From contig JAHFCH010000023.1 of NCBI GenBank assembly GCA_023249635.1, positions 1-46,051 of the forward strand: a stretch of 46,051 nt of DNA, in the 5' to 3' direction. The position numbers were made by a program, and so were the translations under genes. The notes beneath the pieces are model-generated. The model saw nothing but the letters and a program-made list of their open reading frames with translations, was not told the DNA's origin and did not search any database. Positions 1 to 46,051 of the stretch are shown here, one piece after another. The DNA is from Fibrobacterota bacterium (GTDB lineage: Bacteria; Fibrobacterota; Fibrobacteria; UBA11236). Positions within the stretch are counted from its first letter, which is position 1; the number at the start of each line of letters is the position of its first letter.

Positions 1-594
1 TTCGTGGGCCTTCACCCCATCCGCGTGCGCCATGGCAAAACCATCGGCCAATTGGCGGAGCAATTCAAAGTCGAAGCCTTTCCCGCTTGCGGCCTGACCG
101 TGCTGCCCATGGAAGGCTGGGAGCCGGAGATGTATTTCGAGGACACCGGCCTGCCTTGGGTGCTGCCCTCGCCCAATATGCCCACCGTGGACACGGCCGT
201 GGTCTATCCCGGCATGTGCCTGCTCGAGGCCACCAACATGTCCGAAGGACGCGGCACCACCAAGCCCTTCGAACTTTTCGGCGCCGGCTATATCACGGAC
301 GCGCGCGACTTCGCCGCCAAACTGAATCGCCTGGGCCTGCCGGGCGTATTCTTCCGCGAAGCCTGGTTCCAACCCACCTTCCACAAGTTCCAGGGCCAGC
401 TCTGCGGCGGCGCCCAGTTCCACGTCACCGATCGGAAAACCTTTCTGCCGTGGAAATCGACGATTGAAATGCTCAACCTGGTGCGGCGCGATTATCCGGG
501 CTTCCAATGGAAACCCCCGCCCTACGAGTACGAGCACAAGAAGCTGCCCATCGAAATCCTCATCGGAGGACCGGTGGCGGGCCAGTTCCCTTGA
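1..594 (+). CDS. namZ: NamZ/DUF1343 exo-beta-N-acetylmuramidase, C-terminal part (5' end outside window)
   Basis: The reading frame is open from the first base, so the gene begins upstream. The visible 197 residues carry the DUF1343 hallmarks: DTGLPWVLPSPNMPT near residues 48-62, then VYPG, NMSEGRGTT and CGGAQFHVTDR. Family knowledge: NamZ enzymes release MurNAc from the non-reducing end of peptidoglycan fragments, usually outside the cytoplasm. The protein stops right after KLPIEILIGG, roughly 30-40 residues before the helical tail I expect in homologues, so the C-terminus may be naturally short or frameshifted. A MurU-like gene follows 64 nt downstream, which supports a role in MurNAc recycling. 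The family call is firm; enzymatic specificity is inferred. Confidence 0.85.
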   Translation, partial: FVGLHPIRVRHGKTIGQLAEQFKVEAFPACGLTVLPMEGWEPEMYFEDTGLPWVLPSPNMPTVDTAVVYPGMCLLEATNMSEGRGTTKPFELFGAGYITDARDFAAKLNRLGLPGVFFREAWFQPTFHKFQGQLCGGAQFHVTDRKTFLPWKSTIEMLNLVRRDYPGFQWKPPPYEYEHKKLPIEILIGGPVAGQFP

Positions 595-610
595 GGCCGC
601 CCGCGCGGCC
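595..610 (+). terminator. GC hairpin after the NamZ gene, weak terminator candidate
   Basis: A perfect six-base stem (GGCCGC/GCGGCC, four-base loop) starts directly after the stop codon. It is followed only by GGTTTCC, so there is no real U-tract; it may act as a weak terminator or mRNA 3' stabiliser. Confidence 0.25.
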
Positions 611-658
611 GGTTTCCACCGTAACCTGTCAGCTACGTAGCGCTCCGGATATATAACC

Positions 659-1558
659 ATGGCTGATACCCTCTCCGCCTTCTTCCTCTGCGCCGGTTAC
701 GGCCAGCGCTTGCGCCCCCTGACCGATCGTATTCCCAAGCCCGCGATCACCTTCCAGGGCCGCACCGCCCTTGAGATCAATTTCCGGCGCGCCCAGGCCC
801 TGTTCCCGAACCGCATTTTGGCGAACACGCACCATCTTTACGCGGAAATGGAGAAGCCCGCGCAGAAGATGGCCATGAACATCCTCTACGAACCCGAGAT
901 CCTGGGCACCGGAGGCTGCCTGCACAACGCGCGGCATATCCTAGAGACCACGGATCGGTTTCTGGTGCATAACGGCGATCTGATGCATACCATCGATCTC
1001 AAGGATTTGCTGGAACGGCATCGGGCGTCCGGCGCCATCGGAACCCTGGCGGGCATTTTCCGCCCCACCCACAACACCCTGAGCGTGGCCCCGGACGGCC
1101 ATCTGTTGGGCGTACATGGCTTCGAGGATTTCTCCCCGGCCGGCGCCGAGCTCGCGCGGCTCACCTTCGCCGGCATCGCGATCTACGAAAAGGCCTTCCT
1201 GGATTTCGTGAAACCGGGCTGCGAGGACATCAAGCCCTATTGGACCGCGGCCCTGCGGGCCGGGCACTCCATCGCGGTGGCCAATTACAGCCATGACGCG
1301 GCCTGGTTCGACTTCGGTACGCCCCAAGGGCTATGGGAGGCGTCGAAGTTCTACATGGAGCAGACCAAGGAGTACAGCTACGGCTACACTCCCTTGGTGC
1401 GCGAGATGCGGCCCTACGTTTCGAACGAGGCGGGGGTGGATGTTTTACCGGATCATTTGCGGGACGTGCTGATCTACGAGGAGCCGATGGCGGCGATCCC
1501 GCACCATACCGTGAACCAGATCATCGGGCGGGATTTCCGGTGGGAGATCAGACCTTAA
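659..1558 (+). CDS. Nucleotidyltransferase, MurU-like (NTP_transferase family)
   Basis: A 299-aa sugar-1-phosphate nucleotidyltransferase. The N-terminus holds the nucleotide-binding signature CAGYGQRLRPLT...PKP (residues 11-28), LGTGG lies at 82-86 and the metal-binding NGD at 105-107. Family knowledge: MurU makes UDP-MurNAc from MurNAc-1-phosphate and UTP; related COG1208 enzymes use mannose- or glucose-1-phosphate. The MurU reading is inferred from its neighbours: a NamZ gene ends 64 nt upstream and an AmgK-like kinase gene lies at 11365-12366. It is about 70 residues longer at the C-terminus than stand-alone MurU as I know it. The next gene starts 3 nt after its stop, indicating co-transcription. 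Confidence 0.8.
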   Translation: MADTLSAFFLCAGYGQRLRPLTDRIPKPAITFQGRTALEINFRRAQALFPNRILANTHHLYAEMEKPAQKMAMNILYEPEILGTGGCLHNARHILETTDRFLVHNGDLMHTIDLKDLLERHRASGAIGTLAGIFRPTHNTLSVAPDGHLLGVHGFEDFSPAGAELARLTFAGIAIYEKAFLDFVKPGCEDIKPYWTAALRAGHSIAVANYSHDAAWFDFGTPQGLWEASKFYMEQTKEYSYGYTPLVREMRPYVSNEAGVDVLPDHLRDVLIYEEPMAAIPHHTVNQIIGRDFRWEIRP

Positions 1559-1561
1559 ACC

Positions 1562-2713
1562 ATGCGGGGGGATAAGAAAAGGCTTTCCTACTACTCCTAC
1601 GACTCCCCCGGCAATCCTTGGCTCTCCGGCGGGGGCGCCTTGCGCGACTTCGAAATCCTGAAACGGCAGCGGGGTTCCTGGGCTTCCATCAACCTGTTCG
1701 TAGGTGGTTACCCCGGGTTCGTGCCCGGGGAGCGCGAGGGTATCCGCTACCGCGCCCTGGGCTCCGGCAAATCCTATTTGCTATCGCGCCTCGCCTTCAC
1801 GCTCTTCGCCAACCTGCGCGTCCTTTTCGACACCGCCGACGCCATCGGCAACAGCATCTCGGCCTACGCGCCATTGCTTGCGGGCCTGCTGAGGCCCGGG
1901 CGCTTCTACCTCGTGGCCCATCATTACGTAGGCGGCAGGTCTAAGGAAAAGTATTCCCTGCTGGGCCGCTTCGCCTGGGCCGGCGAGTGGCTGCTGTTCC
2001 GCTTCTGCCGGCGCCTGATCGTCTCCAACGGCGAAGTGGCCGCGCGCGCGCGCGCCATGAACCCGGGCATTCACCTGCTGCAGACCCAGAACGGTTTCGA
2101 TCCGGCCTTGCTCGCGCCGGAACCGGAAGAAGCCGTCCCGCCGTTCCTGCTCTTCGTGGGGCGCTTCGATATCTATATGAAGGGACTGGATCGCCTGGTG
2201 GCCGCGTTCGCCGCTTTGCATCCGGGCGAGCGCGGTAGCTTGCGCCTGATTTTCGCGGGGGCCGCCTCTCCCCAAGCCCTTGCGGCCGTGCAGGAACTGG
2301 CGGCCGGGGCGATCGCGGCGGATGCGAACGCGGGCCTCCGCATCGAATTGGAGCCCAACGTGGCCGAAGCCCGTAAGCGCGAGCTCTTGCGGACCTGCCT
2401 GTTTTTCGTGAGCCCGTCGCGGTTCGAAGGTTGGGGCATCGCCGCCTTGGAAGCGAATGCGGCGGGCAAAGCGGTGCTGGCCACGCGCGCAGATGGCTTT
2501 CTCGATAGCCTGAAGGATGGGTACGCCGCCCTGCTGGTCCCCGTGGACGATGCGGATGCGCTGCTCAAGGGGATGCGCGACCTGATCGCGGATGCGACCC
2601 TGAGGCGGAAGTTGGCGGGAAACGGCCGGGACTGGGCAGCCCGGTTCACTTGGGAAGGCATTGCCGCCCGTGAACGCGAATGGCTGGGAACGGCCCTAGG
2701 AGAGACATTATGA
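1562..2713 (+). CDS. GT4-family glycosyltransferase
   Basis: A 383-aa retaining GT-B glycosyltransferase (group 1). The N-terminal half has a Gly-rich acceptor-side loop (WLSGGGALRDF, residues 20-30). The C-terminal donor domain has VGRFDIYMKGLDRLV near 200-213 and the E-x7-E region FEGWGIAALEANAAGK near 288-303, which contacts the nucleotide sugar. It should act at the cytoplasmic face of the inner membrane; donor and acceptor cannot be read from sequence. It follows the nucleotidyltransferase by 3 nt and overlaps the next gene by four bases (ATGA), so the three genes are probably one transcript. Confidence 0.88.
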   Translation: MRGDKKRLSYYSYDSPGNPWLSGGGALRDFEILKRQRGSWASINLFVGGYPGFVPGEREGIRYRALGSGKSYLLSRLAFTLFANLRVLFDTADAIGNSISAYAPLLAGLLRPGRFYLVAHHYVGGRSKEKYSLLGRFAWAGEWLLFRFCRRLIVSNGEVAARARAMNPGIHLLQTQNGFDPALLAPEPEEAVPPFLLFVGRFDIYMKGLDRLVAAFAALHPGERGSLRLIFAGAASPQALAAVQELAAGAIAADANAGLRIELEPNVAEARKRELLRTCLFFVSPSRFEGWGIAALEANAAGKAVLATRADGFLDSLKDGYAALLVPVDDADALLKGMRDLIADATLRRKLAGNGRDWAARFTWEGIAAREREWLGTALGETL

Positions 2714-4140
2714 TTCAGAACCCCCTGCGGATAGCCGCCCTCGTTACGATCTTGGCCGGCCTGCCCCTGTTTTCCGCCGAACTCCTGCGCTTGGATTTCA
2801 CCGATCCGGCCCACCTGGAAACCCAGGCCTCCCCCCTGCCTGCAGGAACCGTGCTCGGTCCGGTGACCGCCGCAGCCGGCCTCTCCGGGGTCGCCGATTT
2901 CCATGGCGGCGTGGTCCGCATCCCCTCCTTCCAAGGGCCGCAAGGTCCGTTCAGCATCGAGGCCCGATTCCAGTTGCGCGGATACGGCCCGGAAGACAGC
3001 CGCTTCATCGCCGATATCCTCAACACCGCCACCTGGGACAACGGCCCTTCCCAGGGCTTCGCTTTCCGCGTGGGCGGCAGTTACCTGTATCCCTACGCGC
3101 CGCGGGAAGCCTACCGCACGGACGCCGAGTGGCAGGCGGCCCAGGGCGATTACTCTTACATCGATCGCGGCCGCATGTCGGTGTGCTTCGCCGATTTCGT
3201 GATCGCCCGCAAGGACGATGACCGCAGCTGGAAGCAAGCCCTCACCGATCGTTGCATCGAGCTGGGAGCCTGGACCCATCTGGCCGCGGTGTGGGACGGC
3301 GCGGACATGCGCATCTACCTCAATGGCCTGGATGCTACGGACACCTGGCGCATCGACGGCGCCGGCAAGCCGACCAATATCGACTCCGTGGAAACCGCCT
3401 TCGTGGGCTCGCGCTACGAGGGCAGTTATGATCCCCGCCACCTCGATGGCTTGATCGATTTCGTGAAGGTGGAGAACAAGGCGCTGACCCCGGCGGAAAT
3501 CCATGCGCGTTACAAGGAGACCTTCATTCCCGAAAAGCGGGATTCCCTCTGCATGGGCGTGGTGGTCCCCAAGTATCCCGAGGCCGGGCAGATTTGCAAA
3601 GGGAAAATCAAGATCGAGATCAAGGTGCTGAACCATGGCGCCTGCACCGATCCGGCTTTCATCGCGGGCTTCCTGGCGGGGGACAGCATCGCGATCGAAC
3701 TCTCCAAGAACCCGGCTTTCAATCCCGTGGCGGTAAAGGCCGTGGTGGGGTCGATGGCATTCGATCTGGATGCCAAGGACCTGTCCGCGTTGGCCGGATA
3801 CACCGGGGAAATCTTCTGGCGCGTACGGCTTATCCCCAAGGCCGGCGCCCACGCGCCTTTGGCTAAGCGTGCGGGCGCGCCAGCTCCAGATCCGGAGTGG
3901 AGCCCGGCCCGTCCCATGCTCCTGGATCTCGCCGGGGTAACGGCCCTCGCGGCCCCGCGCCGCAATTCCACCTTGGTACGCGCCGAAACGGGAATGTTCT
4001 TCGCGGGCGCGGAACCCCGCTTGTTCGACCTGCGCGGTACCCGCGCTCCCGTCCGATTGGTCCGCGTGGAAGGCGGTTGGCGCCTCGCGGACATGCCCGC
4101 CGGCCCCGGCCTCCTGTGGCTCTGCCCTGGCCCCGAATAG
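2710..4140 (+). CDS. Secreted LamG-domain protein
   Basis: A 476-aa protein from the ATG at 2710, which overlaps the preceding stop; an earlier in-frame start at 2680 lies inside the upstream gene. Residues 1-24 form a signal peptide ending near LFSAE. Residues about 40-265 match a concanavalin-A-like LamG fold: FSIEARFQLRG, WTHLAAVWDGADMRIYLNG, and a closing LIDFVKVENKALTPAEI. The C-terminal 70 residues (RLFDLRGTRAP...GPGLLWL) look like a degenerate FCB-type sorting or adhesion domain. It is probably a surface or periplasmic carbohydrate-binding protein. Catalytic function is not evident. Confidence 0.75.
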   Translation: MIQNPLRIAALVTILAGLPLFSAELLRLDFTDPAHLETQASPLPAGTVLGPVTAAAGLSGVADFHGGVVRIPSFQGPQGPFSIEARFQLRGYGPEDSRFIADILNTATWDNGPSQGFAFRVGGSYLYPYAPREAYRTDAEWQAAQGDYSYIDRGRMSVCFADFVIARKDDDRSWKQALTDRCIELGAWTHLAAVWDGADMRIYLNGLDATDTWRIDGAGKPTNIDSVETAFVGSRYEGSYDPRHLDGLIDFVKVENKALTPAEIHARYKETFIPEKRDSLCMGVVVPKYPEAGQICKGKIKIEIKVLNHGACTDPAFIAGFLAGDSIAIELSKNPAFNPVAVKAVVGSMAFDLDAKDLSALAGYTGEIFWRVRLIPKAGAHAPLAKRAGAPAPDPEWSPARPMLLDLAGVTALAAPRRNSTLVRAETGMFFAGAEPRLFDLRGTRAPVRLVRVEGGWRLADMPAGPGLLWLCPGPE

Positions 4141-4176
4141 TATATTTGCTCCCGTAGCGAAGGGCCCGGAGGACTG

Positions 4177-5460
4177 ATGTTATACCGCGAAATCGAGCGC
4201 TGCCGCATCTGCGGCAATACACGCTTGGAGCCCATCCTGGACCTGGGGATGCAGGCCCTGACGGGCGTCTTCCCCAAGCGGGGTGAAACCGTCGAGAAGA
4301 CCCCGGTGGTTTTGGTCAAATGCCACGGGACCGGTTCCTGCGGCCTGGTCCAGATAAAGCACAGCGTCGATCTGGGCCTTATGTACGGCGACAATTACGG
4401 CTACCGTTCCGGCCTCAACAAATCCATGGTCGAGCATCTCCAGGGCATTTCGCGCTACACCACCTCGTTGGTGAAACTGGCCGCGGGCGACACCGTGCTC
4501 GACATCGGCAGCAACGACGGTACCTTGCTGAAGTCCTACCTTAAGCTCCAGGACGAAGGCGCGGCCACCGTTCCCAAGGACGTGACCTATCTGGGCATGG
4601 ATCCCACCATCAAGAAGTTCCGCCAATACTACGATCCCCGCATCGTGCCCATCGCCGACTTCTTCAACTCCAAAGCCTTCTTCGAACATTTCCAAGACCC
4701 CGGCCGTAAGGCCCGTATCGTCACCTCCATCGCCTGCTTTTACGATCTGGAAGATCCCATCGCTTTCGCGCGCGACGTAAAGAAGGTGTTGCATCCCGAT
4801 GGGGTATGGGTTTTCGAGCAAAGCTATTCCCTGCTGATGCTCGCGAAGAACATGTACGATACCGCCGTGCAGGAGCACCTGGAATATTATTCCCTGGGCA
4901 ACATAGAACGCATCCTCAGCGAGGCGGGCCTGCGGGTGCGCGAGGTGCAGCTGAACGATTGCAACGGCGGCAGCTTCCGCATCGCGGCGGAACACATGAA
5001 CAATACGCCCTCGCATCCGTCCGTGCGCCTGCTCGAAGAAGCCGAGAAGATCCTCGGGTTCGACGGGCTGGCCATCTACCGCCATTTCGAGAACAACGCC
5101 AAGATGCACAAGCTGGAATTCCGTAAGCTGCTGCAGGACATCAAGGCGCGCGGCCAGACCGTGTACGGCCTGGGCGCCTCCACCAAATTCAACGCGGTGC
5201 TGCAATATTGCGAGATCACGCCGGAACTCCTGCCCGCCATCGGCGAGGTGAACGAGGACAAATTCGGGTGCGAAACGCCGGGCAGCGCCATCCCGATCAT
5301 TCCCGAGAAGGACGTATTCGCCTTGAAGCCGGATTACATGGTGTTGGGGCCCTATCACTTCCGGGACTACCTGCTCGGCCTGCCCCACGTGAAGAAGTAC
5401 CTGGCTGCCGGCGGCAAGCTGATCATCCCGCTGCCCTCCCTGGAGATCGTTTCCGAATAG
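4177..5460 (+). CDS. SAM-dependent sugar C-methyltransferase (zinc-binding N-terminal type)
   Basis: A 427-aa class I methyltransferase of the NovU/TylC3 type. The N-terminal zinc-binding region has Cys9, Cys12, Cys49 and Cys55. The SAM-binding motif VLDIGSNDGTL is at residues 107-117. EHLEYYSLGNIERIL and a C-terminal GLGASTKFN segment match the C-methyltransferase C-terminal domain. Family knowledge: such enzymes methylate C-3 or C-5 of NDP-4-keto-6-deoxy sugars. A possible substrate source is the RmlB encoded at 19521-20489, but that link is inference. A GGAGG lies just upstream of the ATG. The next gene starts 5 nt after the stop. Confidence 0.88.
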   Translation: MLYREIERCRICGNTRLEPILDLGMQALTGVFPKRGETVEKTPVVLVKCHGTGSCGLVQIKHSVDLGLMYGDNYGYRSGLNKSMVEHLQGISRYTTSLVKLAAGDTVLDIGSNDGTLLKSYLKLQDEGAATVPKDVTYLGMDPTIKKFRQYYDPRIVPIADFFNSKAFFEHFQDPGRKARIVTSIACFYDLEDPIAFARDVKKVLHPDGVWVFEQSYSLLMLAKNMYDTAVQEHLEYYSLGNIERILSEAGLRVREVQLNDCNGGSFRIAAEHMNNTPSHPSVRLLEEAEKILGFDGLAIYRHFENNAKMHKLEFRKLLQDIKARGQTVYGLGASTKFNAVLQYCEITPELLPAIGEVNEDKFGCETPGSAIPIIPEKDVFALKPDYMVLGPYHFRDYLLGLPHVKKYLAAGGKLIIPLPSLEIVSE

Positions 5461-5465
5461 GGTCC

Positions 5466-6398
5466 ATGAGAATAGGGCCCCGCTCCAAGTTCCTCCTCAA
5501 GCTCGCCGTCAGCCTCGCGCTCGTCTCCTACCTGGCGGTGCGCATCTCCTGGAAACAGGTGGGCGGCGCCCTGCTGCACTCCCGCCTCGACTGGATCGCC
5601 CTGGGATACGCCCAGATGCTGTGCATGTTCTGGTTGCAGGCCTTCCGTTGGAAACTGATGCTGCGCATCCCGGGACTGCCGGTATCCAAGTACCTGCATT
5701 TCATCTTCGTGGGTTTGTTCTACCGGGTGATCCTGCCCGGCAGCCTCTCCGCCGACATGCTCAAGGTGGTCCTGTTCGGCAAGAAGTACAACAAGCCCTT
5801 GCATGAATCCAGTCTCATTTTCTTTTCGCAATTCCTGGGCATGGCCATGCAATGGATGGTCGGCGCCGTCGGCCTCTTCTATTTCGGGAAGCCCCTGCTC
5901 GAAGGCATGGGTCAGGCGGAATTGTCCTGGCGTAAGATCGCCTTGATGGGCGCGGCCGCCCTGGTCGGGGCCATCGCCATCCCTTTCATCCCCGCGGTGC
6001 GCGGCTTCGCCATGCGCTTGCTCTCGGCGGTGCGCGAGATGATCGCCACCCCGGGCGTTCTGGTCCGCGTAATCGCGGTGACGGTCGGCATCCAACTGCT
6101 CACCATCGGGTCGGCCTATTGCATCTTCTGGGGCGTGGGCGTGAGCATACCCCTGCTCTTCCTCTGCTTCCAGATGGCGCTCGCCATCGCGCTTTCGGCC
6201 TTGCCCATCAGCATCAACGGCATCGGCGTGGTGGAATACCTGAACCTGTTCCTGCTGCAGAAGACCCTGGCTACGCCCGCCGCCGCCATCATCGCAGTGA
6301 GCGTGGTGAGCTATTCCCTGCTGGTGTTCAATGCGCTGCTGGGGGGCGCGTGGATCCTGTTCCGCAACGTATCCGGAGCCCGCGAGGAGAGAAAATGA
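5466..6398 (+). CDS. UPF0104/LPG_synthase_TM-family integral membrane protein
   Basis: A 310-aa polytopic membrane protein with about eight hydrophobic segments from residue 12 to the C-terminus. It matches the transmembrane flippase-like domain of lysylphosphatidylglycerol synthases without the catalytic domain: FRWKLMLRI, then LPGSLSADMLKVVLFGK near 95-112, and PISINGIGVVEY near 245-256. I chose ATG 5466 because the frame upstream overlaps the methyltransferase gene. Members are often next to polysaccharide genes and are suspected of moving lipid-linked intermediates across the inner membrane. It overlaps the next gene by four bases (ATGA). Confidence 0.8.
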   Translation: MRIGPRSKFLLKLAVSLALVSYLAVRISWKQVGGALLHSRLDWIALGYAQMLCMFWLQAFRWKLMLRIPGLPVSKYLHFIFVGLFYRVILPGSLSADMLKVVLFGKKYNKPLHESSLIFFSQFLGMAMQWMVGAVGLFYFGKPLLEGMGQAELSWRKIALMGAAALVGAIAIPFIPAVRGFAMRLLSAVREMIATPGVLVRVIAVTVGIQLLTIGSAYCIFWGVGVSIPLLFLCFQMALAIALSALPISINGIGVVEYLNLFLLQKTLATPAAAIIAVSVVSYSLLVFNALLGGAWILFRNVSGAREERK

Positions 6399-6940
6399 CC
6401 CTGAAATTCCGCCGCCTAGCCTTGCTTATCCTTGCCTCCGCTTGTACCGCCGTCTTCGCGGGCCAACACGGGTACAAGGTCAGCAAGATGTACAGCCTCA
6501 TGTCCTTCGACAAGATCGAATACTTCACCCGTGACCAACTGCTGGCGCCGGATAAGGAGAAAGTGGAAAAGGGCAAGCTCGACGCGAACGAGTACAAGAT
6601 CAAGGAAAGCATGACGCCCAAGGGGGGCGTGCTGGCGGCCAACATCACCACCCAAAAGAAATTCCTGGGAGAAGCCGACCCCGTGGTCGCCATTAAGATC
6701 ATGAAGGATTCGGCCGGGCCCGCCATCGAGACCTGCGATGCGGACAACCAAAAGCCCGGACTGGCCATGGGCTATGCTTCCAGCTTCACCGGCAGCTACA
6801 AAGCCCAGGAAGACGAAAACAGCCCGACCATGATCTTCGAATGCGGGTTCAAGAAACAATTGCCCGATACCTTCTATATCGATCTTGTGACCTTCGACGG
6901 CAAATCAAAGTCGAAGTACAAGCTCTTCGGAGAGAAGTAG
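6395..6940 (+). CDS. Hypothetical secreted protein
   Basis: A 181-aa protein with a signal peptide (residues 1-22, cleavage after AVFA). The mature part is Lys- and Asp-rich and holds two cysteines, one in IETCDAD and one in IFECGFK, likely forming a disulfide in the periplasm. I do not recognise a family. The start is set by the ATGA overlap with the preceding membrane-protein gene, so it is probably the last gene of the operon that begins at or before 659. A 47-bp nested palindrome begins 21 nt after its stop. Confidence 0.6.
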   Translation: MTLKFRRLALLILASACTAVFAGQHGYKVSKMYSLMSFDKIEYFTRDQLLAPDKEKVEKGKLDANEYKIKESMTPKGGVLAANITTQKKFLGEADPVVAIKIMKDSAGPAIETCDADNQKPGLAMGYASSFTGSYKAQEDENSPTMIFECGFKKQLPDTFYIDLVTFDGKSKSKYKLFGEK

Positions 6941-6961
6941 GGGAATCGGGTTTACCCTCGA

Positions 6962-7008
6962 TGTAATGTCATTGTCATTACGCGGGTTGTACTGACAATG
7001 ACTTTACC
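6962..7008. repeat. 47-bp nested palindromic element, copy A
   Basis: The left arm TGTAATGTCATTGT (6962-6975) and the right arm ACAATGACTTTACC (6995-7008) match at 12 of 14 inverted positions across a 19-nt spacer. A second copy at 39089-39135 has the same arms and spacer length. The left arm plus spacer also contains GTAATG/CATTAC as an inner palindrome. It lies between the convergent genes ending at 6940 and 7071. No U-tract follows, so it does not look like an intrinsic terminator. Confidence 0.75.
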
Positions 7009-7070
7009 TGCGGGGAAGGTCACCTCCAGAGCGTTCCCGCCCCGGCGGTAAGAGGCTCCGGCCCGTGATT

Positions 7071-8132
7071 TCAGGACTGGAGGAAAGCGACGTAGCCTTC
7101 GGCGGCCTTGTCCCAGTTGGCCGCCTCGCGATAGCGGCTGACCCCTTCCAGGTACTTGGGATAGTCGGCGAAGATGGTTTCAATCGCCGCGCGGAAAGCC
7201 TGCGGCTCGAATCCCTTGACCACGATGCCGTTGCCGAAGGTATCCGGCACTTCGGTGAGCGGGCCCAGATCGGTGAGCACCACCGGGATATTGTAGACCC
7301 CGGATTCCGAAGCCGCGCCGCTCTGGTAATGGCCGCTCACGTAGGGCAGCACCAGCACGTCGGCGTCGGCGAAGTACTTGTCCTTTTCCTCGTCCCCGAT
7401 CCATTCCTTGCAGATGAAGGTGAGGTTGGCGATGCCCGCCAGCTCGCGTTCGCATTGCCGTTGGTAATCGACGAACTTGGCTTCCACCGAGGTGGCCAAG
7501 GTGAAATGGACCCCGGGACAGGCGCGGGCGATGCCGGCGAACAAGTGCACGCCTTTGATGGGCGCCAGCTTGCCGAAGAACAGGGCCTTGTCCAGGTTCT
7601 TGCGATCCCGGGGTACGGGCTGGGTGCGGATGCCTAAGCGCACGCAGCGGACGTTCCGCATGCCGTAGCCGCGCACGATGCGCGCCTGGGTCTCGGTGTG
7701 CACGATAACGCCCGCGCTCAAGCGCGCGATGAGCCCCTCAAGGGCGATGTGGAAGAGATCGAGAGGCTGGCTGAAGACCTGGCCGAAGGAACGCAGGTAA
7801 TGGATCTCGTGCAAGGTGACGATGACGCGGATGCCGCGCCGGCGCAGGCGCCACAGCAGCAAGAGGAAGTTCAGCCCGAAATGCTTTTTGCCGTAGAAGC
7901 TGATGATGAATTGGATGGAGACGTGTTGGACGCCTTCGCGCTCCAGGATGGGTAGGATTTCCAAGAGCCCGGTGAGGGTGCGGGTATTGAGCGGGTGCTG
8001 GCTTTCGGACTCGTCGATGCCGAAGGTGACCAGGCTATGGCCCTGGGCCCGCAGCCGGTCGAAGAGGTTCACCGTCAGGTAGGCGATGCCGCACTTGCGG
8101 GGAGGGAAGCTGGAGAGGATCCCGATTTTCAT
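7071..8132 (-). CDS. GT4-family glycosyltransferase
   Basis: A 353-aa GT-B glycosyltransferase. The N-terminus MKIGILSSFPPRKCGIAYLT is the typical acceptor-domain start. The C-terminal donor domain has ALFFGKLAPIKGVHLF, then DADVLVLPYVSGHYQSGAASES, where the second acidic position of the usual E-x7-E motif is replaced by an SGAASESGVYN-type sequence. This resembles the mannosyltransferase-like branch whose members bind donor through a Gly/Ser-rich loop. Its ATG touches the stop of the upstream FkbM gene (one-base overlap), making a three-gene operon with FkbM and YfhO. Substrate unknown. Confidence 0.85.
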   Translation of the reverse strand: MKIGILSSFPPRKCGIAYLTVNLFDRLRAQGHSLVTFGIDESESQHPLNTRTLTGLLEILPILEREGVQHVSIQFIISFYGKKHFGLNFLLLLWRLRRRGIRVIVTLHEIHYLRSFGQVFSQPLDLFHIALEGLIARLSAGVIVHTETQARIVRGYGMRNVRCVRLGIRTQPVPRDRKNLDKALFFGKLAPIKGVHLFAGIARACPGVHFTLATSVEAKFVDYQRQCERELAGIANLTFICKEWIGDEEKDKYFADADVLVLPYVSGHYQSGAASESGVYNIPVVLTDLGPLTEVPDTFGNGIVVKGFEPQAFRAAIETIFADYPKYLEGVSRYREAANWDKAAEGYVAFLQS

Positions 8133-8920
8133 CAGGCCCCTGCGGGTAGGAAAAGGAAATCGTTGATGTAGGCGGGGTAATCCGGGTCCTGCATGTTTTC
8201 CCGGTATTCCGAGAGCGGGACCTGTTTGCCGTCACGGAAGAAATAGCCGCGGTACCCGAGCGATTCGATCAGTTTGTGGGTCTCGCCTACGGGACGGCCG
8301 GTATGCCGCTTCTCGATTTCGATCACGAGCACGGGCCTGTGCTTGCGCAGGGTTTCCATCCCGCCGCGGATCACCTTTTCTTCGTGGCCCTCCACGTCGA
8401 TCTTGATGAAGCCCACGTCGGCGAAGCCTTGGCCGTCCAGGGTTTCCAGCTTGATGGATTGCACTTCGAATTGCTTATCCGTTTCCGGCGCCGGAAGGAT
8501 GCGGCCCTTGCCGTGGATGGGAATGCCGCCTTCCAGCACCAAGGCCAGCTCGGTTACGCCGGGCGCATCGGAGAGGCCGCAGCGATGCAGGGCGCAATTG
8601 GAAGGCAACACCTTGGCCAGGAAATCCCCTAGCTCCTGGTTGGGCTCGAAGGAGTGCACCTGGGCGAAGCGCTTGGACATGCAATAGGATACGATGCCGC
8701 GATTGGCCCCGATGTCCAGGGCCGAGCGCGCCGGGTCGGCCGCCGCGAAAGCGGCCGTGAAGATGGCCTGGGACGGGATGGTGGAACGGCGGATGAGGAT
8801 GCGGTAGAGCAGGGACGCGGGCACCTGCTTGGCGATCCATTTGGTAAGCCGGATCTTGGCCGTGTTGGGGACGGCCGTGGGGGTGCCGGGGGCCGGGGCC
8901 CCGCGCGGGGTAGCGCCCAT
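8132..8920 (-). CDS. FkbM-family SAM-dependent methyltransferase
   Basis: A 262-aa methyltransferase. The SAM-binding LDIGANRG is at residues 68-75, the acidic FEPN of strand 2 at 91-94, and the FkbM signature IKIDVEGHE at 172-180, followed by LVIEIEKRH. Family knowledge: FkbM enzymes O-methylate sugars or polyketides and are frequent in surface-polysaccharide loci. The gene sits between the YfhO-like gene (1 nt gap) and a GT4 gene (1-base overlap), so it probably caps or decorates the glycan they assemble. The first 20 residues are Pro/Ala-rich, so the true start could be a little downstream. Confidence 0.87.
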   Translation of the reverse strand: MGATPRGAPAPGTPTAVPNTAKIRLTKWIAKQVPASLLYRILIRRSTIPSQAIFTAAFAAADPARSALDIGANRGIVSYCMSKRFAQVHSFEPNQELGDFLAKVLPSNCALHRCGLSDAPGVTELALVLEGGIPIHGKGRILPAPETDKQFEVQSIKLETLDGQGFADVGFIKIDVEGHEEKVIRGGMETLRKHRPVLVIEIEKRHTGRPVGETHKLIESLGYRGYFFRDGKQVPLSEYRENMQDPDYPAYINDFLFLPAGA

Positions 8921-8921
8921 G

Positions 8922-11282
8922 TTACAGGCCTTCCAGCTTGGGCGCCAGGGCCTTGAGTCCGAACGCCAGGGCGATGAGCAGGAACAGGGAGAGTACCGCG
9001 ACCTTGAGTCCCGTGGCGATCCAGGGCGAGCGGTAGGCGAATTCGACGCGATGCGATCCCGCCTCGAGTTTGACGCCGCGGAAGGCGTAGTCGGCCCGCA
9101 GCAGGGGCGCGGGTTTGCCGTCCACGCTGGCCTGCCAATGCGGGAACCACAGTTGGGAAAAGACCACGATGCCTTCTTGGGGCGCGTCCACGGTCCAGGA
9201 GGAATGGTTGTAATCCTGCTTATCGAGCCGGATGGAGGCTGCGGCAGTCGAATCCTGCGCCGGTTTAGGCGCCAGCCCCGAACCGGAAAGCCAAGCCAAA
9301 CTGCGGGGATTGAAACCGGGCTCCTGCATACGCTGCAGGGCCAGGCTGTCGGGCAGGGTATCCCAGGCGGTCACGAACCAGGCGCGGCCCAGCGTGGTGG
9401 TGTTGGGCGCCAGGCGCAGGGTGCCATCGCCCTGCAGCTTGTAGGCCAGGTACTTCACGTTGAGCATGTCCAGGAAATTGCTCCCGGATACCGAGCCGTC
9501 CGCGTTCTGCTTGAGGCCGGCCATGAAGTTCGGGTTCTGTTGGTAATCCTTGCCGCGGTAATTGCGGTACACGACGTATTCGTTGTCGGTCCAACCGTCG
9601 GCGGTGAACACCTCGTGGTAATGGATGGCGGAGAGATCGTACGAGCCCGGCAACCCGAACACGCGAGCCTGCGCCGTATCCGCCTTGAGGAATTCCGTGG
9701 CCTGTTGGGGCGCCAGGTAATGATCCGGATCGTAAGTGCGGATGAAGTTGGAATCGACCCACATGAGATCGACGCAGGTGATGGCCAGCAGCGCCAACCC
9801 GAAGGGGAGCGTTTCCACCGAATCCAAAAGCCATTTGCGCGTGGCCATTACCAACAGGCCCAGCAGGATGCCGGTGCGGATGGCGCCCAATTGGAAAGCG
9901 CCTTGACCGGCCGCGCGGTTGGCGATGTTGGACGCGCCGTCGGCGCCGAACACGGCGTCCCAGATGCCGAAGGCGATGCCGGGAGCGAGGCCGAACAGCA
10001 CCAGCGCGCCCGCGATGCCGAGCCCGATTTGCAACAGGCGCTTGGACCAGAGCTTGCGCTTGTCGGCCGGTATGCCCTTATCCGTCCTTGTCAGGCGATG
10101 CAAGGCATCGGCGCTCATGACGAGCAGGGCCGTCGCCAGCCAGAACAGCATCATGCTGGGCGCGCGGAAGGTCTTGATGCCGGGGATGAAGGCATAGAAC
10201 AGCTTGAACAGCGGCGTATGCGCTCCCAGGCCGAAGACGATGGAGAGCAGGGCCACGGATCCCCACAGCCAGAACCATTTCCCCTTTTCGCGGCGGAACA
10301 GGACGAGACCGAGAACGCCCAGGAACCATACCGAAATGCCGGGGTATTCCGAATTGAGCTTGAAGGGATTGCGGCCCCAATACTTCTCGTTCAGTCCCGT
10401 GAACTCGGGCACGATCAGGGCGGCGGTCTCCTCAGGATGCATCGACCACGAGGTCGCGTGCTCGTACGTGGTCTTTTCGCCGCTGCCGCGCACGCCGAAA
10501 TGCTTGGTCCATTGCATGGGGGGATAGAAGACGAAGAAGATCATGCCGATGCCCAATAGCACCGGGCCCCAGAAGCGCACCGCGGTGATGGCGGCGGCGG
10601 GAAAGCGCTTCTCTTTGACCAGCCAGAAGGTGCGGTAGGCCCAGGCCAGGAAGAATCCCATCAGCATGTAATAGGCGAACTGGGGATGGAAGGTGGAAAG
10701 GATGAGGGTGATGGAAAGCGCGAAGCCGAGGGTATGGTACCAGCGCGCGTCCCGGCGCAGGTTGCGCAGTAGCAGGTACAGGGAGAGCGGCAGCCAGGCC
10801 ATGATGTAGAACTTGCCGGTATGCCCCGCGTGGATATGCGAGATGAAATTGGTGTTGAGCATGTACGCGGCCGCCAGGGCCACGGAGAGGATTTTGTCGA
10901 GCCCGAAGAAGCGGCGCACCAGGTAGAACGAGGTGAGCCCGGCGATGAGCACGTGGACCACGAAGCACCACGAGATGAAGGTCTTGATGGGCATGAGCAT
11001 GCCGATGAGGATGAAAAGCGGATAGGCGCTATCGCCGAAGCCGGCGTCGAAGGTGGGCATGCCGCCCAGGGAATGGGGCTGCCACAAGGGCACCTGGAAA
11101 TGGCGCAGGTATTCGAAGTAGAAGCGCCAGGCCGGCGCGCCCAATTGATCCGAAGCGAACAGGGCCTTGCCCGAGGAAAAGAGGAAACCGCCCTCGCTGT
11201 CGGCAGGGAGCGCGAAGGGGATGAGCCCGATCGCCAGCACGGCGAGCAGCGCTTTCCAGTTGTCCTTGAAAAATGCCGCCAT
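8922..11282 (-). CDS. YfhO-like polytopic membrane protein
   Basis: A 786-aa protein. Residues about 1-500 contain 11-13 hydrophobic segments, with a first periplasmic loop (residues 30-75) typical of GT-C-fold proteins. The C-terminal 270 residues are mostly soluble and end with VFSQLWFPHWQASVDG...HRVEFAYRS and a final transmembrane helix, the classic end of YfhO (PF09586). Family knowledge: YfhO/CsbB pairs in Bacillus glycosylate lipoteichoic acid from lipid-linked donors on the outer face. Here it is first in a minus-strand operon with FkbM and a GT4, so an outer-face glycosyl transfer role is likely but inferred. Confidence 0.82.
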   Translation of the reverse strand: MAAFFKDNWKALLAVLAIGLIPFALPADSEGGFLFSSGKALFASDQLGAPAWRFYFEYLRHFQVPLWQPHSLGGMPTFDAGFGDSAYPLFILIGMLMPIKTFISWCFVVHVLIAGLTSFYLVRRFFGLDKILSVALAAAYMLNTNFISHIHAGHTGKFYIMAWLPLSLYLLLRNLRRDARWYHTLGFALSITLILSTFHPQFAYYMLMGFFLAWAYRTFWLVKEKRFPAAAITAVRFWGPVLLGIGMIFFVFYPPMQWTKHFGVRGSGEKTTYEHATSWSMHPEETAALIVPEFTGLNEKYWGRNPFKLNSEYPGISVWFLGVLGLVLFRREKGKWFWLWGSVALLSIVFGLGAHTPLFKLFYAFIPGIKTFRAPSMMLFWLATALLVMSADALHRLTRTDKGIPADKRKLWSKRLLQIGLGIAGALVLFGLAPGIAFGIWDAVFGADGASNIANRAAGQGAFQLGAIRTGILLGLLVMATRKWLLDSVETLPFGLALLAITCVDLMWVDSNFIRTYDPDHYLAPQQATEFLKADTAQARVFGLPGSYDLSAIHYHEVFTADGWTDNEYVVYRNYRGKDYQQNPNFMAGLKQNADGSVSGSNFLDMLNVKYLAYKLQGDGTLRLAPNTTTLGRAWFVTAWDTLPDSLALQRMQEPGFNPRSLAWLSGSGLAPKPAQDSTAAASIRLDKQDYNHSSWTVDAPQEGIVVFSQLWFPHWQASVDGKPAPLLRADYAFRGVKLEAGSHRVEFAYRSPWIATGLKVAVLSLFLLIALAFGLKALAPKLEGL

Positions 11283-11330
11283 GCAGCCTCCGGTTGGCTT
11301 ATTTGGAAATGGAGAAGGCTGGAAAATAGC

Positions 11331-11351
11331 AAAAAGCGCCCTTCAGGGGCG
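11331..11351 (-). terminator. Intrinsic terminator of the AmgK-like gene
   Basis: On the minus strand, the stem CGCCC/GGGCG (five-base loop) begins 13 nt after the stop at 11365 and is followed by CTTTTTG. It separates the kinase gene from the downstream YfhO operon. Confidence 0.55.
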
Positions 11352-11364
11352 TCTGAGGCGCGTC

Positions 11365-12366
11365 TCAGGGGGCGGGGAGCACGGCCCGGAGCTCGGGCCA
11401 GCCCGCGCGTTCCAGAATCCAGGCCAGGCGCTTCTCCCCCGGATCGATATAGGCCCGGAATTGCGTCAGGCCCTTAACGCGGGAGAGGAAGCAATACGCG
11501 CCCAGGGCCTGCATGATGCGCTGCGCGGCCGCGAGCAGGAATTGGCGGAACATGTCGTCGAAGGCCAGGGGATTGAGCGACTTCATATGGTAGTCGCGCA
11601 GCAGCGCCTCGATCTCGTCATCGGGCAGCATGGTATAGGGGTCGAGCAGCAGCGACGCCAGGTCGTAGTAGACCGAGCCCAAGCGGCTGCCCTGGTAATC
11701 GATGACGCGCACCGTGCCGTCGAATTGGATCATCAGGTTCTGGGATTGGAAATCGCGATGCATGATCGACTTGGGTTGGCCGTCCACGCGCCGCGCCAGA
11801 TCATGGAAGAGCGCGTCCAGGGAGGCTTTCTCCGCAGGGGCGAAGGCGATGCCGCGATGGCCTTGCAGGTACTGGGTCGCGTAGTAATCGGTTTCCCACA
11901 GCAGATCATGTTCGTCGAAGATGCGCGAGCGGATGTCCGGGCATTCCTGATGCCATTGGAAGCACCGGGTCTGCAAATCCACCAATTGGTGGATCACCTT
12001 TCGGTAGGCATCCAGGCGCGCACCGCCCGCCTTCACTACATCGTACAAGCGGCGATCGCCGAGATCCTCGAGTACCACCTGGTGGGCGGCATCGTCGATG
12101 CAATAGACCATGGGCACGGGGAAATTCATCAAGCGGTAGAATTGCGTGATACGCAGGAAGCGGCCGAAATCCACGTCGTCCGAAGGGGAGACCAGCACGA
12201 TGAAAGTGCGCAGCCCCGCGCTCAGCCGGAAATACACGCGCCGCGATCCCGCGGTGCCGGCCAGGGTGATGCCGCAGTCGGACATGAACCCGTAACGCGC
12301 GAGGAACTTCACCAGCACCGGGGAGAGCTGGTCGAAACGGAGTTCCATCGGGTTTGCTTCGGACAT
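11365..12366 (-). CDS. AmgK-like anomeric sugar kinase (COG3178, APH fold)
   Basis: A 333-aa aminoglycoside-phosphotransferase-fold kinase. The Gly-rich nucleotide loop GTAGSRRVYFR is at residues 37-47, EDLGD at 100-104, the catalytic HRDFQSQN at 203-210 (H203, D205, N210) and the metal-binding IDYQG at 222-226 (D223). Family knowledge: AmgK phosphorylates MurNAc/GlcNAc at the anomeric carbon, giving the substrate of MurU. I take ATG 12366 as start because the longer frame to 12492 runs through a hairpin and a T8 tract. The nearest plausible partner, the MurU-like gene, lies about 10 kb away. Other sugars or nucleosides remain possible. Confidence 0.75.
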   Translation of the reverse strand: MSEANPMELRFDQLSPVLVKFLARYGFMSDCGITLAGTAGSRRVYFRLSAGLRTFIVLVSPSDDVDFGRFLRITQFYRLMNFPVPMVYCIDDAAHQVVLEDLGDRRLYDVVKAGGARLDAYRKVIHQLVDLQTRCFQWHQECPDIRSRIFDEHDLLWETDYYATQYLQGHRGIAFAPAEKASLDALFHDLARRVDGQPKSIMHRDFQSQNLMIQFDGTVRVIDYQGSRLGSVYYDLASLLLDPYTMLPDDEIEALLRDYHMKSLNPLAFDDMFRQFLLAAAQRIMQALGAYCFLSRVKGLTQFRAYIDPGEKRLAWILERAGWPELRAVLPAP

Positions 12367-12384
12367 GGAGTGGTTGTGTAAGCC

Positions 12385-12409
12385 ATCCCGACAGAGCGGG
12401 ATTTTTTTT
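12385..12409 (+). terminator. Plus-strand hairpin with T8 tract upstream of the AmgK-like gene
   Basis: A perfect stem ATCCCG/CGGGAT with a six-base loop is followed by eight T residues on the plus strand. No plus-strand gene precedes it. On the minus strand it would be a 5'-leader hairpin ending 19 nt before the kinase ATG. Confidence 0.5.
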
Positions 12410-12504
12410 ACAGAGGGAAAATACCTTCCCGCGCGGATTCTGGCATAAATAATCCAAAAAAGCCCCCGTATCGGGAACAGCGGCTTTGGCACGGATTTCC
12501 CTTT

Positions 12505-12589
12505 ATATCGGAATGTACCCGGGTCCTTCCCAGGACACGGGCATCACACGAGGGAAAGACGGGATCTGCGAGGGTCCCGTCTTTTTTTT
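12505..12589 (+). ncRNA. Candidate structured small RNA, plus strand, downstream of nirBD
   Basis: The 220-nt gap between the kinase and nirD holds no open reading frame but has two strong consecutive hairpins on the plus strand. The first (12518-12541) pairs CCCG with CGGG and GTCCT with AGGAC around a TCCC loop. The second (12557-12582) is a perfect 8-bp stem with a T8 tail. A TTGGCACG at 12486-12493 resembles the -24 half of a sigma-54 promoter, but the -12 half is poor. I do not recognise a known riboswitch or sRNA family. This is inference from structure only; no transcript is shown. Confidence 0.3.
12557..12589 (+). terminator. Strong intrinsic terminator, possibly bidirectional, at the 3' end of nirD
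   Basis: AGACGGGA pairs perfectly with TCCCGTCT around a ten-base loop, then T8 on the plus strand; the T-run overlaps the nirD stop codon. Read on the minus strand it is followed by only TTTCCC, so it may also weakly terminate nirBD. Confidence 0.65.
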
Positions 12590-12947
12590 ATGCCTCCGCG
12601 ATTCCGATGAAAACGTAGCCGTCTTCGATCTTCACCGGATACGTGTCCAGGCAATACGCTTCGCCGCCCAGATTCTTGCCGGATACCAGGGAGAAGGTTT
12701 TCTTATGCTGCGGACAGGCCACCTTCGGCTCGCCTTTGTCATCGCCGATCAGGCCGCGGCCGATGACCATGTCGCCCTTATGCGGGCATTGGTTTTGGCA
12801 CGCGTACCAGGCGTCCGGGTTGCGGAAATGGAATACGGCGAATTGGCGGCCGTCGAGCAGTACGGTGCCGCCGGATTCGGCGGGGACATCTACGGTGCGC
12901 ACGGCGCGTTTCCAAACGAGGGTTTTTTCCGAGGTCGGGACGGTCAT
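12588..12947 (-). CDS. nirD: Nitrite reductase (NADH) small subunit, Rieske type
   Basis: A 119-aa Rieske-fold subunit of assimilatory nitrite reductase. It keeps the iron-sulfur ligands CPH (C54, H56) and CPQH (C78, H81), so unlike the E. coli NirD it should bind a [2Fe-2S] cluster. The ATG at 12947 was chosen because the longer frame up to 13073 overlaps the end of nirB and is Pro-rich. It starts 10 nt after the nirB stop and works with NirB in the cytoplasm to reduce nitrite to ammonium with NAD(P)H. A strong hairpin follows its stop. Confidence 0.93.
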   Translation of the reverse strand: MTVPTSEKTLVWKRAVRTVDVPAESGGTVLLDGRQFAVFHFRNPDAWYACQNQCPHKGDMVIGRGLIGDDKGEPKVACPQHKKTFSLVSGKNLGGEAYCLDTYPVKIEDGYVFIGIAEA

Positions 12948-12957
12948 AGGTTGCCTC

Positions 12958-15513
12958 TCAGGGTTCCGTGGTGCGGGTGGCTTCGGCGATGGCGGCGGCC
13001 TCGGCGGCCAGTTCGGGATGCCAGTTGGCGGGCCGCTTCTGATCCCGCTCGCGGGCCCAGGCCAAGGTCTCATCGCTCTCTTCGCTGTTCAGGAAATGGC
13101 GGAAGCGCTTACGCAGTTCCGGATTCTCGACCACTTCCTTCCATTCGCATTTGTAGGTATCGACCAGGCCCTGCATCTGCTTTTCCATTTCGGCGCAGAG
13201 GCCGAGGGAATCGTCGATGATGACCTTGCGCAACTTTTCGATGCCGCCTTCCAGCTTGTTGAACCACGTGGCCGTGCGCGTCAGGCGGTCGGCGGTGCGG
13301 ATGTAGTACATCAGGAACCGATCGATGTACTTGATGCAGGTCTCCTCGTCGAGATCCGAAGCCAACAGCTCGGCATGCTGGGGCTTGGCGCCGCCGTTGC
13401 CGCATACGTACAGGTTCCATCCCTTTTCCGTGGCCACCAGGCCGAAGTCCTTGCTCTGGGCCTCGGCGCATTCGCGTACGCAGCCCGAGCAGGCCGACTT
13501 CAGCTTGTGGGGCGCGCGTAGGCCCCGGTAGCGCTCCTCGATGCGGATGGCGAAGCTGGTGGAGTCCTGCACGCCGAAGCGGCACCAGGTCGAGCCCACG
13601 CAGCTCTTCACGGTGCGCAGGGCCTTACCGTAGGCATGCCCGCTCTCGAAACCGGCCTTCACCAGGATTTCCCAGATGTCGGGCAGCTGTTCCACGCGGG
13701 CGCCGAACAGATCGATGCGTTGGGCGCCGGTGATCTTGCAATAGAGATCGAATTGCCGGGCCACCTGGCCCAGCACGATCAGCTTCTCGGGACTGATTTC
13801 GCCGCCCGGCACGCGCGGCACGATGGAGTAGGTGCCGCCCTGTTGGATGTTCGCCAGATAGCGATCGTTGGTATCCTGCTCGCCTTGGTGCTCCAGGATC
13901 ATGTCGTTCCACAAGCTCGCGAGAATGGAAGCCACCGCCGGCTTGCAGATCTCGCATCCCTTGCCCTTGCCGTGGGAAGCCAGCAGCTCGGCGTAGGATT
14001 GGATCCGCTTGATGCGCGCGATCTCGAAGAGCTCCTGGCGGGAGTATCCGAAATGCTGGCACAGGTGATCGCTTACGGTCTTGCCTTCGCTCTCCAGCAC
14101 GCCTTTGAGGATGTCGGCCACCATGGGCAGGCAGCCGCCGCAGCCGGTGCCGGCCTTGGTGCAGTTTTTGAGCGGGCCTATCTCGCAGACGCCGTCGCGC
14201 ACGGCCTTCACGATCTCGCCCTTGGAGACGTTGTTGCACGTGCAGATCTGGGCCGTATCGGGCAGGAAGATCGGGGACAGGCTGCCGACCTGCTTGGAAT
14301 CCCCGCGCGGCCCCAGGATCAGATCCTCGGGATTGGGCGGCAGGGTGGTCCGGTTCTTCATGAACTGGATCAGGGATCCGTACTCCGAAGCGTCGCCCAC
14401 CAGCATTCCGCCCATCACGAAGTCGCCGAAGGGCGATAAGGTGAGCCGTTTGTAGACGCCGGCTTTATCGTTGCGGTAAACCACGGTGCGCGCGCCTTGG
14501 GTTTCGCCGAAGGCATCCCCGAAATTGGCCACGTCCACGCCCATCAACTTGAGCTTGGCGGAAAGATCCCCGGCGATAAAGCGCTTTTCGCCGCCCATCA
14601 GGGTGTTGGCGGCGACCTCGGCCATCTCGTAGCCCGGGGCCACCAGGCCGTAGATGATGCCCTTATGCAAGGCGGCTTCGCCGATGCACAGGATATCCGG
14701 ATCGGAGGTCTGCATGCAATCGTTGACGATGATGCCGCCGCGCGGCCCGGTTTCCAGGCCGCAGGCCTTGGCCAGTTCGTCGCGCGGACGGATGCCGGCG
14801 GAGATCACCAGCAGATCGGTATCCAAGCGCGATCCGTCGGCGAAGATGAGACCCTCGATGTGGCCGTTGCCGGCGATTTCCTTGGTCGACTTGTTCAGAT
14901 GCACGCGCACGCCCAGGGCCTGGATCTTCTCCACCAGGATGGCCGAACCCGGCTCATCGATCTGGCGCGGCATCAGGCGCTGCGCGAACTCGACCACGTG
15001 GGTTTCCAGGCCGAGATCGTAAACGGCTTTGGCCGCTTCCAATCCCAACAGCCCTCCGCCGATCACGGTGGCGCGTTTGGCGTTCTTGGCGTAGGCGATG
15101 ATCCCGTCGAGATCGTCGAGGGTGCGGTACACGAATATCCCCTGCTTATCGACGCCGGGGACGGTGGGCACGAAGGGCGCGGACCCGGTCGCGAGCACCA
15201 GGGTGTCGTACGCGAGGATGGCGCCGGATTGCGACGTGAGCGTACGCGCGGCGCGATCGATGGCGGCGACGCGATCGCCCAGGCGCAATTCGATCCCGTG
15301 GTCGCGGTACCATTCCGGACCCGCCAACGTGAGATCGTCCGCGGTTTTCCCGGAGAAGTATTGCGTGAGTTGCACGCGATCGTATGCGGGGCGCTTCTCT
15401 TCGCCGAACACGGTGACGGCGAACGCTTTGGCGCCGCCGTTCGCGACAAGCTTCTCGCAAAACTTGTAGCCCACCATGCCATTTCCGATGACAATGATTT
15501 TCTTGACTGACAT
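12958..15513 (-). CDS. nirB: Nitrite reductase (NADH) large subunit
   Basis: An 851-aa full-length NirB. Domains in order: an FAD domain starting IVIGNGMVG (residues 7-15), the NAD-binding VIGGGLLGLEAA near 150-165, a BFD-like [2Fe-2S] domain with CTCN near 422 and GTGCGGC near 460, then the sulfite/nitrite-reductase ferredoxin-like and sirohaem domains, with CVGSTWC near 636 and CSGCVREC near 673 as [4Fe-4S]-sirohaem ligands. The reaction is nitrite to ammonium, six electrons from NAD(P)H, in the cytoplasm. nirD follows directly. No nitrate reductase, transporter or sirohaem synthase is in the window. Upstream lie two inverted repeats sharing an AGTGG half-site. Confidence 0.96.
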   Translation of the reverse strand: MSVKKIIVIGNGMVGYKFCEKLVANGGAKAFAVTVFGEEKRPAYDRVQLTQYFSGKTADDLTLAGPEWYRDHGIELRLGDRVAAIDRAARTLTSQSGAILAYDTLVLATGSAPFVPTVPGVDKQGIFVYRTLDDLDGIIAYAKNAKRATVIGGGLLGLEAAKAVYDLGLETHVVEFAQRLMPRQIDEPGSAILVEKIQALGVRVHLNKSTKEIAGNGHIEGLIFADGSRLDTDLLVISAGIRPRDELAKACGLETGPRGGIIVNDCMQTSDPDILCIGEAALHKGIIYGLVAPGYEMAEVAANTLMGGEKRFIAGDLSAKLKLMGVDVANFGDAFGETQGARTVVYRNDKAGVYKRLTLSPFGDFVMGGMLVGDASEYGSLIQFMKNRTTLPPNPEDLILGPRGDSKQVGSLSPIFLPDTAQICTCNNVSKGEIVKAVRDGVCEIGPLKNCTKAGTGCGGCLPMVADILKGVLESEGKTVSDHLCQHFGYSRQELFEIARIKRIQSYAELLASHGKGKGCEICKPAVASILASLWNDMILEHQGEQDTNDRYLANIQQGGTYSIVPRVPGGEISPEKLIVLGQVARQFDLYCKITGAQRIDLFGARVEQLPDIWEILVKAGFESGHAYGKALRTVKSCVGSTWCRFGVQDSTSFAIRIEERYRGLRAPHKLKSACSGCVRECAEAQSKDFGLVATEKGWNLYVCGNGGAKPQHAELLASDLDEETCIKYIDRFLMYYIRTADRLTRTATWFNKLEGGIEKLRKVIIDDSLGLCAEMEKQMQGLVDTYKCEWKEVVENPELRKRFRHFLNSEESDETLAWARERDQKRPANWHPELAAEAAAIAEATRTTEP

Positions 15514-15536
15514 AATGTGACCCCACCCTCGTTTGG

Positions 15537-15560
15537 AGTGGTGATCAATGTACCACTATA
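15537..15560 (-). promoter_or_regulatory. nirB promoter/operator candidate
   Basis: AGTGGT-N9-ACCACT (15537-15557) is a perfect inverted repeat. On the minus strand it overlaps a TATAGT -10-like hexamer (15555-15560), which would start transcription about 35 nt before the nirB ATG. No good -35 is visible, consistent with an activator-dependent promoter. Regulator unknown. Confidence 0.45.
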
Positions 15561-15639
15561 GGAGGGTAACCCGCAGATTGCGGTGGGTACGGCGAAATGA
15601 AATTAAGGACACGCACGCATCAACGCGGCGATACGATTG

Positions 15640-15674
15640 CCACTTCTTGACAGTGGACAATTTTTGCCAATAGT
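15640..15674 (+). promoter_or_regulatory. Plus-strand promoter with overlapping inverted repeat
   Basis: TTGACA (15647-15652), a 16-nt spacer and AATAGT (15669-15674) form a good sigma-70-type promoter on the plus strand. The -35 lies inside CCACT-N7-AGTGG (15640-15656), which reuses the half-site seen at the nirB promoter. No plus-strand gene follows, only a terminator at 15707-15730. Confidence 0.45.
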
Positions 15675-15680
15675 CGGGAT

Positions 15681-15730
15681 CGCGTAATCCGCCGCGGGGA
15701 TGCGGCGCGGGACGCCTCCCGCTTTTTTTT
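15681..15730 (+). ncRNA. Candidate ~50-nt RNA divergent from nirB
   Basis: Predicted from the promoter at 15647-15674 and the strong terminator ending at 15730. The stretch has no reading frame. It contains GCCGC/GCGGC pairing just before the terminator hairpin. No known family recognised; transcription is inferred. Confidence 0.3.
15707..15730 (+). terminator. Strong plus-strand intrinsic terminator
   Basis: GCGGGA pairs perfectly with TCCCGC around the loop CGCC and is followed by eight T residues. The T-tract runs into the stop codon of the minus-strand gene at 15729. On the minus strand no U-tract follows, so the element is oriented to stop plus-strand transcription. Confidence 0.65.
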
Positions 15731-15947
15731 AAGCCGTCATATCGAGCAGGGTGCCGAGCATCTCATCCTTGGCCTTGATCACCTTGGTGTTGACCGCGAC
15801 GTCCTGCTTGTCCGAGGGAAGCTCGGCAATATCCTTTTCGAATTGCGGATCGTTCTCGGCGTCGGCCAAACGTTTGCCGCGCGCCGCGTTCCGTTCGAAG
15901 GCCCGTTGTACGCCTTGGACCGAAGAATTCGTTGCGGAGATTTCCAT
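15729..15947 (-). CDS. Small protein with flagellar-rod-like C-terminus
   Basis: A 72-aa protein from ATG 15947; the longer frame to 16109 adds a Pro/Gly-rich stretch unlike coding sequence. The N-terminus MEISATNSSVQGVQRAFER and the C-terminus VNTKVIKAKDEMLGTLLDM resemble the N- and C-terminal helices of flagellar rod/hook proteins (FlgC/FlgG), with the middle domain missing. No flagellar gene is nearby. It could be a minimal rod-like helical protein or a remnant. Family resemblance is by eye only. Confidence 0.5.
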   Translation of the reverse strand: MEISATNSSVQGVQRAFERNAARGKRLADAENDPQFEKDIAELPSDKQDVAVNTKVIKAKDEMLGTLLDMTA

Positions 15948-16147
15948 GGATTTCCCTGAGCCGGACCCATCCGAACCGGAAGGGGGGCCTCCGAAACGGA
16001 GGACCGGGGCTGCTTCCATTGTACGGGGGCGGGGCCCGGGCTGCAAGTGCGCCGGATCACGGGTTTGCGGGGGTTTGGGTTTGCTTTGGGAAGTTTTGCC
16101 CGCTCGCACCGACGCGCCCTGGGCGCGGCCGCTAAAAGCGTAGGGGC

Positions 16148-17302
16148 TCAGAACGGATCGACGGAAATCCGGCCCATGGGACCGCCGTGCAGGCCGATAT
16201 CGTTGCGGCTGCCGTCGCGGTCCTTGAACTCCTTGCCCTCTTTGCCCGCGTCGACGAGCTTGGAATACTTGGACAGGACATAGGCTCCGCTGCCCAGGGG
16301 TTCGTACTCGCGTTTCTTTTTCTTCTTTTTGGCGGCCTTTTCCTTGGCGGCCTCTTTGGCCTGGGCTTCGGCCTCGAGCTTGGCCAATTGCGGATCCTTC
16401 ACCAGATGGGCGGGAGTGGGTTCGGCCACGTCGGCCTCTTTGGCCGCGTCATGGCTGGGTGACCCGATGAAGACGGGATCGGCCGCGAGATTGCCGAAGC
16501 GATCGCAGGCATCGCCGTTGGCGTTCTGCTTGGCGGTATCCAGTACCGCGTACGGGCATTTGTAGCAGGCCTCTTCGCGGTTCTGCCAAAAGGCGTTGTT
16601 CCAGGTCTGGATTGCGGGCCGCGCGTCGCCCCAGATTCCGTAGGCGCGGTTGCCCATGAACAGGTTGTTGGCGATGCGCGGGCTGCCCTTGCGGATGACC
16701 ACGCCCGCGCTCACGTTGCCGATGAAGTCGCAATTGAGGATGCCGATGTCGGCGCGGAAACCCGCCCAGATGCCGGTGTTGTTGCCTTGGAACAGGCAAT
16801 GGTGGATGAAGAATCCCGCCTTCTCGATGGTGACGGCCTGATTGGCGCCGTGGAATTCGGCGAAACTGATCTCGGCGGCGCCGGCCTTCTGGCCCGTGAG
16901 GCGGACGCCGTCCCAGCCGATGACGCCCGGCTTGCTATCGGCGGCTTCGAAGATCACCGGTTTTTCGTCGCTGCCGATCACGTAGAAGGTGCCCTCGGCC
17001 TTGATGCCCGTATACATGGAGTCGGACCAGTCCATCTGCTCGATCTCGGTTTTCTCCAAGGGGCAGGGACGCGGTTTCGCGAAGCGTACCGTGACGCCGG
17101 GGCCGATGCGCAGCCGCGAGTTCTCCGGGATGTAGATATCGCCGGTCACCAGGTAGGGGGATTCGTGGGCGGTCCATTCGGTGGCGAGGCTGAAGGTGCC
17201 GCATACTTCGGTATCGGCGTGCGCGCGGGTGAACGCCAGGAGCGCCAGGCAGCCAGCGCATAAAGCGGCCCGCAAGGGGGCGCTGAAGGAAGTCGGGGGC
17301 AT
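16148..17302 (-). CDS. Secreted right-handed beta-helix protein
   Basis: A 384-aa protein with a signal peptide (residues 1-29, ending THAR...AHA). Residues about 50-250 show parallel beta-helix coils: LRIGPGVTVRF, FFIHHCLFQGNNTGIW, IGILNCDFIGNVSAGVVI, RIANNLFMGNRAYGIW and an AFWQN coil. Four cysteines cluster around EEACYKCPYA and GDACDRFGN. An Ala/Lys-rich helical stretch with a run of six lysines (about residues 305-335) interrupts before a conserved-looking DRDGSRNDIGLHGGP tail typical of beta-helix surface proteins. It is probably surface-exposed or periplasmic. No catalytic residues recognised. Confidence 0.7.
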   Translation of the reverse strand: MPPTSFSAPLRAALCAGCLALLAFTRAHADTEVCGTFSLATEWTAHESPYLVTGDIYIPENSRLRIGPGVTVRFAKPRPCPLEKTEIEQMDWSDSMYTGIKAEGTFYVIGSDEKPVIFEAADSKPGVIGWDGVRLTGQKAGAAEISFAEFHGANQAVTIEKAGFFIHHCLFQGNNTGIWAGFRADIGILNCDFIGNVSAGVVIRKGSPRIANNLFMGNRAYGIWGDARPAIQTWNNAFWQNREEACYKCPYAVLDTAKQNANGDACDRFGNLAADPVFIGSPSHDAAKEADVAEPTPAHLVKDPQLAKLEAEAQAKEAAKEKAAKKKKKKREYEPLGSGAYVLSKYSKLVDAGKEGKEFKDRDGSRNDIGLHGGPMGRISVDPF

Positions 17303-17340
17303 GCCGCCATTTTACGAATACGGCCCGGCCGACCGCAACC

Positions 17341-18186
17341 TTAAGCGGGTTTCTGGGCCAATCGCAGCATTTGCGCGGCCGCGAAACCGGCCCCGAAGCC
17401 GTTGTCGATATTGACCACCGTCAGACCGGAGGCGCAGGAATTGAGCATGGCGAGCAAGGCCGTCATGCCTTTGAGCGAGGTTCCGTACCCGATGCCGGTG
17501 GGAACGCCGATGACGGGGCAGCCGACCAGGCCGGCCACCACGCTGGGCAGGGCGCCTTCCATACCGGCCACGGCGATGATCACGGAGGCGCGGCGCATGG
17601 CGGGAAGCTGCTGCACCAGGCGATGCAATCCGGCCACGCCCACGTCATAGATGGTCTTCACCTTGCAGCCCAGCAGGCGCGCGGTGAGCGCGGCCTCTTC
17701 GGCGGCGGGAAGATCGCCGGTACCCGCGGCGAGCACGAGTACGGAGCCCCGGCGCAAGGCGCGCGAGGCCCGTAACGCCGAGGTTCCCCCATACCAGATG
17801 GCCCGCGCGAAAGGGTGATAGCTGAGCTGCGGGTACAGCGGCTTGAGATGCAGCCAGACCTCGGGGGCGGCGCGGGTGATGAGCAGACGGCCCGAGCGGG
17901 CGAGCAGGCGTCCGGCGATGGCGGCGATCTGCTCCTTGGTCTTGCCTTCGCCGAATACCACTTCGGGGAAGCCTTTGCGCGCTTCGCGCCCATGATCCAG
18001 GCGGGCGAAGATCCGATCCTCCCGCTCGTGCGCGCCCTGTGCGGTGTCGGATTTCTTGGCAGGTTTCCCGGTGCTTACGTTTTCGGAAAGTATTTTACGC
18101 GCACGCGCGAGTTCGGCGATCGCGCGCTTCGACGCGACGTTTTTTCGACGGTATCTCGCAGGTTCCTGGGGGTTTTGGAGCGCCAT
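17341..18186 (-). CDS. larB: LarB, pyridinium-3,5-biscarboxylic acid mononucleotide synthase
   Basis: A 281-aa member of the AIR-carboxylase-like LarB family. Visible landmarks are LDHGREARKGFPEVVFGEGKT near residues 62-82, AAGTGDLPAAEEAA in the middle, VAGMEGALPSVVAGLV, then VPTGIGYG and NSCASGLTVVNIDNGFGAG at the end. Family knowledge: LarB carboxylates and hydrolyses nicotinic acid adenine dinucleotide as the first step of the nickel-pincer nucleotide cofactor of lactate racemase and related LarA enzymes. larC, larE and larA are not in the window. The first 45 residues are basic and poorly conserved, so the start may be further in. Confidence 0.92.
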   Translation of the reverse strand: MALQNPQEPARYRRKNVASKRAIAELARARKILSENVSTGKPAKKSDTAQGAHEREDRIFARLDHGREARKGFPEVVFGEGKTKEQIAAIAGRLLARSGRLLITRAAPEVWLHLKPLYPQLSYHPFARAIWYGGTSALRASRALRRGSVLVLAAGTGDLPAAEEAALTARLLGCKVKTIYDVGVAGLHRLVQQLPAMRRASVIIAVAGMEGALPSVVAGLVGCPVIGVPTGIGYGTSLKGMTALLAMLNSCASGLTVVNIDNGFGAGFAAAQMLRLAQKPA

Positions 18187-18389
18187 TTACGGGGTCGCGG
18201 AGCACGCCGCGGAAGCTAAAATCATAGTAAAATCGCTAAACGGGAATTCAACAATTTGAGGCGCATTCCCAGTTAATCCGAGGGCGGGCCGGAAAGACCC
18301 CGGCGTTCCGTAGCGGCGGAGAAAAACGCGGTGCGACCCCGGGTTTTGCGACTTACTATATCTAAGTCCTCGGGGAGGGATTCAAGGGC

Positions 18390-19439
18390 ATGACTCTGCT
18401 GGATATCCACGGCCAATCGAAACGCTTTGAGCCGCCCGTGCGCTCCAAGCTGCGCGCCGAAGCGACCCACTCCGGCGTTCCCGCCACCCGCTTCCTGGCC
18501 CTCTTCGAAACCATCCTCGAAAATCCGCTCCTCCCCGCCGTCGCATTCGGAATCTTCTTCCATCTCGTCCGCTTCGGAGTGCATCTCGCGCTCAACCACG
18601 GATCGATCGCCGGGTTCATGCCTTCCGATCCCTTGCATTGGGTCGCATGGCTCCCGGAGTTCCTGGTTCCGTACGCGGCGCTGTGGGTCATCTCCTCGGC
18701 CTATCGCAAGACCAGCGAAAGCATGCATGAGCGGATCCTGGAAGGGCTGGAACGCGGCAACGAGATCCAGAAGGTCTCCATCCTCGGCTTCGCGAAGATA
18801 TCCGAAGTGCGCGATCCCGATACCGGCGACCATATCATCCGCATGAGCCATTACTCGCGCATGCTCGCGCAGGAGATGGCCAAGTTCCCGGAATATTCCA
18901 ACTACATCACACGTACCTATTGCGACGAGATCTTCATCGCCGCGCCCCTGCACGATATCGGCAAGGTGGGCATCCGCGACGATATCCTCAAGAAGCGCGG
19001 CGGCCTGACCGCCGACGAGTTCGAGATCATGAAGATGCATACCATCATCGGCGGCGATCTGCTCCATGAGCTGGAGCTTAAGCTGGGATGGCGCACCTTC
19101 TATTCCCTCTCCAAGGAAATCGCCTACCATCACCATCAGCGCTATGACGGCACCGGATACCCCAACGTGCTGGGCGCCACCAAGGCCATGTTCGTGGAAC
19201 CCGGTATCGGCAAGCCCCTCAAGGGCAAGGATATCCCGCTCTCGGCCCGCATCGTGGCCATGGCCGACGTCTACGACGCCCTGGTTTCGCGCCGCTGCTA
19301 CAAGGAACCCATCCCCCACGAGAGGGCCCGCGAAATGATTGTCGGCGAATCGGGCAAGCATTTCGATCCCGACCTGGTGGAAGCCTTCCTGCGCATCGAG
19401 AAGGATCTCATCCGGGTCTCCCGCGAGTTCTCCAAGTAG
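18390..19439 (+). CDS. Membrane-anchored HD-GYP domain protein
   Basis: A 349-aa protein. Two hydrophobic segments lie at about residues 48-68 and 86-104, then a short linker helix leads to an HD-GYP domain (about 115-345). The catalytic HD is H188-D189 in APLHDIGKVGI; the second metal-site motif reads HHHQRYDGTGYP at 247-258, with Gln where Glu is usual, and DVYDAL follows. Family knowledge: HD-GYP proteins hydrolyse cyclic di-GMP. There is no receiver domain, so the membrane part may sense. It is followed by rmlB after 81 nt and may control exopolysaccharide output, which is inference. Confidence 0.88.
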   Translation: MTLLDIHGQSKRFEPPVRSKLRAEATHSGVPATRFLALFETILENPLLPAVAFGIFFHLVRFGVHLALNHGSIAGFMPSDPLHWVAWLPEFLVPYAALWVISSAYRKTSESMHERILEGLERGNEIQKVSILGFAKISEVRDPDTGDHIIRMSHYSRMLAQEMAKFPEYSNYITRTYCDEIFIAAPLHDIGKVGIRDDILKKRGGLTADEFEIMKMHTIIGGDLLHELELKLGWRTFYSLSKEIAYHHHQRYDGTGYPNVLGATKAMFVEPGIGKPLKGKDIPLSARIVAMADVYDALVSRRCYKEPIPHERAREMIVGESGKHFDPDLVEAFLRIEKDLIRVSREFSK

Positions 19440-19520
19440 CCTTCCGCCGGCGCGGCTTCCCGCTTTCCCGGCCCACCCCGCTTTTTCTAATTTGGAACGG
19501 TCCTTTCCTTGGAGCGCCCC

Positions 19521-20489
19521 ATGCATCTGGTCGTCACAGGCGGCTGCGGTTTCATCGGATCGAATTTCATACGGCAGGTACTGGCTTCGCGGCCGGACTG
19601 GCGCATCACCAACGTCGATAAGCTGACCTACGCGGGCAATCCCGCCAGCCTATCCGATGTCTCGGGTAATCCGAATTACAAGTTCTTCAAGGCCGACATC
19701 TGCGATCGCGCGCTCATGGCCGAGATCTTCGCGGCCAAGCCCGACGCGGTCGTGCATTTCGCGGCCGAGTCCCATGTGGACCGCAGCATCGAAGGCCCGG
19801 AAATCTTCGTGCAGACCAACGTCATGGGCACCCAGGTGCTGCTCGAGGTGGCGCGCAAAGCCAAGATCGGCCGCTTCCTGCACGTGTCCACGGACGAGGT
19901 GTACGGATCCCTCGGCCCCACGGGTTTGTTCTCGGAGACCACGCCGCTGTCCCCCAATTCCCCCTACTCGGCGAGCAAGACAGGATCGGATCTGCTCGTC
20001 AACGCCTACCATCATACCTACGGCATGGACACCGTCATCACGCGCTGCTCCAATAATTACGGCCCGTACCAGTTCCCGGAAAAACTGATTCCCCTGCTCG
20101 TCACCAACCTGATGGACGGGCTGCAAATCCCCATCTACGGGGACGGCAAGAACGTGCGCGATTGGCTGCACGTGGAGGATCATTGCAGCGGCATCCTGCT
20201 GGCGCTGGAGAAGGGCAAGTCGGGCGAGGCGTACAACATCGGCGGGAACAACGAGCGCGAGAACATCGTCATCGCCCGCAAGCTGCTGGCCCTGCTGGGC
20301 AAGGACGATGCCTCCATCAAGTACGTGGAGGATCGCCTCGGCCACGATCGGCGCTACGCCATCGACGCAAGCAAGATCTGCCGTGAACTGGGCTGGGCGC
20401 CCAAGCACGATTTCGAATCGGGGATCAAGGCCACGGTGGAATGGTACCAGGCCAACGAGAAATGGTGGCGGCCCCTGAAGAAGGCCTGA
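19521..20489 (+). CDS. rmlB: dTDP-glucose 4,6-dehydratase
   Basis: A 322-aa extended short-chain dehydrogenase. The NAD-binding TGGCGFIG is at residues 6-13, the active-site T124-D125-E126 in STDEVYG, and the catalytic Tyr149 and Lys153 in YSASK. It converts dTDP-glucose to dTDP-4-keto-6-deoxyglucose, the branch point to rhamnose and other 6-deoxy sugars. The ATG at 19521 places the Rossmann motif at the usual distance; an upstream TTG at 19509 adds four residues. rmlA, rmlC and rmlD are absent nearby. A sugar C-methyltransferase that could use the keto-sugar lies at 4177-5460. Confidence 0.93.
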   Translation: MHLVVTGGCGFIGSNFIRQVLASRPDWRITNVDKLTYAGNPASLSDVSGNPNYKFFKADICDRALMAEIFAAKPDAVVHFAAESHVDRSIEGPEIFVQTNVMGTQVLLEVARKAKIGRFLHVSTDEVYGSLGPTGLFSETTPLSPNSPYSASKTGSDLLVNAYHHTYGMDTVITRCSNNYGPYQFPEKLIPLLVTNLMDGLQIPIYGDGKNVRDWLHVEDHCSGILLALEKGKSGEAYNIGGNNERENIVIARKLLALLGKDDASIKYVEDRLGHDRRYAIDASKICRELGWAPKHDFESGIKATVEWYQANEKWWRPLKKA

Positions 20490-20522
20490 AGGTGTCCGTA
20501 CCGGTACGCCTCCGCCTCGCCA

Positions 20523-20538
20523 GGGGGCTTTTGCCCCC
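20523..20538 (+). other. GC hairpin after rmlB
   Basis: GGGGGC pairs with GCCCCC around a TTTT loop, 34 nt after the rmlB stop. There is no U-tract, so it is at most a stabiliser or a factor-dependent terminator. Confidence 0.3.
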
Positions 20539-20652
20539 GATTTCCCCCGCCTGATTTCCCCAAATCCCGCGCGACCCCGAGTCCGTCGCCCTACCTTATG
20601 CAACGGTGGGCAAGGGGCTTTTCCACTGATTAATCCTTCTTCGGGCGCGGCC

Positions 20653-21681
20653 TTGGCCGCCGTCTTTTTCACCGCGTTCGTCGGGGCGTATGCCGCCCCC
20701 AAACCCATGGAATACCTTTGCTACTCCCCGTATCGCGACGGCCAGGCCCCGGGCGCGGGCGAACCCACGGAAGCGCAGATACGCGAGGACTTCAAGATCA
20801 TCGCTCCTCTGGTCAAAGGCATACGCACCTACACGGTCTCCGGCATCCACGCGCAAATCCCCAAGCTGGCCCTGGAAGCGGGACTGGAAGTCTACCTGGG
20901 CGCCTGGGTGGGCAAGGACGACGCGGCCAACGTGAAGGAGGTCAACAACCTCATCGCCATCGCCAAGACCGGCAACGCATCCATCAAAGGCCTCATCGTA
21001 GGGAACGAAGTGCTGCTGCGCGGCGACGTGACCAAGGCGCGCCTGATCGAATACATCAAGATGGCCAAGGCCGGCGCCCCCGGCATCCCCGTGACCACGG
21101 CGGACATCTACCAGCGCATTGGCGACAACTCCGCCGATCTCGCTCCCGTGGTCGACTACGTACTCTGCCATGTGCATCCCTTCTGGGAGAACGTGGCGGC
21201 CGAAGGCGGCGCGGCCCACGTATTGAAAGGCTGGAACGGGGTCAAGGCCAAGTACCCGGGCAAGCGCGTGATCGTGGGCGAGACCGGCTTCCCCACCGCG
21301 GGCCAGAGCCGCGGCGCCGCCGTCCCATCCGAGGCCGCGGAATCCCGCTTCGCCGAGGATCTGATCAAGCTGGGCGCCCAGAACGGCATGTCGGTGATGT
21401 TCTTCGACGCCTTCGACGAAGCCTGGAAAGGCGCGGAAGGACCGGTGGGCGCGAACTGGGGCCTGTGGAAAAGCAATCGTAGCGAGAAGCCGGCGGTTGG
21501 CAAGGTGCGGTCCTTAAGCGTCGTGGGCCTGGCGCCACGCGTCACTCGGCTCGCGCGGGGGGCGGCTGGCTTCGGGGCCATTGCGGGGTTGCGGGTGGAT
21601 GCGAACGGAAGACTGGTGCCGGTAAGCGGGGCTTGGTTCGCAGCGCAAGCGCCGAAGTGGACTGTAGCGCCTCAGGAGTAA
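20653..21681 (+). CDS. GH17-family beta-1,3-glucanase-like secreted protein
   Basis: About 342 residues. Landmarks of glycoside hydrolase family 17: GIRTYTV near 54, the acid/base Glu119 in VGNE, HVHPFWENV near 178, the nucleophile Glu210 in VGETGFPT, and FFDAFDEAWKG near 255. It should cut beta-1,3-glucan outside the cytoplasm; a hydrophobic LAAVFFTAFVGAYA segment is the core of a signal peptide. The start is unclear: only TTG (20653) or CTG starts are in frame, while an ATG at 20598 in another frame gives a basic N-terminus before a stop, so a one-base frameshift is possible. The last 50 residues (LRVDANGRLVPV) resemble a sorting domain. It overlaps vapC convergently by ten bases. Confidence 0.82.
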   Translation: MAAVFFTAFVGAYAAPKPMEYLCYSPYRDGQAPGAGEPTEAQIREDFKIIAPLVKGIRTYTVSGIHAQIPKLALEAGLEVYLGAWVGKDDAANVKEVNNLIAIAKTGNASIKGLIVGNEVLLRGDVTKARLIEYIKMAKAGAPGIPVTTADIYQRIGDNSADLAPVVDYVLCHVHPFWENVAAEGGAAHVLKGWNGVKAKYPGKRVIVGETGFPTAGQSRGAAVPSEAAESRFAEDLIKLGAQNGMSVMFFDAFDEAWKGAEGPVGANWGLWKSNRSEKPAVGKVRSLSVVGLAPRVTRLARGAAGFGAIAGLRVDANGRLVPVSGAWFAAQAPKWTVAPQE

Positions 21682-22037
21682 AACGCGATACGAAGCTTTT
21701 CGGCGGCCCTGTGGAGGGCTTTGTCGCGAGTCCAGAGCGCGAATCCCGAAACCTTGGCGGAGGCGAGCAGGGAAACATCCACCCAGCCCATCCCCAACCC
21801 TTGCAATTTGTGCAGCTCGACGAAGGTGAGGGTTTCCGGGAAACTCAGTATCGGCAGGCCCGGGAGCTTGAGCAAGTCCGCCAGGAACCGCGGACGATCG
21901 GCGAGGTTACCGCAAACCAACTCCCCTACCACGAAGGGGTGGGTCCTGATGGCTTTGTCGCGCAGAAGCGAGGACATCCCGCGGTTTGTTTGGCGCAGAT
22001 GATCGATCCATATCGAGGCGTCGGCTAAAACCTTCAC
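21672..22037 (-). CDS. vapC: VapC-type PIN-domain ribonuclease toxin
   Basis: A 121-aa PIN domain. The first acidic site is in VLADASIWIDHLR (Asp6 and Asp12), a Glu follows in VVGELVCG, and further acidic residues appear in MGWVDVSLLA and WTRDKAL. Family knowledge: VapC toxins are Mg-dependent RNases that cleave tRNA or rRNA and are neutralised by VapB. The ATG overlaps the antitoxin stop by four bases (ATGA), the usual VapBC arrangement. Confidence 0.88.
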   Translation of the reverse strand: MKVLADASIWIDHLRQTNRGMSSLLRDKAIRTHPFVVGELVCGNLADRPRFLADLLKLPGLPILSFPETLTFVELHKLQGLGMGWVDVSLLASAKVSGFALWTRDKALHRAAEKLRIAFYS

Positions 22038-22240
22038 TTCCGGCTCCAGGGACGTTTCCTAGGCGCGGCTGCGGCGTTTTTCATGGTTCCGCCCATCGCG
22101 GCCAGTCGTTCATAAGCCGCCGCGATGACGAGGTCCTGCAAGGCTTTGTGCACCAATGCCGTCTTTTCCTTGATTCCAGTGGCCTCGCTGGCCTCCCTGA
22201 GCAAATCATCGTCGATGTTGATAGTCGTTCTCATATGCAT
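22034..22240 (-). CDS. vapB: VapB-type antitoxin
   Basis: A 68-aa protein starting MHMRTTINIDDDLLREA, a ribbon-helix-helix DNA-binding N-terminus typical of VapB family 2 (DUF2191-like). The basic C-terminus (PRKRPWSRK) would bind VapC. A perfect AGGAGG seven bases before ATG 22240 fixes the start; the longer frame to 22555 runs antisense through fmt. It is expected to repress its own operon as a complex with VapC. Confidence 0.85.
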   Translation of the reverse strand: MHMRTTINIDDDLLREASEATGIKEKTALVHKALQDLVIAAAYERLAAMGGTMKNAAAAPRKRPWSRK

Positions 22241-22247
22241 AAAGATG

Positions 22248-22253
22248 CCTCCT
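22248..22253 (-). promoter_or_regulatory. Shine-Dalgarno of vapB
   Basis: AGGAGG on the minus strand, seven bases before the ATG at 22240. It decides the start of the antitoxin. Confidence 0.75.
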
Positions 22254-22334
22254 GGATGCATCAAAGTCAACGAGATCCAAGCTAATCCATTCCGCCACTT
22301 GCGAGTGTGACCGCGATTAACTCCATTTGGTGAC

Positions 22335-23315
22335 ATGAAACTCGTCTTCATGGGCACCCCGGACTTCGCCGTGCCCTTTCTCGAATCCCTGCATGCCCGC
22401 CACCAGATCTCCCTCGTGGTCACCCAGCCCGATAAGCCCAAGGGCCGCGGCATGAAACTGGCCGCGCCTCCGGTCAAGGAGAAGGCCCTGGGACTGGGCC
22501 TTCCCGTCGCGCAACCCGCTTCGCTCAAGACCCCGGAGTTCCACGACCTGATCAAAGCCCAGGGCGCCGATCTGCTGGTGGTGGTCGCCTACCGTATCCT
22601 GCCCGCTACCCTGTTCCCGCTGGCCCGCCACGGCGCCGTCAACGTGCACGGGTCGCTGTTGCCCAAGTACCGCGGAGCCGCGCCCATCCAATGGTCCATC
22701 GCCCAAGGCGAAAAGGAAACCGGCGTGACGGTGTTCCAGCTCGACGCCGAGATCGATCACGGCGGCATCCTCGCGCGCGCGGTAACCCCCATCGGACCGG
22801 AGGAAACCTCGGCCGATCTGTTCGGGCGATTGCGCGAGCTGGGCCGCGATACCTTGCTCAAGGTGTTGGAGGATCTCGAAGCCGGCCGCGCCCGGCCCAT
22901 CACCCAGGATCACGGCGCCAGCTCCCCGGCCCCCAAGCTGAAGAAGGAAGATGGCCGGCTGGATTGGTCCCAGTCCGCCCAGGCACTGCACGATCGGGTG
23001 CGCGCCTTCAACCCGTACCCTATCTGTTACGGGGTCACGGAAGCCGGCAAGATCCTCCGCATCCACCGTACCCGGCCGGAGACGGCGCCCGCGGGTGCCG
23101 CTCCGGCTGAACCGTCCGGCGTCTATGACCGCGTAGAACCGGGGATGGTCCGTTTCGGGAATGATCGGCATCCGTATGTAAAGGCCGGGGAAGGGTGGCT
23201 CAAGCTGATCGAGATGCAGTGGGAGGGCAAGCCGCGCGTGGCCGGGCCCGATTTCGTGAACGGATTACAGCCCGCCGAACGCGACGGGCTGCGTTTCACC
23301 ATCGGGCTTACTTGA
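22335..23315 (+). CDS. fmt: Methionyl-tRNA formyltransferase
   Basis: A 326-aa Fmt of normal length. The N-terminal KLVFMGTPDFAVPFLE and the formyl-folate site VNVHGSLLPKYRGAAPIQ (Asn103, His105) are clear; the usual HAS triplet reads HGS here. DAEIDHGGIL holds the catalytic Asp region. The C-terminal OB-like domain starts at about 210 (LDWSQSAQALHDRVRAFNPYP). It formylates initiator Met-tRNA with 10-formyl-THF. In many bacteria fmt is next to def and rsmB; here rsmB lies 1.8 kb downstream with an unrelated secreted-protein gene between them on the other strand, overlapping fmt by eight bases. Confidence 0.96.
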   Translation: MKLVFMGTPDFAVPFLESLHARHQISLVVTQPDKPKGRGMKLAAPPVKEKALGLGLPVAQPASLKTPEFHDLIKAQGADLLVVVAYRILPATLFPLARHGAVNVHGSLLPKYRGAAPIQWSIAQGEKETGVTVFQLDAEIDHGGILARAVTPIGPEETSADLFGRLRELGRDTLLKVLEDLEAGRARPITQDHGASSPAPKLKKEDGRLDWSQSAQALHDRVRAFNPYPICYGVTEAGKILRIHRTRPETAPAGAAPAEPSGVYDRVEPGMVRFGNDRHPYVKAGEGWLKLIEMQWEGKPRVAGPDFVNGLQPAERDGLRFTIGLT

Positions 23316-24936
23316 CGACGATTTCGCTGAGACCGGGGTTGGCTCCGGTGCTCTGATCGATTACGACCTTCACCCATTTCAGGGTCTTGGCCGTGAAGGC
23401 TAGCTTGGTCCCCGTGGTCCCGCTATCCTCCAAAGCGCCGAAGGCGATGTGCGCCGATCCATCCGAAAACTCCAGATGACCGGCCAGTACCTGTTCGCCG
23501 CAGGCGCGATCGAAAATCGTGACCGAGGTGACGCTCTTGTTCGCGGGGAAGGTGACCTTGGCCCAGCCCGTCGGTAGGGATGCCGTCGACCATTCGTTTT
23601 CGTTGCACGATCCATGCGCGTTGTCCAGTACCTTCCGGCACCAGCCCGCTTCCAATTCCGAACTGCACGTGGCGTTCCACTCCGTCAGGAATATGTCGTT
23701 GGGCTTGATCAGGTAACGCCACCAGTCGTTGAACTTGCCATCGGGGCCGGTACCCGGGACCTTGGGCAGATGCTGGAAGAAGTAGCGGTAGTAGGCGACC
23801 TCGTTGCAGCCCCAGGCCTGGCAGGAGGTGGTCTTGAGCACCGTGGCCGGGGCCTTAAGGTTCGGGTAGTTGAAGAAGTCGTCGCAATTGCTCATAACGG
23901 GATTGGGATTGGAATAATCGTAATCGCTGGTGGAAGTTGGGGTGAAATGGGCGCTGCCGCAGCCGCTATAGTTGAAGGCCGGTGACTGGTAGGCCACCAG
24001 GGCGAAGCGATCGAAGTTGTTGGCCGTGCGGTTCTCGGCCCAGCTGCCGTACACGCGCGACATGGTGGCCTCGGTGCGGTGCATGTTGTCGTGGATCATT
24101 TCGGCCAGGGAGCGTTCGTAGTTGAAGCCCATGATGGGCAACAGCTTGTTGCAGGCGCTGCCGGAAAGGGGCGGCGAATTGTACTCGAAGGCGTTGGGGC
24201 CGGTGAGCTGGGATTCGTAATAGCCGAAGTAGGGGCCGCCGAACATCCACAGTTCGTCCGTGAGGCCGCCATTGGCGTCGCTGCAAACGTTGTGGGAGGA
24301 CAGGGTGCCCAATATGTCGGCCGCGTCCGGGAAATGGCAGGCGTTAGGGTCGGCCATGCACGCCAGGTAACTCGCCTGCGTGTACTTGAAGCCGTCGGCC
24401 TTCTTGTGGAAGTCGCGGACGATGTCGGTCTTCACCAGCCCGTATTGCACGCGGCCGTTGGTGATGGACTTGATGGCGCGCCGGTAACGGTTGACCAATT
24501 GGGCGGGATCCTCCCAATTCATGTATGCGGAAAGCGCGACCTTGGAGCCGTCGGTTTTCGTGATCCAGGGATCGTAAATCACCACCGTCGCCTTGGGCGA
24601 ATAGGTGGGGGCCTGGCAGCCTCCTGCCGATCCCGAGAAGTCTTCCACCGCGTTGACGCGCAGCTTGGGCAGGTCGGCCGAAGGCGCGCAGAACAAGAGG
24701 CCGGTTTTGGAGGGCGTAATCGTGTACGCGCCCGCCGCCAAGCCGGTGAAGCCGTAGGCCCCATTGGTTCCCGTGGTATAGGACTTGGCGGCCGAGCCGC
24801 TGAGCGTCAGCTTGACGCCGGAGAGCGGCGTTCCCGTGGGCGAGGTGACGCGCCCGCTGATGACCAAGGTGCCGGTCGCGGCGGAAGCCGCGTCGGCCAT
24901 GGCCAGCAGGCCCAGAATGATGGCGTACGTTTTCAT
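23308..24936 (-). CDS. Secreted multidomain protein with CarboxypepD_reg-like and discoidin-like ends
   Basis: A 542-aa protein with signal peptide 1-19 (ASAA cleavage). Residues about 22-80 form a carboxypeptidase-regulatory-like beta-sandwich (ISGRVTSPTGTPLSGVKLTLSG). The large middle part (about 105-420), with DPWITKTDG, MHRTEATMSRVYGSW and about 12 cysteines, is not a family I know. The C-terminal 120 residues resemble a discoidin/NPCBM fold, ending VKVVIDQSTGANPGLSEIVV. It is probably a surface glycan-binding protein, perhaps with an enzymatic centre in the middle. Its gene splits the usual fmt-rsmB pair in opposite orientation. Confidence 0.72.
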   Translation of the reverse strand: MKTYAIILGLLAMADAASAATGTLVISGRVTSPTGTPLSGVKLTLSGSAAKSYTTGTNGAYGFTGLAAGAYTITPSKTGLLFCAPSADLPKLRVNAVEDFSGSAGGCQAPTYSPKATVVIYDPWITKTDGSKVALSAYMNWEDPAQLVNRYRRAIKSITNGRVQYGLVKTDIVRDFHKKADGFKYTQASYLACMADPNACHFPDAADILGTLSSHNVCSDANGGLTDELWMFGGPYFGYYESQLTGPNAFEYNSPPLSGSACNKLLPIMGFNYERSLAEMIHDNMHRTEATMSRVYGSWAENRTANNFDRFALVAYQSPAFNYSGCGSAHFTPTSTSDYDYSNPNPVMSNCDDFFNYPNLKAPATVLKTTSCQAWGCNEVAYYRYFFQHLPKVPGTGPDGKFNDWWRYLIKPNDIFLTEWNATCSSELEAGWCRKVLDNAHGSCNENEWSTASLPTGWAKVTFPANKSVTSVTIFDRACGEQVLAGHLEFSDGSAHIAFGALEDSGTTGTKLAFTAKTLKWVKVVIDQSTGANPGLSEIVVK

Positions 24937-25040
24937 GTCGAATCCTTTGCGAATGCGGGTGAATCAGGCGGGGCCGTCCGGGGCCGGCGCATGCGGGCAA
25001 ATAAAGCACTCGGGGGCGGACCCCGCAACCCCGCCCCGTG

Positions 25041-25057
25041 CAAATGCTGTGCATTTG
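25041..25057. promoter_or_regulatory. Perfect palindrome in the divergent rsmB/secreted-protein promoter region
   Basis: CAAATGC-TGT-GCATTTG is a 7-bp perfect inverted repeat between two divergent genes, 68 nt before the preferred rsmB start. It may be an operator. If translation instead starts at the GTG at 25038, it would be coding. Confidence 0.35.
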
Positions 25058-25124
25058 TTGGCGAACATTTTCGCGGGCCGCGGCATTAGCTAACTTTCGC
25101 CCGAACCCATCCGATCGGAAGTTC

Positions 25125-26459
25125 GTGCAAGGTTACGCATCGCGCGAAGCCGCTTTGGCCATCCTCCTGGAGCAAGAGGCCACGGGCGCCTTCCTCAAGG
25201 ATCTTTTCCCCCGCTTCACTTCCGATCTGGCGAAACCGGATCGAGGTCTGGTCCGGGAAATCTGCTTGGGTGTAATCCGCAATCGCAGCCTGCTCGACTA
25301 CAACATCGATGCCTACGCGACCAAGAAGCCCGGGCCCGGCGCCCTGCGCGCCTTGCTGCGCATTTCCGCCTACCAACTTCTGTTCCTGGACACGCCCGCC
25401 TTCGCAGCCGTGAACCTGGGGGTTGAACTCGCCAAGCAACGGCTGGGCAAGCATCAAGGCGGTTTCGTGAACGCGGTGCTCAAGAAGCTCGCCGCCGCCG
25501 GCAAGTTGGTGCCGCCGGGGGAAACCCTGAAAGCGCAAGCCGTGGCCTTCTCGCATCCCGAATGGTTGGTTCGCCGCTGGCATAAGCGCCTCGGTCCCTT
25601 GGGCGTGCGCCGCGCCCTGGAGCGCAACAATCAAGAGGCACCGCATTACCTGCGCGTCAATCCCGTCCGGGCCACCGTGGCCGAAGCCCAAGCCGCGCTT
25701 ACCGCCCTGGGCGTCACCGCCGATCCCGATCCGGAAGCGCCGTTCTTCCTGCGCCTATCCGGCGACGGCGCAGGCGAGGCCGCCTTGCATTCCGATCTTT
25801 TCGCGCGCGGGGCGCTCTCCTTCCAGGATCCCGCCGCGGCCCTGATCGCGCGCCTGGCCGCGTGGCAGCCCTCCGAATCCCTGCTCGATCTCTGCTCCGC
25901 GCCCGGAGGCAAGGCCGCCTGCCTGCTCGAATCCGTCTGGCCCTCCGCGCCCGCCGGTCCCGTGGTCTGCAATGACATCTCCTTCCGCCGCTTGCGGCGC
26001 ATCCGCGATGCCATCGATCGCCTGGGCCATGGGCGCCTCGCTCCCCTCGTCATGGATCCCGCGCGCCCCGCCTTGCGTGCCTTTTTCGACTGCATTGTGG
26101 TCGATGCCCCTTGCAGCAACCTCGGGGTCATCCGCCGGCGTCCCGAAGCCCGCTGGCGCCATGGCCCGGAAGACTTCTCCCGCTTGGCCGCGGTACAACG
26201 CGACTTGTTGGCCTCGGCCGCCCGGCTCGCCTCCCCCCTGGGCCGTATCGTATACGCTACCTGCAGCCCGGAAGAGGAAGAGACCATCGAGGTGGTCCGC
26301 GCCTTTTTGGCCGAACATCCGGATTGGAAATTGGACCCGGCTTCGGGCTTTTTACCCGCCTGGGCGGTCAAACAGGAATGCCTTTGGCTGCACCCCGGAG
26401 AGAGCGAATACGACGGGTTCTTCGCCGCCCGGCTGGTCCGGGAAAAATCTATCGTTTGA
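25125..26459 (+). CDS. rsmB: 16S rRNA (cytosine-967-C5)-methyltransferase
   Basis: A 444-aa RsmB. The N-terminal NusB-like RNA-binding domain covers about residues 1-135 (ALAILLEQE...GGFVNAVLKKL). The methyltransferase domain has LLDLCSAPGGKAA near 254-266, DAPCSNLGVIRRRPE with Cys330, and ATCSPEEEE with the nucleophile Cys380, positions close to those of E. coli RsmB. I prefer GTG 25125 because the frame upstream (GTG 25038) encodes about 29 residues unlike the family. It modifies C967 of 16S rRNA in the cytoplasm. Confidence 0.92.
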   Translation: MQGYASREAALAILLEQEATGAFLKDLFPRFTSDLAKPDRGLVREICLGVIRNRSLLDYNIDAYATKKPGPGALRALLRISAYQLLFLDTPAFAAVNLGVELAKQRLGKHQGGFVNAVLKKLAAAGKLVPPGETLKAQAVAFSHPEWLVRRWHKRLGPLGVRRALERNNQEAPHYLRVNPVRATVAEAQAALTALGVTADPDPEAPFFLRLSGDGAGEAALHSDLFARGALSFQDPAAALIARLAAWQPSESLLDLCSAPGGKAACLLESVWPSAPAGPVVCNDISFRRLRRIRDAIDRLGHGRLAPLVMDPARPALRAFFDCIVVDAPCSNLGVIRRRPEARWRHGPEDFSRLAAVQRDLLASAARLASPLGRIVYATCSPEEEETIEVVRAFLAEHPDWKLDPASGFLPAWAVKQECLWLHPGESEYDGFFAARLVREKSIV

Positions 26460-26481
26460 TGGTGAATCGGGAGGATCGGGC

Positions 26482-28221
26482 GTGAAGGTATCCCAGCGAA
26501 CCGGCCTACGGGCCGTTTTTTCGGGCATTTTCCTGGTGGGTACGGTTGCGTCCGGGACGGGCTCGGCCGCCGACGCGCCTCAGCCCTGGGAACACGATGC
26601 AGGCGTTTCCGCCGAAACCGACTTCCTCCAGGATCGCCTGGACGAGCCCCAAAACAAATTCCTGCTCAATGGCCAAGAAGGCTTCCTGGCGGGCAAGGAT
26701 TTCTACCAGTCCATGGGCGATGCCATGCCTTTCCTGTGGCCGAGCCATCCTTATCTCCGCTTCGGTTCGGATCGCGGCTGGGAAAACGACAGTTCCACCT
26801 TCTCTTTCGAGGCCCAAGGCGCCAATGCCATCGGAGAAGGCGCCTCCCCCTTAAGCCAGGGTGAGATCTCCTGGTCCCCCCTGGAAGAATTGCGCCTGCA
26901 CCTGGGCCTGGACCAGAATGCGCTCTACTCCCAGGCCACCCTCCCCGCTCGCAAGAGCATTTCCACCGCCGAGAATAAAGGGGACTGGGCCTGGTACGGG
27001 GGCGATGCCCCCTTGAAAAGCCAGGCCAGCGTGGGGGGAGCCTACAGCCGTCGCGGTTCCACCATGGCGGCGCAGTATAACCAGGGCTGGTGGTGGACCA
27101 CCTCCCCGGTTTCGGGACAGGCCTATCCCTGGGAAGGCTTCAATGCCGAATTGCTCTACCACGAAGGGGAGGATTTCGATCTCACCCTGGTGGAACAGCA
27201 ATGGGATTCTCCCAGCCCCTTCCAGTTCTACAAATCCCACTGGCGCCGATCCGAGATCAATATGAGCTTTCTGGGCTCATCGGAAGGTTCTTGGCTATGG
27301 AGATTCGACATCGGCTACGAGCGGCGGGCCATGAATTCCCAGGGAGTGTTCCGGGAGTTCGAGGAGAAGACCTACCCTTTCCGCTTCCGTTATAGGCAGG
27401 ATTGGGGCGCACCCGATTCCATTCCGTTGCGGATGCTATCCCAGGGCCAAATCGGCTACCGGGAGGGCATGTTCCTGGCCCAACATGGCAGCGAGTTCCG
27501 GGAAAACCTGGGCACGCATCAGCCAATGCAGTTCTTGAAGGGGTACTACCGGTATCCTTTCAAGGGGTACACCATCGCCACCGAACAACTCACGGCAGAC
27601 TCCCAGTTTCTGGCGACGGTTACTCCGGGTAAGCAATCGCGCGGGTGGGTTAGCGGTGCCGAATACAAGGAGGTCCGGAAGCGATTCCTGGTCGGAATTT
27701 CCGGGGAGTATGCCATGGAATGGGAGCTCCCCCTCTTCGAGGGCGCCTTGCTGGATACCGTGGGAGGCGTAATGCGCCGGCAGGGTGGCTATATGGGGAG
27801 CAACTACCTGCTGCAGAATTCCACCGGGAAGGTCTTCGCCTCCGGCAACCTGACGCCGAAAGGAAACTGGCGGATGCAGGCGGGAATGCGGGAGTTCTGG
27901 GGTCACGATGCGGACCAGATTGAATTCCTGCCCTCCCCTTGGTGGGGTTTGGCCGGTGCCGGCTATGCGTTCCCCAGTAAAACCCGCCTGGATGCCCAGG
28001 TTGCCTACCTGGGACCCAAGGAAGTCCGGGGCTGGGGCCCCACTTTCAAGGTGGACTCCCATTGGGAAAACAACTTTTCCCTCACCCAAACCCTCTTTTC
28101 GGACGATTTCAAATTCGTAGTTGCCGCTTTACATGCCTTTGGGGCCGATTTCCGGGAACAGCCAAACGGCAATCCCCTCCGATTCCGCATCGCGGCCGGA
28201 CTTCAGGGCTCAATCGAGTAA
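26482..28221 (+). CDS. Probable outer-membrane beta-barrel protein
   Basis: A 579-aa protein starting at GTG 26482, supported by GGGAGGA six bases upstream. A signal peptide covers residues 1-30 (FLVGTVASGTGSAADA). The rest is rich in alternating aromatic/polar strands with many Gly, Trp and Tyr residues (WEGFNAELLYHEG, FRFRYRQDWG, GRFRMQAGMREFWG-like segments), as in transmembrane barrels. I see no TonB box or plug domain and no named family. The same frame is open upstream to 25972, but that part is antisense-free shadow over rsmB. It follows rsmB by 22 nt and may be co-transcribed. Confidence 0.65.
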   Translation: MKVSQRTGLRAVFSGIFLVGTVASGTGSAADAPQPWEHDAGVSAETDFLQDRLDEPQNKFLLNGQEGFLAGKDFYQSMGDAMPFLWPSHPYLRFGSDRGWENDSSTFSFEAQGANAIGEGASPLSQGEISWSPLEELRLHLGLDQNALYSQATLPARKSISTAENKGDWAWYGGDAPLKSQASVGGAYSRRGSTMAAQYNQGWWWTTSPVSGQAYPWEGFNAELLYHEGEDFDLTLVEQQWDSPSPFQFYKSHWRRSEINMSFLGSSEGSWLWRFDIGYERRAMNSQGVFREFEEKTYPFRFRYRQDWGAPDSIPLRMLSQGQIGYREGMFLAQHGSEFRENLGTHQPMQFLKGYYRYPFKGYTIATEQLTADSQFLATVTPGKQSRGWVSGAEYKEVRKRFLVGISGEYAMEWELPLFEGALLDTVGGVMRRQGGYMGSNYLLQNSTGKVFASGNLTPKGNWRMQAGMREFWGHDADQIEFLPSPWWGLAGAGYAFPSKTRLDAQVAYLGPKEVRGWGPTFKVDSHWENNFSLTQTLFSDDFKFVVAALHAFGADFREQPNGNPLRFRIAAGLQGSIE

Positions 28222-28255
28222 AAACGGGTATTTTGGTCGAAAACGGGGCTATCGA

Positions 28256-29020
28256 CTACTGGATTGCGACCAGCTGCTCGGCAGAAGGTCCCCGATCCAA
28301 GCGATGGGACTTGGCCTTGAGCTCCATGACGAACAGTTCCGGGGTCCAAGCGGTGCGTTGGCAGTACTCGGAAGGCGATTCAACCACGGGCTCCGTTTCC
28401 ATTTTCTGGCCGGCTTTCAGGTGCACTTTGGCCAAAGGGGCCGACCATCCGGGGGGATCGGGCACATCGGGAGCCGCCAGGGCGCGATTCGCGATGAAAC
28501 CGAAGCAGGTGCCTTTGCCGTCGGCCTTGCGGCTTTCCACCAGGCTCCAGCCATTTCCCAGGTCACTGAGTACCGCGACCTCATCATTATGGCTGAAATG
28601 GCCCAAAACAGAGGATTTCTTGGAAGGATACTTGCGGAATTGCACGGCGGCCCATTTGACTTTGGCCTTTTTGCCCACGCTGGGGGAGGGGTTTTCCTTC
28701 TTCCACTGTTCCAGGAGTTCGCTGGCCGGGAAGGTAAGCAGGTAGGCTGCCATGAAAGCCGTGTCGCCGGATTGGGTTTCCACTTGCACCCATTTACCCA
28801 CCACCTTGATGACATGGAGGGGTTCGTCCTGGATGCGGACGCCGATGATCTTGGACTCGAGGGAAGGACCGGAACGGAGGCGCGCTGCGTCGACCTTTAC
28901 CTTGGCGGTGCAGTTCCCGATGGCGATGGGGTTGTCGGGCAAGGACAGGGAGGCGAAGTTATTATCCGGAGCGGCATGGGCAGCCCCCAACATTCCCAAA
29001 CACATGAGGAGCTTACGCAC
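28256..29020 (-). CDS. Secreted protein with two SH3-like domains
   Basis: A 254-aa protein from GTG 29020, supported by AGGGAG seven bases upstream and a TATAAT promoter at 29079-29084; an ATG at 29098 lies upstream of that -10 and cannot be used. A signal peptide covers residues 1-17 (LGMLGAAHA). The first bacterial SH3 domain (about 35-95) has VDAARLRSGPSLESKIIG and WVQVE; a second (about 120-180) has VQFRKYPSKKSSVLGHF and GWSLVE. Such SH3b pairs usually bind cell-wall peptides in the periplasm. The C-terminal 60 residues are not recognised. Confidence 0.72.
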   Translation of the reverse strand: MRKLLMCLGMLGAAHAAPDNNFASLSLPDNPIAIGNCTAKVKVDAARLRSGPSLESKIIGVRIQDEPLHVIKVVGKWVQVETQSGDTAFMAAYLLTFPASELLEQWKKENPSPSVGKKAKVKWAAVQFRKYPSKKSSVLGHFSHNDEVAVLSDLGNGWSLVESRKADGKGTCFGFIANRALAAPDVPDPPGWSAPLAKVHLKAGQKMETEPVVESPSEYCQRTAWTPELFVMELKAKSHRLDRGPSAEQLVAIQ

Positions 29021-29078
29021 GGTGGCACTCCCTTTCGGACGGTCGGCTTCATTACGGGTTCGTAGAAGCGCTTTAAAA

Positions 29079-29108
29079 ATTATAGGGCTCGGGCTCATTA
29101 CGGATCAA
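29079..29108 (-). promoter_or_regulatory. Promoter of the SH3-domain gene
   Basis: On the minus strand TTGATC (29103-29108), an 18-nt spacer and a perfect TATAAT (29079-29084). Predicted start near 29072 gives a leader of about 50 nt before GTG 29020. Confidence 0.5.
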
Positions 29109-29222
29109 GTGGACGTGCGCGGGAAAGGCGGAAGTAACACCATGATTTTTGGGGTATTTCAGGAAGCAGGGAAAGAGCGGAGCCGGATTGCCGCCGGCCC
29201 GGTCAAAGGTTAGATATCGCCC

Positions 29223-30359
29223 ATGCCCGCCACCCGTCCCATCCTCTTCATCACCCGCAATTTCCCTCCCACCCGGGGCGGGATCGAGACCATGGCCCTT
29301 GAGCTTGTGAAGCAGGCCCTCGCCGAGGGCGAAACCATGGTGGTGCTGCATATCGGGCAACCCCCGCGCTACCAGCCCCCCGATGGCTTGCGGGCCTACC
29401 ATCATGCCCCGGGTACGGGGCGTTGGCCTGCCCTGTTGGTCTCCCTGCTGTGGGTGCCTTGGCTCACGCTGCGCCATCGGCCCCGGCTGCTGGTTAACAT
29501 GCAGGTTACTTCGGCGCCGGGCAGCCTGCTCGCGAAGCTGCTTACCGGCGTTCCCTACATCGTCCTGTGCATGGGCCTGGAAATACTGCCCGGAGGCATC
29601 CCGCCCTGGCGATGGTTGCGGGGCGTCGCCCTGCGAGCGGCCAAGCGCGTCATCAGCATCAGCCGGTTCACGGATTCCCTGGCCGCGGCCTTCCGCGTTC
29701 CCGCCCAGCGTCGCGAAGTGATCAATCCCGGCACGCGCCAATTCCCGGACATTCCCCCGCGCGCGCGGGAGACCTTGTTCGGCGCGGGGTCCGCCGAGCG
29801 TTATCTGGTGCTATCGCTTTCGCGCCTGGTACCGCGCAAAGGCATCGACAAGGCCATCGAAGCCGTAGCCCTGGCCGCGCGCGCGTGCCCGCGCATCCTG
29901 CTCTGCGTGGGCGGCTCCGGTCCCGATCTCGATCGCCTCAAGGCTTTGGTCGCGTCCCTGGGCGCGGAAAACCACGTTCGCTTTCTGGGCCGCATCGCCG
30001 AGGCGGATATGGGGCCGTGCTATGCCAATGCCGATCTGTTCGTATTGCCCAGCCGCGCGTCGATCAATCCCCCCGATGCCGAAGGCTTCGGTATCGTGTT
30101 CCTGGAGGCGGGCGCTTGCGGCACGCCCTCGGTGGGCGGCGCGAGCGGTGGGGTGCCCGATGCCGTGCTCGACGGCAAGACCGGATTCCTAGTTGACCCG
30201 GAGAACGCTCCGGCCATCGCGGAAAAGATCCTTCAGTTGGAACGGGAACCCGCCTTGCGGGCGGAGATGGGACGCGCCGCGAAGGAATTCGCCCTGGCTT
30301 CCAGCTGGGACAAGGCCTGCGGACGTTACCTGGCGGCCTTCCGGATCGTGGCCGGCTGA
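29223..30359 (+). CDS. GT4-family glycosyltransferase
   Basis: A 378-aa GT-B enzyme. The N-terminal RNFPPTRGGIETMALEL (residues 14-30) is the acceptor-side Gly-rich loop. The donor domain has LSRLVPRKGIDKAIEAV near 200-216 and the E-x7-E region DAEGFGIVFLEAGACG near 281-296, then GGVPDAVLDGKTGFLVDP. It is a paralogue of the GT4 at 35494-36603, sharing the EGFGIV(F/Y)LEAGAC and GGVPDAV blocks, and is PimB-like. It should transfer a sugar to a lipid-linked or glycan acceptor on the cytoplasmic side. Donor unknown. It diverges from the SH3 gene. Confidence 0.88.
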   Translation: MPATRPILFITRNFPPTRGGIETMALELVKQALAEGETMVVLHIGQPPRYQPPDGLRAYHHAPGTGRWPALLVSLLWVPWLTLRHRPRLLVNMQVTSAPGSLLAKLLTGVPYIVLCMGLEILPGGIPPWRWLRGVALRAAKRVISISRFTDSLAAAFRVPAQRREVINPGTRQFPDIPPRARETLFGAGSAERYLVLSLSRLVPRKGIDKAIEAVALAARACPRILLCVGGSGPDLDRLKALVASLGAENHVRFLGRIAEADMGPCYANADLFVLPSRASINPPDAEGFGIVFLEAGACGTPSVGGASGGVPDAVLDGKTGFLVDPENAPAIAEKILQLEREPALRAEMGRAAKEFALASSWDKACGRYLAAFRIVAG

Positions 30360-30429
30360 TCGACGTAGTTATAGAGCCGGAAGCACGGGCAATACCGCCC
30401 CCCGGTAAAGGAAAGCGAAGGAGTCTGCT

Positions 30430-30867
30430 ATGAAGGTCCTGGTATTCGTCAAAGCCACCAAGAATTCCGAAGCCGGCCTGATGCCCAGCGAGAAACTGAT
30501 GACGGACATGGGAAAATTCAACGAAGAGCTGGTGAAGGCCGGGATCATGCAGGCGGGAGAAGGTTTGCATCCTTCCTCCAAGGGCAAGCGTGTCCGCATT
30601 TCCACGGGCGGAAGCCGCATCGTGGTCGACGGTCCCTTCACGGAAACCAAGGAGCTGGTTGCGGGCTTCTGGATTTGGAAAGTGAAGTCGATGGAAGAAG
30701 CCGTGGAATGGGCCCGCCGTTGCCCGGACCCGATGCCCGGCGAGGATGGCGAGCTGGAACTCCGCCCCGCCTTCGAGATGGAGGATTTCGGCGAAGCCTT
30801 CACGCCCGAGTTGCGCGCCCACGATGAGAAGTTGCGCGCCGAAGTCGAGCGTCAGCAGAAGAAGTAG
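30430..30867 (+). CDS. YCII-related (DGPF) domain protein
   Basis: A 145-aa protein of the PF03795 family, with the hallmark VVDGPFTETKE at residues 65-75 and a ferredoxin-like alpha/beta fold pattern. AAGGAG precedes the ATG at optimal distance. Family knowledge: members include DGPF proteins often paired with extracytoplasmic-function sigma factors, but none is adjacent. The C-terminal 30 residues are a charged helix (HDEKLRAEVERQQKK). It ends four bases from the convergent methyltransferase gene. Function unknown. Confidence 0.82.
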   Translation: MKVLVFVKATKNSEAGLMPSEKLMTDMGKFNEELVKAGIMQAGEGLHPSSKGKRVRISTGGSRIVVDGPFTETKELVAGFWIWKVKSMEEAVEWARRCPDPMPGEDGELELRPAFEMEDFGEAFTPELRAHDEKLRAEVERQQKK

Positions 30868-30871
30868 CCGG

Positions 30872-31687
30872 TTACTCCGCCGTGAAAGCGCCGAAGTCCG
30901 GCTTGTGCCGGTGGCCCTTGGTGAGGAAGGCCTTGTTGCGCTCGTAATGGTTCTCGGCGCTGTAAGGCGTCAGGAATTTATCCTTCACGAGATCTTCGCG
31001 CACGAAGAACGCGTTCACGCCGGTATAATCGCAACCCACCAGCTTATAGCCCTTTTGCGCGCCCAGCAGTTCCAGCGACTTGAGGCTGGAGTTGTAGTAG
31101 ACCGAACCGTTCCAGATATGGTTGGGATTGTACTTCATGATCCAGCGCGTGGGCGGGCGGAAGATGCCGTTGAATTCCATGCATACCGCGCGCGGCCGGA
31201 AATTCTTGATGGCCTTCCAGATCCAGTAATCGTTGCCGTCGAGATCGATGGAGAGGAAATCCGGCTCGGCGGGGACTCCGCCTTCCGTGAACAGGCTTTC
31301 CACGTTCTCGGCGTTTATGAAGGCCCGCTGGAATTTCAGCCGGCCGTCGGAAATCAGGGACGCGAACTTGTCCTGGATCAGCTCCGCGTTCTCTTTGCTG
31401 CCGTCCATCCATAGACCTTGCCAGCCGTTCACCAGTAGCAAAGCGCTGTTGTTCTCCAGCCCGTTACCGCAGCCGAATTCCACGAAGCGTTTGTTCGTGG
31501 TGCCGATGCGGTTGAAGATCTCCTCGATGATGCCGTCTTCGCCGTGCTGCGAGAACGTCTGGAACTCGGAGCCGTTGAGGCGGAGGGGATCTTGATACCG
31601 GGGATGCTGGCGCAGGTTGCGCTCGAGGTATTCCTCGATGGCAACGTCGCGCATGTTCTTGAGATGGTGGAGTACGCGTCCTAGCAT
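30872..31687 (-). CDS. SAM-dependent methyltransferase, FkbM-like
   Basis: A 271-aa protein from ATG 31687; the frame continues far upstream only as a shadow of the flippase gene. FSQHGEDG lies at 45-52, the SAM site FVEFGCGNGLENN at 68-80 and the FkbM-like acidic strand FLSIDLDGNDYWIWKAI at 144-160, followed by AVCMEFNG. Such proteins occur in capsule and O-antigen loci and probably O-methylate a sugar. It starts 5 nt after the stop of the flippase gene, so it is the third gene of an Omp85-flippase-methyltransferase operon. Confidence 0.82.
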   Translation of the reverse strand: MLGRVLHHLKNMRDVAIEEYLERNLRQHPRYQDPLRLNGSEFQTFSQHGEDGIIEEIFNRIGTTNKRFVEFGCGNGLENNSALLLVNGWQGLWMDGSKENAELIQDKFASLISDGRLKFQRAFINAENVESLFTEGGVPAEPDFLSIDLDGNDYWIWKAIKNFRPRAVCMEFNGIFRPPTRWIMKYNPNHIWNGSVYYNSSLKSLELLGAQKGYKLVGCDYTGVNAFFVREDLVKDKFLTPYSAENHYERNKAFLTKGHRHKPDFGAFTAE

Positions 31688-31692
31688 GCTGG

Positions 31693-33189
31693 CTAAGGTA
31701 GCAAACTCGCGGCCCGGGCGCGTCGGCGGGCCAACCAGGCATTGCCGAACAGGGCCCATAGCACGCCCGCATAGGGCAGTACGAAGACCATGAACCAGGC
31801 GCCCCGCGAGATCAGGGAATCGACGCCGAAGCGGCGCCATAGCCAATAGGACAAGCCGGTGAGCGCGACCCCGGCCGCGAAATTGACGAAGACGGCGGCC
31901 CGCAGGGGTACCAGGCGGATGAGGTAGATGGTCTCGCCGAACCAGACCAGGTTGGTGAGCAGGATGGATAGCGATGTGCCGAGCGCGGCGCCGGCAATGC
32001 CGTAGCGGGGCACCAGGATGGGCGTGAACAAAAGGGCCAGCGCGAGGCAAATGAGATCGTTGACCATGGCCCAACGGCTCTTGCCCATGCCCAGCACCAC
32101 CACGCCGGATAGCCCCAGGTAGCCGATGATGATTAGGGTGAACGCGAAAATGAGCAGGGCCGGGCCGCCCTGCGCGTACTCGGGGCCGGAGAGCGCCAAG
32201 AGCGGTTGCGCGAAGAACGCCAGGAAGGCGAAGATGGGGATCTGCAAGGCCAGCGTGGTCTGTCCCGCGTGCAGGTAGGCGTCGCGGATATTCACGCTGT
32301 CGGCGCCGCGCTTGAGCTGCGCGATCACGGCCAACAGGATGTTGTCGAACGCCTGCCGGATGGTCTTGATGGAATTGGCGATGGAGAGCGCCAATCCGTA
32401 GATGCCGATGGCCTTGGGCGGCAGGAACAGGGCCAGGCACCAGATGTCCACGCGTTGCTGCAGCGAAAGCAGCACGTCGCGCGCGCCCATGGGCCAGGAG
32501 TAATGCCAGAGCACGGCCACGGCCTTTTCGGTATGCTCGGTCTCGGGACGCAAGGCGAGTTCGCGTTTCAGCGGCGCGGACAGCAGGCCGCTGGCGATCC
32601 ATCCCAGGATGCTGCCCATCAGGTAGAAGCCTGCCAGCATACGCACCTCATGCGAGAGGAAGGCCAGGGCGCAGGGCAGACCCAGGTAACACGCGGGGTA
32701 CAGGATGCCGCGCACCAGCACCTCGTGCTCCATTTTCTTGAAAGCCATGGACACGCCGAGATTGAGGTTGGTGAGCATGATGAAGGGGACGGCCGCCGCC
32801 ATCAACGCCAGGGATACCGGCTCGGTGAGCCCGCCGGGGGAGGGCTTGCCGAACCCGAGCAGGCGGTAGCCGGCGAACCCCAGCAATAGGCCAGCGCCGA
32901 TGAGGAACATGCGCTTGCGGATCCAGGTGAAGAAATGCGGCGGCGGGCGCGAACCATGGTGCCGCGACAGATACCAGATGACGCCCTTATCGAGACCGGC
33001 GCAGGCCAAGCGCATCACCGGCAGGAAGAGGGTGTTGAGGAAGATGTACTGACCCCACACGTGCACGCCGTAAAGGCGGGCGGCGAGCAGGGTGAGCAGG
33101 AACTCGGCGAGCTTGAAGCCGTTGCCGGCGAAGGAGATGGCGGCGCCGCGATTGATGTCGCGGCGGATGGTGTCTTTTTGTTCCGCCAT
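31693..33189 (-). CDS. Wzx-type lipid-linked oligosaccharide flippase (MOP superfamily)
   Basis: A 498-aa polytopic protein with about 12-14 hydrophobic segments. The N-terminus INRGAAISFAGNGFKLAEFLLTLLAARLYGVHVWGQY-like layout (residues 10-45) and IGIYGLALSIANSIKTIRQAFDNIL in the middle match RfbX/Wzx polysaccharide exporters. The ATG 33189 was chosen since upstream residues are Pro/Arg-rich and overlap the Omp85 gene. It should move lipid-linked glycan units across the inner membrane. It lies 14 nt after an Omp85-type barrel gene and 5 nt before a methyltransferase gene, a compact operon. Confidence 0.85.
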   Translation of the reverse strand: MAEQKDTIRRDINRGAAISFAGNGFKLAEFLLTLLAARLYGVHVWGQYIFLNTLFLPVMRLACAGLDKGVIWYLSRHHGSRPPPHFFTWIRKRMFLIGAGLLLGFAGYRLLGFGKPSPGGLTEPVSLALMAAAVPFIMLTNLNLGVSMAFKKMEHEVLVRGILYPACYLGLPCALAFLSHEVRMLAGFYLMGSILGWIASGLLSAPLKRELALRPETEHTEKAVAVLWHYSWPMGARDVLLSLQQRVDIWCLALFLPPKAIGIYGLALSIANSIKTIRQAFDNILLAVIAQLKRGADSVNIRDAYLHAGQTTLALQIPIFAFLAFFAQPLLALSGPEYAQGGPALLIFAFTLIIIGYLGLSGVVVLGMGKSRWAMVNDLICLALALLFTPILVPRYGIAGAALGTSLSILLTNLVWFGETIYLIRLVPLRAAVFVNFAAGVALTGLSYWLWRRFGVDSLISRGAWFMVFVLPYAGVLWALFGNAWLARRRARAASLLP

Positions 33190-33203
33190 GGGCGGGATAT
33201 AAA

Positions 33204-34685
33204 CTAATAAGGTTCGTCGACGGACATGTTCAGCTGGATGCCGTGCAATCCGTGGAAACCCAGCTGCAAGCGGAACAGGTAGATGTCCGGGCGGCGGACG
33301 CGGATACCGAAGCCCCACGAGTTCTTGAGATTGTCCAGGTAATCGATCTTGTCCCAGGAACGGCCGTAGAAACCGTATTCGTCGAACATGACCCCGTCCA
33401 CCAGGCGCATGATGGGGAAGCGGTATTCCGCGCCGGCCGAGAGCACGGTGTAATCGCGGAAGCGGCTGCCGCTGTACCCGCGCATGGGCGTATCGTTGCC
33501 CAGGGTCTGCAGGCCGTATACGGGCATGTGGTTGCCGGCCAGTTCGTATACCTGGGACGAATACAGATGGGTGACGAACACCTTGCGGTTGAACAGTTCC
33601 TTCTTGAGATTCTCGATCTCCATCTTCTGGAGCACTTTTTTCACCGAAAGCGGTCCTGACTTGCGCTCCTCCTCCCCGGAGATCTCGTAGCGTTCCTTCC
33701 CCAGCTTGAAGTAGTTGGTCAACTCGGCTTCCCAGCCGTGGAAGTCATGGTGGTCCGTGGTAAAGTGGTAGTGGTAGGTGGCGCCGAAGTCGCTGCCGGC
33801 CAGCACTATGTTCTGGTTGTTGCGGGTATCCCGACCGATGCCTACGGCGATGATGCGATCTTGCCACTTGTTCGCGCCCGTGGAATCGGCCAGGCCGCGC
33901 ATGCGGGTGTCGAATACGCCGGAGTCGTTCTTGAAGAAGTCGCTGCGCAGCGCGAATTGCTGCACCGGCGGCAGGCCGAAATGATTGTCGCGGAAAACGA
34001 AGGTCCCCTTCATCGCCACCTTTTCGAAAAGAACGTGGGAAAGCGACCCCGAAAAGGTGTTGGTGGTATCGGCATAGTACCAGAACACGGGGGTTCCCGG
34101 CTGGTTCGCGGAGGTGTTTTTCACGCGGGTCAACGCCATCAGGATCCTGGAGTTAAAACCGGTGCCGAGGATATCCTCCGCGGTCATGTAGCTGCGGAAT
34201 TTCCAGTCCCCGTTCACGTAGAGCACGCCCTGGGCCACGCCCCGTTCGGTATTACGGCCGAACAGGGATTGGTTGCGCAAGGTAAGACCCGTGGACGAAC
34301 CGGTGCCCGGCGCCAGGTTCATGGTGGGGTAGAGCATGATCTTGTCCTTCTCGCCGAAACTGATCAGCTTAAGGGTGCGATCGATGACGTTCTCGTTGAG
34401 CATGTACCGCAGCGGGGGTTTGCTGGGATACAAGGCCAGCTTCACCACCGGCATCAGGACCACTTCGATTGGCAGGGTGATCATTTGCAGGATGGGGTAG
34501 GAAACGTATTCGTAGAAGGTCTTGCCGGGAACGCTGTCGGCCGCGGCAGTCGAAGCGTCCAGGCTGTCGGTTACGGCGGCGCTGTCGCGGGTGGCGGCCG
34601 AATCGAGCACGGGCGCGGAGTCCGGCGCTTTGGCGGCGATGGCGATCGCCGACAGTGCGGACAGGAGGAGCATGCGTGGAAGCAT
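33204..34685 (-). CDS. Omp85-superfamily outer-membrane barrel without evident POTRA domains
   Basis: A 493-aa protein from ATG 34685 with signal peptide MLPRMLLLSALSAIAIAA. A Ser/Ala/Asp-rich linker (about 20-50) leads to a membrane-proximal stretch (YEYVSYPILQMITLPIEVVLMP) and then a barrel. The Omp85 loop-6 motif appears as MRGYSGSRFRD near residue 400, followed by AEYRFPI, and the chain ends with strands GFGIRVRRPDIYLFRLQLGFHGL. I see no room for typical POTRA repeats. Family knowledge: Omp85 proteins insert barrels or move polypeptides or other cargo across the outer membrane. It is first in an operon with a flippase. Confidence 0.78.
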   Translation of the reverse strand: MLPRMLLLSALSAIAIAAKAPDSAPVLDSAATRDSAAVTDSLDASTAAADSVPGKTFYEYVSYPILQMITLPIEVVLMPVVKLALYPSKPPLRYMLNENVIDRTLKLISFGEKDKIMLYPTMNLAPGTGSSTGLTLRNQSLFGRNTERGVAQGVLYVNGDWKFRSYMTAEDILGTGFNSRILMALTRVKNTSANQPGTPVFWYYADTTNTFSGSLSHVLFEKVAMKGTFVFRDNHFGLPPVQQFALRSDFFKNDSGVFDTRMRGLADSTGANKWQDRIIAVGIGRDTRNNQNIVLAGSDFGATYHYHFTTDHHDFHGWEAELTNYFKLGKERYEISGEEERKSGPLSVKKVLQKMEIENLKKELFNRKVFVTHLYSSQVYELAGNHMPVYGLQTLGNDTPMRGYSGSRFRDYTVLSAGAEYRFPIMRLVDGVMFDEYGFYGRSWDKIDYLDNLKNSWGFGIRVRRPDIYLFRLQLGFHGLHGIQLNMSVDEPY

Positions 34686-34715
34686 CCAGGACCCTTCGCG
34701 AACCATTGAAATCAA

Positions 34716-34765
34716 ATGCGCGGTACGACGCGCATAAAATACCTCAAAACTTCGCGTAATTCCAA
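34716..34765 (-). promoter_or_regulatory. Promoter/operator candidate of the Omp85-flippase operon
   Basis: On the minus strand TTGGAA (34760-34765), an 18-nt spacer, then TATTTT (34736-34741). The predicted start falls in ATGCGC-N8-GCGCAT (34716-34735), a perfect inverted repeat that could bind a repressor. The leader to ATG 34685 is about 40 nt. Confidence 0.4.
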
Positions 34766-34871
34766 GCAGCAAGCCACCTCAACGGTTGCCGGGGCCGGGA
34801 AGGACGCGTCCTGGCTATTCTACTATCGGGCAGGGTCGGGAAAAAGGCGGAAAGGGGCGGGGCGACGGCTT

Positions 34872-35465
34872 TCAGAAGGTGATGAAGGGAAAAACGGCCT
34901 TGGCGAGCGAAAATGCGCAAATACCCAGCAAACCGCCGCCCAGGATATCGCTCAGGTAATGCACGCCGAACAGTACCCGCAAGGTACCAAGCAGCAACGG
35001 GAAGAAAACCGCGGGAACCAGCAGCCGGGGGAAATGCAGCGTCAGGACCAGGGACACCGCGAGATTGTTCATGGTATGCCCGGACGGAAAGCTGTACTTA
35101 TCCAGCGGCGGGACCATGGGGGTAACATCGAGTCCGCTATCGTATGGCCGCAATCGCTTCGCGATGAATTTGACGGGCAGGTAGATGCAGAGGCTGACAG
35201 CAATGGCCAGGGCGCATTGCAGCACCACGGTTTCCACTTGCGCGAAGGGCAGCGCGAACCAGAGCGCGACGGCGATGATTCCCCAGATCCATCCGTCGCC
35301 CACGCGCACCAGCAGGATCAACGGCCATGCGATCGCTTTGGGAAGGGGAAAGGCCGCCAGCAGGCGGAAGAATGCGACATCAATCGCGAGTATGCGGGCA
35401 CCCAGGGCGCGCCAGCCGACTTGCAACCGTTCGCGGCCTGTGCTTTCCAATTCAGTAGCGTCCAT
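34872..35465 (-). CDS. PAP2-family lipid phosphatase
   Basis: A 197-aa membrane phosphatase. All three PAP2 motifs are visible: K-x6-RP as KFIAKRLRP (99-107), PSGH at 127-130, and R163-x5-H169-x3-D173, where the usual Ser before the Arg is Leu. Five or six hydrophobic segments place it in the inner membrane with the active site facing the periplasm. Likely substrates are undecaprenyl pyrophosphate or phosphatidylglycerol phosphate; the location among glycan genes favours lipid-carrier recycling, by inference. ATG 35465 or GTG 35474 may start it. Confidence 0.88.
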   Translation of the reverse strand: MDATELESTGRERLQVGWRALGARILAIDVAFFRLLAAFPLPKAIAWPLILLVRVGDGWIWGIIAVALWFALPFAQVETVVLQCALAIAVSLCIYLPVKFIAKRLRPYDSGLDVTPMVPPLDKYSFPSGHTMNNLAVSLVLTLHFPRLLVPAVFFPLLLGTLRVLFGVHYLSDILGGGLLGICAFSLAKAVFPFITF

Positions 35466-35493
35466 GGGTTTCACGATCGGAAAAGATAAATAG

Positions 35494-36603
35494 TTAGACC
35501 AGCGAAGCCAGGATCCGTTCCGCGCAAGTTTCCCAAGTGAAGCTTTTTTGGATACGCTCCCGGGCCTTGCGGCCCATGGCTTTCCCTCTTTCCGGGTCCA
35601 GTAAAAGCGCGATCAGGGCTTTTTCCAGTTGCAGCTGCGATTCCGGATCGATCAGCAGGCCGGTCACGCCGTCGGCGACGGCATCGGGTACGCCGCCGGT
35701 TCGGCCGCCCACCACGGGTACTTCGCAGGCCCCCGCCTCCAAATACACAATTCCGAAGCCTTCCACGTCCTTGGCGGAAGCCAGGCTGGGCAAGGCGAAA
35801 ACGCTGCCGAGGGAATAATGCGCGGCCAATTCCGCATCGCCAATGCGACCCGGGAACAGCACGGCATCGCCGAGGGAGAGTTCGCGCGCGCGCGCCATCA
35901 GGGCATCGCGTTCCGGTCCCGTGCCGCCCAACAACAGACGCGTCCTAGGGATCGCGCGGCGCACCGCCGGCATGGCTTCCACCAGGCGGCGCAGGTTCTT
36001 GCGCGCCACCATGCGCCCGATGGAAACGATTACGGGCGCGTCCCCGAGGCCGTAACGCGCGCGGAGGAAAGCGGAATCCACCGGACGGAAGGCTTCCGGG
36101 TCCACGCCGGGATGGATCAGCTGCAAGGGACAGGCAGGATGGGCGCGTTCGCGGGTCAGGCGCATCACTTCGTTGCTGTTCGGGAACGCGGCGTGCAAGC
36201 GCGCGAAGGCTTTGCGCATCATCCAGGGACCCAAGGGCCCGAACACGGAAGTGAGCAGCTCACGGCCATGAATCAGGGCGAACTCCTTGCGCTTACCGCG
36301 CGGAACCCGTATGGCTCCTGCGGCCCCTTGCCATTGGGCGTAGAGGATATGCGTGATGGAGGGGCGCTCCTTAAGGTAACCGGGAAGGTACGTCAGCAGC
36401 CGCGACCACAGGAAGGAAGAGGCGACGTCGAGACGCACGCATTCGCGGAGGCCGGGCAGGGGATTGGCATCGGTCCGCTTGCCGGGGCACACCACGCGTA
36501 CCGTGTGGCCGCGGGCGAGAAAACGGCGCGCCAGTTCCAAGACGTAGGTCTGGATGCCGCCCTGCTCGGGCGGAAAATCCTGGGTGACGATGAGGATGTC
36601 CAT
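35494..36603 (-). CDS. GT4-family glycosyltransferase
   Basis: A 369-aa GT-B enzyme from ATG 36603. The N-terminal TQDFPPEQGGIQTYVLELAR is the acceptor loop; the donor half has SIGRMVARKNLRRLVEAM near 190-207 and DVEGFGIVYLEAGAC near 272-286, then GGVPDAVADGVTGLLIDP. It is a PimB-like paralogue of the enzyme at 29223-30359. It begins 8 nt after the LtaS-like gene ends, so the two are probably translated from one mRNA. Donor and acceptor unknown. Confidence 0.88.
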   Translation of the reverse strand: MDILIVTQDFPPEQGGIQTYVLELARRFLARGHTVRVVCPGKRTDANPLPGLRECVRLDVASSFLWSRLLTYLPGYLKERPSITHILYAQWQGAAGAIRVPRGKRKEFALIHGRELLTSVFGPLGPWMMRKAFARLHAAFPNSNEVMRLTRERAHPACPLQLIHPGVDPEAFRPVDSAFLRARYGLGDAPVIVSIGRMVARKNLRRLVEAMPAVRRAIPRTRLLLGGTGPERDALMARARELSLGDAVLFPGRIGDAELAAHYSLGSVFALPSLASAKDVEGFGIVYLEAGACEVPVVGGRTGGVPDAVADGVTGLLIDPESQLQLEKALIALLLDPERGKAMGRKARERIQKSFTWETCAERILASLV

Positions 36604-36611
36604 GGTAGCCT

Positions 36612-38570
36612 TCAACGGTTAGGCACCGGGGGCAGCAGCGCGTCGCGATCGAGCACGCGCCCGTAGGCCCGCGCGATATCGCGGTAGCGATCCGGATCCA
36701 GGCCCGCGGGAACCTCACGGGAGAGTACGGCGGTATTGCCTTCCAGCAGCGCATAGTTGCGCTTGTTATGCTTGTCGAGATCCCAATGCATCACCCCATC
36801 GCCATCCATCTGGAACAAGGTGCGGCTGCCTTCGGAGATCAAAGCGAGATGCCCGTAACGCATGCAGAGGATGTCGCGCCGGGCCGGTTCCAGCAGGCTG
36901 CGGCCGATGAAATGGTTGGGAAAGCGCGCGTCCAGCAGCTTGAACAGGGTGGGGGCGATGTCGATTTGGGCCACGGTCTCTTCGCGCACGCCGCGATCCT
37001 TGAGGCCCGGCCAGCCGCCCCAGAAGGCCAGGTTGGTCCAGGTGTGCCCGGGGTTGAATTCGCCCACGGCCTCGGTATTGCGCATCTGCCAGGCCGTGTA
37101 GTCGGAATGATCGCCCACCATGATGACCAGGGTGCGATCGAAATCGGGGCGGGATTTCAGCTTGCGGAACAGGCGCAGGATCTGGGTTTCGGTATACCCG
37201 ATGGCCTGATCGTAGGCTTCATCGGCGTTCTTGGCCTTGGGATAACCGGCGTCGGCGGGTACGTCGAAAGGCGGGTGCATGGTGGTGGTCCATACCGCCT
37301 CCATATAGGGCCGGTCGGTAGGCAGGGTGTCGATGATGGACATGAGCCTATCCATCAAGGGCCCGTCATGGGTGCGCGCGGGATCGTATTCGTAACGGTC
37401 GTACCATTTACGCAGCCAAGGGGTGAAATTGTCGAAGGAGGGATCGTAGCCGAAAAGGATCTCGGAGCGGTAGCCCAGCAGGCGCAGGCCTTCGGGAAGC
37501 GAGCGGGTGCGGATATGCGTGTAATCGCTGAGGAAGGTGCGGCGGAAATGCGACCATAGCCCCAAGTGGATGCCGATGCCGCCTTCGACGGAAGGGAAGC
37601 CGTTGGAATGCGTATAAGGGAAGACCAGGCCCTCCCCTTTGAGCACGCTGTCGAGATGGGGAGTGGCCGAGGGCATGGTGGAATCCTCAGCCAACCCGGT
37701 TTTCCAACCGCGCAGGGTTTCCACGATGAGCAGAATGATGTTGGGCCGCTGGGAGAGCGGCAGACGCTGGAATTCCTCCGGCGAGAGGCGGCCGAGGTTG
37801 TTGGAATCGAGCAACGGGTATTCCGGAATGGTTTCCAACGCATGCTCCGCGGGCTTGCCCGTGCGCGTCATGGCGATGAGATCGGAATACGCCCGCTTGG
37901 GCCGCTTCGGGGCCTCGTCATCGACGAAGCCCTTCCAGGCATCGGCCACCATGCCCCAGGGGGCCGGGCGGATGCGGCGCCAGCGCTTGTCGGACCAATG
38001 GAACCAGAAGGGGAAACTGATGAGGCCCGCGCACAAGGCCAGGCTGACGGGAGCGGCGGCGGTGCCCAGGGTACCATAGCGGTTACGTTCCAGCCAGATG
38101 CGCCAGGCGGGCCATATAGGCGCCAGCAGGATGATCCCGGCGATGAGGAAATGCTGCCAGTCCGATTTGACCACGCGGCTCCACATGAAGGCGTCCCGGA
38201 ACCCGAAATACGTGCAGAGGAAGGAGAAGTTGATGTGTTCCCCCATCCAGCGGACGACCTCGTTGTCGATTTGGCAGAACCCGATGTACAGGCAGCCCAG
38301 GATCAGGAGTTTGCCGCGGGCCATGCCGGTGAGCCGTATGCGCGCGGTGGCGGAGAGGGGCAGACGCGTCAAAGCCGATTCGCAGGCGGCGAAAAGCAGG
38401 CATAACGCGAGAAGGAGGCCCAGTTCGAAGAGCGCGGCATTGGGGAGGAAGCGCCAGGGATTGAGCACCACGGGCTCGCCGTACGGGTTGTTACCCATGA
38501 AGTGGAGGGTGAGCGACAAGGCGCGCAAGCCGCCGAAGAGCAGGAACGCGCGCAGGTACAAGGTATTCAT
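36612..38570 (-). CDS. LtaS-like membrane phosphotransferase/sulfatase (alkaline phosphatase superfamily)
   Basis: A 652-aa protein from ATG 38570. Five hydrophobic helices occupy residues 1-195, then an extracytoplasmic domain starts with RPNIILLIVETLRGW (275-289), where Thr285 is the expected nucleophile. GFPSVEGG near 324-331, MHPPFDVP and VGDHSDYTAW are metal- and substrate-site motifs of the LtaS/phosphoethanolamine-transferase group. Family knowledge: such enzymes move phosphoglycerol or phosphoethanolamine from phospholipid to glycans outside the membrane. In a Gram-negative context it likely decorates a periplasmic glycan. The GT4 gene follows immediately. Confidence 0.85.
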   Translation of the reverse strand: MNTLYLRAFLLFGGLRALSLTLHFMGNNPYGEPVVLNPWRFLPNAALFELGLLLALCLLFAACESALTRLPLSATARIRLTGMARGKLLILGCLYIGFCQIDNEVVRWMGEHINFSFLCTYFGFRDAFMWSRVVKSDWQHFLIAGIILLAPIWPAWRIWLERNRYGTLGTAAAPVSLALCAGLISFPFWFHWSDKRWRRIRPAPWGMVADAWKGFVDDEAPKRPKRAYSDLIAMTRTGKPAEHALETIPEYPLLDSNNLGRLSPEEFQRLPLSQRPNIILLIVETLRGWKTGLAEDSTMPSATPHLDSVLKGEGLVFPYTHSNGFPSVEGGIGIHLGLWSHFRRTFLSDYTHIRTRSLPEGLRLLGYRSEILFGYDPSFDNFTPWLRKWYDRYEYDPARTHDGPLMDRLMSIIDTLPTDRPYMEAVWTTTMHPPFDVPADAGYPKAKNADEAYDQAIGYTETQILRLFRKLKSRPDFDRTLVIMVGDHSDYTAWQMRNTEAVGEFNPGHTWTNLAFWGGWPGLKDRGVREETVAQIDIAPTLFKLLDARFPNHFIGRSLLEPARRDILCMRYGHLALISEGSRTLFQMDGDGVMHWDLDKHNKRNYALLEGNTAVLSREVPAGLDPDRYRDIARAYGRVLDRDALLPPVPNR

Positions 38571-38680
38571 CGGTGGGCGGCGTCCTGCATGCAGGGCTCC
38601 TAAGGTAAAAATGTTAGTTTTTGACGCGTGCCCGGGCCCGGAAGGTATCCCCGGCCGGGCCGCCGATAGGGAAAACCGCC

Positions 38681-39034
38681 ATGACACTCCAAGAAGCCCA
38701 AGCCCAGGTGGACACCTGGATCAAAACCGTCGGGGTGCGGTACTTCACCGAACTCACCAATACGGCCATCCTGATGGAGGAAGTGGGCGAGGTAGCGCGC
38801 ATCATGGCCCGCACCTACGGCGATCAAAGCTTCAAGAAGGCGGATATGGCCAAGGACCTCGGCGACGAGATGGCCGATGTGCTTTTCGTGCTCATCTGCC
38901 TGGCCAACCAGACCGGCATCGACCTGACCGCCGCATTCGCCAAGAACCTGGAGAAGAAGACCGTGCGCGACGCCGATCGCCACAAGAACAATCCCAAGCT
39001 CCAAGGCCCCGCCGGTACCGGTCCCAAGCCCTGA
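38681..39034 (+). CDS. MazG-like nucleotide pyrophosphohydrolase
   Basis: A 117-aa protein from ATG 38681; an upstream in-frame start would add Arg/Pro-rich residues. The metal-binding EExxE (MEEVGE, E33-E37) and ExxD (DEMAD, E63-D66) motifs of all-alpha NTP pyrophosphohydrolases are present, with a charged KKTVRDADRHK segment near the end. It probably hydrolyses (d)NTPs to monophosphates, a house-cleaning role. It is divergent from the LtaS-like gene and is followed by the second 47-bp repeat and aroC. Confidence 0.88.
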   Translation: MTLQEAQAQVDTWIKTVGVRYFTELTNTAILMEEVGEVARIMARTYGDQSFKKADMAKDLGDEMADVLFVLICLANQTGIDLTAAFAKNLEKKTVRDADRHKNNPKLQGPAGTGPKP

Positions 39035-39088
39035 ATCTCGCCAGAGCCGCTCCTCGAGCCGGGCTCCCTCCGATGCCTTCCACCCCCA

Positions 39089-39135
39089 TGTAATGTCATT
39101 GTCATTACAGGGCTTGTCCGTACAATGACATTACA
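39089..39135. repeat. 47-bp nested palindromic element, copy B
   Basis: TGTAATGTCATTGT (39089-39102) and ACAATGACATTACA (39122-39135) are perfect 14-bp inverted arms around a 19-nt spacer. A second palindrome nests in it: TGTAATG (39089-39095) with CATTACA (39103-39109). So three copies of one heptamer half-site are present. It lies in the 185-nt gap between the MazG-like gene and aroC. Copy A is at 6962-7008. Confidence 0.8.
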
Positions 39136-39219
39136 ACAGGGGGCGCGCGTATCCCCTCGGACGTCCCAGGCGTCGCTCCTGTCGGGCCCCGATAATGTGA
39201 CCTTTTCTATACTTGGATC

Positions 39220-40455
39220 ATGTCCTCAAGCTTCGGCAACCTGTTCCGCATTTCCACCTTCGGCGAAAGCCACGGCAAAGGTGTCGGCGTCGTGGTCGAT
39301 GGCTGCCCCGCAGGCCTGAAAATCGGCGAAGCCGAGATCCAGGCGGAACTGGATCGCCGCCGCCCCGGGCAGAGCAAGTTGACCACGCCCCGCAAGGAAG
39401 CGGACGCCGTCGAGGTCTATTCGGGCTTGTTCGAAGGCCGCACCACGGGAACCCCCATCGGCATGCTGGTCGCGAACACCGATCAGCGCTCGCACGATTA
39501 CGGTGACATGGTCGATCTCTACCGCCCCTCCCATGCCGACTTCACCTATGATTTGAAATACGGCTTCCGCGACTACCGCGGTGGGGGACGCGCTTCGGCG
39601 CGCGAGACCATCGGCCGCGTGGCCGCCGGCGCCATCGCCCGGAAAATCCTGAAGGAAGTCTGCGGCACCGAGATCCTGGCCTACGTATCCCAGGTGGGCG
39701 GCATCGACGCCAATCTTGATCCGCTCTCCGCCACCTTCAAGATGGTCGAGGCCAACCCCGTGCGCTGCGCGGATGCCGCCGCCGCCATCAAGATGGCCGC
39801 CGCCATCGACGCCGCGCGCAAGTCCCAGGATTCCCTGGGAGGCGTGATCCAACTCGTGGTGAAGAATCCGCCCAAGGGCATCGGCGAACCGGTGTTCCAT
39901 CGTTGCGAGGCGGAGCTGGCGAGGGCCTTCCTGTCCCTGCCGGCCACCAAGGGTTTCGAGATCGGCAGCGGCTTCGCGGGCACGCGCTTGAAGGGCAGCG
40001 AGCACAACGATCCGTTCGTGAACAAGTCCGGTAAGAGTAAAGGTAAAGGCAAGCAGCAGACCGTGCAATCGGCTTCGCCCCTGGAAGCCATCGGCACTTC
40101 GTCGAACCGTTCGGGCGGAGTGCAGGGCGGCATCACCAATGGCGAGCCCATCCTGTGCCGCATCGCCTTCAAGCCCACGGCCACCATCTCGCTGCCCCAG
40201 CAGACGGTGGACAAGCAAGCCAAGGCGCGGACCTTGGCCGCGAAGGGTCGCCATGATCCCTGCGTGCTGCCGCGCGCGGTGGTAATCGTGGAGGCGATGG
40301 CGGCGTTGACGCTGGTGGATTTGTTCCTGGAGCAGAGGGCCAGAGCGGGATTGTTTCCCATCAGTAAACTGCAGCAGGCCTCTGAAATTGCCGATCGGCA
40401 GGGCGTTAGCTCGAAAGGCAAAAAGTGGAAGCGCGAGGATGCTTATGACAGGTGA
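39220..40455 (+). CDS. aroC: Chorismate synthase
   Basis: A 411-aa chorismate synthase. Landmarks: [17 protein letters not shown] near residues 15-31, the FMN-site [21 protein letters not shown]-type block near 120-140, and [18 protein letters not shown] near 295-312. It makes chorismate from EPSP in the shikimate pathway using reduced FMN. A Lys/Gly-rich insertion ([10 protein letters not shown]) lies just before the SSNRSGG block. A TATACT six bases before the ATG (39208-39213) hints at a leaderless or very short-leader mRNA. vapBC on the other strand starts 13 nt after its stop. Confidence 0.95.
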
Positions 40456-40468
40456 AGAATCAGGCCAG

Positions 40469-40897
40469 CTACTCCAAGGGATGTCGCCACTTTAACCCTT
40501 TGAATCGCGCAAAGTCCCGATCGCAAGTAATCCACGTGCTTCCGGATTCCAAAGCGAGGGCGGCCAAATAGGCATCCGGTACCAGGTTCGCCTTTGCACC
40601 TGCCGTAAGGCATAATCTCGAAAAAATGTTCCAATGACTGTCCTGCGGGGCTATCCTTATGGCGCCCGGACTTTTCCTCAGGGCGTCCGCGAATCCGAGC
40701 GCATCTTTTAACGTGCTGGGTTGCGCAAAGATCCGCGGATGGGTCACAATTCGCAGGAATGATGAGAGGATAAATTCGGAAAAACCGAACGCATCATCCG
40801 AATCCAAAGCAGTTTCCAACCATTGAGAATATTCTTTGTGACGATCGGCATCCTTGCGGAAAGCGTAGATCAATACATTAGCATCTACCAGGATCAC
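40469..40897 (-). CDS. vapC: VapC-type PIN-domain toxin (second system)
   Basis: A 142-aa PIN domain starting MILVDANVLIYAFRKDADRH (Asp5), with a Glu in FSEFILSSF, and the late acidic residues in VPDAYLAALAL and TCDRDFARF. The length and the TTWITCDRDF-like ending match VapC RNases of the type that follow a small CopG-like antitoxin. Its ATG overlaps the antitoxin stop by four bases. Base composition is visibly less GC-rich than in neighbouring genes, which suggests recent acquisition. Confidence 0.88.
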   Translation of the reverse strand: MILVDANVLIYAFRKDADRHKEYSQWLETALDSDDAFGFSEFILSSFLRIVTHPRIFAQPSTLKDALGFADALRKSPGAIRIAPQDSHWNIFSRLCLTAGAKANLVPDAYLAALALESGSTWITCDRDFARFKGLKWRHPLE

Positions 40898-41139
40898 AAA
40901 AGGCCATCCATCCTATCCATTAAGGAGGAGTTGCTATCCAAGTCGACTCCCGGAAGCAATCCGCCTTTTCCGCTTTTGGGCAATTTTATCCGACGGGCCT
41001 TCTTGGCCCCAATTGGTCCACCTTGCACCCAGGACGCTAGCGCTTCCTCCACGACATTCGTGAAAGTTTTTTGCTGTGCCAGGGCTTTTTGCTTGACCTG
41101 CTTAAGCAGGGCCGGATTTAGGCGTATGGTTGTGCGCAT
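40894..41139 (-). CDS. vapB: VapB-type ribbon-helix-helix antitoxin (second system)
   Basis: An 81-aa protein. MRTTIRLNPALLKQVKQKAL is a ribbon-helix-helix DNA-binding start; the C-terminal GGLLPGVDLDSNSSLMDRMDG is the acidic toxin-binding tail. It pairs with the PIN toxin gene by an ATGA overlap. The ATG lies only seven bases after a TATATT -10 box, so the message may be leaderless. It is expected to repress its own promoter. Confidence 0.85.
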   Translation of the reverse strand: MRTTIRLNPALLKQVKQKALAQQKTFTNVVEEALASWVQGGPIGAKKARRIKLPKSGKGGLLPGVDLDSNSSLMDRMDGLL

Positions 41140-41176
41140 ACATCAAAATATACCAGGGAGAGCATCAATATGTCAA
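41140..41176 (-). promoter_or_regulatory. vapBC promoter, probably giving a leaderless mRNA
   Basis: On the minus strand a perfect TTGACA (41171-41176), an 18-nt spacer and TATATT (41047 side: 41147-41152), then seven bases to the vapB ATG. No Shine-Dalgarno fits. Two direct CATCAA copies (plus strand 41141-41146 and 41163-41168) flank the -10 and may be operator half-sites. Confidence 0.6.
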
Positions 41177-41224
41177 AAGAAAAACAATGAGAATGGGCTG
41201 TTTATTGGGCTTCTGAGACGTTTT

Positions 41225-43075
41225 TCACAGGCCCTGAGTTACCTTCAACACGTAATCCCCCGCCGGCAACCCTCCCCGCCGCCGCAGCACCCCTCCGCCC
41301 CAAGCCCCGTGGAAAACCGTCCCCCGCAGCCGTCCCACTGGGTCATAGGCGCGAACCGACCAAGCCCCTGCCCCCAGGTCAAAGGTGAACTCCCCCGACC
41401 GCGATGCCATGAACCGGGCCCCGGTCCCCGGCTCTACCGGCTCCGCGGACGCGCGTATCCCCGACGCGCACACCGCCCCTATCCCGTCTTCCCCTCCCGT
41501 CAGGTTTTCCACCGCGCTCCAGGTCAAGGGTTTCTTGGTTCCCATGGGCGCGAGGCAGTTCCGGCTTAGGGTAACGTCGGCGGCATCGCGCAGGGTAACT
41601 ACGGAGTTACCTCCCAGGACGGGATTGCGGAAGACGTTTCCGGAAACCACCAACCCCGTCACCGACCCCACCGCGAGATTTACCCCCGTGCAACTATCGA
41701 AGGTATTGCCGCTGATCTCGATGTCCCGGAAAAGGCCCGCGGGCGGGCTCTTATCGCCGCCGGTGATGGTCACGGCGGGAGTGGTGCCGAAAGACAAGCA
41801 ACGGAGGAGCGTGTTCCCGCGGATCTTCACGTTACGCGCCCAGCCGCTCTGGTACCATTGCCCGTATTCCGGGAACAACGCGATGCCGGCCTGCTGGGTC
41901 CAATCGATGAGGTTGTTTTCGATCAGGCCGTTGCTGCCGCGCGCCAGAATGCCGCGGGCGCGCTTGTTGCGGATGGTGCAGCCCTTGATGACGTACCCCG
42001 AGCCGATGCGGTTGGCATTGTAGACCAGGCCTCCGGACGCCACGGTCATGTCCCGGTCCAGGGAATAGTTTCCGCCATTGCTGGCGGTCGCGACGGCTTG
42101 CCCGTTGAAACCGTAATCCGGATTCATGAAGAAAAGCGTATCGCCGGCATCCGCGCCGAAGTTTCCGTCGCCGCCGGATACGGAAATCACGTTCACGGAA
42201 CGTCCGCCGTCCACGGCCCCCGTAAGCTTGCCGAACACGCCATGGATGGCGATGGCGTCGTCCCCCAGGTTCTCGATGAGGCAATTTTCGATATGCGGGC
42301 CGAGGCGATCGTCGATGAAATGCATCCCGTCGTAATTGGAGGTGCGCAGGCGCGGCTGATCGCCGCCGGAGGGTATGGGGCCCAGGGCCAGACGGTAGTT
42401 GAGGAAGCGGCTGCCGCTGCTGTGGCTCTCCAGCACGCCGTAGCTGTAGGAACTGTGGTGGGTGAAATCGCGCAAGGTGATGCCGACGCAATTGCCGATG
42501 GTGATGGACATGGATCCGTCGTAGGCATCCACGGCGAAATCGCCCAGCGCCACCTTGCCTTTGAACCCGCCGGTGCCGGCCCAGCGCCAGACCCCGGGCG
42601 AAACCGCGGTGATGGCCTCGCCGCTCAGCATCCATACGTCCGGCTTCAGTAGCCGGGTTTTCTGGTCGTAAATCTCCAATCGCGTGGCGTTGGGCTTGTC
42701 GGTGCGGTAGCCCGCGTGGATGCGCACGTCGATGCTGCTCCAATCCGCGGCCGCCGCGATGATGGTGCCTTGCGTGAACGGGAGCGGATCGTAGTCCACG
42801 GTGAGGCCCGCCACCTCCACGTTTTCGCAGCGGTCGAAGCTGAGGCTGCCTCCGGTATGCGCGCAAACCATGGACACGCCCGCGGCGCGCACGGTGAAGT
42901 TCTTGATCCCGTTGAAGCGCAGGCCCGTCGACACTCGATAGCTGCCGGGAGGGATGATGACTTCGGCGGCCTTGGCGGCGAGGGCGGTATTGATGCGATC
43001 CTGGATGGGGTTCTGGGCCTGGGTCGCGCCCGCGGCGAGAAAAAGGATCAAGCCGGCGTAGCAGGGTATCCGCAT
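41225..43075 (-). CDS. Secreted right-handed beta-helix protein with FCB-type C-terminal domain
   Basis: A 616-aa protein from ATG 43075. Signal peptide 1-20 (LILFLAAGATQA). IQDRINTALAAKAAEVIIPPGSY starts a pectate-lyase-like beta-helix fold, and repeated coils (NVEVAGLTVDY, GPHIENCLIENLGDDAIAIHG, SGYVIKGCTIRNKRARGILARG, DIEISGNTFDSC) run to about residue 510. GDDAIAIHG is the acidic site often seen in GH28/GH-like helices, so polysaccharide hydrolysis is possible. The last 60 residues (FDLGAGAWSVRAYDP...LPAGDYVLKV) match a C-terminal sorting-type domain. It is likely exported to the surface. Confidence 0.78.
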   Translation of the reverse strand: MRIPCYAGLILFLAAGATQAQNPIQDRINTALAAKAAEVIIPPGSYRVSTGLRFNGIKNFTVRAAGVSMVCAHTGGSLSFDRCENVEVAGLTVDYDPLPFTQGTIIAAAADWSSIDVRIHAGYRTDKPNATRLEIYDQKTRLLKPDVWMLSGEAITAVSPGVWRWAGTGGFKGKVALGDFAVDAYDGSMSITIGNCVGITLRDFTHHSSYSYGVLESHSSGSRFLNYRLALGPIPSGGDQPRLRTSNYDGMHFIDDRLGPHIENCLIENLGDDAIAIHGVFGKLTGAVDGGRSVNVISVSGGDGNFGADAGDTLFFMNPDYGFNGQAVATASNGGNYSLDRDMTVASGGLVYNANRIGSGYVIKGCTIRNKRARGILARGSNGLIENNLIDWTQQAGIALFPEYGQWYQSGWARNVKIRGNTLLRCLSFGTTPAVTITGGDKSPPAGLFRDIEISGNTFDSCTGVNLAVGSVTGLVVSGNVFRNPVLGGNSVVTLRDAADVTLSRNCLAPMGTKKPLTWSAVENLTGGEDGIGAVCASGIRASAEPVEPGTGARFMASRSGEFTFDLGAGAWSVRAYDPVGRLRGTVFHGAWGGGVLRRRGGLPAGDYVLKVTQGL

Positions 43076-43211
43076 GCATTCAATATGCGGGGTCACGAGC
43101 CCGGCCGCCCGCGGGAAAAGGTCGGGAGCCCTTATCCCCAATAAGCAATCCCCCGGCGGACCCGTCGGGACCCGATTTCCTCCATCCCCTTAGCTACCTT
43201 TCCCGTTTCCC

Positions 43212-43973
43212 ATGGACCCGCTTCCCGCTCCCGTACACGCCGCCTTGCGCGGGCTTTCCGCCCTGCCTTACGAGAACCTGAGCAAAATCGTCGCCTACGG
43301 CCAGGGGGGTAACATGGAAAGCACCCTGGGGTTGGCGGAGGGATGGCTGGAACGCAACCGCGAGACCGGCGCGGGCGGCACCTGCTTTTCCCTCACCTGG
43401 TGGCTGGCCGGTCGCATCCGCGCGGCCGGGTACGGGTATTCCCTTCTGATGGGGGACAAGGGCAAGTCCAGGAACATGCATTGCGGCCTCCGCTTCAAGC
43501 ACGAAGGCCGCGCCTGGCTGCTCGATCCCGGGTACATGATTTTCGATCCGTTGCCGCTGCCCGAGGCCGGCCTTTCCGCCGATGCCTGGATCCCGCCCAA
43601 CGCCTTGCGTATCGAAGACCTTCCCGCCCTGGGGGTATGGCGCTTATGGAGCGGCCCGCGGGGAGCGCTCAAGCAGCGATTCGATTTCCGCCGGCAGGCC
43701 GTGGGCGAAGCGGAATTTTTCGCGCATTGGGAAGCTTCCTATGCCCTGCCCATGATGCATTACCCCGTGCTCAACCGGGTGCGCGATGGCGTGCAGTATT
43801 ACCTGCAGAAGCGCAGCCTGCTGGTGCGCACGGCCGAAGGGGGTGAAATGCGCAAGCTCGACCCGGCGCAATTGCAGGCCGCCTTGACCGGCACCTTCGG
43901 GATGCCGGAAGACCTGGCACGGGAAGCCATGAGCCTGGTATTGGCGCGCGATCCCGCTTTTTATTCGAAATAG
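43212..43973 (+). CDS. Arylamine N-acetyltransferase-like protein
   Basis: A 253-aa member of the NAT family. The catalytic triad is visible: Cys58 in GAGGTCFSL, His90 in NMHCGL and Asp105 in WLLDPGY. PYENLSK (20-26) matches the family PFENL motif. Family knowledge: NATs transfer acetyl or other acyl groups from CoA to arylamines; some act as amide synthases in polyketide pathways. The usual RGGxCxE reads AGGTCFS, so substrate preference may differ. It stands alone, divergent from the beta-helix gene. Confidence 0.83.
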   Translation: MDPLPAPVHAALRGLSALPYENLSKIVAYGQGGNMESTLGLAEGWLERNRETGAGGTCFSLTWWLAGRIRAAGYGYSLLMGDKGKSRNMHCGLRFKHEGRAWLLDPGYMIFDPLPLPEAGLSADAWIPPNALRIEDLPALGVWRLWSGPRGALKQRFDFRRQAVGEAEFFAHWEASYALPMMHYPVLNRVRDGVQYYLQKRSLLVRTAEGGEMRKLDPAQLQAALTGTFGMPEDLAREAMSLVLARDPAFYSK

Positions 43974-44092
43974 GGGCGGTGCGAAGGGCCGGAAGGATAA
44001 AACCGGGCCGTTCCCATTCGTAAACGCTATTTATCGCCCGCATCCACCTTTTAGCCCTACTGTCCGCTATCTTGCCCGGGGGGGTAGTACGC

Positions 44093-45388
44093 ATGATCCG
44101 TAATTTCCTTGGCTCGGCCGGGGCTTTGGCCTTGGGCATCTCCGCTGCGACCGCGACCGTGACCGCTACGGAATTCCCATTCACGAAATTCCCGATGGGG
44201 ACTTTCGGGCCGAACAACGTCGCGCAAACCTCCTTGGCCGATATCGATAAGGACGGCGATCTGGATTTCATCGACGGCAAACGCTATAGCGATAGCGGCG
44301 AAGCCAAGCTGGTGTGGTGGGAATACCAGACGCCGGAAAAATGGGTGCGGCATGATGTAGGCGGCGGCCAGAAGAGCAACGCTTCGGGTGCGGCGCTGGA
44401 CATCGACGGCGACGGCTGGATCGATCTCATCTCCGGCGATTCCTGGTTCCGCAATCCCCATGATCCCCGCGCGGCCAAGGCCTGGACGCGTTACGGCATC
44501 GGCGGAACCACGGGAACCGGCATCGATGGCATGGGCGCGGAGGAGATGACCTTGGGCGACGTGGACGGCGACGGCAAACCGGACCTGATTTCCGTACACA
44601 AGGGGTGGACCGTGAGCCTGTGGCACCACATACCCAAGGATCCCACCCAACCCTGGGAGGAGCACCGCTTCGGCGTCAGCACCAACCAGGGATTATCCGT
44701 GGCCGATTTCGATCAGGACGGGACCATGGATATCGTGAATGGGCAGAACTGGTACGCCAACCTGGGCGGCAAGGGCCTGGTGCTGGAGAAGCGCCCCATC
44801 ATCCCTTTCCCCGTGGCCGATCTGCAGGTGCCCGGCGACTCGCCGCTGACCACGGTCGGCGACATCGACGGGGACGGCGATCCCGATATCATCCTGTGTT
44901 CGCATTTCGGCCCCGACCTGGTGTGGGCCGAAAACACCGACGGCAAGGGCGGGAAGTGGACGCGCCACGATATCGCCCTGGGCAAGAACGGCCTGCACGG
45001 TTTACGGCTGGCCGATTTCGACTATGACGGCGATCTCGATCTCTACGCGGGCGAGAATAGCGGCAAGCAATTCATCTACGAGAACGACGGCAAAGGCAAA
45101 TTCATCGAGCACATGATATTCAGCGTGGGCTACGGGCATCAGGCCCAGGTGGGGGACGTGGACGGCGATGGCGATCTCGATATCGTGGGCAAGCCCTGGG
45201 ACGGCGGCGCCCACGTGTACATGCAGAACCTGTGGGTCGAGAACGGCGGCAAGCATCCCGTGACGTTGCGCATGGGCCCTGCGCCCCGCGCGTGGTCGGC
45301 CGCCGTGATACTGCGCATCGATGCCCTGGGCCGTCTGGAAAAGACGGAAGCGAGGCCTCGCTTTACGGGCTATCTCCTGATTAGATGA
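44093..45388 (+). CDS. Secreted VCBS/FG-GAP repeat beta-propeller protein
   Basis: A 431-aa protein from ATG 44093 with a signal peptide (residues 1-26). Seven Ca-binding repeats of the form D-x-D-x-DG-x-x-D are visible (DIDKDGDLD, DIDGDGWID, DVDGDGKPD, DFDQDGTMD, DIDGDGDPD, DFDYDGDLD, DVDGDGDLD), which fits a seven-bladed propeller. The last 30 residues (ILRIDALGRL...GYLLI) resemble a short FCB-type sorting domain. It is probably a surface binding protein or a non-catalytic module of a secreted system. The gene stands alone. Confidence 0.82.
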   Translation: MIRNFLGSAGALALGISAATATVTATEFPFTKFPMGTFGPNNVAQTSLADIDKDGDLDFIDGKRYSDSGEAKLVWWEYQTPEKWVRHDVGGGQKSNASGAALDIDGDGWIDLISGDSWFRNPHDPRAAKAWTRYGIGGTTGTGIDGMGAEEMTLGDVDGDGKPDLISVHKGWTVSLWHHIPKDPTQPWEEHRFGVSTNQGLSVADFDQDGTMDIVNGQNWYANLGGKGLVLEKRPIIPFPVADLQVPGDSPLTTVGDIDGDGDPDIILCSHFGPDLVWAENTDGKGGKWTRHDIALGKNGLHGLRLADFDYDGDLDLYAGENSGKQFIYENDGKGKFIEHMIFSVGYGHQAQVGDVDGDGDLDIVGKPWDGGAHVYMQNLWVENGGKHPVTLRMGPAPRAWSAAVILRIDALGRLEKTEARPRFTGYLLIR

Positions 45389-45396
45389 TTAGGGAA

Positions 45397-45903
45397 TCAG
45401 CGGCGGATGGGTTCGCGGGGCGATCCCGGAGTCCATGACGCCGCGTCGACGGAAACCGGTCCGGGCGCTCCGGCTGTCGTTCCGGCCGCCGTTCCGGGAC
45501 GGCGTTCCGTAGCCAGCCATAGCTTGGACGCGGCTTCGGCCGCGCGTTCACGCTGGCGTATTTCCAGGCGCGGCGACGTGATGTAGCGCAGCAGGCTCTG
45601 CAACACGATCTTGTGCAATTGCTCCAGGAACTCACGATCGTTCGGGCCCTCTCCGCCTTCCATGAATTCGCTGAACCCGCGGTCCTGGTAATCGAGGATG
45701 CCGGTCTCGCCCAGGGTGAGCATCAAGCCGTTCTTGTAGATCAGGGTCCACACCTGGCCTTCATCATTGCGATCAAGGCGGATGCGGGTAATGACGGGCG
45801 AACCGGAGAAGATAAGCGTCTTGATGGCGCGCGAGCGCATCACCGCCAGCAGGCGGGCCTTGAGGGCAGCGTATAAAGGCCTTAATCCCATAGCCTCTTC
45901 CAT
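45397..45903 (-). CDS. Conserved-looking hypothetical cytoplasmic protein
   Basis: A 168-aa protein from ATG 45903 (a second ATG at 45891 is also possible). No signal peptide. The middle part TRIRLDRNDEGQVWTLIYKNG...LGETGILDYQDRGFSEFMEGGEGPNDREFLEQLHKIVLQSLLRY-like region (quoted in pieces) suggests an alpha/beta domain followed by helices; the last 40 residues are Pro/Ala/Gly-rich and probably disordered. I do not recognise the family. It diverges from rpe with 34 nt between the starts and ends 9 nt from the convergent propeller gene. Confidence 0.55.
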   Translation of the reverse strand: MEEAMGLRPLYAALKARLLAVMRSRAIKTLIFSGSPVITRIRLDRNDEGQVWTLIYKNGLMLTLGETGILDYQDRGFSEFMEGGEGPNDREFLEQLHKIVLQSLLRYITSPRLEIRQRERAAEAASKLWLATERRPGTAAGTTAGAPGPVSVDAASWTPGSPREPIRR

Positions 45904-45937
45904 TAAACTATTTTTAGCGGTCGATAAGGAGTCTAAA

Positions 45938-46051
45938 ATGGCGCTTCCCAATTTCCTGGCCCCCAGCATTTTGAACGCCGATTTGGCCGATTTAAAAGGT
46001 CAACTGGCCGCGGTCGGGCAAGGCGGGGCCGACTGGCTCCATTTGGACGTC
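45938..46051 (+). CDS. rpe: Ribulose-phosphate 3-epimerase, N-terminal fragment (runs off window)
   Basis: Only 38 residues are in the window. FLAPSILNADLADL and DWLHLDV are the conserved first strand and the metal-binding His-x-Asp strand of the TIM-barrel epimerase. AAGGAG six bases before the ATG fixes the start. It interconverts ribulose-5-phosphate and xylulose-5-phosphate in the pentose phosphate pathway. Confidence 0.9.
   Translation, partial: MALPNFLAPSILNADLADLKGQLAAVGQGGADWLHLDV

Follow-up and report, generated by a model that had tools for sequence, protein, structure and literature searches.

Analysis of a 46,051-nt stretch of DNA from a Fibrobacterota bacterium (the window) reveals a predicted outer-membrane barrel of the Omp85 superfamily that lacks POTRA domains. 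Judging from the genomes compared, it belongs to a family that occurs almost throughout the class Fibrobacteria, essentially as a single copy. Genes of this family recur beside putative inner-membrane exporters of lipids or glycolipids, and the dedicated Omp85-Wzx operon proposed in an earlier note on this DNA is too narrow a description. We tentatively prefer the reading that the barrel may perform an outer-membrane step for lipid-linked material. The barrel, flippase and methyltransferase genes, for which the earlier note gave no strand, lie on the minus strand, as do the other features listed here:

30872-31687, minus strand: putative SAM-dependent methyltransferase (271 aa), accompanying flippase allele A.
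31693-33189, minus strand: Wzx-type flippase, allele A (498 aa), about 12 predicted hydrophobic segments.
33204-34685, minus strand: POTRA-less Omp85-superfamily barrel (493 aa), N-terminus signal-peptide-like.
33474-33488, minus strand: PMRGY motif, extracellular loop 6 of the barrel.
33585-33701, minus strand: three-helix insert of the barrel (residues 329-367) between strands 10 and 11, present in both models.
34431-34517, minus strand: conserved hydrophobic N-terminal helix of the barrel (residues 57-85), in place of POTRA; low model confidence.
34716-34735, minus strand: inverted repeat ATGCGCG-TCGTAC-CGCGCAT, not conserved in relatives.
34736-34765, minus strand: promoter-like element TTGGAA-18-TATTTT, spacing kept in six species.
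34872-35474, minus strand: PAP2 phosphatase, undecaprenyl-diphosphatase-like, part of the conserved locus backbone.
35494-36615, minus strand: GT4 glycosyltransferase, whose relatives adjoin the barrel in genus g2 and family f4.
36612-38570, minus strand: membrane-anchored sulfatase-fold enzyme, LtaS/phosphoglycerol-transferase-like.

The open reading frames of the barrel, flippase and methyltransferase are intact and separated by exactly 14 and 5 nt, as previously noted. This unit probably stops at the methyltransferase gene, because the next open reading frame, which ends at 30867, is on the opposite strand. That small plus-strand frame (30430-30867) contains a DGPF motif, is YCII-like by eye and converges on the methyltransferase gene with a 4-nt gap.

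The assignment of the barrel to the Omp85 superfamily is borne out by family-level profile matches, by 16 strands in two predicted structures and by structural searches. The window barrel alone matched no Pfam family and, with phmmer, nothing in the PDB; however, PF01103 (Omp85) is matched by 16 of 22 members of the barrel family (best 5.9e-12), and a profile of this family reached BamA in the PDB (E about 0.003). An AlphaFold model built on a 22-sequence alignment (mean pLDDT 75) forms a barrel of 16 strands from residue 116 to residue 488. The second model, of a Fibrobacteraceae homologue and from an alignment largely overlapping with the first, has the same plan. Foldseek retrieved BamA/TamA with the barrel models at 5e-11 to 4e-13, and for the window barrel also chains of the TOC and SAM complexes. 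The MRGY motif had been placed in loop 6, and PMRGY is indeed found between strands 11 and 12, i.e. in L6. P400, R402 and Y404 are invariant in the family alignment, and the motif conforms to the (V/M)RG(F/Y) pattern of Omp85 loop 6.

Neither predicted structure contains a POTRA domain and no member of the family matches a POTRA profile in Pfam, in agreement with the earlier note. The approximately 95 residues between signal peptide and barrel are disordered or helical only, with no POTRA-like strand pattern. A hydropathy scan gave a single stretch above threshold (61-79 in the scan's own numbering), located within the N-terminal helix that both models place here with pLDDT around 50. The three-helix insert, at turn 5, is predicted to face the periplasm by strand parity from the position of L6. 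In both models the protein is a barrel without N-terminal domain, the hallmark of the noNterm Omp85 subfamily, devoid of POTRA, described by Heinz and Lithgow in 2014 (PMC4104836). The Fibrobacteria barrel departs from that description by its hydrophobic helix and turn-5 insert and by being found full-length in Fibrobacteria only. With BamA and TamA it shares the 16-stranded Omp85 barrel and the L6 motif, but these proteins have POTRA domains, and the tamB gene adjacent to tamA has no counterpart next to the barrel.

The barrel gene is single copy in its own genome, and matches were found in all 61 relatives. In a sample of 151 genomes of the phylum, full-length barrels occur in the class Fibrobacteria, and outside the class the only matches are partial and Omp85-type; six members of the class gave no barrel match, most of them incomplete genomes. 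A scan of GTDB genomes, with patterns derived from the barrel family itself and therefore blind to very distant kin, yielded 75 barrel loci, almost all of them under the names Fibrobacter, Fibrobacteres or Fibrobacteria. A long BamA (contig C72) and an Omp85 beside TamB (contig C113) are encoded elsewhere in the genome, and the relatives have a long BamA and LptD_2 and, usually, an Omp85 adjoining TamB. The barrel is thus not simply BamA, TamA or LptD. The LptD_2 profile (PF19838) was matched by other genes in eight of nine genomes and never by the barrel, which rules out the barrel as an LptD substitute; in the incomplete assembly of its own genome no LptD_2 was matched, and the LptD barrel profile PF04453 gave no match. 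Likewise, a TamA identity is ruled out, as TamB adjoins another Omp85. On other contigs of G000 and its relatives, each genome encodes several more Omp85 proteins in open frames of about 370-460 aa, an expansion in this group of short barrels that are probably POTRA-poor as well. In the proteome literature on Fibrobacter, the OMP85/BamA entry FSU_2654 was the sole find, and no link between it and the barrel was established.

The barrel could instead serve protein assembly, by inserting or translocating certain proteins of the outer membrane or cell surface, perhaps glycoproteins that the adjacent glycan genes modify. We regard this as possible though doubtful, close behind the lipid step, since the Omp85 proteins studied act on proteins and the POTRA-less subclass has been suggested to do likewise. 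Besides this general function, the structure is nearest to BamA/TamA and the gene is near-universal and single copy. The conservative proposal for the noNterm subfamily is also a protein role, backed by Sam50 working without its POTRA (PMC4104836). However, BamA and TamA-TamB are already encoded, and no gene for a protein substrate recurs beside the barrel, whereas glycan and lipid exporters do.

In the window the exporter is a Wzx-type flippase, an identity that held up: it matches Polysacc_synt_3 (PF13440; 3.7e-9, 36.7 bits against a cut-off of 23), and weakly the NCBIfam WZX_like family NF041503 (30.6 bits against a cut-off of 300). The FkbM-like label given to the methyltransferase must be dropped, as no FkbM-family match was found and the only match is a weak one to Methyltransf_23 (0.0048). 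Searches of the PDB by phmmer with both proteins returned nothing informative. Each of the 13 genomes of families f1, f2 and f4 proved, in the suggested gene-neighbourhood check, to have a flippase near the barrel; as matched, the best hit lies 18 nt to 6 kb away, in varied orders and orientations. Such proximity would arise by chance with a probability of 0.003-0.04 per genome, the genomes being related and so not independent. The recurrence of the Omp85-Wzx pair therefore stands, yet the partnership is not a dedicated one, since the flippase is exchanged and, in other genera, lies on either side and on either strand; tight operon-like coupling is confined to this genome and its relative G005. 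In the three families Wzx is accompanied by GT4 and often also by PAP2 and sulfatase genes, and GT4 relatives adjoin the barrel across f1 and f4. Further neighbours belong to the GT2, GT4, UDP-GlcNAc 2-epimerase, TupA and CDP-glycerol transferase families. The LtaS-like sulfatase is 74-77% identical at the same locus in three species, and a CDP-glycerol transferase gene lies near the barrel in G010 (L057). Together these two enzymes hint at a surface polymer decorated with glycerophosphate.

Comparison within the genus revealed what is fixed and what is exchanged at this locus. The backbone of sulfatase, GT4, PAP2 and barrel is conserved at 54-79% identity across species (three species for the sulfatase). 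The flippase and the next gene occur as two alleles, whose flippases are only about 30% identical. Allele A is present in this genome and in G005 (78% identity for the flippase, 86% for the methyltransferase), and allele B in four species, with flippases 65-82% identical and a glycosyltransferase as the next gene. From these comparisons, Wzx and the next gene form an exchangeable cassette beside a conserved backbone of which the barrel is the last fixed gene. This swap looks like the cassette exchange in O-antigen or capsule loci. A strict one-to-one partnership of barrel and Wzx is ruled out by exchange of the flippase together with its neighbour. In G005 (L051:9872-13033, G005:C72), barrel and flippase are joined in one open frame of 1053-1080 aa, with TCG in place of the barrel stop codon, a single additional base that puts the flippase in frame, and CTG as the sole start at the flippase position. 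A functional fusion is doubted because the C-terminus of the barrel should face the periplasm and the N-terminus of the flippase the cytoplasm. The joined frame more likely reflects an assembly error or an unusual start, either CTG or internal.

The earlier note also described one promoter with an operator-like repeat, of which the promoter part survives. The element TTGGAA-18-TATTTT upstream of the barrel has kept its place and its spacing in six species, in a gap whose remaining sequence has diverged; it scores under the threshold of a separate scan. Given this conserved spacing, barrel and flippase in this genome probably share one promoter, which is not the one used by PAP2. Flippases of allele B lie farther from the barrel, starting about 85-100 nt or more beyond it, and may have a promoter of their own. 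For the inverted repeat (34735-34716), a left arm that matches is present in this genome only, and repeats of that kind are no more frequent than chance predicts (7 found, 7.7 expected). Its lack of conservation and its frequency rule it out as a regulatory site.

The Fibrobacteraceae barrel loci contain no flippase. Instead, an MMPL-family exporter gene is divergent from the barrel gene, at no more than 600 bp, in 61 of the 64 Fibrobacteraceae-type loci with sufficient upstream DNA. Two of the three exceptions lack MMPL and the third has it 3.3 kb away; in L065 and L069 the MMPL neighbour beside the barrel has been lost. The exporter is HpnN-like (1.5e-56, under the curated cut-off), and an HpnN-like MMPL gene is divergent from the barrel in both f5 genomes as well. 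Such exporters mark the barrel loci of f3 and f5, and Wzx flippases those of f1, f2 and f4. In L042 (1195-9944) and 60 other Fibrobacteraceae-type loci, MMPL is followed by aminotransferase, FHA-ABC transporter and protein-kinase-like genes. An MMPL relative is present in f1 and f2 elsewhere in the genome, unlinked to the barrel; in f2 (L136) the MMPL-aminotransferase-kinase block is retained without the barrel. The barrel tree separates f4, f1+f2 and f3+f5 (midpoint root, with long f4 and f5 branches), and therefore the genomic context changed at least once.

These neighbourhoods could be fortuitous, the barrel being a housekeeping gene that borders a recombining glycan island and whose neighbours carry no functional message. 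Exchange of the flippase cassette exactly at the barrel boundary would fit, as would the Fibrobacteraceae loci without flippase, the separation of barrel and MMPL in f1/f2 and the more distant flippase of allele B. We nevertheless judge such a coincidence unlikely: the barrel-flippase link survives changes of orientation in g1, g2, f2 and f4 and frequently includes a GT4 relative, and 61/64 loci have kept the MMPL link at about 33% identity.

Another candidate role is that of a pore through which a Wzx/Wzy pathway would export polysaccharide, resembling the myxobacterial outer-membrane barrel EpsX; like the barrel here, EpsX is encoded alongside Wzx and glycosyltransferases (PMC9601211). In Myxococcus, EpsX forms with EpsY a composite OPX-barrel translocon, and it is an 18-stranded, AlgE-like barrel working with a short OPX partner. 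Here the barrel is a 16-stranded Omp85, no OPX gene was found next to it or on the window's contig, and in Fibrobacteraceae it is paired with a lipid exporter. An export pore is accordingly very improbable.

The lipid step thus remains our preferred, tentative reading. It draws together the POTRA-less Omp85 fold, the near-universal presence alongside BamA, TamA and LptD_2 encoded elsewhere, the flippase nearby in 13/13 genomes, the fixed backbone with swapped cassette and adjacent GT4 relative, and the divergent HpnN-like MMPL in Fibrobacteraceae-type loci and f5. In this species, GT4 and tailoring enzymes would assemble a lipid-linked glycan in the cytoplasm, Wzx would flip it for transfer to the outer membrane, and the PAP2 enzyme would recycle the carrier. 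The barrel would receive or insert the product, perhaps via its lateral seam, and the hydrophobic N-terminal helix and turn-5 insert could stand in for POTRA as docking surface. Since flippases are swapped while the barrel is fixed, the barrel would recognise a lipid or general carrier rather than a sugar. An undescribed route for a glycolipid, as suggested earlier, remains a reasonable hypothesis. In the boldest version, the POTRA-less Omp85 would handle lipid and not protein throughout the class: at the outer membrane it would accept or insert the lipids and lipid-linked glycans delivered by HpnN-like RND exporters in Fibrobacteraceae and by Wzx pathways in the sister families; this we consider rather unlikely. 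Against the lipid step, neighbourhood is not function, the Omp85 proteins studied so far act on proteins, and family-level synteny may be inherited and not selected. Moreover, Poly_export (Wza-type) genes elsewhere in the genome could carry the glycan out, MMPL and barrel are unlinked in f1/f2 and MMPL was lost at two loci, and the barrel, whose lipid binding is hypothetical, has an N-terminal helix modelled with low confidence.

The exporters of Fibrobacteraceae resemble HpnN and BstA, lipid transporters of the RND (MMPL) type. BstABC employs periplasmic and outer-membrane-associated proteins; in the parts of that report consulted no Omp85 partner is mentioned, unlike the Fibrobacteraceae MMPL beside the barrel (PMC10942540). 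POTRA-less Omp85 proteins have been known since 2014, and in the titles and abstracts searched, with partial coverage, none was linked to a flippase or an HpnN-like exporter.

The class Fibrobacteria is related to the gut fibre-digester Fibrobacter, and the context of the barrel hints at delivery of lipids or sugars, not protein, to the cell surface. A single-copy barrel in nearly every species of the class, repeatedly beside exporters, is a well-defined target for deletion. Should the lipid reading be right, the role of Omp85 would extend beyond proteins; if it is wrong, a POTRA-less protein-assembly factor would be defined in fibre-degrading bacteria and their relatives.
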